A stretch of 33,211 nt of DNA from the NCBI GenBank assembly GCA_934573935.1, contig CAKTMO010000020.1, positions 1 through 33,211 on the forward strand, given 5' to 3'. Below the pieces are notes generated by a model that saw only the letters and a program-made list of their open reading frames with translations, was not told the DNA's origin and did not search any database. The translations under genes were made by a program, and so were the position numbers. Positions 1-33,211 of the stretch are shown in pieces. Every line of letters begins with the position of its first letter. Positions within the stretch are counted from its first letter, which is position 1. The DNA comes from an uncultured Oscillospiraceae bacterium (GTDB taxonomy: Bacteria > Bacillota > Clostridia > Oscillospirales > Oscillospiraceae).

Positions 1-2
1 AG

Positions 3-98
3 CACTATCCCGGAAGCCTTTGGAGCAACGAGCAGCATGAGCGCCGAATGCAGTATCAATGCGCCGTGCAGGGCTACGGGCGTTCATTTCAACCTTAG
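3..98 (+). other. Open-frame remnant at window edge
   Basis: One frame is open from the window start to a TAG at 96-98 (31 codons, including a Tyr-Pro-Gly-Ser-Leu-Trp stretch). It overlaps the start of the DUF3732 fragment in another frame. It could be the 3' end of a different gene joined here by recombination, or the frameshifted continuation of the DUF3732 gene. No family was recognised and the start lies outside the window. Low confidence. Confidence 0.2.
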
Positions 99-853
99 AG
101 CAGGAACGGCAAAAAAAGCAAGAGGAAATCAGGGCACTAGAAGCAGAGATTGATGGAATCTACCAACAGGAGGACGAAAGAGCACGACTGAGAGATATAA
201 ACGCCAGAAAAGGTAAAGTCGTTGGCCGAATAAGTCTCTGGGTTGAAAGCGTACAGAATGATACGGAATCTGAACAGCAGGAACAAGTTATCCGAGAAAT
301 AGAAAAACGCGTACAAGAGATTGACTCGATTCTAGATACAGACTCTGTGGATGAACGCAAACAATCTGCACTTTCTAGAATACAGGAAGATATGACAAAA
401 TGGGCAAAGGAATTGCAACTTGAGCACTGCGATAATCCTTACAGACTTGATTTGAATAAGGTTACCGTTATTGTAGATAAACCTGAACGTCCCGTTCCTC
501 TTAAGCAGTTGGGAAGCGGGTCTAACTGGGTAGGGGTTCACCTTATTGCCTATTTTGCATTGCAGCACTATTTTATCGGTGCAAAGCGTCCGGTCCCAAG
601 ATTTATGTTCCTCGATCAGCCCTCTCAGGTCTACTTTCCATCTGAGTTTGACGAGAAGAAAACCGATTGGAATGAAGTCAACAAAATATATCAGTTTGTT
701 ATTGACCGGACAACTGAACTTCAAGGACAGTTGCAGGTCATCATTGTGGATCATGCAGACCTGAAAAAAGATTCTTTCATGGAATTTATTCGTGAAAATT
801 GGTGGCCAGACGATAAAAATCTAGTACCGATTGATTGGTATAAGTCAGAGTAA
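59..853 (+). pseudogene. DUF3732 (ABC-3C type) ATPase, C-terminal fragment
   Basis: The 264 residues match the C-terminal part of DUF3732 proteins, SMC/ABC-like ATPases that belong to ABC-three-component conflict systems. Residues 10-50 are a charged coiled coil. An ABC-signature-like LGSGSNW lies at 151-157, and a Walker B strand with its acid (FMFLDQPSQ) at 182-190. Family members are usually around 600 residues with an N-terminal Walker A. Here an in-frame stop at 38-40 precedes the first ATG and no P-loop is present, so the head is incomplete. The gene is AT-rich compared with the GC-rich core genes, and it ends against a broken integrase, which fits a decayed island. No partner ABC-3C gene is visible, although it could lie to the left of the window. 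The family call is from memory of motifs; the truncation is seen directly. Confidence 0.7.
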
Positions 854-856
854 AAA

Positions 857-902
857 CAGAAATCCCAGACTATCAGAATCTATTGATAGCTTGGGATTTC
901 TG
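857..902. terminator. Bidirectional hairpin between DUF3732 remnant and int
   Basis: The near-perfect inverted repeat CAGAAATCCCA / TGGGATTTCTG has further pairing inside (CTATCA/TGATAG). It lies just after the DUF3732 stop, is preceded by A5 and followed by CTTTT. The last codons of the opposing integrase frame run into it. It likely terminates transcription from both sides. It could also mark the recombination edge of the island. Confidence 0.6.
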
Positions 903-1927
903 CTTTTGCAGAGATTTATTTTTTGTCGTGTGCTTGACATACGGGTGGCGCAGATCATGGAAGCGTATCCTTGGCAGTCCTGCCCTTTTTAGAACTCTTT
1001 GCAGCATGTACAGGACGCTGTCCGGTGACATGGGGCCTCCGGTGGGCGATGGGAAAACCCACTCGCTGCCACTGACCTTATGCTTCTGTGCTTTCAGTAC
1101 GTCTATCGCGTCTGCCGACAGCGGCAGTGTGCGGTAGGCGTTTTTCGTTTTTAGTGGGGCCTCCTCTACCCTGCCGTTCTGCCGTGAGATGGCTCGTTGG
1201 ATTTTCAATACACTGCGGTCGAAGTCTACATCTGTCCATTTCAGTCCTAGCAACTCCCCTCGGCGCAGGCCGGTGGCAAGGTCGAGATAGTATAACTCGT
1301 ACACGCCGGTCTCCTTGGCTTCCCGAAAGAAAGCGCTCAGTTGGCTGGCGGTCAATGTTTTCATCTCTTTGTGCTCCACCTTCGGCAGCGCACAGCCCTG
1401 CGTGGGGTTTTTGTTCACCAGCTTTTGCTCCATGGCGAGGTTATAGGCTGAGCAGATCATCTGATGGATGTTGCGGACAGTTTTCGGAGCTAATCCTTTC
1501 GGTTTCTTCTTGGCTTCAATTCGGTCTACCCGACCGCCTTCCAGCAGATACTTGTAGAATTTTTGTAAATCCAGAGAGGTCAATTCCGTCAGAGGGATGC
1601 TGCCGATTTGGGGTTTGATGTGGTTCTTGAGGAAACCTTGACTTGTTTTGAATGTGGATGGCCGCAGTTTAATTTTGGCGTAGTTTTCCATCCAGACCTC
1701 CGGCAACTGCCAACTGTGAAGCTTTTTGCCTTGCCATAATCAATGCCCACATTTTCCTCGATGGCGGTCTTTAGTTTCTCTTTCACTTCTGCCTGCGTCT
1801 TACCGAGAACATTCTTGATGATGGCCTTCCCTGTCTCCGGATTATGGCCGACGGTATAGCGCCCTTCCCACCGACCATCCTTCCTTTTCCTGATGTTGCC
1901 CTCCCCGTTTGCTCGTCGTTTTGGCAT
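873..1927 (-). pseudogene. int: Tyrosine recombinase/integrase, frameshifted and truncated
   Basis: This is a Tn916/ICE-type tyrosine integrase in two frames. The N-terminal AP2-like arm-binding part starts at ATG 1925-1927 (MPKRRANGEGNIRKRKDGRW, with GGAGGG upstream) and reads to about 1715. The SAM-like core-binding domain and catalytic domain continue in another frame from about 1706 (PEVWMENYAKIKLRPSTF) to 873, so a small indel lies near 1706-1716. The catalytic part keeps the first Arg box (ATGLRRGELLGLKW) and HDLRH. It then departs abruptly into a basic tail with no GH(S/T) box and no nucleophilic Tyr. Both lesions predict an inactive enzyme. Its place beside dapF marks the inner boundary of an old island. 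A sequencing error could explain the frameshift but not the missing C-terminus. Confidence 0.85.
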
Positions 1928-2186
1928 TGTATCGCCCTCCTTTGTAACGGTAAACAATAGCAAGTTTCCCTGCGTGTCGGCGGTCAACTGTCCACCGCGG
2001 TGATGTGTCGGAAGAGGCAGACAAATAACGGTCGTCGCCCAGCGGTGTTGACATAGAAAAGAGCGAACAGCACGAAGCTGCCTGCAAGGAAATCTCACCC
2101 CACTTTTGCCCCAGAACAGGACCGTAACAGGCAGCTCCGGACGGGACCAACGGAAAATCCATCCAGCAAACAGCATCACCCAACGC
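1928..2186. other. Gene-free stretch between int and dapF
   Basis: This 259-base stretch lies upstream of the integrase. Minus-strand open frames run through it but are low-complexity Arg/Cys-rich continuations with no Shine-Dalgarno start and no family resemblance. I see no excisionase gene, tRNA end or clear attachment repeat. The only signal is the GGAGGG ribosome site of int at its left end. Confidence 0.5.
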
Positions 2187-2214
2187 AAAACGGAGCCGAA
2201 ACGGCTCCGTTTTT
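2187..2214. terminator. dapF terminator
   Basis: A 9-bp perfect stem ACGGAGCCG / CGGCTCCGT with an AAA loop is flanked by A4 and T5, just downstream of the dapF stop on the minus strand. The flanks allow use in both directions. Confidence 0.8.
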
Positions 2215-2234
2215 CTCTGCAGAACACCTGCCTG

Positions 2235-3068
2235 TTACAGCTCCTCGTCGGTGATCTCGCCCTTACAGACGATATTGGTGGGGCCGGTCAGATAGAGGTC
2301 ACGCACCTGTGCCCCTTCCCGCACCACGTCCACTGTCAGACGCCCGCCGGTCATATCCACCTGCACCTGATGCCCGCTCACCTGTCCCATCAGCGTCAGC
2401 ACCGTCACCACCGAGCCGGTGCCGGTGCCGCAGGCATAGGTGAAATCCTCCACGCCCCGCTCATAGGTGCGCTCATACACATGATCCGTCCCCACGATCT
2501 CGTAAAAGTTTACGTTGGCGCCCTTCGGAAAATCCTGATAATACCGCAGCTTGCGTCCCAGCATAAAAAGCTTTTGCTCGTCAAAGCCGTGCAGTCCCTT
2601 GACCGGCACCGCCACATGAGGGATCCCAGGGTCACCCAGTTCCACATAGGCGTAGTCCCACAGCTGTCCGTCGATGTCCGCCCTTCCGTCCAGCCGCAGA
2701 TGGCAGGGATCGTTGAGCCGGATCCGGTACTGCCGCGGATCGACCCGCCAGCCTGTTACCAGTCCCGCTGTGGTCTCCACCCGCTGCACCTCTCCCGCCA
2801 GGCCGTTTTCATAGCCATAACGGCAGATGCACCGCGCCCCGTTGCCGCACATTTCCCCCACGGAGCCGTCCGAGTTGAAAAACAGCATCCGGTAATCCCC
2901 GCCGCAGCGGGGACGCTCCACTACCATCAGTCCATCGGCGCCCACCGACATCCTCCGGCGGCACAGCGTACGGGCCAACCGCGGCCACTGGGCCGCCTCA
3001 ATGACGCCATCGCGGTTATCGATCACAATAAAATCATTTCCCGCGCCGTTCATCTTCCAGAATTTCAT
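2235..3068 (-). CDS. dapF: Diaminopimelate epimerase
   Basis: DapF interconverts LL- and meso-diaminopimelate in the cytoplasm, feeding lysine and peptidoglycan synthesis. The 277-residue protein has the usual length. Its paired catalytic cysteines are visible: Cys74 in GEMCGNGARC and Cys213 in YACGTGTGS. The N-terminus MKFWKMNGAGNDFIVID is typical of the family. The start at 3066-3068 was chosen over an in-frame start 28 codons upstream because GGGAAGGGAG precedes it and homology begins there. A perfect sigma-A promoter lies about 30 nt upstream. The gene is single, diverges from the TVP38-like gene, and forms the first core gene beside the decayed island. Confidence 0.96.
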   Translation of the reverse strand: MKFWKMNGAGNDFIVIDNRDGVIEAAQWPRLARTLCRRRMSVGADGLMVVERPRCGGDYRMLFFNSDGSVGEMCGNGARCICRYGYENGLAGEVQRVETTAGLVTGWRVDPRQYRIRLNDPCHLRLDGRADIDGQLWDYAYVELGDPGIPHVAVPVKGLHGFDEQKLFMLGRKLRYYQDFPKGANVNFYEIVGTDHVYERTYERGVEDFTYACGTGTGSVVTVLTLMGQVSGHQVQVDMTGGRLTVDVVREGAQVRDLYLTGPTNIVCKGEITDEEL

Positions 3069-3104
3069 CACACAAGCTCCCTTCCCCACCGGTCGTTTTT
3101 TCTC

Positions 3105-3133
3105 ATTATATAAGATACCCCTCCCCCTGTCAA
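3105..3133 (-). promoter_or_regulatory. Perfect consensus sigma-A promoter for dapF
   Basis: On the minus strand, TTGACA (3128-3133), a 17-base spacer and TATAAT (3105-3110) match the sigma-A consensus at all 12 positions. The predicted start near 3098 gives a leader of about 30 nt to the dapF ATG. Confidence 0.92.
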
Positions 3134-3165
3134 TTTGCCTTTGCCCCGCCAATATTCACCCTTTG

Positions 3166-3197
3166 TTTACACACCCGCGGCCACGGAATGCTATAAT
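3166..3197 (+). promoter_or_regulatory. Probable promoter of TVP38-like gene
   Basis: A perfect -10 TATAAT lies at 3192-3197, 36 bases before the ATG. The best -35 is TTTACA at 3166-3171, with a long 20-base spacer. The -10 is convincing and the -35 is weak. Confidence 0.6.
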
Positions 3198-3232
3198 GAC
3201 TCCATTCTATTGATCGCAGGTCTGTACACATT

Positions 3233-3988
3233 ATGAAAAAGAACAAATTATCCACTGCCCAGCAGAAACGGCTGGGCATTATCGCGCTGGTGATCGCCAT
3301 CGTTGTAATGGGACTGCTGGTCTGGCTGGTCGGCGTACCGCTGGTGCGCTTTGCCTCGCAGCCGGAGCGATTCCGCGCCTGGGTGGATTCCCACGGCTTC
3401 GGCGGACGTCTGGCGTATATGGGCATGGTGATCCTTCAGGTCGTGGTGGCCCTGATCCCCGGCGAACCCTTCGAGATCGCCGCCGGCTACGCCTTTGGCG
3501 CGGTGGAAGGCACGATCCTCTGCATGCTGGCCTCCTCGCTGGGCAGTGTATGCGTGTTTCTGCTGGTGCGGCGGTTCGGCCAGCCGCTGGCCGAGGTATT
3601 CTTTTCTCCGGAAAAGCTGCGCACCGTCCGCTTCCTGCAGGCCACACCCAAACGGGACATGCTGTTTCTGATCATCTTTATGCTGCCCGGCACGCCGAAG
3701 GATCTGCTGTGCTACTTCGCCGGACTGACCAACATCCGCTTTCCCGTCTGGCTGCTGATCTGCTCCCTGGGCCGTTTTCCCTCCATCATTACCTCCACCG
3801 TGGGCGGCAGCGCCCTGGGCACTCAAAACTATTGGGGCGCGGCGGCGGTCTTTCTGGTCACGCTGGCCATCAGCGCCGCGGGGCTCCTGTTCTATAACCG
3901 GCTCTGCGACCGGAAGGCCCAGCATAATACCCCCGACGCAAAAGTCGATACATCGTCTACAGCTGACGATGACTCGTCTCACTCTTGA
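3233..3988 (+). CDS. TVP38/TMEM64 family (DedA-like) membrane protein
   Basis: This 251-residue polytopic inner-membrane protein belongs to the VTT/SNARE-associated superfamily. A basic N-terminus is followed by a first membrane segment (about 14-37). The family core lies around residues 70-90 (IPGEPFEIAAGYAFG), then a second core motif (GTPKDLLCYFAGL), further membrane segments, and a Ser/Thr/Asp-rich tail without structure. The IPGEP...GYAFG and GTPKDL motifs are typical of TVP38 proteins, which are linked to lipid scrambling or transport; the exact substrate is unknown. The start is supported by the adjacent -10 box, though the ribosome site is weak. The gene is monocistronic, with a strong terminator after it. 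Confidence 0.88.
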   Translation: MKKNKLSTAQQKRLGIIALVIAIVVMGLLVWLVGVPLVRFASQPERFRAWVDSHGFGGRLAYMGMVILQVVVALIPGEPFEIAAGYAFGAVEGTILCMLASSLGSVCVFLLVRRFGQPLAEVFFSPEKLRTVRFLQATPKRDMLFLIIFMLPGTPKDLLCYFAGLTNIRFPVWLLICSLGRFPSIITSTVGGSALGTQNYWGAAAVFLVTLAISAAGLLFYNRLCDRKAQHNTPDAKVDTSSTADDDSSHS

Positions 3989-3993
3989 CGCGC

Positions 3994-4027
3994 GCGGCGC
4001 GGGAATGTGCTTCCCGCGCCGCTTTTT
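3994..4027 (+). terminator. Rho-independent terminator
   Basis: A stem GCGGCGCGGGAA / TTCCCGCGCCGC with a 5-base loop and T5 lies six bases past the TVP38-like gene stop. Confidence 0.92.
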
Positions 4028-4202
4028 GCGCTTTACACCGCTGAATTTTTAGAGGTTTTTCCTCTGCCGCCTGCTTTTTGACACTTTTTTTGTCAAAAAA
4101 CAGGCATTAGGCGAAATTACCGCAAACGCCTGCAAATTTTTGTAATGTTTACCAAAAAGAAAATCCTTTCAAAATTTTGTAGCTTTTGACCAAAACACAC
4201 TG
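4028..4202. other. AT-rich intergenic stretch with a long hairpin
   Basis: This is the left part of a 321-base gap. It contains an inverted repeat at 4070-4104 with arms CCTG-c-TTTTTGACA and TGTCAAAAA-a-CAGG (13 pairs, 7-base loop of C and T). It also has runs of A and T up to the promoter of the aminotransferase. It is upstream of that promoter, so it is not part of its leader. I recognise no riboswitch. It may be a protein-binding site or a back-up terminator. Confidence 0.5.
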
Positions 4203-4231
4203 TTTACTTTAGCGGGAAAATGTGCTTTAAT
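4203..4231 (+). promoter_or_regulatory. Sigma-A promoter of aminotransferase gene
   Basis: TTTACT (4203-4208), a 17-base spacer and TTTAAT (4226-4231). The predicted leader is about 70 nt. It contains the small inverted repeat GCATG / CATGC around 4259-4285 and a strong GAGGAGG ribosome site. Confidence 0.65.
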
Positions 4232-4309
4232 GGTGTGGGTACGAATTTAGGTGTATCTACATGCCGGATGCTGTGACAGGCATGCGGAAAATTTGAGGAG
4301 GAAAATTTC

Positions 4310-5494
4310 ATGGTACAGTTTGCAAGTAGAATGGACCTGCTGAAGGGCTCCGAGATCCGCGAGCTGCTGAAGCTGACCGCGCAGCCGGACATCATTTCCT
4401 TTGCCGGCGGTATGCCCGCTCCCGAGCTGTTCCCCGTCGAGCAGATGATGCAGGCTTCCGAGGCCGTCCTGAAAGAGAATGGCCGCGTGGCACTGCAGTA
4501 TTCTTCCACCGAAGGTTATCCCCGTCTGCGTGAGCAGATCGCCGAGCGTATGCTGGCCAAGAACAATATCCATACCGATAAGGATCACATCCTGGTAACC
4601 TCCGGTTCCCAGCAGGGCCTGGACTTCTCCGCCCGCGTGTTTCTGAACCCCGGCGACGTGGTGCTGCTGGAGAGCCCCTCCTACCTGGGCGCCGTCAACG
4701 CCTTCAAGGCCTGCGAGCCTAAGTTCATCGAAGTGCCCACCGATGATGGCGGCATGATCATGGAAGAGCTGGAGAAGATCCTGGCCACCACCGAAAAGGT
4801 AAAGATGATCTACGTCATCCCCGATTTCCAGAACCCCACCGGCCGCACCTGGGATCTGGATCGCCGTCATAAGTTCATGGAGATCGTCAACCGTTACGAG
4901 ATCCCCGTCATCGAGGATAACCCCTATGGCGAGCTGCGGTTCGAGGGCGAGTACATGCCCGCGCTGAAGAGCCTGGACACCAAGGGTCTGGTGGTCTATC
5001 TGGGCACCTTCTCCAAGATCCTGGCCCCCGGCTATCGTCTGGGCTGGGTCTGCGCCGAGGATGAGATCCTGGCCAAGTACAACTTTATGGAGCAGGCCGC
5101 CTCTCTGCAGGCTTCCACCATCGGCCAGATGGAAACCTCCAAGTGGATCGATATGTTCGATCTGGACGCCCACGTCAACACCATCCGCGAGTGCTATAAG
5201 AAGCGCCGCGCCGTGATGCTGGAGACGCTGGCCAAGGAGCTGCCCGAGCCCTGCACCTTCACCCGTCCCGACGGCGGCCTGTTCGCCTGGGTCGTCCTGC
5301 CTGACTACATGGACGCCAAGGAGCTGCAGATGAAGTGCCTTGAGAAGAAGGTCGCTTTCGTTCCCGGCGGTTCCTTCTTCCCCAACGGCGGCCATGAGAA
5401 CACCCTGCGTCTGAACTACAGCTGCATGCCCGAGGAAAAGATCGTTCAGGGCATCACCGCACTGTGCCAGACCATTCGTGAGAACCTGAAGTAA
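4310..5494 (+). CDS. PLP-dependent aminotransferase (class I/II)
   Basis: This fold-type I aminotransferase has 394 residues and resembles the MocR/2-aminoadipate (LysN-like) branch without the DNA-binding domain. The visible PLP residues are Asn175 (PDFQNPTG), Asp203 (IEDNPYGELR) and the Schiff-base Lys236 in FSKILAPGYRLGW. The substrate cannot be read from sequence; aromatic, branched-chain or 2-aminoadipate-type amino acids are all possible. It precedes a ferredoxin-dependent 2-oxoacid oxidoreductase operon, so it may supply the 2-oxoacid for that enzyme. The start has a strong GAGGAGG ribosome site. Codon choice (CTG, AAG, GGC with frequent CGT and GGT) resembles the kor genes and suggests high expression. 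Confidence 0.9.
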   Translation: MVQFASRMDLLKGSEIRELLKLTAQPDIISFAGGMPAPELFPVEQMMQASEAVLKENGRVALQYSSTEGYPRLREQIAERMLAKNNIHTDKDHILVTSGSQQGLDFSARVFLNPGDVVLLESPSYLGAVNAFKACEPKFIEVPTDDGGMIMEELEKILATTEKVKMIYVIPDFQNPTGRTWDLDRRHKFMEIVNRYEIPVIEDNPYGELRFEGEYMPALKSLDTKGLVVYLGTFSKILAPGYRLGWVCAEDEILAKYNFMEQAASLQASTIGQMETSKWIDMFDLDAHVNTIRECYKKRRAVMLETLAKELPEPCTFTRPDGGLFAWVVLPDYMDAKELQMKCLEKKVAFVPGGSFFPNGGHENTLRLNYSCMPEEKIVQGITALCQTIRENLK

Positions 5495-5512
5495 GCCAAC
5501 ATTTTCATAATA

Positions 5513-5543
5513 CAGTATCCCCTCCCCTGGGGAGGGGATACTG
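5513..5543. terminator. 31-base perfect inverted repeat after aminotransferase
   Basis: The arms CAGTATCCCCTCCCC and GGGGAGGGGATACTG are perfectly complementary over 15 bp around a single T. No T-run follows, so it is not a classical intrinsic terminator. It may act as a partial terminator or a 3'-end stabiliser separating the aminotransferase message from the kor operon. Confidence 0.6.
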
Positions 5544-5616
5544 TGATTCCACCCCTACCCCGTCGGCCATCCCCCGCACGGGTGCGCATACCTGATCGTA
5601 AAGGAGAACACAGCGG

Positions 5617-6354
5617 ATGAAGAATGTCAAGGTACTCATCGGCAACTACGGCAGCGGAAAGTCCGAACTGGCGCTGAATTTCGCCATGCGCGCCGCCGCA
5701 AGGGGCGAACGTACGGAGTTGATCGATCTGGATATGGTCAACACCTACTTCCGCCTGACCGAGCGCGGCAAGATGGTGGAGCAGAAGGAGATCCGTCTCG
5801 TCTCTCCCAACTTCGCCTGTTCGGGCATTGAAACGCTCTCTCTTCCCGCCGAGGTACAGTCCGCTTTCGTTCTGGACTGGGACAGCGTCATTTTCGACGT
5901 AGGCGGCGACGATGTGGGCGCCACGGCGCTGGGCCGCTATCACCAGGACTTTGTGGATCTGCCGGAGGGCTCGCTGGAGGTGCTGAATGTGGTGAACATC
6001 CGCCGCCCCCTGGCCAGCACGCTGGAAAAGATCCACCGCTTGCAGGATGGTATGCAGGCTCATGCCCGTCTTCAGATCACCGGCATGATCAACAACACGA
6101 ATCTTGCCACCATGACGACGGAGCAGGAGCTGTGGGACGGCTACGAGCTGCTGCGCCAGGTCTCTGACGCATCCGGCATCCCCGTGGCCTACACCACCGG
6201 TAAAAAGGAATTTTTAGACGCCTTTCTGGCCCGTGATCCCGACCCGAAATATGTGGGCACCCCCATCGCCATCGACGTGTACATGCACCGCGACTGGGAC
6301 TCCTACATCGCCTACGGTCTGAACACCACCGATCCCAGAAAGGAAATGTATTGA
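5617..6354 (+). CDS. P-loop ATPase of the 2-oxoacid oxidoreductase operon
   Basis: This 245-residue cytoplasmic P-loop protein of the MinD/CobQ-like class has a Walker A GNYGSGKSE at residues 9-17 and a Walker B-like strand SVIFDVGGDDVG around residue 90. Near residue 125 a VVNIRRPLAST segment resembles the switch region of SIMIBI NTPases. I know it as a recurrent neighbour of ferredoxin-dependent 2-oxoacid oxidoreductase genes in Clostridia, with no established role. An assembly or cofactor-loading function is only inference. It has a ribosome site (AAGGAG) and precedes the ferredoxin gene by 74 bases. No convincing promoter was found between it and the upstream palindrome, so it may depend on read-through. 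Confidence 0.75.
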   Translation: MKNVKVLIGNYGSGKSELALNFAMRAAARGERTELIDLDMVNTYFRLTERGKMVEQKEIRLVSPNFACSGIETLSLPAEVQSAFVLDWDSVIFDVGGDDVGATALGRYHQDFVDLPEGSLEVLNVVNIRRPLASTLEKIHRLQDGMQAHARLQITGMINNTNLATMTTEQELWDGYELLRQVSDASGIPVAYTTGKKEFLDAFLARDPDPKYVGTPIAIDVYMHRDWDSYIAYGLNTTDPRKEMY

Positions 6355-6428
6355 TCCCGTATATCCCCCTAACAGGGATAGAGATATGGTAGAGAATTCA
6401 GCAAAATAAGAGAAAAGAGGTGTCAAAT

Positions 6429-6638
6429 GTGGTTAAAGTAACCATCAATGAGATCCTTTGCAAAGGCTGTGGTCTGTGCGTCAGAGCTTGCCCCAAGGGT
6501 ATCATTGAACTGTCCAAGACCAAGATCAACGCGAAGGGCTATCACCCCGCTGAGGTCACCAACATGGAAGCATGCGTGGGCTGCACTTCCTGCGCTCGCA
6601 CCTGTCCCGATGTGGTAATCCGTATCGAAAAAGACTAA
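6429..6638 (+). CDS. korD: 2[4Fe-4S] ferredoxin subunit of 2-oxoacid:ferredoxin oxidoreductase
   Basis: This small ferredoxin-like delta subunit passes electrons from the TPP centre. Two cluster motifs are visible, CKGCGLCVRACPKG and CVGCTSCARTCPD, giving two [4Fe-4S] sites. A GTG at 6429 (69 residues) is preferred to the GTG at 6420, because AAAGAGG at 6414-6420 is then 8 bases upstream; for the earlier GTG the site would overlap the start codon. An inverted repeat TATCCC / GGGATA at 6362-6380 lies in the upstream gap. The next gene (alpha) begins 12 bases after the stop behind an AAGGAGG site, so the subunits are translated from one message. Confidence 0.93.
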   Translation: MVKVTINEILCKGCGLCVRACPKGIIELSKTKINAKGYHPAEVTNMEACVGCTSCARTCPDVVIRIEKD

Positions 6639-6650
6639 GGAGGAAAAAAC

Positions 6651-7730
6651 ATGGCTAAAACTCTTATGAAGGGTAGCGAAGCCATTGCGGAGGCCGCCAT
6701 TCGCGCCGGCGCCCGTTATTTCTTCGGTTACCCCATCACTCCGCAGACGGAGATCCCCGAATACATGTCCGCCCGTATGCCCGAGGTTGACGGCTGCTTC
6801 CTGCAGGCCGAGTCCGAAGTGGCTGCCATTAACATGGTCTACGGCGCTGCCGGTACCGGCGCCCGTGTCATCACTTCTTCTTCCAGCCCCGGCGTCTCTC
6901 TGAAGCAGGAAGGTATTTCCTACTGCGCCGGCGCCATGGTTCCCGCTGTCATCATCAACGTGATGCGCGGCGGCCCCGGTCTGGGCAATATTCAGGCCTC
7001 CCAGGGCGACTATTTCCAGGGCGTCAAGGGCGGCGGCAACGGTGACTATCACCTGCTGACCTTCGCTCCCGCTTCCGTGCAGGAGGCCATCGACCTGATG
7101 ATGATCGCCTATGACAAGGCTGAGAAGTATCGTATCCCCGTGCTGTTCCTGGCCGATGGTATCATCGCCCAGATGATGGAGCCCGTGGAGCTGCCCGAGA
7201 TGGTGGACTACAAGGTCGATCCCGAGAAGAAGCCCTGGGCCTGCACCGGCTGGAAGCCCGGCGACGATCCCGCAAAGCGCGGCATCATCAACTCCATCTA
7301 CATCGACACCGAGAGCCTGGCCATCCACAATGACGAGCTGCAGGCGATGTATAAGGAAGTCGTGGATAACGAGCAGATGTGGGAAGAGTTCAACTGCGAA
7401 AACGCCGACTACATCATCACCGCCTTCGGCACCGTGGCCCGTATCGCCAAGAGCGCTATTACCGAGCTGAAAGCCCAGGGCATCAATGTGGGTCTGCTGC
7501 GTCCCATCACCGTATGGCCCTTCCCCTATGACGCTGTCAGCAAGGTCGTCAACCAGCCCTCTGTCAAGGCTGTCCTGGACGTTGAGCTGAACGAAGGCCA
7601 GATGCTGGAGGATGTCAAGCTGGCCATCAACGGCACCAAGAAGGTCGATTTCTTCGGTCACTGCGGCAGCCAGATGCCCACCACCGCCGAGATCGTCACC
7701 AAGATTCTCAGCATGAAGGAGGGTAAATAA
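6651..7730 (+). CDS. korA: 2-oxoacid:ferredoxin oxidoreductase, alpha subunit (KorA/VorB type)
   Basis: The alpha subunit carries the pyrimidine-binding and dimerisation domains of the CoA-dependent oxidative decarboxylase that converts a 2-oxoacid to acyl-CoA, CO2 and reduced ferredoxin. The 359-residue protein begins with MKGSEAIAEAAIRAGARYFF, followed by FGYPITPQTEIPEYM and an ITSSSSPGVSLKQEGISYCAG segment typical of this family. Databases often name this branch 3-methyl-2-oxobutanoate dehydrogenase VorB. The sequence alone does not settle 2-oxoglutarate against branched-chain or aryl substrates. A strong AAGGAGG ribosome site precedes the ATG. The beta gene starts one base after its stop. 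Confidence 0.93.
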   Translation: MAKTLMKGSEAIAEAAIRAGARYFFGYPITPQTEIPEYMSARMPEVDGCFLQAESEVAAINMVYGAAGTGARVITSSSSPGVSLKQEGISYCAGAMVPAVIINVMRGGPGLGNIQASQGDYFQGVKGGGNGDYHLLTFAPASVQEAIDLMMIAYDKAEKYRIPVLFLADGIIAQMMEPVELPEMVDYKVDPEKKPWACTGWKPGDDPAKRGIINSIYIDTESLAIHNDELQAMYKEVVDNEQMWEEFNCENADYIITAFGTVARIAKSAITELKAQGINVGLLRPITVWPFPYDAVSKVVNQPSVKAVLDVELNEGQMLEDVKLAINGTKKVDFFGHCGSQMPTTAEIVTKILSMKEGK

Positions 7731-7731
7731 G

Positions 7732-8487
7732 ATGGCTGTTCTGTTTGAAAAGACCAAATATCTGACTGACAAGCAGTTCCATTACTGCCCCGGCTGCAAC
7801 CACGGTATCATCCACCGCCTGGTGGCCGAGGTCATCGACGAACTGAGCGATGAACTGAACCTGGACGGCAAGGTCGTCGGCGTGGCCCCCGTTGGCTGCT
7901 CCGTGTTTGCCTATGACTATTTTAACTGCGACATGTACGAGGCTGCCCACGGCCGCGCTCCCGCTGTCGCCACCGGTATCAAGCGTTCCGCCAAGGATCG
8001 TCTGGTCTTCACCTATCAGGGCGACGGCGACCTGGCCTCCATCGGTACCGCTGAGATCGTTCACGCTGCCCACCGCGGCGAGAAGATCTGCACCATCTTC
8101 GTCAACAATGCCATCTACGGCATGACCGGCGGCCAGATGGCTCCCACCACCCTGATCGGCCAGAAGGCCACCACCTGCCCCGCTGGCCGCAGTGAGGAGT
8201 GGAGCGGTCTGCCCATCAAGATGAGCGAGATGCTGTCCGCTGTTCCCAGCTCTTACTATATTGAGCGCGTGGCCGTTGATACCACCGCCAATATCGTCAA
8301 GGCAAAGAAGGCCATCAAGAAGGCTTTCAAGTATCAGATGGAAGGCAAGGGCTTCTGCATGGTCGAAGTTCTGTCCACCTGCCCCACCAACTGGGGTATG
8401 TCTCCTGTCGAGGCTATGAAGTGGCTGGAAGAGAACATGATCCCTTACTATCCTCTGGGTGTTTACAAAGACAAGGGGGCCGAATAA
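7732..8487 (+). CDS. korB: 2-oxoacid:ferredoxin oxidoreductase, beta (TPP) subunit
   Basis: This 251-residue subunit binds thiamine diphosphate and Mg2+. Visible elements are the cysteine motif HYCPGCNHGI near the N-terminus, a VGCSVFAYDYF segment, the TPP/Mg motif QGDGDLASIGTAE, and NNAIYGMTGGQMAPTT. Its start sits one base after the korA stop, with a GGAGGG site inside the 3' end of korA, so the two are translationally coupled. The gene order ferredoxin-alpha-beta-gamma is that of four-subunit KOR/VOR enzymes. Confidence 0.94.
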   Translation: MAVLFEKTKYLTDKQFHYCPGCNHGIIHRLVAEVIDELSDELNLDGKVVGVAPVGCSVFAYDYFNCDMYEAAHGRAPAVATGIKRSAKDRLVFTYQGDGDLASIGTAEIVHAAHRGEKICTIFVNNAIYGMTGGQMAPTTLIGQKATTCPAGRSEEWSGLPIKMSEMLSAVPSSYYIERVAVDTTANIVKAKKAIKKAFKYQMEGKGFCMVEVLSTCPTNWGMSPVEAMKWLEENMIPYYPLGVYKDKGAE

Positions 8488-8488
8488 C

Positions 8489-9025
8489 ATGGAAAAAACT
8501 TTCATTTTTGCCGGTTTCGGCGGTCAGGGCATGCTCCTGATCGGTAAGTTCATGGCTATGTCCTGCATGCTGGACGGCAAGCACGTCTCCTGGCTGCCTT
8601 CTTATGGCCCCGAGATGCGCGGCGGCACGGCCAACTGCTCCGTCATCGTTTCCGACGAGCCCGTCGCCTCTCCCCTGGTGGATAAGGCCGACATCATCGT
8701 TGCGATGAACCGTCCTTCTCTGGACAAGTTCGAAGAGCACGTCAAGCCCGGCGGTGTTCTGGTCATCAACTCCAGCATCATCGACCGCAAGGCCGTTCGT
8801 GACGACATCACCGTTGTGTACTGCGACGCCAACGCCATCGCCGAGCAGGTGGGCAACCCCAAGGGCGCCAACGTGGCCATCCTGGGCGCTGTCATGGCCA
8901 AGGCCGACGTCACCTCTCTGGACAGCATGATGGAAGCCATCCGCATCGAGCTGGGTGAGAAGAAGGCCAAGTTCCTGGAGGGCAACAAGAAGGCCCTGCA
9001 GGCCGGTATGGAAGCCTGCAAGTAA
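8489..9025 (+). CDS. korC: 2-oxoacid:ferredoxin oxidoreductase, gamma subunit
   Basis: This 178-residue gamma domain of the 2-oxoacid:acceptor oxidoreductase family has the N-terminal GFGGQGMLLIGK loop and PSYGPEMRGGTANCSV motif typical of KorC/VorC. The ATG at 8489 is chosen over an in-frame start 10 codons upstream inside korB, because AAGGGGG lies at 8474-8479 and the family N-terminus starts here. It ends the operon, with a strong terminator about 40 bases downstream. Confidence 0.93.
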   Translation: MEKTFIFAGFGGQGMLLIGKFMAMSCMLDGKHVSWLPSYGPEMRGGTANCSVIVSDEPVASPLVDKADIIVAMNRPSLDKFEEHVKPGGVLVINSSIIDRKAVRDDITVVYCDANAIAEQVGNPKGANVAILGAVMAKADVTSLDSMMEAIRIELGEKKAKFLEGNKKALQAGMEACK

Positions 9026-9066
9026 GTGGCTGCCCATCCCCTTCCCTTATCCGAAATAAGGATGCT

Positions 9067-9102
9067 GTGTCCGGCACTCGTATGAGTGCCGGACACTTTT
9101 TT
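9067..9102 (+). terminator. kor operon terminator
   Basis: A 13-bp perfect stem GTGTCCGGCACTC / GAGTGCCGGACAC with a GTAT loop and T6. Confidence 0.95.
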
Positions 9103-9161
9103 CTTTCGTTTACTTTTCAGAAAAAAACCGAAAATTTCGTTTCATATTTAGAAACTTTTAG

Positions 9162-9190
9162 TTGACGAATGACGGAATGTTTGGTATGAT
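9162..9190 (+). promoter_or_regulatory. Promoter of XRE regulator
   Basis: TTGACG (9162-9167), a 17-base spacer and TATGAT (9185-9190), 30 bases before the ATG. Just upstream, an inverted repeat GTTTC-7-GAAAC around 9139-9155 could be an operator for the regulator itself. Confidence 0.75.
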
Positions 9191-9220
9191 ATGGTTGCAT
9201 TTTGAAAGGAGGTCGTTGGG

Positions 9221-9952
9221 ATGGGTTCTTTTTCCAACTTTGTGGGACATCGTATCAAAAAATATCGGAAAAGCCGCGGTTATACCATTGAGCAGTTCTC
9301 CGCTATGATCAACAAAAGCAAGGCAACGCTCTCCAAGTACGAAAACGGCGCCATCACCATCGACATCGAGACGCTGTACGAGATCTCCCAGGCATTGGAC
9401 ATCGACCTGAAGTATTTCGTGGATTACCAGCCTCCCACCTTCCGCAACGAACCGGCGCTGCATAAAAACGCCTACTTCAACCAGTCCCTGGCCTATATGT
9501 ATTACTACGACGGCCGGATCCGCCAGATGGTGCGCTCGCTGCTGCGGTTCTCCCCCGCTCCCAACGGCACAACGGTGGAGGTCACGCTGTATCTGGGCGT
9601 CACGTCCTTCGATGATCCCGACCGCTGCCAGCATCTTTTCACCGGCGAAATGCGCTCCTACGACACCATCACCCATATGGTGCTAAATAACCAGATCAAC
9701 GAGGCGGAGAAGATGTATATCTGCATGCTCAACCCCATGCAGAACCGTACTCCCGCCATCGGCCTGCTGTCCGGCATCGGCAGCACCCCCTTCTTCGCCC
9801 CCATCGCCCTGAAGACCCTGATCTCCAACGAACCGCTGGAGGAAAGCGAACGCCTGCTCAGCAGCATCAAGCTGGACAAGGACGACTATCACCTGCTGCG
9901 CTACTACAACATGATGGTCATCAACCGTCCCGCCAGCCTGTTTTTGCAGTAA
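9221..9952 (+). CDS. XRE-family transcriptional regulator
   Basis: The 243-residue cytoplasmic protein has an N-terminal Cro/C1-type helix-turn-helix at about residues 7-65 (YTIEQFSAMINKSKATLSKY, then a conserved ENG turn). A 175-residue C-terminal domain of unknown fold follows, with tandem helical character and many aromatic residues. It has its own promoter and an AAAGGAGG ribosome site directly after the kor operon, which it might regulate, though this is inference from position. An inverted repeat upstream of its -35 would suit autoregulation. A bidirectional terminator separates it from sigE. Confidence 0.87.
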   Translation: MGSFSNFVGHRIKKYRKSRGYTIEQFSAMINKSKATLSKYENGAITIDIETLYEISQALDIDLKYFVDYQPPTFRNEPALHKNAYFNQSLAYMYYYDGRIRQMVRSLLRFSPAPNGTTVEVTLYLGVTSFDDPDRCQHLFTGEMRSYDTITHMVLNNQINEAEKMYICMLNPMQNRTPAIGLLSGIGSTPFFAPIALKTLISNEPLEESERLLSSIKLDKDDYHLLRYYNMMVINRPASLFLQ

Positions 9953-9963
9953 AGATTCAAAAA

Positions 9964-9996
9964 ATGCCCGCAAGGCAAAGCCTTGCGGGCATTTTT
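9964..9996. terminator. Shared terminator of XRE gene and sigE
   Basis: A 13-bp perfect stem ATGCCCGCAAGGC / GCCTTGCGGGCAT with an AAA loop is flanked by an A-run and T5, so it works both ways. The sigE stop codon lies inside the T-run. Confidence 0.95.
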
Positions 9997-10690
9997 ACGC
10001 CATTTTCACGATCTCCCGCCGCAGCCGCAGAATGATCCGCTTTTCCAGTCGGGAGATGTAGGATTGAGAGATCCCCAGCCGGTCGGCCACCTCCTTCTGG
10101 GTCAGCTCCTTCCGCCCGCCAAGGCCAAAGCGCAGCGAGATAATATCCTGCTCCCGCGGTGACAGCTTCGCCACAGCGCTGTGCAGCAGCTGGCGATCCA
10201 CGTCCTCCTCCAGCGGGCGCATCACCACATCCTCCTCGGTGCCCATCACATCGCTCAACAGCAGCTCTTTGCCATCCCAATCAGTGTTCAGCGGTTCATC
10301 AAAGCTGACCTCCGTGCGGGTGTTGCTGTTTTTCCGCAGATACATCAGTATCTCATTCTCAATGCACCGTGAGGCATAGGTGGCCAGCTTGATATTCTTG
10401 TCGGTCCGAAAGGTATTCACCGCCTTGATCAGCCCAATGGTGCCAATGGAGATCAGGTCCTCAATGTTGATGCCGGTGTTGTCAAAGCGCTTGGCGATAT
10501 AGACCACCAGCCGCAGATTCCGTTCGATCAGCGTCTGCCGCGCCCCCTCCTCCGGCAGACGGCCCAGCACCTCCGTTTCCTCCTGCCGCGAAAGCGGCGG
10601 CGGCAGCGTGTCGCTGCCCCCTATGTAGTAAACACTATCCGACCTGGTCAGCCGTCGGATCCATTGTACAAGCCGCCGCCACAGTCCCAT
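9995..10690 (-). CDS. sigE: Pro-sigma-E, mother-cell sporulation sigma factor
   Basis: SigE directs early mother-cell gene expression in sporulation. The 231-residue protein shows the SigE hallmark [14 protein letters not shown] after a basic, amphipathic N-terminal pro-sequence of about 20 residues; family knowledge places the processing site near the YYIGG. Region 2 ([43 protein letters not shown]) and region 4 ([20 protein letters not shown]) are intact. The ATG is supported by AAAGGAG upstream. The gene starts inside spoIIGA, overlapping it by 56 nt in another frame, and encodes the substrate of that protease. The terminator abuts its stop codon. Confidence 0.96.
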
Positions 10691-11549
10691 GTACCGCTCC
10701 TTTCTCTCCGCCGCCCCAAAGGGCCTGATAACCGCCCGCGCCCACTCGGGTATACGTCAGCGCCACCAGCGCCCGCGGGATCCGCCTGCGGCCGATCTGG
10801 ATATGATCGCTGCGGCAGGCCAGCAGCAAACCGCCCTCTGTTCCCACCGCCCGAAACGGCAGCAGCACAAAGGGGATGCTGATCCCCGCTTGATAGAGTC
10901 GGGCCATCTTCTCCTCCGGCGCCGCGGCGCTGCACAGGATCTCCACCGCCGCGGCAGGCCAAAGCCCCCGCAGTGCGGACGCCTCCGCCACCAGCACCGG
11001 CTGTCCGCCCACAGGATCCCGCAGCGTATTGCCGTTGTCCCGCAGCGCCCGCAGACGGCAGCGGCGGCCGTTCAAAACTACATCGATATCCATCAGCTCT
11101 CCCCCTTCATGACGGGCCCCCTGCCGGAACACCACATGCAGCAAGCCATAAAACACCGCCGCCGTTCCCAGCAGCACCAGCCAACTGATGTTGGCATAAT
11201 AGATCCGCCGCAGCAGTCCCATAGGCGACCCCGTCAACAGTCCCAACGCCAGTAAAAGCCCCGCCAGCCCGCCGGACAGCAGCCAGAACAGCGCCGTCAG
11301 CCGCCAGGGCCGCACCTCTTTGTGAAACGCACACCGCGCCAACGCCACCCCCGTACCGATGCGGCATAGCGGATGCGCCAGCACCGGCACCAGAAACACC
11401 GACACGGCGTAAAGGGCTCCCGCGGCGGCACAAACGGCAAACCGCAGCCGCCGCAGCGGCGTGCCCGCCAGCGTGGCAGTGGTCATCAGCAGCAGATAGT
11501 CCACCGCCAGATTCAGCGCCAGCAGCCGGTCAACATATACCACCGTCAC
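10635..11549 (-). CDS. spoIIGA: Sigma-E processing peptidase SpoIIGA
   Basis: SpoIIGA is the membrane-bound aspartic protease that removes the pro-sequence of sigma-E after a signal from the forespore. The N-terminal half holds about five membrane segments, starting with [19 protein letters not shown]. The soluble C-terminal half carries the protease motif, here [18 protein letters not shown], with the catalytic Asp near residue 171. The family commonly has DTGN where this has DNGN. The GTG at 11547-11549 (304 residues) is chosen because GAGGTGAG precedes it and the family N-terminus TVVYVD follows directly. The C-terminus extends 56 nt into sigE, an unusually long overlap for this pair. Confidence 0.93.
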
Positions 11550-11568
11550 CGCCCTCACCTCGTCCCTT

Positions 11569-11602
11569 ATTATAGGACGGCCCGCCTGGAAATCCTGTCG
11601 CA
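11569..11602 (-). promoter_or_regulatory. Candidate Spo0A-controlled spoIIG promoter
   Basis: On the minus strand a perfect -10 TATAAT sits at 11569-11574. No -35 is present at 17 bases. About 22 bases upstream lies TGCGAC, and the plus strand reads TGTCGCA at 11596-11602, a 6-of-7 match to the Spo0A box TGTCGAA. This copies the layout of B. subtilis spoIIG, which has a 22-base spacer with Spo0A bound at the -35. The mRNA leader would be short (about 13 nt). Confidence 0.55.
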
Positions 11603-11637
11603 AAAAAGCACCCCGCAGGATTTCTCCCGCAGGGCGC
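11602..11637 (-). terminator. Terminator of the Dabb/DUF951/rarA unit
   Basis: On the minus strand a 12-pair stem (with G-U pairs), GCGCCCTGCGGG / CCTGCGGGGTGC, is followed by T6, eight bases past the Dabb gene stop. Its T-run touches the putative Spo0A box of spoIIG. Confidence 0.85.
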
Positions 11638-11645
11638 TCCGTTCG

Positions 11646-11930
11646 TTATTCATGGTCAAAAATCGCCTTTTTCTCGATCAACGCGCCGTATTCCTCCTTC
11701 CACTGCCGGTGCAGCGGCGAGGCGTCCCAGTTCCCCAGCGCCTCCCTGTCCATATCCAGCACGATCATCACATCATAGCGGTTCTCGCGGTCGATGCAGC
11801 AGGGGTATACCTGGGCGTCATGAACGCCGGAAACGGTGTTTATGGTGCTGAATAAGGCCTTTATTTGGGGCAATAAAGCGGCTTTATCGGTCACTTTTTC
11901 GTTCCATTTGGCCAGTATGTAATGCTTCAT
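11646..11930 (-). CDS. Dabb-domain (stress-responsive alpha/beta barrel) protein
   Basis: This 94-residue protein has the ferredoxin-like dimeric alpha/beta-barrel pattern: strand KHYILAKWN, then helix LLPQIKALF, strand VYPCCIDRENRYDVMIVLDM, helix LHRQWKEEYGALI and a basic end. It fits the Dabb family, whose biochemical role is mostly unknown. The ATG at 11928-11930 follows GAGGTG by four bases and is preferred to an earlier GTG that would overlap that site. It is the last gene of a minus-strand run rarA-DUF951-small protein-Dabb. The call rests on pattern and length. Confidence 0.7.
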   Translation of the reverse strand: MKHYILAKWNEKVTDKAALLPQIKALFSTINTVSGVHDAQVYPCCIDRENRYDVMIVLDMDREALGNWDASPLHRQWKEEYGALIEKKAIFDHE

Positions 11931-11938
11931 CCGGCACC

Positions 11939-12037
11939 TCACAGTCCCAGATAGGGGATAACCAGTCCCGCCAGCATCAGCACCGCCATCAGGCAGGCAA
12001 TGACGCCCACAATGATCTGCGTGGTCTTCTTGCGCAT
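11939..12037 (-). CDS. 32-residue single-pass membrane protein
   Basis: This small gene is not covered by ordinary length cut-offs. It has an ATG at 12035-12037 directly after the DUF951 stop codon, an excellent GAAGGAGG site, and a TGA at 11939-11941. The product has a basic N-terminus (MRKKTTQ) and one hydrophobic helix (about residues 8-30) ending IPYLGL. It resembles the tiny DUF4044/Prli42-type proteins of Firmicutes, some of which anchor stress-response complexes; that link is by size and pattern only. The coupling to DUF951 by a TAA-ATG junction and the good ribosome site argue that it is translated. Confidence 0.75.
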   Translation of the reverse strand: MRKKTTQIIVGVIACLMAVLMLAGLVIPYLGL

Positions 12038-12226
12038 TTATTGTTCCTCCTTCGGTACGATCCTTCTGATCATCTTTTCCACCTTGCGGCGGGGCTGCAT
12101 GACCTCATGGCCGCAGCCCAGGCATTTCAGCTTGATATCCATGCCCACGCGCAGCACCTCCCACCGGCGGCTGCCGCAGGGGTGATCCTTCTTTAATTCC
12201 AGAATGTCATGCAGCTGTAAGTCCAT
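12038..12226 (-). CDS. DUF951 protein
   Basis: This 62-residue protein shows the full DUF951 signature: MDLQLHDILELKKDHPCGS, then WEVLRVGMDIKLKCLGCGHEVM and a basic end. The CLGCG element and an upstream Cys (HPCG) suggest metal binding. A small SH3-like barrel is often proposed for the family, with a possible nucleic-acid role, but no function is established. It starts three bases after rarA and ends directly at the start codon of the 32-residue membrane protein, so the genes form one operon. Confidence 0.92.
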   Translation of the reverse strand: MDLQLHDILELKKDHPCGSRRWEVLRVGMDIKLKCLGCGHEVMQPRRKVEKMIRRIVPKEEQ

Positions 12227-12229
12227 GGC

Positions 12230-13489
12230 TCATCCTTTCTTGATCTCGTCCCAGTAGCGCTTGGCCGCCTGTTCGGTCTTGTTGTCGCCGTATTCATAAT
12301 AGTGCTTCTCCCCCAACTCCTCCGGCAGATACCGCTGCTTCACATAGTGGTGGGGGAACACGTGGGGATAGAGGTAACCCTGCTCCCGCTCCTGTCCGGC
12401 GCTGTCGGCGTGGACGTTCTGCAGGTGGCGGGGAATACTGCCCATGGCCCCCCGCTGGATATCCTCCATAGCGGCGACGATGGCGTTGTGGCTGGCATTG
12501 GACTTGGGGGCCGTGGCCAGCAGAATGGCCGCCTCCGCCAGTGGGAGCCGCGCCTCCGGCAAGCCCAGCTGCACCGCCGCGTCCACGCAGGCCTTCGTAA
12601 TGGCGATGGCCTGGGGATAGGCAAGGCCGATATCCTCGCTGGCGATGACCAGCAGGCGGCGGCAGGGCGACAGCAGATCGCCGGCCACCAGCAGCCGCCC
12701 CAGATAATACACCGCCGCGTCCGGATCAGAGCCGCGGATGGACTTCTGCAGGGCGGACAACAGGTCATAGTGCTCATCCCCATCCCGATCATAGCGCATA
12801 GCGCTGCGTTGGGCCAGCTGTAAGGCGTCTTCACTTGTCACATATAGCACGCCGTCTTTCGGTCTGGCGGACTGATACAGCAGCTCCACTGCCGTCACCG
12901 CCTTGCGGACGTCGCCGCCGCAGGCGGCAGCCACCGCGGCGGGGACCGTATCCTCCCACGCAAACGGCAGGTCGCTGCGCTGCTGCTCGATACGCAGGGC
13001 GCGCTCCACAGCGGGGCGGGTCTCCTCCGCTGTCAGGGGCTTGAACTCAAACACCGTGCTGCGGGACAGCAGGGCGTTATAGATGTAAAAATACGGATTT
13101 TCCGTGGTGCTGGCGATCATGGTAATCTTGCCGTTTTCCAGGAATTCCAGCAAACTTTGCTGCTGCTTTTTATTAAAGTACTGGATCTCATCCAGATACA
13201 GCAGGATGCCGTTGGGGGCCATCATGGTATCCACATCGGCGATGATGGCCTTGATGTCCTGCAGGCTGGCGGTGGTGGCGTTCAGGTGATACAGCGCCTT
13301 TTGCGTCCGCTTGGCAATGATGTTGGCGATCGTCGTCTTCCCCGTGCCGGAGGGCCCGTAGAAGATCAGATTGGCCTCAGCCCCGTTTTCGATCAGGCGG
13401 CGCAGCAGCGCCCCCTCGCCCAACAGGTGCTTTTGTCCCGCTACCTCATCCAGCGTCTGGGGCCGGATCTCGTCCGCCAATGGCCGCAT
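12230..13489 (-). CDS. rarA: Replication-associated recombination protein RarA/MgsA (AAA+ ATPase)
   Basis: RarA acts at stalled replication forks with SSB and the replisome. The 419-residue protein begins MRPLADEIRPQTLDEVAGQ, typical of RarA. It has Walker A GPSGTGKTT at 45-53, Walker B LLYLDEIQ around 97-103 and a sensor-1 STTEN near 130. The C-terminal tetramerisation part follows, including ASEDIGLAYP and the conserved end HYVKQRYLPEEL. The ATG at 13487-13489 (GGAGGTGAG upstream) is preferred to an in-frame start 24 codons earlier, which would lie upstream of the promoter. It is first in the operon with DUF951 and the small proteins. Confidence 0.95.
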   Translation of the reverse strand: MRPLADEIRPQTLDEVAGQKHLLGEGALLRRLIENGAEANLIFYGPSGTGKTTIANIIAKRTQKALYHLNATTASLQDIKAIIADVDTMMAPNGILLYLDEIQYFNKKQQQSLLEFLENGKITMIASTTENPYFYIYNALLSRSTVFEFKPLTAEETRPAVERALRIEQQRSDLPFAWEDTVPAAVAAACGGDVRKAVTAVELLYQSARPKDGVLYVTSEDALQLAQRSAMRYDRDGDEHYDLLSALQKSIRGSDPDAAVYYLGRLLVAGDLLSPCRRLLVIASEDIGLAYPQAIAITKACVDAAVQLGLPEARLPLAEAAILLATAPKSNASHNAIVAAMEDIQRGAMGSIPRHLQNVHADSAGQEREQGYLYPHVFPHHYVKQRYLPEELGEKHYYEYGDNKTEQAAKRYWDEIKKG

Positions 13490-13513
13490 GCACTCACCTC
13501 CTGAAAAACATAC

Positions 13514-13532
13514 TGGTGGTAGTATACCACCA
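13514..13532. promoter_or_regulatory. Operator-like palindrome at rarA promoter
   Basis: TGGTGGTA and TACCACCA form a perfect 8-bp inverted repeat around GTA. It covers the whole rarA -10 box and lies just outside the nth -35. The position and symmetry suit a repressor site; the TGGT...ACCA ends recall GntR-type operators. No regulator is identified. Confidence 0.55.
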
Positions 13533-13549
13533 TTTGCTTTTTTGCGCAA
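13521..13549 (-). promoter_or_regulatory. rarA operon promoter
   Basis: On the minus strand, TTGCGC (13544-13549), 17 bases and TATACT (13521-13526). The leader is about 25 nt. Confidence 0.7.
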
Positions 13550-13562
13550 GGTCTGATACAAT
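13534..13562 (+). promoter_or_regulatory. nth promoter
   Basis: TTGCTT (13534-13539), 17 bases and TACAAT (13557-13562). The predicted start falls next to the GAGGTGAGG ribosome site, so the leader is very short. It overlaps the opposing rarA promoter. Confidence 0.7.
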
Positions 13563-13581
13563 GATACCGAGGTGAGGCCCC

Positions 13582-14220
13582 ATGAAAACGCAAGCGCAGA
13601 TCCACGCCATCATTGAAGAACTGAAAAAGCTGTACCCCGACGCCATCTGCTCGCTGGATTATGAAAAGGACTACGAGCTGCTGTTCTCCGTCCGCCTGGC
13701 GGCGCAGTGCACCGACGCGCGGGTGAATCTGGTGACGCCCGCCCTCTTCGCCCGCTTCCCCACGCTGGAGGCCTTTGCGGCGGCCACGCCGGAGGAGGTC
13801 GGCGAATACGTCCGCTCCTGCGGCTTCTGGCGGGCCAAGGCCAGGGACATCGTGGGCAGCGCCCAGATGCTGCTGTCCGATTTCGGCGGCAGGGTGCCGG
13901 ACAGCATGGAAGACCTTCTCCGCCTGCCCGGCGTGGGCCGCAAGACGGCCAATCTGGTGCTGGGCGACATATACGGCAAAGAGGGCTATGTCTGTGACAC
14001 CCACTGCATCCGCATCACCGGACGGCTGGGCATCACCGACGGCAGCAAGGATCCCCTGAAGGTGGAGCAGCAGCTGCGGAAAGCCATCCCGCCGGAGGAG
14101 TCCAACAACTTCTGCCACCGCATGGTGCTGCACGGCCGCGCCCTGTGCATGGCCCGCGGCCCCCAATGCGGAGAGTGTCCCCTGAAAGAGTTGTGCGACT
14201 ATGGCATAAACGCCCAATGA
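13582..14220 (+). CDS. nth: Endonuclease III
   Basis: This base-excision-repair glycosylase/AP lyase removes oxidised pyrimidines. The 212 residues match the family length. The helix-hairpin-helix LPGVGRKTAN is at 115-124 with the catalytic Lys121. The catalytic Asp139 lies in VCDTHCIR. The [4Fe-4S] loop has Cys189, Cys196, Cys199 and Cys205 in the exact C-X6-C-X2-C-X5-C pattern. The gene diverges from rarA across overlapping promoters, pairing two genome-maintenance functions, and is followed by its own terminator. Confidence 0.96.
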   Translation: MKTQAQIHAIIEELKKLYPDAICSLDYEKDYELLFSVRLAAQCTDARVNLVTPALFARFPTLEAFAAATPEEVGEYVRSCGFWRAKARDIVGSAQMLLSDFGGRVPDSMEDLLRLPGVGRKTANLVLGDIYGKEGYVCDTHCIRITGRLGITDGSKDPLKVEQQLRKAIPPEESNNFCHRMVLHGRALCMARGPQCGECPLKELCDYGINAQ

Positions 14221-14246
14221 AAGTCCCATGAAATCACGCTTTCCTG

Positions 14247-14275
14247 TGCCAGTCCTGTGGGACTGGCATTTTTTT
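14247..14275 (+). terminator. nth terminator
   Basis: A 9-bp stem TGCCAGTCC / GGACTGGCA with a 4-base loop and T7. Confidence 0.93.
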
Positions 14276-14315
14276 CTTATCTGCCACATATACTGCGGTA
14301 CAGGGAGGTGGACAT

Positions 14316-14567
14316 ATGGACTTGAAACAGGCAGCCGCCCAGCTGCATGCCGATCCGGACACCATGCAGCGCATGGCCCAGTCGCCGGACGGCCAGGCGC
14401 TGATGGCCCTGATGCAGCAGCAGAACGGCGCACAGCTGCAAAAGGCCATGGAGCAGGGCGAGGGCAACAGCGCGGCGGAGATGGCCGCACTGCTAAAAAC
14501 CGTGCTGTCCAGCAGCGAGGGCCGCACGCTGGTGCAGCGGCTGAGCCGGCAGCTGAAGCAGCAATAG
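14316..14567 (+). CDS. Small Gln/Ala-rich protein of unknown function
   Basis: This 83-residue soluble, helical protein is rich in Gln, Met and Ala. No family is recognised. It contains a DPDTMQRMAQSPDGQALM stretch that resembles the N-terminus of the next gene (LNDPAAMARIIQMAQQL), suggesting a shared short helical module. It has an AGGGAGG ribosome site and opens a run of three closely spaced genes (29 bases, then a 14-nt overlap) after the nth terminator. No clear promoter was seen. Confidence 0.65.
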   Translation: MDLKQAAAQLHADPDTMQRMAQSPDGQALMALMQQQNGAQLQKAMEQGEGNSAAEMAALLKTVLSSSEGRTLVQRLSRQLKQQ

Positions 14568-14596
14568 GGTAAGCCACAGCGAAAGGAGGCAGCAAT

Positions 14597-14968
14597 ATGG
14601 AGGATATGGACAGCAAGCTCAACGCCATGCTCAACGATCCGGCGGCCATGGCCCGTATCATCCAGATGGCCCAGCAGCTCTCCGGCGGAACGGCACAGGC
14701 TGCTCCGCCCCCGCCGCCTCCGCCCCAGCAGAGCAGCGTGCCCCCACCGCCGCCGGAGGGCGGCTTTGACCCCATGCTGCTGGCGCGCTTCCTGCCGATC
14801 CTGCAGGAGCTGCGCCAGTCCAACAGCCAGACCACCCAGCTTCTCTATGCCCTGCGGCCCTTTCTCAAGGAGGAAAAGCAGTCCAAGGTGGAGCGGGCGG
14901 CAAAGCTGGCGCGGGTCATCTGCATCGGCAAACGGTTTTTGACGGAGGGAGGGCTTGACATTGTATGA
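14597..14968 (+). CDS. Proline-rich linker protein, unknown function
   Basis: The 123-residue protein has a helical N-terminal segment (DPAAMARIIQMAQQLSGG). An Ala/Pro hinge follows at about 34-55 with runs of seven and five Pro. A helical C-terminal half continues (MLLARFLPILQELRQSN, LYALRPFLKEEKQ, KVERAAKLARVI). There is no signal peptide or membrane segment. The ATG follows AAAGGAGG. The 3' end overlaps the next gene by 14 nt. The layout suggests an assembly adaptor; given the spore-forming host, a spore-layer role is possible but unsupported. Confidence 0.65.
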   Translation: MEDMDSKLNAMLNDPAAMARIIQMAQQLSGGTAQAAPPPPPPPQQSSVPPPPPEGGFDPMLLARFLPILQELRQSNSQTTQLLYALRPFLKEEKQSKVERAAKLARVICIGKRFLTEGGLDIV

Positions 14969-15263
14969 CCGCTATGGCCGCCAGGAGCGAAGCGGCTTTG
15001 TGCGGGCCTCTATGGATGACGGACCGCTGCCGCCGCCCCCCAAGCCGTCCGGACAGCGCCCGCCGCCGCCAAAGCCGCCGCCCCCGCCGCCGAAACCCAA
15101 CCGGCCGCCGGAGATTGCCTTTGGCAAAGGGATATTGGAGGCGCTGCATCTGGACGATCTGGACACCGGCGACCTTCTGCTGCTGTTCATGCTGTTCTTT
15201 CTCTTCCAGCAGAACGCGGACGAAGAGCTGCTGATCGCCATCGGCCTGCTGCTGATCCTGTGA
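14955..15263 (+). CDS. Proline-rich protein with C-terminal hydrophobic helix
   Basis: This 102-residue protein of no recognised family probably starts at TTG 14955, behind GGAGGGAGGG. It begins LYDRYGRQERSGF, continues through a Pro/Lys hinge (about 25-52), an acidic LEALHLDDLDTGD patch, a hydrophobic stretch LLLLFMLFFLFQQ and ends in a second hydrophobic run (LLIAIGLLLIL) at the very C-terminus. It may be membrane-attached through its tail. It overlaps the preceding gene and shares its proline-rich style, so the three genes likely act together. Confidence 0.65.
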   Translation: MTLYDRYGRQERSGFVRASMDDGPLPPPPKPSGQRPPPPKPPPPPPKPNRPPEIAFGKGILEALHLDDLDTGDLLLLFMLFFLFQQNADEELLIAIGLLLIL

Positions 15264-15290
15264 CCTGCCATTTCTGGCAAGCATTGCATT

Positions 15291-15318
15291 TGCAAAGCAG
15301 CGCACGCCGCGGTATAAT
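15291..15318 (+). promoter_or_regulatory. Promoter of the 20-residue peptide gene
   Basis: TTGCAA (15291-15296), 16 bases and a perfect TATAAT (15313-15318), 46 bases before the peptide ATG. Confidence 0.75.
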
Positions 15319-15363
15319 GGCCGTGTTCTTGCAAGAGCAAATCCAACCGAGGAGGTCACAGAA

Positions 15364-15426
15364 ATGTTCTGCAACTTTGACTGCGCTTCCCTGCTGAAGA
15401 TGCTGTGCAGCTTTTTCGGCTGCTGA
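15364..15426 (+). CDS. 20-residue cysteine-rich micropeptide
   Basis: This free-standing micro-gene encodes MFCNFDCASLLKMLCSFFGC and then TGA. It has every element of an expressed gene: a -10 TATAAT with a fair -35, a GAGGAGG ribosome site 8 bases before the ATG, and a strong terminator 20 bases after the stop. Four of twenty residues are Cys (positions 3, 7, 15, 20, the last at the C-terminus), and the middle is an amphipathic LLKML. It has no leader-like run of one amino acid and no following gene on this strand, so attenuation is unlikely. It could be a metal-binding or disulfide micropeptide, a membrane-active peptide, or the coding part of a dual-function small RNA. I know no family for it. 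Confidence 0.65.
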   Translation: MFCNFDCASLLKMLCSFFGC

Positions 15427-15446
15427 CTGAGCGTATATAAGAAAAA

Positions 15447-15474
15447 CGAGCCGCACGCATGTGCGGCTCGTTTT
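15447..15474. terminator. Bidirectional terminator, micropeptide and gdx
   Basis: A 10-bp stem CGAGCCGCAC / GTGCGGCTCG with a GCAT loop, extended outward by an A-run and a T-run and by ATAAG / CTTAT. It serves the micropeptide gene and the opposing exporter gene. Confidence 0.92.
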
Positions 15475-15475
15475 C

Positions 15476-15796
15476 TTATGACGGGGATGTGATCTTCAAC
15501 CCCACGATGCCCACCAGCAGCAGGGCGGCGAAAAACATGCGCCACGCAGTGGCCGGCTCCTTGAACAGCACCAGGCCCACCACCACGGCGCCCAGCGCGC
15601 CGATGCCTGTCCAGATGCCGTAAGCCGTGCCCAGCGGCAGCGTTTTCATGGCCTGTGACAAAAGGCCGAAGCTGACCAGCATACCGACGATCGTCAGCGC
15701 GGAATAGCCCAGCTTGGAAAAGCCCTCCGACAGCTTCAGGCAGGTGGACCAGAACACCTCCGTCAGACCGGCGATCACCAAAAAGACCCATGCCAT
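15476..15796 (-). CDS. gdx: SMR-family guanidinium exporter (Gdx/SugE type)
   Basis: This small multidrug resistance protein has 106 residues and four membrane helices and works as an antiparallel dimer. The residues known to define the Gdx subtype are all present: Gly10, Glu13 (central proton/substrate acid), Trp16, Ser42, Tyr59 and Trp62, the last two within GTAYGIWTGIGALGA. Gdx proteins exchange guanidinium for protons. The ATG at 15794-15796 is preferred to in-frame starts upstream, because GAGAGGAG precedes it and the family N-terminus MAWVFLVIAGL begins here. A structured leader of about 100 nt lies between promoter and gene; gdx genes are often under guanidine riboswitches. Confidence 0.93.
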   Translation of the reverse strand: MAWVFLVIAGLTEVFWSTCLKLSEGFSKLGYSALTIVGMLVSFGLLSQAMKTLPLGTAYGIWTGIGALGAVVVGLVLFKEPATAWRMFFAALLLVGIVGLKITSPS

Positions 15797-15897
15797 ATGA
15801 AAAACTCCTCTCAAAACGCAAAATCGCGCCCTCTTCCGCATCTTCAAAGGCCTAACGATGCAGAAAAAAGCGCGTTGACGCACCCGGCGGCGTGTCT
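15797..15897 (-). promoter_or_regulatory. Structured gdx leader, guanidine-riboswitch candidate
   Basis: The minus-strand leader holds two clear hairpins. The first, at 15877-15896, pairs GACaCGCC with GGTGcGTC around GCCG. The second, at 15836-15863, pairs GCATC with GATGC around a 14-base loop containing GTTAGGCC and CTTTGA, and is followed by GGAAGA. A short CGC/GCG stem with TTTT precedes the ribosome site. The conserved ykkC (guanidine-I) core and the ACGR loops of guanidine-II are not seen. The single long loop plus following terminator-like element is closer to guanidine-IV (mepA) as I remember it. A riboswitch is inferred from the gene and leader structure. Confidence 0.4.
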
Positions 15898-15903
15898 GAA
15901 AAG

Positions 15904-15932
15904 ACTATACCATATTTCCCTCCCCAGGTCAA
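15904..15932 (-). promoter_or_regulatory. gdx promoter
   Basis: On the minus strand, TTGACC (15927-15932), 17 bases and TATAGT (15904-15909). The predicted start near 15897 defines the long leader. Confidence 0.8.
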
Positions 15933-15979
15933 GCGCATGATTTTCCTGCTTTCCATTACTTTTTGCCCAGTTGACCCCC

Positions 15980-16008
15980 TTGAAAAACGTCGAATTATGT
16001 GTTAATAT
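15980..16008 (+). promoter_or_regulatory. Promoter of PH-domain gene
   Basis: TTGAAA (15980-15985), 17 bases and TAATAT (16003-16008). Within the spacer CGTCGAA (15988-15994) matches the Spo0A box at 6 of 7 bases. The leader contains a small hairpin TATCG/CGATA. Confidence 0.65.
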
Positions 16009-16079
16009 TATGTATCGTGAAGCGATAGTTTGATTTGACCTGTATGGAATGGCACACTGTTTTGCAGGAGGAATGACCG

Positions 16080-16454
16080 ATGGTTGATTTTGAAAATGGC
16101 GCGATCTTTAAGCTGTCGCCGGATAACGGACGCGGCGCACGCCTTGTGGATGATCTGTTGGTCCCCGGCGAAACGGTGATCGGATCCTACACGGTGGTTC
16201 GGGATTTTGTGGTGTTCACCAGCAAACGTGTGATCTCCTGCAACATCCAGGGCATCACCGGAAAACGGCGGGATCTGACCTCGATGCCCTACAGCAAGAT
16301 CTCGGTGTTTTCCATCGAGACGGCGGGTATTCTGGATCTGGACAGCGAGCTGGAGATGTATTTCACCGGCCTTGGCAAAGTCCATTTCGACTTTACCGGC
16401 AATTCGGACATCAGGGCCATTGGACAGGCGATCAGCACATATGTGCTTCAGTGA
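16080..16454 (+). CDS. Bacterial PH-domain protein (bPH_1)
   Basis: This 124-residue single-domain protein has a beta-rich pattern. Strands such as ETVIGSYTVVRDFVVFTSKRVI, then KRRDLTSMPYSKISVFSIET, ELEMYFTGLGKVHFDF and a final helix fit the PF08000-type bacterial pleckstrin-homology fold. VVFTSKRVI and MPYSKISVFSIE are the typical family core. It has no signal peptide or membrane segment. The molecular role of this group is not established. The ATG follows CAGGAGG. The 70-residue unknown gene follows 30 bases later. Confidence 0.88.
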   Translation: MVDFENGAIFKLSPDNGRGARLVDDLLVPGETVIGSYTVVRDFVVFTSKRVISCNIQGITGKRRDLTSMPYSKISVFSIETAGILDLDSELEMYFTGLGKVHFDFTGNSDIRAIGQAISTYVLQ

Positions 16455-16484
16455 CGAAAACTCTCACATAAGAAGGAGTCGATC

Positions 16485-16697
16485 ATGGACATTTGTTTTG
16501 AGTCCCTTTCGCTGGACGCTCAAAAAGCATTGGCGCGTTACGCCGCGTATGGCTGGCGCCCCGCTGTTGCTGCAAAGGTCTTGAATTGTCGGTTCAGTCT
16601 TTCTTTGACCAGCCGCGATGTTGCCGAGATCTACGCAGCCCTCAAAAATGAAGGCGGCGATATTGCGCCAAACACCGAGGAAACGTCTGCCGATTGA
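16485..16697 (+). CDS. Hypothetical 70-residue protein
   Basis: This short helical protein (LSLDAQKALARYAAYGWRPA, then a central SLTSRDVAEIYAALKNE) has a polar disordered end. No family is recognised. AAGGAG lies upstream at good spacing. The stop codon is inside the loop of its own terminator. It probably shares a message with the PH-domain gene. Confidence 0.7.
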   Translation: MDICFESLSLDAQKALARYAAYGWRPAVAAKVLNCRFSLSLTSRDVAEIYAALKNEGGDIAPNTEETSAD

Positions 16698-16713
16698 CCG
16701 GCAGACGTCTTTT
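16683..16713 (+). terminator. Terminator overlapping the stop codon of the 70-residue gene
   Basis: A 10-bp perfect stem ACGTCTGCCG / CGGCAGACGT with a 6-base loop that contains part of the TGA stop, followed by CTTTT. Confidence 0.88.
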
Positions 16714-16737
16714 CGTTCCGGATAAGGAGATATCCCT

Positions 16738-17055
16738 ATGGCTACCACCCAGGACTACATCCAATACGTGTGCGAGCATCTGCCGGAGTGCGGCGCGGTG
16801 CGCTGCCGCAAAATGTTCGGCGAGTACATGGTATACATCAATGACAAGCCGCTGCTGACCGTATGCGACAACACGGTGTTTGTCAAAAGGCTTCCGGCGC
16901 TGTCGGATCTCATGTCCGACGCCGAAGTCGGCTGCCCCTACGAGGGCGCCAAAGAGCACTATATTCTGGACATGGACGATCCGGCGCTGACGGCACAGGT
17001 CATCGCCGTTCTGGAGCCCCTTATCCCCGTGCCCAAAAAGAGAAAGACGGATTGA
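16738..17055 (+). CDS. TfoX/Sxy N-terminal domain protein
   Basis: This 105-residue protein contains only the TfoX N-terminal domain. The typical RCRKMFGEYMVYINDKPLL is followed by VFVKRLPAL and a C-terminal PYEGAKEHYIL. In gamma-proteobacteria full-length TfoX/Sxy activates competence, but these stand-alone Firmicutes versions are uncharacterised. AAGGAG is upstream. The GNAT gene begins five bases after its stop, so they are co-translated. Confidence 0.9.
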   Translation: MATTQDYIQYVCEHLPECGAVRCRKMFGEYMVYINDKPLLTVCDNTVFVKRLPALSDLMSDAEVGCPYEGAKEHYILDMDDPALTAQVIAVLEPLIPVPKKRKTD

Positions 17056-17060
17056 TCCTC

Positions 17061-17633
17061 ATGGATGCCATCACCATCCACACCGCCGCCGCGGCGGACG
17101 CGGCGGACTTATTGGCCATCTACGCGCCTTATGTCACAAATACCGCGATCACCTTTGAATACGAAGTCCCCCCGCTGGAGGAATTCCGCAGCCGCATCAC
17201 CCATACGCTGCAGAGCTATCCCTACCTTGTGGCGGAGGAAAACGGCAATATCCTCGGCTACGCCTATACCGGCCCCTTTGGTGAGCGTCCCGCCTACGGT
17301 TGGGCGGCGGAGACCAGCATCTATCTGCAGCAGGACGTGCGGGGCAAGGGCCTGGGCAAGCGGCTGTACGCAGCGCTGGAGGAGATCTCCCGCGCACAGC
17401 ATGTGCAGAATCTCTATGCCTGCATCGCCTACCCCGACGTTGACGACGCCTATCTGACCGGCAACAGCGTGGTCTTTCACGCCCACATGGGCTACCACGA
17501 GGTGGGCCGGTTCCACCGCTGCGGCTATAAATTCGGCACCTGGTATCACATGACCTGGATGGAAAAGCTGCTTGGCAGCCACGATGTGCCCCCTGCGCCG
17601 TTTATCCCCTTCCCACAGCTGAATAGGAACTGA
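17061..17633 (+). CDS. GNAT N-acetyltransferase (PAT/MnaT-like)
   Basis: The 190-residue acetyltransferase resembles phosphinothricin/methionine-sulfoximine N-acetyltransferases. It has an N-terminal DAADLLAIYAPYVTNTAITFE and a VAEENGNILGYAY strand. The acetyl-CoA loop motif A is DVRGKGLGKRLYAAL, and the C-terminus carries FHAHMGYHEVGRFHRCGYKF and WYHMTWMEK. The ATG at 17061 lies five bases after the TfoX-like stop; the ribosome site is weak, which suggests coupling. The substrate is likely a small amino-acid analogue but cannot be set. Confidence 0.92.
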   Translation: MDAITIHTAAAADAADLLAIYAPYVTNTAITFEYEVPPLEEFRSRITHTLQSYPYLVAEENGNILGYAYTGPFGERPAYGWAAETSIYLQQDVRGKGLGKRLYAALEEISRAQHVQNLYACIAYPDVDDAYLTGNSVVFHAHMGYHEVGRFHRCGYKFGTWYHMTWMEKLLGSHDVPPAPFIPFPQLNRN

Positions 17634-17634
17634 T

Positions 17635-17677
17635 AAAACAGGAGGTCCGAAGCCTATGGCTTCGGACCTCCTGTTTT
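17635..17677. terminator. 20-bp perfect-stem bidirectional terminator
   Basis: The left arm 17635-17654 (AAAACAGGAGG...GAAGCC) and right arm 17658-17677 are perfectly complementary over 20 bp with a TAT loop, and the ends are A4 and T4. It separates the GNAT gene from the oppositely oriented GLUG-protein gene. Confidence 0.95.
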
Positions 17678-17682
17678 ACGTA

Positions 17683-20600
17683 TTATTCCGTCTCGCCGTT
17701 TTGATCCGCGGCGTGCCGCCGCTTCCGGCGGAGCAGCACAACGGCGCCCGCGGCCGCCATTGCCGCCGCGGCGGCAATGGCCAGCCACCACATCCCGTGT
17801 CCGGCATGGATCAGTGTGATCGTCCCATCCCCCGCCATGGTAAAGCTGAGATAGCCGCCGTTGACCTGGGCATCGGCCTTTTTCGCGCCATTGCCGCTGT
17901 CCACGTATACGGTATAGCGCTCTCCCTTCTGGGGAAGCAGCCAACGCACCGTATGGCTCTCCTGCCCGTCATCGGGGATCTGGATGAACAATGTCTCCAC
18001 GGCCTTGGAGGCGGTGTTTTCCTCCTCCCGCACCTGCAGGATGTCGCTGTCGCGGAATTTTCCCTGCACTAACAGCACATCGTGTCCATCGCGCTGCTGG
18101 GGCGAGGCCAAAGTGGTCACATAGGGCGTATAGACCGCCGTGACCAGCGTGTCAAAGCGCAAGTGCTTCAGCTCGCTCTTGTCCCAGTGCACGTAGTAAT
18201 TCTCCTTTTCCGGAAGGACCGGATACACGTCGCTTTCAAAGGACGCGCCATAGGAAAAGCGCTGGGACTGTAATGTCTCGCCGTCCAGCACAAAGCGCAG
18301 CTGCATGCTGCGGAACGCATCAGGGGTGTCCTCCCTCTCGCACAGGGCCTCATAGGTGATACCCTCCGCCTTTCCGGCATAGCTGATCCGGTCCACACCG
18401 GCCAGGGTGTCCGAGACGAAGTAGTTTCCGCTGTATGTGCCGGTGATCTCACCGGCCACGGCGCCGCCCAGCTGCGTGCAGTCCGTCACCTCCACCATGG
18501 ACAGGCAGTCGGACACACGGCTGCCGGAGCCCACGATGCCGCCCACATATTTGCGGCCGCTCAGGGTACACTTGGCGTAGCTGCTGCGGATGGAGGACAG
18601 CGACAGGCCGCATACGCCGCCCACATAGTCGCCGTTCTCGCTGGAAACATCGCCGTAATCGCCGCAGCCGGACACCGTGCCCAGATCCATGCGGCCCACC
18701 AGTCCACCGGCGCAGCTCTTTTTGGCCTGTACCCTGCCGTTATTTTCGCAGTCCAGCAAAATGGCGCGGGTCTGATAGGTAAAGCGGGTCGTCCGGTTCT
18801 CCGATGTCAGCAGGTCGTCCTCCGGATCCAGGTCATACTCAATCGCCATGGAACCGGCCACGCCGCCCACATTCCGGTCGGCGTCAATGATGCCGTAATT
18901 CGTACATTCCAGCACCTTGCCTCGTGTGGCGCTTTGCAGACTCTCCTCGGACACATCCTCATACACGTCGGAGTAATCCACATTCTGTGTGCTGTTCAGC
19001 ACGTTCAAAAACAGATTCATGACCTTCATGAACTGGTCATTGACAGCCCGTACATCCACCAGCAGCACCGTTCCCGCGCGGGACATCTCGTCGTTCAGCG
19101 CGGTCAGCTCATTGCCGATCCCGCCCAGGGCGCTGTTCAGAGCGTCGGCGCTCTCGCCAAACTCACTGCCCAGTCCCACAAAAGAGCCTGGGGATTCCCC
19201 CGACAGATCCTTCGCCCACTGCGCCGCCTTGGCAAACGCGCTGCTCAGCGCCGCGGAGGCATCCTCCGCCCCTGCCAGCGCAGCGTCCAGCTGCTCCGTG
19301 ATCGTACCCATTTCTCCGTTGATCTTGCGCAGCGCGTCCAGCGCCTCTCCCAGATGGGCCACAGCGCTTCTGAAATGGCGGGACGCCTCGGCAAACGCCT
19401 CCGCGGCGCTTTGCAGATACGCGGCAGCCTGCCGTAAGGTGTCCAGATCCAGCTTCGGAAGGCCGGAGAGATCCATCTGGGCCACAAGGGCCGTCGTACT
19501 ACTCACGGCGGCGTCATACCGCCCCAGAACAGCCGCCAGACCGGCCTGCAGCTGTGCGGCGGTATCCGCCGTCACCGCGCCGCCCACCGCAAGCTCGCTG
19601 TTTGCCTGCGCAAGCGCGGCGCGCAGCGTCTCCTCCGCATCCCACAGGGCAGAGATGGCGTCGTGGGCGTCTGTGATATCCGCGTTGTCCGTGCCGGTGA
19701 TCAGTGCCAGGGCCTTCTCCAGCGCCGCAAGTCCCCGTTCCAGCGCGTCGCAGCCCTGGGTGATCTCCGTACAGACCGCCTCCAGCGCCGCAAGGGCCTC
19801 CTCATTGTATTCCTCCATGCCGCCGACGGTCTCCACCAGCTGCCGCAGCGCGGCGATGGCCTGCGTCATGCCGTCCGACGCTGCCGACAGGTCCTCCAGA
19901 ATAGGCGACGCCTTGGCCAGATACCGCTCCGCCAGCAGCAGAAGGTTGTTGGCGGTCTCCACATTGCTGTCCACAAAATCTCCCATCTGGCCCGCCATAG
20001 AATAGGCGCTGTCGCGGGCGCCGTCGGCATAGTCGGCCAGTCGGGAGACCCCTCCCGACACCGTATCCGAAGCGGACTGGGCGTCATCCAGCGCACGGTC
20101 GATCAGATCATGCAGCACATTCAGCTCGCCCTGCAGCTCGTCCAGACCGCTGGAGGAGAACTGCAGCGTAATGTCCGGCGCCATCTGCCCCACGATGCCG
20201 CCCACGTCCTTGCGGCCCTGGACGACGCCGCGGTTGATGCAGCTGGCCATATAGCCGTTCTGCCGTCCCGCGATGCCGCCTGCGTTATAGCCCACATGGG
20301 GATAGCCCACCGTGCCGGAGTTCACGCAGCTCTGCACAACGCCGTTGGAATAGCCCGCTATGCCGCCGGTGTCCGTCGTCACGGCGTTCTCCGACACGTC
20401 CTCCCGCTTCAGCAGGCTGTACAGCGTGCTCTCAAGGCCGCTGATGTCCGCCGCCATATCCTCGTCGCTGACGGCGGTGTTGACCGCCGCCGTATTGCTG
20501 CAATTCAGCAGCGTTCCTGCGTTCTGTCCGGCGATGCCGCCGGTGAACTGGCTGCCCCGCACCGCACCGGCGGTGCGGCAGTCCTCGATCACGCCGCTGG

Positions 20601-21102
20601 ACTCGTTCTTTCCGGCAATTCCGCCCACATAGTCGCCGCCTATGACGATGCCGCTGAAGCTGCACGCCTCGATCCGTCCGGCATTGACACCGGCGACGCC
20701 GCCGATCTGGCTCTGGGTGCCGGAGGGCGTCACATCGCCCTCCACCGCCAGATCCTTCACCACCGCTCCGGCCTCGATCCGGCTGAACAGGCCATAGTCC
20801 GCAGCGCTTCGCGTCAGGTTCAGGCCGTAGATCCGGTGTCCCTGCCCGTCGAAGGTACCGTAGAACACAGGGATGGAGATCTCCGTCTCCTCCGCTTCGA
20901 TGTCGGCGGTCAGCGTCACCGTCAGACCCTGGGAATAGGTATCCACCTTACAGTGCTCGGCAAAGGCCAGCAGATCCTTTTTGGTGCCGATACGCACCGT
21001 CTTTCCCTCCGCAAACACCGCCGGACACAGACACAGGGACAGCACCAGCACCAGTGCCAGCAGCGCCGCGGTGATGCGCCGCAGTATGTTATTCCGCTTC
21101 AT
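17683..21102 (-). CDS. Large GLUG-repeat/helical-rod surface protein with C-terminal anchor
   Basis: This is an 1139-residue exported protein. A signal peptide covers 1-31 (cleavage after VFA). Residues 75-305 form a right-handed beta-helix-like block with GLUG motifs (GGVAG 134, GGIAG 160, 188, 246 and 275, GGIVG 301). Residues about 318-705 are almost all helical, with heptad-like Ala/Leu spacing. A second GLUG block spans 728-890 (GGVAG 746, GGLVG 799, GGVCG 828, GGIVG 854). A beta-rich region follows (about 925-1095; the YGASFESDVYPVLPEKENYYVHW segment resembles a Listeria-Bacteroides repeat). One membrane helix (1104-1125) and RRKRRH then end the protein. No LPXTG is present. The helical rod thus loops out of a split beta-helix. 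Its ATG lies 14 nt inside the RND transporter gene, so the two are made together. The function is unknown. Confidence 0.82.
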   Translation of the reverse strand: MKRNNILRRITAALLALVLVLSLCLCPAVFAEGKTVRIGTKKDLLAFAEHCKVDTYSQGLTVTLTADIEAEETEISIPVFYGTFDGQGHRIYGLNLTRSAADYGLFSRIEAGAVVKDLAVEGDVTPSGTQSQIGGVAGVNAGRIEACSFSGIVIGGDYVGGIAGKNESSGVIEDCRTAGAVRGSQFTGGIAGQNAGTLLNCSNTAAVNTAVSDEDMAADISGLESTLYSLLKREDVSENAVTTDTGGIAGYSNGVVQSCVNSGTVGYPHVGYNAGGIAGRQNGYMASCINRGVVQGRKDVGGIVGQMAPDITLQFSSSGLDELQGELNVLHDLIDRALDDAQSASDTVSGGVSRLADYADGARDSAYSMAGQMGDFVDSNVETANNLLLLAERYLAKASPILEDLSAASDGMTQAIAALRQLVETVGGMEEYNEEALAALEAVCTEITQGCDALERGLAALEKALALITGTDNADITDAHDAISALWDAEETLRAALAQANSELAVGGAVTADTAAQLQAGLAAVLGRYDAAVSSTTALVAQMDLSGLPKLDLDTLRQAAAYLQSAAEAFAEASRHFRSAVAHLGEALDALRKINGEMGTITEQLDAALAGAEDASAALSSAFAKAAQWAKDLSGESPGSFVGLGSEFGESADALNSALGGIGNELTALNDEMSRAGTVLLVDVRAVNDQFMKVMNLFLNVLNSTQNVDYSDVYEDVSEESLQSATRGKVLECTNYGIIDADRNVGGVAGSMAIEYDLDPEDDLLTSENRTTRFTYQTRAILLDCENNGRVQAKKSCAGGLVGRMDLGTVSGCGDYGDVSSENGDYVGGVCGLSLSSIRSSYAKCTLSGRKYVGGIVGSGSRVSDCLSMVEVTDCTQLGGAVAGEITGTYSGNYFVSDTLAGVDRISYAGKAEGITYEALCEREDTPDAFRSMQLRFVLDGETLQSQRFSYGASFESDVYPVLPEKENYYVHWDKSELKHLRFDTLVTAVYTPYVTTLASPQQRDGHDVLLVQGKFRDSDILQVREEENTASKAVETLFIQIPDDGQESHTVRWLLPQKGERYTVYVDSGNGAKKADAQVNGGYLSFTMAGDGTITLIHAGHGMWWLAIAAAAAMAAAGAVVLLRRKRRHAADQNGETE

Positions 21103-23560
21103 GGTGCGCCTCCTCTCCTCCGGTATGCTCCGGTAGCTCTTTTTCCGTCATGCTGCCGGACAGCAGATTCAGGTTCACGTCGCCCTCCACGCTGGCCCGC
21201 ATCACACCGCTGACCACACCGTGGATCTCGCCGTTGACCACGCCGTCCACAAACACACGGCCGCTGGACTCCCGCCTGCGGATCACCTTCGGCACGGCAA
21301 AGGACGTCTTATCCACAACGCCGCTGCCCACCAGCAGGATCTGCGGCAGCACGAACAGCACCAGAATCATGGAGATGATGGTGCCCCGTCCCAGACTCTG
21401 TCCGATACCGGCGATGGCCGCTTCCGAGGTCATCTGCCCGATCAGCACACCTGCCACCGTCAGAATACTGCCGGAAGTCAGTACGGTGGGAAACGCGAAA
21501 TTCAGCGTCTCAATGATGGCCTGCTGATGATCCATCCGGTTCTTCAGCTCCTGATAGCGGCTGGCGATGACGATGGCATAGTCGATGTTGGCGCCCATCT
21601 GGATGGAGCTGACCACCAGATAGCTCATAAAGAACAGCGGGCTGCCCGTAAGGGCGGGGATGGAGAAGTTCAGCCAGATGCTGCCCTGGATCACCATGAT
21701 CAGCAAGATCGGCATACCGGCGGAATTAAAGGTAAACAGCAGCACCACCAGCACGATCAGGATGGACACCACGCTGACCACCGTATTATCGCGGGAGAAG
21801 GACTTTTGGAAGTCATATTCATTGGTGGAGTCGCCCGCCACGTAGATGTCGCCGTCGGGATAATAGCTTCCGGCGATCTCACGGATGGTGTCAGTAAAAG
21901 CATAGGTGGTATCGCCGCCCACCGGCAGCGTCAGATACAGCAGCATACGGCTGTGCTCCTCGCCCTGCAGCTGCGCCTTGGCACTTTCGATCTGCCCTCT
22001 GGCGTCGTTGAGCATCTCCGTCTGCTCATCGCTCATGGTGACGATCTCCGCATCCATCTGGTCGCAGACAAACAGGAACATATCCATCAGCGGCACCTTA
22101 TACGAGGCGATGTTCCCCGCCAGCTTGCCGTAATCCCCCTGCTCTGTGGCATAGGCGGCATACAGCAGCTGCGACATCTCGTAGTCCAGATCCGCCAGCT
22201 CGGCAAACTGCCGCGGCGTCAGCCGATCCGCCAGCATATAGCCGTCCATGGCCTCCACATTGGCCAGGCCCATGGTGTGGTCGATCTCCTCATAGCCCTC
22301 CAGTTCACTGAGCAGCTGCGCCTCTTTCTCGTAGTCTCCGGCGGGCACCACCAGCGCCACCATATTGGAGCTGGTAAACGTATCCTTGATCTTGTTCTCC
22401 GCGATCTGCGTCTCGTTCAGCTTGGGCGTCGTCAGACCGCTGTAGCCGTAGGCATAGGGACATTTGCCGGAGAAAAAGATGCCGAAGATCACAAACACCG
22501 CAAAAATGACCGGAATGATGCGGCGGGTCTTGAAGTCAAATTTTCCGATGAAATCCACCTTGGGGACAAAGCTCTTATGCTTGGATCTTTCGATCAGCGG
22601 CCCGAACAGCACCAGAAGCCCCGGCATCACCACGAACACCGACAGCAGAGCATACATAATGGCTTTGATCAGGCAGATGCCCATATCCGGACCGATCTTG
22701 AACTGCATGAACAGCATGGCCACCAGGCCGCCCACCGTGGTCAGGGAGCTGGCGCTGATCTCCGGAATGGCGCGGCTCAAGGCGGCGATGGCCGCCTCGC
22801 GGATAGGCATGGTCTCCCGCTGCTCCTTAAAGTGGTTGCACAGGATCACCGCATAATCCAGACTGAGGGCCAGCTGTAAGATGCTGGTCACGGAGTTGGA
22901 CACAAACGAGATCTTCCCCAGCAGGAAATTGCTGCCCTGATTCAAGATCATGGCGATCACAAAGGTCAGCAGCAGCACCGGCACCTCGCCGTAGGTCTGT
23001 GAGGTAAACAGCAGCACCGCGATCACGATCACCGCCACATAGATCATGATGATGCCGACCTCTCTTGCGATGGTCTCCTGCAGGGTGTTGCCCAGATCCG
23101 TGGAGATGTACAGGTCATAGTCCGCCAGCGTCTCCTTCACCGCGTCCAGGGCCGTCAGGCAGGCGTCATCCGTCTCGTCGGCGTCAAAGGTCACGGAATA
23201 CAGCGCCGCGGCATTGCTGTAATGGTCGGTGGTCTCGTCGAAATCCACGCTCTGGACGCCCTTCACATCGGCGATGGCGTCCCGCAGCGCTTCCGCCGCG
23301 TCATAGGTGATGTTGTCCACCATCACCTCCGCCGTGCCATAGGTGGTGAATTCCGCCTCCATCACGTTCAGCGCCTGCTTCGTCTCGGCGTCATCCGGCA
23401 TGAATGCCGTCAGGTCGTTCTCCACCTCCACCCAGTTGCGGGAAAAGGCGGAGAAGATCAGGGTGATGACGGTCAGCAGGAAAAACAGATTCCGCTTATC
23501 CACGATAAAGGTCGCCAGCTTTACCATAAAGCTCTCCTTATGGGCGGTCTGCTGTGCCAT
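21089..23560 (-). CDS. MMPL/RND-family transporter with bactofilin-like tail
   Basis: This 823-residue proton-driven transporter has duplicated RND halves: one membrane helix (about 23-40), an extracellular loop, a five-helix bundle, then the same again. The intramembrane acids expected to carry protons are Asp235 (LALSLDYAVIL) and Asp660 (GANIDYAIVIASRY). The extracellular loop of the second half has a short helical part (KAQLQGEE). After the last helix comes an unusual tail, residues about 767-800, with Gly/Val alternation (VDGVVNGEIHGVVSG, ASVEGDVNLN) that recalls bactofilin beta-repeats. The ATG at 23558-23560 is preferred because of AAGGGGG upstream and the family N-terminus. It overlaps both neighbours (23 nt and 14 nt). 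The substrate may be lipid-like, as in other MMPL proteins, but this is unproven. Confidence 0.9.
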   Translation of the reverse strand: MAQQTAHKESFMVKLATFIVDKRNLFFLLTVITLIFSAFSRNWVEVENDLTAFMPDDAETKQALNVMEAEFTTYGTAEVMVDNITYDAAEALRDAIADVKGVQSVDFDETTDHYSNAAALYSVTFDADETDDACLTALDAVKETLADYDLYISTDLGNTLQETIAREVGIIMIYVAVIVIAVLLFTSQTYGEVPVLLLTFVIAMILNQGSNFLLGKISFVSNSVTSILQLALSLDYAVILCNHFKEQRETMPIREAAIAALSRAIPEISASSLTTVGGLVAMLFMQFKIGPDMGICLIKAIMYALLSVFVVMPGLLVLFGPLIERSKHKSFVPKVDFIGKFDFKTRRIIPVIFAVFVIFGIFFSGKCPYAYGYSGLTTPKLNETQIAENKIKDTFTSSNMVALVVPAGDYEKEAQLLSELEGYEEIDHTMGLANVEAMDGYMLADRLTPRQFAELADLDYEMSQLLYAAYATEQGDYGKLAGNIASYKVPLMDMFLFVCDQMDAEIVTMSDEQTEMLNDARGQIESAKAQLQGEEHSRMLLYLTLPVGGDTTYAFTDTIREIAGSYYPDGDIYVAGDSTNEYDFQKSFSRDNTVVSVVSILIVLVVLLFTFNSAGMPILLIMVIQGSIWLNFSIPALTGSPLFFMSYLVVSSIQMGANIDYAIVIASRYQELKNRMDHQQAIIETLNFAFPTVLTSGSILTVAGVLIGQMTSEAAIAGIGQSLGRGTIISMILVLFVLPQILLVGSGVVDKTSFAVPKVIRRRESSGRVFVDGVVNGEIHGVVSGVMRASVEGDVNLNLLSGSMTEKELPEHTGGEEAHHEAE

Positions 23561-23873
23561 GGCTCTGTTCCCCCTTTCTCTCCTCTTCCTCCAGCCGTGT
23601 TCCCCGCAGCGGCATCCGGACGCCGCCGCTGTGGACGGTCCCCCGCAGCCCGCCGTCCTCCTCATAAAGACGGGTGCTGCATTCCAGCTTACTCAATCCC
23701 GTGCGCAGCACATGCCGCAGGACAAGGCTCGCGCCCTCCCATGCGCCCGTCACGGGATTATCCACCCCCAGCAGGGACAGGGTACCCGTTACGGCGTCTC
23801 CGCTGCCCCGCAGGGTCAGGGTACCGCTGCGCTCTCCCAGCGGGCTCTCCAACACCACATGATATCGGGTCAT
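23538..23873 (-). CDS. Small beta-rich protein of the RND operon
   Basis: This 111-residue protein of no recognised family has repeating short strands with Gly turns (SGTLTLRGSG, VTGTLSLLGVDNPVTGAWEG, LRGTVHSGGVRMPLRG), as in a small barrel or lipocalin-like sheet. A charged tail follows (EEEERKGEQ). It has no signal peptide, so it is probably cytoplasmic. TTAGGAGG precedes the ATG. It is the first gene of the operon divergent from the TetR gene, and its 3' end overlaps the transporter start by 23 nt. A ligand-binding or chaperone role for the transporter system is possible but only inferred. Confidence 0.72.
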   Translation of the reverse strand: MTRYHVVLESPLGERSGTLTLRGSGDAVTGTLSLLGVDNPVTGAWEGASLVLRHVLRTGLSKLECSTRLYEEDGGLRGTVHSGGVRMPLRGTRLEEEERKGEQSHGTADRP

Positions 23874-23903
23874 AAATGCCTCCTAAGTCGTATGATCCAG
23901 CAT

Positions 23904-23932
23904 AGCATACCGGATGCCCTCCGCAAAAGCAA
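23904..23932 (-). promoter_or_regulatory. Possible promoter of the RND/GLUG operon
   Basis: On the minus strand, TTGCTT (23927-23932), 17 bases and TATGCT (23904-23909). Both boxes are imperfect. The -10 overlaps an imperfect inverted repeat (GCAT-5-ATGC) that could be a TetR site. A second TTGACC lies a few bases further upstream but at poor spacing. Confidence 0.45.
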
Positions 23933-23984
23933 AGGTCAAATACCTCCCCCGTGTCAAATCTTTGCGCAGTCTCCCTTTGCCCTA

Positions 23985-24014
23985 TTGGCTTTTCTCCTGC
24001 GTCTATGGTATAAT
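23985..24014 (+). promoter_or_regulatory. tetR-family gene promoter
   Basis: TTGGCT (23985-23990), 18 bases and a perfect TATAAT (24009-24014), 24 bases before the GTG start. Two direct repeats of GTCAAAT (23935 and 23953) lie between the two divergent promoters. Confidence 0.75.
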
Positions 24015-24037
24015 AGGCGGCACAGGAGGGATCAGCC

Positions 24038-24640
24038 GTGGAAAAACGCACCTACGCCGCGTCCGATCAGACAAAGCGCGCCCTCGCGGCGGCATTGAAG
24101 GAGCTGATGGCGCAGCGGCCCATCGACAAGATCACCATTCACGATATCACCGAGCGCTGCGGCATACGGCGTCAGAATTTTTACTACCACTTTGAGGATC
24201 TCTACGACCTGATGCGCTGGATGTTCCAAAATGAAGCCCTCTCCCTTCTCCAGCAGCACGAGGGGATGTTGCTATGGCAGGAGGGACTTTTGCAGCTGTT
24301 CCGGTATATCGAGGAAAACCGCGCCGTCTGCCTCTGCGCCCTGCGCTCTGTGGGACGGGAGCACCTGAAGCGGTTTTTTGAGCGGGATATCCATGCCGTC
24401 ATCCACCGCACCGTGGAACAGCTGGGCCGCGAGATCGGCGCCATCGACGCCGGAGCCGCGGATATCGAACTGACCACCCATTTCTACGTGGTGGCCCTGG
24501 CCGGCATGCTGGAAAGCTGGCTGCTGGGCGAGATCGATTACACACCGGAGCAGCTCATCGCCTTTGCCGACCGCACCCTACAGGACCACGTCCGCGGCGC
24601 TAAGCTCCGTTACCACGCCAACACAGAACCTGATCGCTAA
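24038..24640 (+). CDS. TetR-family regulator (DhaS-like)
   Basis: This 200-residue repressor-type protein has an N-terminal helix-turn-helix around residues 27-58 (ITIHDITERCGIRRQNFYYH), typical of the TetR subgroup with DhaS/TetR_C_8 ends. The C-terminal ligand domain is helical (LLQLFRYIEENRAVCLCALR, then HFYVVALAGMLESWLLGE). The start is GTG at 24038 with AGGAGGG seven bases upstream. It diverges from the RND/GLUG operon across a 164-base gap, the classic layout for a repressor of an exporter, so local control is the likely role. Confidence 0.9.
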   Translation: MEKRTYAASDQTKRALAAALKELMAQRPIDKITIHDITERCGIRRQNFYYHFEDLYDLMRWMFQNEALSLLQQHEGMLLWQEGLLQLFRYIEENRAVCLCALRSVGREHLKRFFERDIHAVIHRTVEQLGREIGAIDAGAADIELTTHFYVVALAGMLESWLLGEIDYTPEQLIAFADRTLQDHVRGAKLRYHANTEPDR

Positions 24641-24679
24641 AAAAAGCACCCGCACACCATGGTGTGCGGGTGCTTTTTT
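24640..24679. terminator. 40-base perfect palindromic bidirectional terminator
   Basis: This is a perfect palindrome. The GC core GCACCCGCACACC reflects around CCATGG, with six A on the left and six T on the right. It lies between the TetR gene and the opposing GGGtGRT gene and suits both. Confidence 0.95.
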
Positions 24680-24703
24680 CTTGTGATTTTCCGTTAAGGA
24701 TTC

Positions 24704-25702
24704 TTACTTCACAGCTTCCTCAACCGCCACAGCCACGGCCACGGTAGCACCAACCATAGGATTGTTGCCCATGCCCAGGAAGCCCATCATCTCCACGTGA
24801 GCGGGGACGGAACTGGAGCCTGCAAACTGTGCGTCGGAGTGCATACGGCCCATGGTGTCGGTCATACCATAGCTGGCGGGACCGGCGGCCATGTTGTCGG
24901 GATGCAGCGTGCGGCCGGTGCCGCCGCCGGAGGCCACGGAGAAATATTTCTTTCCCTGCTCGATGCATTCCTTCTTATAGGTGCCCGCCACAGGATGCTG
25001 GAAGCGGGTGGGGTTGGTGGAGTTGCCGGTGATGGACACATCCACGCCCTCGTGATGCATGATGGCCACGCCCTCGCGGACATCGTCGGCGCCGTAGCAG
25101 CGAACGTCGGCGCGCTCGGTCTCGGAATAGCGGATCTCGCGGACGATATTCAGCTTGCCGGTGTAGTAGTCGAACTGGGTCTGCACGTAGGTGAAGCCGT
25201 TGATGCGGCTGATGATCTGGGCGGCGTCCTTGCCCAGACCGTTCAGGATCACCCGCAGGGGCTGCTTGCGGGCCTTGTTGGCGTTCTTGACGATGCCGAT
25301 AGCGCCCTCGGCGGCGGCGAAGGACTCGTGACCGGCCAGGAAGGCAAAGCACTTGGACTCGTCGCTCAGCAGCATGGCGCCCAGGTTGCCGTGACCCAGA
25401 CCAACCTTACGATCCTCGGCCACAGAGCCGTCGATGCAGAAGGACTGCAGGCCCACGCCAATCAGCTTGGCCGCCTCGGCGGCGGTCTTGACGCCGGCCT
25501 TGATGGCGATGGCCGCGCCCACGGTATACGCCCAGCAGGCGTTTTCAAAACAGATGGGCTGGATGCTCTTCACGATCTCATAGGGATCAAAGCCCTTGGC
25601 CTTGCAGATCTCGCGGCACTCCTCCACGGAGCCGATGCCGTACTGGGCGAGGACGCCGTTGATCTTGTCGATTCTTCTCTCGTAACTTTCAAACAGAGCC
25701 AT
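24704..25702 (-). CDS. GGGtGRT protein
   Basis: This 332-residue protein belongs to a conserved family of anaerobes named for its motif, seen here as SGGGTGRTLHPDN (GGGTGRT at 259-265). The C-terminal GRMHSDAQFAGSSSVPAHVE and MGNNPMVGATVAVAVAV are also typical. Eight cysteines occur (29, 33, 51, 56, 89, 118, 202, 246); C29-X3-C33 and C51-X4-C56 are candidates for metal or cluster binding. It has no signal peptide. Its biochemical function is not established. It lies 17 bases downstream of an IscU-like scaffold gene, its usual partner, which points to Fe-S or related metal chemistry. GGAGGAGG precedes the ATG. Confidence 0.9.
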   Translation of the reverse strand: MALFESYERRIDKINGVLAQYGIGSVEECREICKAKGFDPYEIVKSIQPICFENACWAYTVGAAIAIKAGVKTAAEAAKLIGVGLQSFCIDGSVAEDRKVGLGHGNLGAMLLSDESKCFAFLAGHESFAAAEGAIGIVKNANKARKQPLRVILNGLGKDAAQIISRINGFTYVQTQFDYYTGKLNIVREIRYSETERADVRCYGADDVREGVAIMHHEGVDVSITGNSTNPTRFQHPVAGTYKKECIEQGKKYFSVASGGGTGRTLHPDNMAAGPASYGMTDTMGRMHSDAQFAGSSSVPAHVEMMGFLGMGNNPMVGATVAVAVAVEEAVK

Positions 25703-25719
25703 GATTTCGTCCTCCTCCC

Positions 25720-26412
25720 TTATTCGTGGCGGGGGTCAATATACTTGACCGCGCTGTCCCACTGGCCGTAATGGCCGGTGGCCTTCTTCAGTGCCTCGTT
25801 GGCGTCGTCGCCCTTCTTGATGAAATCCATCATCTTGCCCAGGCTGATAAACTCATAACCGATGATCTCATCGTCCTTGTTCAGCGCCAGCTTGCTGCAA
25901 TAGCCCTCGGCCATCTCCAGATAGCGGGGGCCCTTCTCCTTGGTGGCAAACATAGTGCCCACCTGAGAGCGCAGGCCCTTGCCCAGATCCTCCAGAGAAG
26001 CGCCCACGGACAGGCCGCCTTCGGAGAATGCGGACTGGGTGCGGCCATAGACGATCTGCAGAAACAGCTCCCGCATGGCGGTATTGATGGCGTCGCACAC
26101 CAGGTCGGTATTCAGCGCCTCCAGAATGGTCTTGCCGATCAGGATCTCGGAAGCCATGGCGGCGGAGTGGGTCATGCCGGAGCAGCCGATGGTCTCCACC
26201 AGCGCCTCCTCGATGACGCCGTTCTTCACATTCAGGGTCAGCTTGCAGGCGCCCTGCTGGGGTGCGCACCAGCCGATACCATGGGTAAAGCCGGAGATAT
26301 CGCTGATCTCCTTGGCCTGCACCCACTTGCCCTCTTCGGGAATGGGAGCCGGGCCGTGATAAGCGCCCTTAGCCACAGGACACATATGCTGAACCTCAGT
26401 CGTATAGATCAT
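25720..26412 (-). CDS. IscU/NifU-like iron-sulfur scaffold protein
   Basis: This 230-residue protein is related to the IscU/NifU N-terminal scaffold domain but is much longer than IscU (about 130). Likely ligand cysteines are Cys49/Cys56 (GWCAPQQGAC), Cys77 in the conserved loop IGCSGMTHSAAMAS and Cys172 in GYCSKLAL. These align by pattern with the three IscU cysteines. Cys11 and Cys106 are additional. It is the promoter-proximal gene of a pair with the GGGtGRT protein, with no cysteine desulfurase nearby, so it may be a dedicated carrier for that partner rather than a general scaffold. AAAGGAA precedes the ATG. Confidence 0.88.
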   Translation of the reverse strand: MIYTTEVQHMCPVAKGAYHGPAPIPEEGKWVQAKEISDISGFTHGIGWCAPQQGACKLTLNVKNGVIEEALVETIGCSGMTHSAAMASEILIGKTILEALNTDLVCDAINTAMRELFLQIVYGRTQSAFSEGGLSVGASLEDLGKGLRSQVGTMFATKEKGPRYLEMAEGYCSKLALNKDDEIIGYEFISLGKMMDFIKKGDDANEALKKATGHYGQWDSAVKYIDPRHE

Positions 26413-26478
26413 AATGACGATGTTCCTTTCTTTGATTTGAAATGATCGACGGGATCCCCCGTGAGTTTCCTATTGCAT

Positions 26479-26507
26479 AGTATAACAGACTTGGCTTCGT
26501 TTTGCAA
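26479..26507 (-). promoter_or_regulatory. Promoter of the scaffold/GGGtGRT pair
   Basis: On the minus strand, TTGCAA (26502-26507), 17 bases and TATACT (26479-26484), with an extended -10 (TGTTATACT). The leader has a small ACGGG/CCCGT hairpin near 26449-26463. Confidence 0.8.
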
Positions 26508-26530
26508 GAAACATTCCAAACATTTGGTGC

Positions 26531-27529
26531 TTATTTTGCCGCCACAAAGCCCACCTTGCGCTGCACCTTACTGAGCGTCTTCAGCGCCAGACGGCGGGCA
26601 CGCTCCGCGCCCTCCTGATACACGCCCTCCAGATACGCCTTGTCGTCCATGATGCGCTGGCTCTCCTCGCGGATGGGGCGCAACAGCTCCACCACGGCCT
26701 CGCCCACGGCGGGCTTGAACACGCCGTAGCCCTGACCCGCAAACTCCGCCTCCGCCTCGGCAAGCGTCTTGCCGGTGGCGGCGCAGTAGATGGTCAGCAG
26801 GTTGGAGATACCGGCCTTGTTCTCCTTGTCGTACTTCACGGCCGTCTCGCAGTCGGTAACGGCCCGCTTGAACTTCTTCATGATGACCTCAGGAGGATCC
26901 ATCAGGTTCACGCAGCCGTCCGGCAGGGATTTGCTCATCTTGGTGGTGGGGTCGTCCAGAGACATGAGCCGCGCGCCGACCTTGGGGATAAAGGCCTCCG
27001 GCAGCACGAAGGTATCGCTGTACACGCTGTTGAAGCGCTGGGCGATGTCGCGGGTCAGCTCCACATGCTGGCGCTGATCCTCGCCCACCGGCACCAGATC
27101 CGCCTGATACAGCAGGATATCCGCCGCCATCAGCACCGGATAAGTGAACAGACCCGCCGTGATGTTGTCGGCGTGCTGGGCGGCCTTGGCCTTGAACTGG
27201 GTCATGCGGCTCAGCTCGCCGAACTGGGTATAGCAGCCCAGGATCCAGCCCAGCTCCGCGTGCTGGGGCACGTGACTCTGGATAAACATGATGTTCTTCT
27301 GGGGATCCAGGCCGCAGGCGATATACTGTGCCAGCTGGTTGACGCTGCGCTTGCGCAGCGTGGCGGGATCCTGCCGCACGGTGATGGCGTGCATGTCCAC
27401 GATGCAGTACAGACAGTCGTACTCATCCTGCAGATCCACCCAATTCTTGATGGCGCCCATGTAGGAGCCCAGCGTCAGCTCGCCGGAGGGCTGGATGCCG
27501 CTGAAAATTCTCTTTTTCGTATCAGCCAT
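26531..27529 (-). CDS. trpS: Tryptophanyl-tRNA synthetase
   Basis: This class I aminoacyl-tRNA synthetase has 332 residues, as usual. The HIGH-equivalent region is GIQPSGELTLGSYMGAI (residues 11-27) and the KMSKS loop is at 197-201 (DPTTKMSKSLPDG). It charges tRNA-Trp in the cytosol. No T-box leader fits in the short upstream gap; a hairpin ACGGAT/ATCCGT (27548-27564) lies just before the ribosome site and could influence translation. The gene diverges from gltX, so two synthetase genes share one intergenic region. Confidence 0.97.
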   Translation of the reverse strand: MADTKKRIFSGIQPSGELTLGSYMGAIKNWVDLQDEYDCLYCIVDMHAITVRQDPATLRKRSVNQLAQYIACGLDPQKNIMFIQSHVPQHAELGWILGCYTQFGELSRMTQFKAKAAQHADNITAGLFTYPVLMAADILLYQADLVPVGEDQRQHVELTRDIAQRFNSVYSDTFVLPEAFIPKVGARLMSLDDPTTKMSKSLPDGCVNLMDPPEVIMKKFKRAVTDCETAVKYDKENKAGISNLLTIYCAATGKTLAEAEAEFAGQGYGVFKPAVGEAVVELLRPIREESQRIMDDKAYLEGVYQEGAERARRLALKTLSKVQRKVGFVAAK

Positions 27530-27582
27530 TTTCTACCTCTCATTATCACGGATATCCCATCCGTATTCTTCTTGCGTCCCCT

Positions 27583-27611
27583 ATCCTATCACGTTTCGGG
27601 CAAAAAATCAA
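27583..27611 (-). promoter_or_regulatory. trpS promoter
   Basis: On the minus strand, TTGATT (27606-27611), 17 bases and TAGGAT (27583-27588). Moderate match. Confidence 0.6.
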
Positions 27612-27630
27612 TGGAATCCCACGATCGTCA

Positions 27631-27658
27631 TTGACTTTTCCCTGGAAAAACATATAAT
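27631..27658 (+). promoter_or_regulatory. gltX promoter
   Basis: TTGACT (27631-27636), 16 bases and a perfect TATAAT (27653-27658). The leader is about 30 nt. Confidence 0.85.
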
Positions 27659-27696
27659 AGATAAGTAAATTTGTCAAAAAGCCGGAGGAAAAAATT

Positions 27697-29181
27697 ATGG
27701 CGATGGATATGAACTATTTTACCCAGATGGAGGAAAAAATCCCCCACGGAAAGGTGCGTACCCGTTTCGCGCCGTCTCCCACCGGCTATATGCATGTGGG
27801 CAACCTGCGCACGGCTCTGTACACCTGGCTGATCGCCCGCAATCACGGCGGCACCTTTATCCTGCGGATCGAGGATACCGACCAGGGCCGTCTGGTAGAG
27901 GGCGCCACCGACGTCATCTACCGCACCATGGCCGAATGCGGCCTGACCCATGACGAGGGCCCCGACGTAGGCGGCCCCGTGGCCCCCTATATCCAGTCCC
28001 AGCGTCGGGATACCTACGGTAAGTATGCCCGCCTGCTGGTGGAAAAGGGCGGCGCGTACTACTGCTTCTGCGAAAAGGCGGAGTCCGAAGAGGATTCCGG
28101 CGAATTCGACCGCGCCGCCGACCCCTGCCGCGACCTGCCGCTGGAGGAGGCCCTGAAGCGCGTGGAGGCGGGCGATCCCTACGTGATCCGCCAGCGCATC
28201 CCCGCCGAGGGGAGCACCACCTTCCACGACGCCATCTTCGGTGATATTACCGTGGAGAACAGCACCCTGGACGATCAGGTGCTGCTGAAGCGGGACGGAC
28301 TGCCCACCTATAACTTCGCCAACGTCATCGACGATCACCTGATGGGCATCACCCACGTGGTCCGCGGCAGCGAATATCTGTCCTCCGCCCCCAAGTACGA
28401 TCTGCTGTACCACGCCTTCGGCTGGGAGGTCCCCACCTACGTCCACTGCTCCCCCGTCATGCGTGACGCCCAGAACAAGATGTCCAAGCGCCACGGCGAC
28501 CCCAACTATGAGGATCTGAAAGCCCAGGGCTATCTCACCGAGGCCATCCTCAACTACGTGGCCCTGCTGGGCTGGTCCCCCAAGGGCGAGTACGCCGAGC
28601 AGGAGATCTTTTCCCTGGAGGAGCTGACGAAGGTCTTTGATATGACCGGCATCTCCAAGTCCCCCGCCATCTTCGATATCGCCAAGCTGGACCACTTCAA
28701 CGCCGTGTACCTGCGGGCCATGGAGTCCGCCGCCTTTGCCAAGGTGGCGGAGCCCTACATCCGTCAGAGCGTCAAGGGCGATTTCGATGTCGCCGCCATC
28801 GCCGCTCTCCTGCAGGCCCGCTGCGAGAAGCTGACGGAGATCCCCGAAAAGGTGGATTTCTTCGACGCCTGCCCCGACTACGGCATTGACTTCTTCACCA
28901 ATAAAAAGTCCAAGACCAACCCCGAGGTCTGCAAGACCATGCTGGAGGCCGCCATCCCCATGCTGGAGCAGCTGCCCCACTGGACCACGGAGGCCATTCA
29001 CGACAGTCTCATCGCCCTGGCGGAGCAGCTGGGCGTGAAGAACGCCACCCTTATGTGGCCGGTGCGCATCGCCGCCGCCGGCAAACTGGTGACCCCCGGC
29101 GGCGCCGTGGAGATCTGCCAGATCCTGGGCCGCGACGAGACGGTGCGCCGCCTGAAAGCCGGCCTCGCCAAGCTGGGGTAA
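27697..29181 (+). CDS. gltX: Glutamyl-tRNA synthetase
   Basis: This class I synthetase has 494 residues. It has the HIGH motif as HVGN (33-36) in FAPSPTGYMHVGNLRTAL, the ILRIEDTDQGR segment, and KMSKR at 261-265 (NKMSKRHGD). It charges tRNA-Glu; whether it also charges tRNA-Gln cannot be read here. The ATG follows CCGGAGG. A SpoIIM-family gene starts three bases after its stop, so the two are co-transcribed. Confidence 0.97.
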   Translation: MAMDMNYFTQMEEKIPHGKVRTRFAPSPTGYMHVGNLRTALYTWLIARNHGGTFILRIEDTDQGRLVEGATDVIYRTMAECGLTHDEGPDVGGPVAPYIQSQRRDTYGKYARLLVEKGGAYYCFCEKAESEEDSGEFDRAADPCRDLPLEEALKRVEAGDPYVIRQRIPAEGSTTFHDAIFGDITVENSTLDDQVLLKRDGLPTYNFANVIDDHLMGITHVVRGSEYLSSAPKYDLLYHAFGWEVPTYVHCSPVMRDAQNKMSKRHGDPNYEDLKAQGYLTEAILNYVALLGWSPKGEYAEQEIFSLEELTKVFDMTGISKSPAIFDIAKLDHFNAVYLRAMESAAFAKVAEPYIRQSVKGDFDVAAIAALLQARCEKLTEIPEKVDFFDACPDYGIDFFTNKKSKTNPEVCKTMLEAAIPMLEQLPHWTTEAIHDSLIALAEQLGVKNATLMWPVRIAAAGKLVTPGGAVEICQILGRDETVRRLKAGLAKLG

Positions 29182-29184
29182 GCC

Positions 29185-29802
29185 ATGAACTGGCTAAAGC
29201 AACAACACCGCGCCCTGTGGCGCTTCTACCGTGAGGAACTGGGCGAGGCCCTGCTGATCACCGCCGCCGCCTTTGTCATCATCGCGCTGCTGTCCTTTGC
29301 CCTGGGCATTTTTAACCGGAATATTCCGGAGTTCGTTGTCAATTACTTCCAGCAGCTGCTGGAATCCAACGACATCGTCACCGAGGACGGCATCGACCTG
29401 CTGGCCCTGTTCGGCAACAACCTGCGGGCCTGCGGCGTCAGCATCCTGTACGGCTTCATCCCCTTCCTCTATCTGACGGCACTGGCGCTGGGCACCAACG
29501 CCCTGATCCTGGGCGTGTTTGCCGCGTATTTCCTCAACAACGGCGCTTCGCTGGCGGTGTATTTCGCCGGCATCCTCCCCCATGGCGTCTTCGAGCTGTC
29601 CGCCCTGCTGCTGGCCTTTGCCGCCGGCTTTCTGCTGTGCAGACGCACCACACAATACGTCCGCAAAAATACAAAAGGCATGATGAAACCCCTGCTGCTG
29701 AACCTGCTGCGGATGTTCCTCATGCATATCCTGCCCCTTCTGGCGGCGGCCGCCGTGGTGGAGGTCTACGTGACCCCTCAGGTGATGGCGCTTTTCCTAT
29801 AA
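29185..29802 (+). CDS. spoIIM: Stage II sporulation protein M family membrane protein
   Basis: This 205-residue polytopic membrane protein has about five helices. The family core is visible in LFGNNLRACGVSILYGFIPF, followed by TALALGTNALILG and ILPHGVFELSALLLAFAAGF. In B. subtilis SpoIIM is part of the DMP complex (with SpoIID and SpoIIP) that drives septal peptidoglycan dissolution and engulfment. The PF01944 family also includes non-sporulation members, so the specific role is inferred from the spore-forming context. It starts three bases after gltX and probably depends on translation of gltX, since no clear ribosome site lies outside that gene. Confidence 0.85.
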   Translation: MNWLKQQHRALWRFYREELGEALLITAAAFVIIALLSFALGIFNRNIPEFVVNYFQQLLESNDIVTEDGIDLLALFGNNLRACGVSILYGFIPFLYLTALALGTNALILGVFAAYFLNNGASLAVYFAGILPHGVFELSALLLAFAAGFLLCRRTTQYVRKNTKGMMKPLLLNLLRMFLMHILPLLAAAAVVEVYVTPQVMALFL

Positions 29803-29808
29803 TATTAC

Positions 29809-29823
29809 CCGCGCAAAGCGCGG
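29809..29823 (+). other. Small hairpin before glnA
   Basis: CCGCGC-AAA-GCGCGG lies between the spoIIM stop and the glnA ribosome site (GAAAGGAG). It has no T-run, so it is not a terminator; it may limit read-through or affect glnA translation. A TATAAT at 29798-29803 overlaps the spoIIM stop but lacks a good -35. Confidence 0.5.
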
Positions 29824-29841
29824 TGAAAGGAGAATCCTACA

Positions 29842-31944
29842 ATGAACGAAAATGTGACAAAAATCCCCGACATCTTCGGCAGCATGGTGTTTACCGAGGA
29901 CAAAATGCGACAGCGTCTCAGCGCTGACGTCTATCAGGCATGGCAGCAATGCCAGGCACAGGGGAAGTCGCTGGATCGTTCCATTGCCGATGAGATCGCC
30001 TGCGCCATGAAGGACTGGGCCACCGAGCTGGGCGCCACCCATTTCACCCACTGGTTCCAGCCCATGACCGGCTTCACCGCCGAAAAGCACGACAGCTTCA
30101 TCACCCCCACCGGCGACGGCCGTATCCTGATGGAACTGTCCGGCAAAGAGCTGAGCCGCGGCGAGGCCGACGCCTCCAGCTTCCCCTCCGGCGGCCTGCG
30201 GGCCACCTTCGAGGCTCGGGGCTATACCGCCTGGGACCCCACCTCCTACGCCTTTGTCAAGGATCGTACCCTGTGCATCCCCACCATTTTCTGCTCCTAT
30301 TCCGGCAATACGCTGGATAAGAAAACGCCCCTGCTGCGCTCCATGCACGCCCTGGATCAGCAGTGCATCCGCATCCTGCGGCTGTTCGGCAACACCGAGG
30401 CCCAGCACGTCGTCCCCCAGGTGGGCGCCGAGCAGGAGTATTTCCTCATCGACAAGGCGGACTACCGCCGCCGCGAGGATCTGCGCCTGTGCGGCCGCAC
30501 CCTCTTCGGCGCCAAGCCCCCCAAGGGTCAGGAGCTGGACGACCATTACTACGGCGCCATCAAGCCCCGCGTGGCCGCCTTTATGCACGAGCTGGACGTG
30601 GAGCTGTGGAAGCTGGGCGTATTCTCCAAGACCGAGCACAATGAGGTAGCCCCCGCCCAGCACGAAAACGCCCCCGTCTACTGCAACGCCAACGTGGCCT
30701 GCGACCACAACCAGCTGACCATGGAAATGCTGAAGACCGTGGCCGAGCGGCACGATCTGGTGTGCCTGCTCCACGAGAAGCCCTTTGCCGGCGTCAACGG
30801 CAGCGGCAAGCACGATAACTGGTCCTTGCAGACCGACACCGGCGAGAACCTTCTCAAGCCCGGTAAGACCCCCAGCCAGAACGCCCAGTTCCTGCTGTTC
30901 CTGGCGGCCTTCATCAAGGGCGTGGACGAGTATCAGGATATGCTGCGCTGCTGCGTGGCCTACCCCGGCAACGACCGCCGCCTGGGCGGCAACGAGGCCC
31001 CGCCCGCCATCGTCTCCGTCTTCCTGGGCGACGAGCTGACCGCCATTCTGGACGCCATCATCCAGGGCACCGAGTATGTGGATGTCACCAAGCGCCGTCT
31101 GGAGATCGGCGTGGACACCCTGCCGGAGATCCCCCAGGACACCACTGACCGGAACCGCACCTCCCCCCTGGCCTTCACCGGCAATAAGTTCGAGTTCCGC
31201 ATGCTGGGCTCCAGCCAGTCCATCGCCAGCCCCAGCGCCGTGCTGAACACCATCATGGCCGAGGAGCTGCGCCAGTTCGCCGACATGCTGGAACAGGCCG
31301 AGGACTTCCAGTCCGCCCTGCAGACTCTGCTGCACGATACCTTCGCCGCCCACCAGCGCATCATCTTCAACGGCAACGGCTACAGCGCCGAATGGGTGAC
31401 CGAGGCCAAGCGCCGCGGCCTGTGCATCATGAGCAACACCGTGGACGCCCTACCCGCCTATATCGCCGAAAAGAACATCGCCATGTTCAGCCGCCACGGC
31501 GTCCTGACCCGCGACGAGCTGGAGGCCCGCTATAACATCCATCTGGAGAACTACTGCAAGGTCATGACCATTGAGGGCAATACCCTGCTGGATATGGCCC
31601 GCCGCCAGATCATGCCCGCCGTCAGCAAGCATTCCGATGAGCTGGCCACCGCCCTGTTCCACAAGCAGAACTGCGGCATCCCCCTGTCCGCCAAGATGGA
31701 GGAGGCCACCCTGCGGAAGCTGTCCACCCTCTCCGGCAAGCTGTACGACGCCTGCGAGGCGCTGGAACGCGCCATCGCCAAGGCCCCTGCCATGGACGGC
31801 GGCATCAAGGCCGCCTGCTACTACCGTGACGAGGTAGACGCCCGCCGCCAGAAGGCCAGCGCCCTCATCAACCAGCTGGAGACCATCACCGGCGCCCAGC
31901 ACTGGCCCTTCCCCACCTACGCCGACATCCTGTTCTCCGTGTAA
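29842..31944 (+). CDS. glnA: Type III glutamine synthetase (GlnN)
   Basis: This 700-residue GSIII makes glutamine from glutamate, ammonia and ATP. It is the long dodecameric form typical of Bacteroides, cyanobacteria and many Clostridia. Type features include the N-terminal FGSMVFTEDKMRQRL and THFTHWFQPMTGFTAEKHDSF. Further markers are GAEQEYFLID (metal-binding acids), the conserved segment just before NDRRLGGNEAPPAI, and the C-terminal helical part with EYVDVTKRRLEIG. It may be co-transcribed with gltX-spoIIM or use a weak local promoter. A strong terminator follows. The position after gltX groups two glutamate-using genes. Confidence 0.96.
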   Translation: MNENVTKIPDIFGSMVFTEDKMRQRLSADVYQAWQQCQAQGKSLDRSIADEIACAMKDWATELGATHFTHWFQPMTGFTAEKHDSFITPTGDGRILMELSGKELSRGEADASSFPSGGLRATFEARGYTAWDPTSYAFVKDRTLCIPTIFCSYSGNTLDKKTPLLRSMHALDQQCIRILRLFGNTEAQHVVPQVGAEQEYFLIDKADYRRREDLRLCGRTLFGAKPPKGQELDDHYYGAIKPRVAAFMHELDVELWKLGVFSKTEHNEVAPAQHENAPVYCNANVACDHNQLTMEMLKTVAERHDLVCLLHEKPFAGVNGSGKHDNWSLQTDTGENLLKPGKTPSQNAQFLLFLAAFIKGVDEYQDMLRCCVAYPGNDRRLGGNEAPPAIVSVFLGDELTAILDAIIQGTEYVDVTKRRLEIGVDTLPEIPQDTTDRNRTSPLAFTGNKFEFRMLGSSQSIASPSAVLNTIMAEELRQFADMLEQAEDFQSALQTLLHDTFAAHQRIIFNGNGYSAEWVTEAKRRGLCIMSNTVDALPAYIAEKNIAMFSRHGVLTRDELEARYNIHLENYCKVMTIEGNTLLDMARRQIMPAVSKHSDELATALFHKQNCGIPLSAKMEEATLRKLSTLSGKLYDACEALERAIAKAPAMDGGIKAACYYRDEVDARRQKASALINQLETITGAQHWPFPTYADILFSV

Positions 31945-31951
31945 GAAAACA

Positions 31952-31983
31952 TCCCCGCAACTTCAAGTTGCGGGGAAATTTTT
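31952..31983 (+). terminator. glnA terminator
   Basis: Stem TCCCCGCAACTT / AAGTTGCGGGGA (12 bp) followed by AATTTTT, eight bases past the glnA stop. Confidence 0.9.
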
Positions 31984-32003
31984 CATCTGCAATTTCAAGT
32001 TGC
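31957..32003. repeat. Tandem copies of a 15-base palindromic element
   Basis: GCAACTTCAAGTTGC (31957-31971) and GCAATTTCAAGTTGC (31989-32003) differ at one base and lie 32 bases apart. Each is an inverted repeat. The first forms the inner stem of the glnA terminator; the second abuts the -35 of the LURP-one gene. Confidence 0.7.
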
Positions 32004-32032
32004 TGGACATTATGGTGATCAAAAGGTACAAT
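32004..32032 (+). promoter_or_regulatory. Promoter of LURP-one-related gene
   Basis: TGGACA (32004-32009), 17 bases and TACAAT (32027-32032), 30 bases before the ATG. The second palindromic element ends exactly at its -35. Confidence 0.72.
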
Positions 32033-32061
32033 AGAGAAAACAGGAACAGGAGGTTCCCTCT

Positions 32062-32538
32062 ATGAAGCTCTATTTCAAGCAGCGGATGTTTTCCTGGTTT
32101 GACAGCTATGACATCTACCACATGGATGACAGCGGCGCCGTGGCCTTCACGGTGGAGGGCAAGCTGGCGTGGGGCCACTGCCTGCATATCCTCGATCCCA
32201 TGGGCCGGCACATCGCCACCGTGAAGCAGCAGGTCTTTACCTTCCTGCCCAAGTTCGACCTGTACATCGGCGAGCAGTACGTCGGCACCATCCGCAAGGA
32301 ATTCACCTTTCTGCGGCCCTTCTTCACCCTGGACTGCCTGGGCTGGCGGGTGGAAGGCAGCTTCATGGAATGGGACTACACCATTCTGGACGTCCAGAAC
32401 CGCCAGGTGGCGGCAGTTTCCAAGGAGCTGTTCCACTGGACGGATACCTACGTGATCGACGTGGCGGATCAACAAAACGCCCTGTATGCCCTGATGGTCG
32501 TGCTGGCGATCGACGCGGAGAAATGCTCCCGCAATTAA
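32062..32538 (+). CDS. LURP-one-related (LOR/YxjI-like) protein
   Basis: This 158-residue protein is a single LOR domain, a Tubby-like beta-barrel. It begins MKLYFKQRMFSWFDSYDIY and continues with strands HCLHILDPMGRHIATVKQQVF, FLPKFDLYIGEQYVGTI, FEFTFLR-type edges and WRVEGSFMEWDYTILD, ending in a helical segment. The bacterial members have no established function; phospholipid binding is suggested by the Tubby-like fold. AGGAGG lies upstream. The gene is monocistronic between two terminators. Confidence 0.9.
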   Translation: MKLYFKQRMFSWFDSYDIYHMDDSGAVAFTVEGKLAWGHCLHILDPMGRHIATVKQQVFTFLPKFDLYIGEQYVGTIRKEFTFLRPFFTLDCLGWRVEGSFMEWDYTILDVQNRQVAAVSKELFHWTDTYVIDVADQQNALYALMVVLAIDAEKCSRN

Positions 32539-32566
32539 GCCCCCCGCAGAATACCGGACAAACAAA

Positions 32567-32592
32567 GAAGCCGCGGCAAACGCCGCGGCTTC
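32567..32592. terminator. Shared terminator, LURP-one gene and tyrS
   Basis: An 11-bp perfect stem GAAGCCGCGGC / GCCGCGGCTTC with an AAAC loop and weak T-rich sides. Nearby, TATATCA-7-TGATATA (32604-32624) adds a second small hairpin on the tyrS side. Confidence 0.8.
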
Positions 32593-32652
32593 TCTGTTTG
32601 AGCTATATCATGGTCAGTGATATAAACAAGGAATAGGGTCTTGGAGGAAACC

Positions 32653-33211
32653 TTAAATCAGAACAGCGCGATGGAAGACTTTTTTGCCCTTCTTGATGAT
32701 CACACCATCGCCTGTAAACTGCTCGCATCCGAAGGTGGTCTCAATGGCGGACACCTTCTCGTCGTTGACGGCTACACCGCCCTGCTGCACCAGACGGCGG
32801 GCCTCGCCCTTGGAGGCGGCCAGGCCGCACTTCACCAGCAGGGTCAGCACGTCGATAGCGCCGCCGCCGAAGTCGTCGTTGGTCAGCTCAGTGGTGGGCA
32901 TATGCTCGGTATCGCCCGCGCCGGAGAACAGGGCCTGAGACGCGGCCCGCGCCTTTTCGGCCTCCTCCTCGCCGTGGACCAGCTTGGTCAGCTCGTAAGC
33001 CAGAATGTCCTTGGCCTCGTTCAGCTGAGAGCCCTCCCAACCGGACATGGCGTCGATCTGCTCCAGAGGCAGGAAGGTCAGCATGCGGATGCACTTCAGC
33101 ACGTCGGCGTCGCCCACGTTGCGCCAGTACTGATAGAACTCGAAGGGGCTGGTCTTGTTGGGATCCAGCCACACAGCGCCGCTGGCGGTCTTGCCCATCT
33201 TCTTGCCCTCG
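32653..33211 (-). CDS. tyrS: Tyrosyl-tRNA synthetase, C-terminal part (runs off window)
   Basis: The frame is open to the window end, so only about 186 C-terminal residues are seen. The KMSKS-equivalent EGKKMGKTASGAVWLD lies at the edge, as in bacterial TyrRS, followed by SPFEFYQYWRNVGDADV. The C-terminal S4 RNA-binding domain is complete (LLVKCGLAASKGEARRLVQQ, then GGVAVN, and a final GKKVFHRAVLI). The nucleotide-binding HIGH part lies outside. Together with trpS and gltX, it makes three synthetase genes within 6.7 kb. Confidence 0.96.
   Translation of the reverse strand, partial: EGKKMGKTASGAVWLDPNKTSPFEFYQYWRNVGDADVLKCIRMLTFLPLEQIDAMSGWEGSQLNEAKDILAYELTKLVHGEEEAEKARAASQALFSGAGDTEHMPTTELTNDDFGGGAIDVLTLLVKCGLAASKGEARRLVQQGGVAVNDEKVSAIETTFGCEQFTGDGVIIKKGKKVFHRAVLI

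Follow-up and report, generated by a model that had tools for sequence, protein, structure and literature searches.

Gene organization and regulation

The window, by which we mean the whole 33,211 nucleotide stretch of DNA analysed, contains four genes singled out in a preliminary description, all of which are verified here as open reading frames. These encode a 200 aa TetR-family regulator (24038..24640, forward strand, GTG start); a 111 aa small protein (23538..23873, reverse strand); an 823 aa MMPL (RND) transporter belonging to what we call the GLUG-coupled subfamily (21089..23560, reverse strand); and a 1139-residue GLUG-rod protein, the dedicated partner of this pump (17683..21102, reverse strand). 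The reverse-strand genes overlap as described, by 23 nt between small protein and MMPL (23538-23560) and by 14 nt between MMPL and GLUG-rod (21089-21102); an alternative MMPL start, the ATG at 23665, gives the longest frame (858 aa). The TetR gene diverges across a 164 nt gap, and its product matches the TetR DNA-binding domain (PF00440, 8.4e-7, 29.1 bits against a cut-off of 24) and TetR_C_8 (PF14278, 5.7e-19).

A promoter-like site for the TetR gene (23985..24014, forward strand, TTGGCT-18-TATAAT with TG before the second hexamer, 10 of 12 consensus matches) comes from a consensus scan only, and is the one such site in the window against 2.2 in shuffled sequence. Terminator-like sites number 8 in the window against 3.7 in shuffles. 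They include an 18-pair stem past the TetR gene (24640..24679, forward strand) and a 20-pair palindrome directly past the GLUG-rod stop (17634..17678), which is listed on the forward strand but has a symmetric stem and presumably serves the reverse strand.

The small protein (19-row alignment) looks beta-rich and without a signal peptide, both judged by eye, and returned no Pfam match above cut-off, no NCBIfam match and no PDB match. It is present in 28 of 160 loci scanned, and a TetR-like gene adjoins 60 of the 111 relatives' loci with at least 1 kb of upstream sequence, so neither is a fixed member of the locus. The tight four-gene cassette proposed earlier is thus present in the window as a local arrangement; the conserved unit is MMPL plus GLUG-rod alone, with the small protein a patchy companion outside this core.

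TetR and MMPL genes diverge in the same way at farR/farE of Staphylococcus aureus, where FarE exports linoleic acid; the excerpted account of that system, unlike the present locus, has no mention of a rod partner (PMC10019231). This shared layout and the 60 loci with an adjoining TetR would fit a detoxifying efflux pump, in which the regulator controls export of host bile acids, fatty acids or drugs and the rod protein is only stabilising. The remaining 51 of 111 loci, however, have no adjoining TetR by profile, and we consider such a function unlikely; its substrate class is in any case compatible with the adaptor role proposed below, so that the two readings overlap.

The MMPL pump

The transporter matches PF03176 in two domain stretches (6.7e-39), and its nearest solved proteins by sequence are MmpL4, MmpL5 and MmpL3 (6e-14 to 1.1e-9). 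D235-Y236 and D660-Y661 are invariant in all 18 aligned rows, and we take these pairs to mark the two proton-relay helices, with role and helix numbering as in MmpL3. Occupancy of alignment columns, binned by 30 residues, places an additional stretch of the second extracellular domain (PD2) at residues about 447-525 (21986..22222, reverse strand). This stretch is common to the GLUG-coupled subfamily and five aligned GLUG-less sisters and absent from 19 of 20 other aligned clostridial MMPLs. At 823 aa overall and some 80 residues of extra PD2, the pump has no in-cis coiled coil of the MmpL4/MmpL5 type, which is a PD2 insert of about 200 residues.

Conservation of the pump/GLUG-rod pair

The partnership of pump and GLUG-rod protein is well shown. 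A GLUG-rod match lies directly downstream of all 33 listed pumps of the GLUG-coupled subfamily (291 sampled genomes), and in 3 of the 33 pairs both are fused in one reading frame; these natural fusions add to the evidence for partnership. The reverse search asked whether GLUG-rod homologues sit away from RND genes, the outcome that the preliminary description had named as refuting its reading, and this outcome did not occur: by ORF search an MMPL lies immediately upstream of, or is fused in frame with, 79 of 80 relatives (the best of 484), and the 80th lies at a contig end where the remaining ~400 nt encode an MMPL C-terminus. Alongside six related pumps there is no GLUG-rod and no second-family rod protein (see below), and the pump fold is therefore not always in need of a rod partner. 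The censuses scored only up to 2, 3, 2, 5 or 4 candidates per genome, so that extra copies could be missed, and the genome draws overlap in part (e.g. G001, G010, G012, G014, G040, G240). A pump tree of 99 rows, built by a quick method with a midpoint root, drew on roughly one third of the 80 loci together with the coupled loci found later, the 6 pumps that lack a partner and 20 other pumps. Among the 18 largest listed neighbour clusters, which are unannotated, no lipid-synthesis gene was recognised. No description of the partnership was found in the literature searched, in agreement with the earlier statement that no such system had been described; MmpL4 and MmpL5, with their in-cis coiled coil, are a clear functional parallel.

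Architecture of the GLUG-rod protein

PF07581 (Glug) matches the GLUG-rod protein in three stretches (1.8e-4, 22.2 bits against a cut-off of 20.5). A Pfam scan up to E 1 otherwise gave three models below cut-off and no HlyD-type match (lipoyl, beta-barrel). An AlphaFold2 model from a 99-row alignment (mean pLDDT 83.6, pTM 0.75) consists of strands from 35 to ~307, helices from 317 to 703 (387 residues), strands from 729 to 914, further strands, and a C-terminal helix at 1105-1130, in accord with the original reading of the sequence, a rod of ~390 residues flanked by two GLUG blocks. Both strand blocks align jointly to single PDB beta-helices (model ranges e.g. 34..911 and 33..915), and because of this the blocks look like one predicted solenoid into which the rod is inserted, with a first part at residues about 35-312 (20167..21000, reverse strand) and a second at 729-915 (18358..18918, reverse strand, placed by model and PDB alignments). 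PDB matches of the model, among those listed, are mostly beta-helices and helical bundles.

The rod itself (18994..20154, reverse strand) is modelled as ten main helices, leaving out a short helix at 545-550, with lengths roughly mirrored about residue ~510 (25, 34, 43, 36, 31 and 30, 42, 37, 28, 26), suggesting a segmented antiparallel hairpin. Conservation is highest in the coils that lead into the rod (241-313), followed by those immediately after it (716-765); the rod is weakly conserved, with 6 of 392 columns at 90%. Its length between motifs, parseable in 198 of 246 proteins and 86 of 125 loci, ranges from 166 to 715 residues over the parsed sequences (middle half 396-449 in the 86 loci). 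In three relatives the rod is far shorter (166-175 residues), and a wall-spanning length is therefore not required.

By eye the protein has a signal peptide of its own, with a V-x-A site, at the N-terminus. At the other end, the model and sequence reading place a membrane helix with a basic tail at residues 1105-1130 (17713..17790, reverse strand); the sequence has no LPXTG before this helix, and TIGR01167 scores 16.8 bits (cut-off 15.9) over profile positions 8-33 of 34 only.

In 14 long relatives, 13 of them distinct (two of the 14 rows of alignment A6 are identical), the chain runs on beyond the counterpart of this helix and carries an added C-terminal domain pair, which the window's protein lacks. 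The predicted fold of this pair appears to resemble the lipid carriers LppX, LprG and LolA, a likeness confined to the tandem domain of the long relatives. Long frames number 16 in all, with L015 and L119 outside A6. The variable length and weak conservation of the rod would suit a wall tether or sensor, a protein that anchors the pump or gates it by wall state or substrate and forms no substrate route; the LppX/LolA-like domains on the partner in the long relatives, however, point to substrate handling, and we find the tether reading rather doubtful.

Rods of other clostridial MMPL pumps

Other clostridial MMPL pumps have a different rod protein downstream in 53 of 60 listed cases, and this second-family protein is encoded directly after the MMPL gene in 18 of 20 fetched; 33 of the 86 A7 places entered in this census are not beside a listed MMPL. 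Of the seven unlinked pumps, two run off a contig end (G226, G299), one is split over contigs and in fact linked (G052), two have large inserts (G193, G240) and two are unexplained (G133, and G137 with 849 residues). The inserts in G193 and G240 amount to some 600 extra residues and, judging from sequence, lie in the domain that holds the coiled coil of MmpL5. Like the GLUG-rod protein, second-family proteins are rod-bearing, follow the MMPL gene and are secreted (by eye), but they differ in their N-terminal domain, lack GLUG and end in a conserved segment that looks amphipathic. TIGR03057 (xxxLxxG repeats) is matched by 4 of 6 tested and has no match in the window's GLUG-rod protein.

These rods bear on a choice left by the preliminary description, in which the GLUG-rod protein was either adaptor or displayed cargo. 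As cargo it would be an adhesin or surface scaffold that the pump helps to place or modify, the rod presenting the beta-helix to host or neighbours. With its own signal peptide (by eye) it would be expected to be exported without help from the pump, and cargo is not expected to be replaced by another rod protein or by an insert within the pump; we regard display as quite improbable. The adaptor alternative is favoured because other MMPL families of the same class have a different rod protein in that place or a large insert within the pump.

Known systems offer comparisons. MmpS4/MmpL4 and MmpS5/MmpL5 of mycobacteria share the MMPL-type RND pump, a long extramembrane helical hairpin and an operon partner gene; in MmpL5 the coiled coil, 196 residues long, is inserted into PD2 of the pump itself, with MmpS as partner (PMC12501195, PMC12803245, as excerpted), whereas the rod in the window belongs to a separate 1139-residue beta-helix protein. 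Periplasmic adaptors (HlyD/MFP) of tripartite pumps likewise have a variable-length helical hairpin spliced into a beta domain and, held at the membrane, partner a pump, and Gram-positive adaptors of ABC pumps also have long hairpins (PMC4446572, as excerpted), but HlyD/MFP proteins have lipoyl, beta-barrel and membrane-proximal domains, whereas the beta part of the GLUG-rod protein is a predicted beta-helix.

A proposed two-protein export machine

On balance the GLUG-rod protein is probably an extracellular adaptor dedicated to the pump, from which it accepts a lipid or other amphiphile, and the two would form an export machine in monoderm Clostridia. The pump would draw its substrate out of the membrane, proton-driven by analogy with its family. 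Held by its N-terminal signal/anchor segment and C-terminal membrane helix, the GLUG-rod protein would cover the pump's extracellular domains, with the beta-helix as a putative docking platform, given that conservation peaks in the coils at the base of the rod. The hairpin may extend into the wall, where it would receive the substrate or guide it, a role already proposed for the MmpL4/MmpL5 coiled coil; in the long relatives the lipid could be carried by the tandem LppX/LolA-like domain that the rod protein itself bears, and TetR, where present, would tune expression to substrate. The machine reading builds on the near-invariant pairing, gene overlap (overstated where counted from the first possible start codon), natural fusions and predicted architecture, together with the rods or inserts of other MMPLs and the predicted lipid-carrier folds of the long relatives; we infer direct contact, a 1:1 complex, a lipid substrate and a conduit role.

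RND pumps are known chiefly as bridges between two membranes, and in our judgement far less is settled about their role where a single membrane is overlain by a thick wall. We suggest tentatively, as something possible, that monoderm RND/MMPL pumps generally use a long extramembrane helical rod, supplied in Clostridia in at least three ways: by a GLUG beta-helix rod protein, by a second rod family (some with xxxLxxG repeats), or by an in-pump insert. GLUG-rod proteins might then be a new class of RND adaptor, lipid carrier-ended in some lineages, that delivers lipids into the thick wall or through it. Should a dedicated extracellular rod, separate or in-pump, prove to be present in most clostridial MMPL systems, this would be a testable answer for one-membrane bacteria; it would name the partner protein, tie these pumps to lipid handling and make the natural fusions ready-made constructs for structure work. 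The pairing suggests how a lipid-type pump could operate across a Gram-positive cell wall. The pair is found in Clostridia, a good number of which live in the gut, with relatives in Faecalibacterium prausnitzii (L068), Oscillibacter valericigenes (L012, L039) and Flavonifractor (L043).

Conservation of the pump and GLUG-rod pair

The pairing of an MMPL pump gene with a GLUG-rod gene is the core of this gene set. Among the relatives of the GLUG-rod protein that were fetched (the best 80 of 484 confirmed), an ORF search showed the MMPL gene either immediately ahead of the partner with the same orientation or sharing one reading frame with it in 79 of 80 cases; sequence for the 80th (locus L072) begins inside the MMPL gene, the end of which is readable. 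An even draw across the class Clostridia (n=291 genomes) contained the subfamily pump in 33 genomes, with scores of 970-1409 bits vs 349 for the next best MMPL, and a script run on the listed places located, for each of the 33, a same-strand GLUG-rod match -18 to +238 nt downstream. Surveys of the order (394 genomes; 37 pump matches, of which 31 have the partner and 6 lack it) and of the phylum (199 genomes; partner in 5/5 pumps) overlap with the class draw and each other in some genomes: G001 and G240, among the order survey's 31, had already been seen in the class draw, and G010 of the phylum survey is one of the 80 fetched loci (L042). Two order-survey genomes, G666 and G643, hold a contig-end copy and a broken copy.

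In the window, ORFs confirmed the positions that the preliminary description had assigned to the TetR (24038-24640, +), small protein (23538-23873, -), MMPL (21089-23560, -) and GLUG-rod (17683-21102, -) genes, with overlaps of 23 nt between small protein and pump and 14 nt between pump and GLUG-rod gene. Pfam recognised TetR, MMPL and GLUG in the respective proteins and gave no match above cut-off for the 111-aa small protein. Terminator-like palindromes, both listed on the + strand, lie just beyond the GLUG-rod stop (17634-17678, a long one) and after TetR (24640-24679).

Tight coupling, fusion and probable loss

The partner's first possible start falls inside the pump gene in 123 of 129 pairs (median -17 nt), a count in which true starts may lie later and some genomes appear twice. 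Three loci forming a single clade (L076, L149, L150) encode both proteins as one-frame fusions of 1921, 2003 and 1912 codons; because these retain the junction hydrophobic segment with its V-x-A site, the fused chain may yet be cleaved once it is made. L019, at first sight a fourth case, was rejected as a broken copy. The pump's cytoplasmic tail, absent from the fused pumps and from L058 and L080, consists in the window (21089-21250) of short G-x-V-x-G repeats, bactofilin-like by eye.

Six pumps without the partner (L139-L143, L145), which have no second-family rod protein either, form one clade inside the coupled group in a pump tree of 99 rows, and we therefore read their state as a probable single loss. 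This clade has neither a GLUG-rod partner nor a TetR gene alongside; the next gene in L139 encodes a 1171-aa secreted protein with, by eye, a phosphoesterase-like domain.

A second rod family

Eighteen of 20 other MMPL genes from the same class, taken as controls, are followed by a same-strand gene at -53 to +74 nt; of the remaining two, L176 runs into a contig end and L177 lacks a partner. Those of the encoded proteins that were read (nine sequences printed, 17 aligned) share, by eye, a signal peptide and an N-terminal beta domain; their long rod is helical or made of xxxLxxG repeats, and their end is conserved. Across the same 291 genomes, 60 other MMPL places were listed; a profile of this second family matched downstream in 53 of them, and a 54th link is a gene pair split across two contigs. 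Two of the remaining unpartnered MMPLs carry ~600-residue inserts between the MMPL halves, in the second extracellular domain. The pumps at L191:1629-5672 and L192:3264-7472 (1347 and 1402 residues) have a very large, repetitive-looking insert between halves, and neither of two profiles found a rod partner for them.

Possible function

By sequence, MmpL4 and MmpL5 are the nearest solved relatives of the window pump. MmpL5 bears in its second extracellular domain, the same domain as the ~600-residue clostridial inserts, a 196-residue coiled coil described in PMC12501195 as needed for efflux and modelled as a 13 nm tube. The GLUG-rod protein is best read as an adaptor that would work like the MmpL4/MmpL5 coiled coil or a periplasmic adaptor, but by the features checked it qualifies for neither family. 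Possible alternatives are that it is cargo of the pump, or a tether or sensor. Searches of openly licensed literature, judged mainly by titles and abstract beginnings, brought up no description of the GLUG-rod/MMPL or the second-family rod/MMPL pairing.

Fourteen long relatives (13 distinct) of this putative adaptor extend past the membrane helix by a second hydrophobic segment and ~400 residues predicted to fold as a tandem LppX/LolA-like domain. This domain occupies L008:13352-14602 and recurs in 13 other rows, 12 of them distinct; in the four tested, no Pfam model passed its cut-off. As modelled, the L008 tail (pLDDT 85.6) has two LolA-like halves; LppX, LprF and LprG head its Z list (10.9-11.0), and RseB (1.6e-5) and LprG (2.1e-5) top its Foldseek matches. 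In mycobacteria, PDIM translocation, in which MmpL7 also acts, is defective in lppX mutants, and the MmpL11 PD2 domain interacts with LprG (both from PMC8427324). The modelled tail may hint at the substrate; for the window pair we infer a lipid substrate only from these relatives, because the window protein ends ahead of the carrier-like domain.

Regulation and neighbouring genes

Among the coupled loci, 111 offer enough upstream sequence, and 60 of these have an adjacent TetR-like gene (divergent in 49), as do 14/20 other MMPL loci vs 0/6 partnerless loci. The TetR/pump layout is the same as that of farR/farE of S. aureus, whose pump confers linoleic acid resistance (PMC10019231), and a plain detoxifying pump is a possible reading alongside the preferred adaptor-assisted one.

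Elsewhere in the window a gene for a sigma-70-type sigma factor lies beside one for a SpoIIGA-type protease (9995-11603), and since the two are side by side the host would appear to be a spore former or the descendant of one. A GGGtGRT protein adjoins a NifU-like protein at 24704-26412. In the neighbour clusters printed, no third gene other than TetR exceeds 25 of the 124 loci. In L007, L008, L015, L017, L059 and others, the GLUG-rod gene is followed by one whose product resembles a cytidylate kinase by eye; its cluster covers 13 of the 124 loci, not all downstream.
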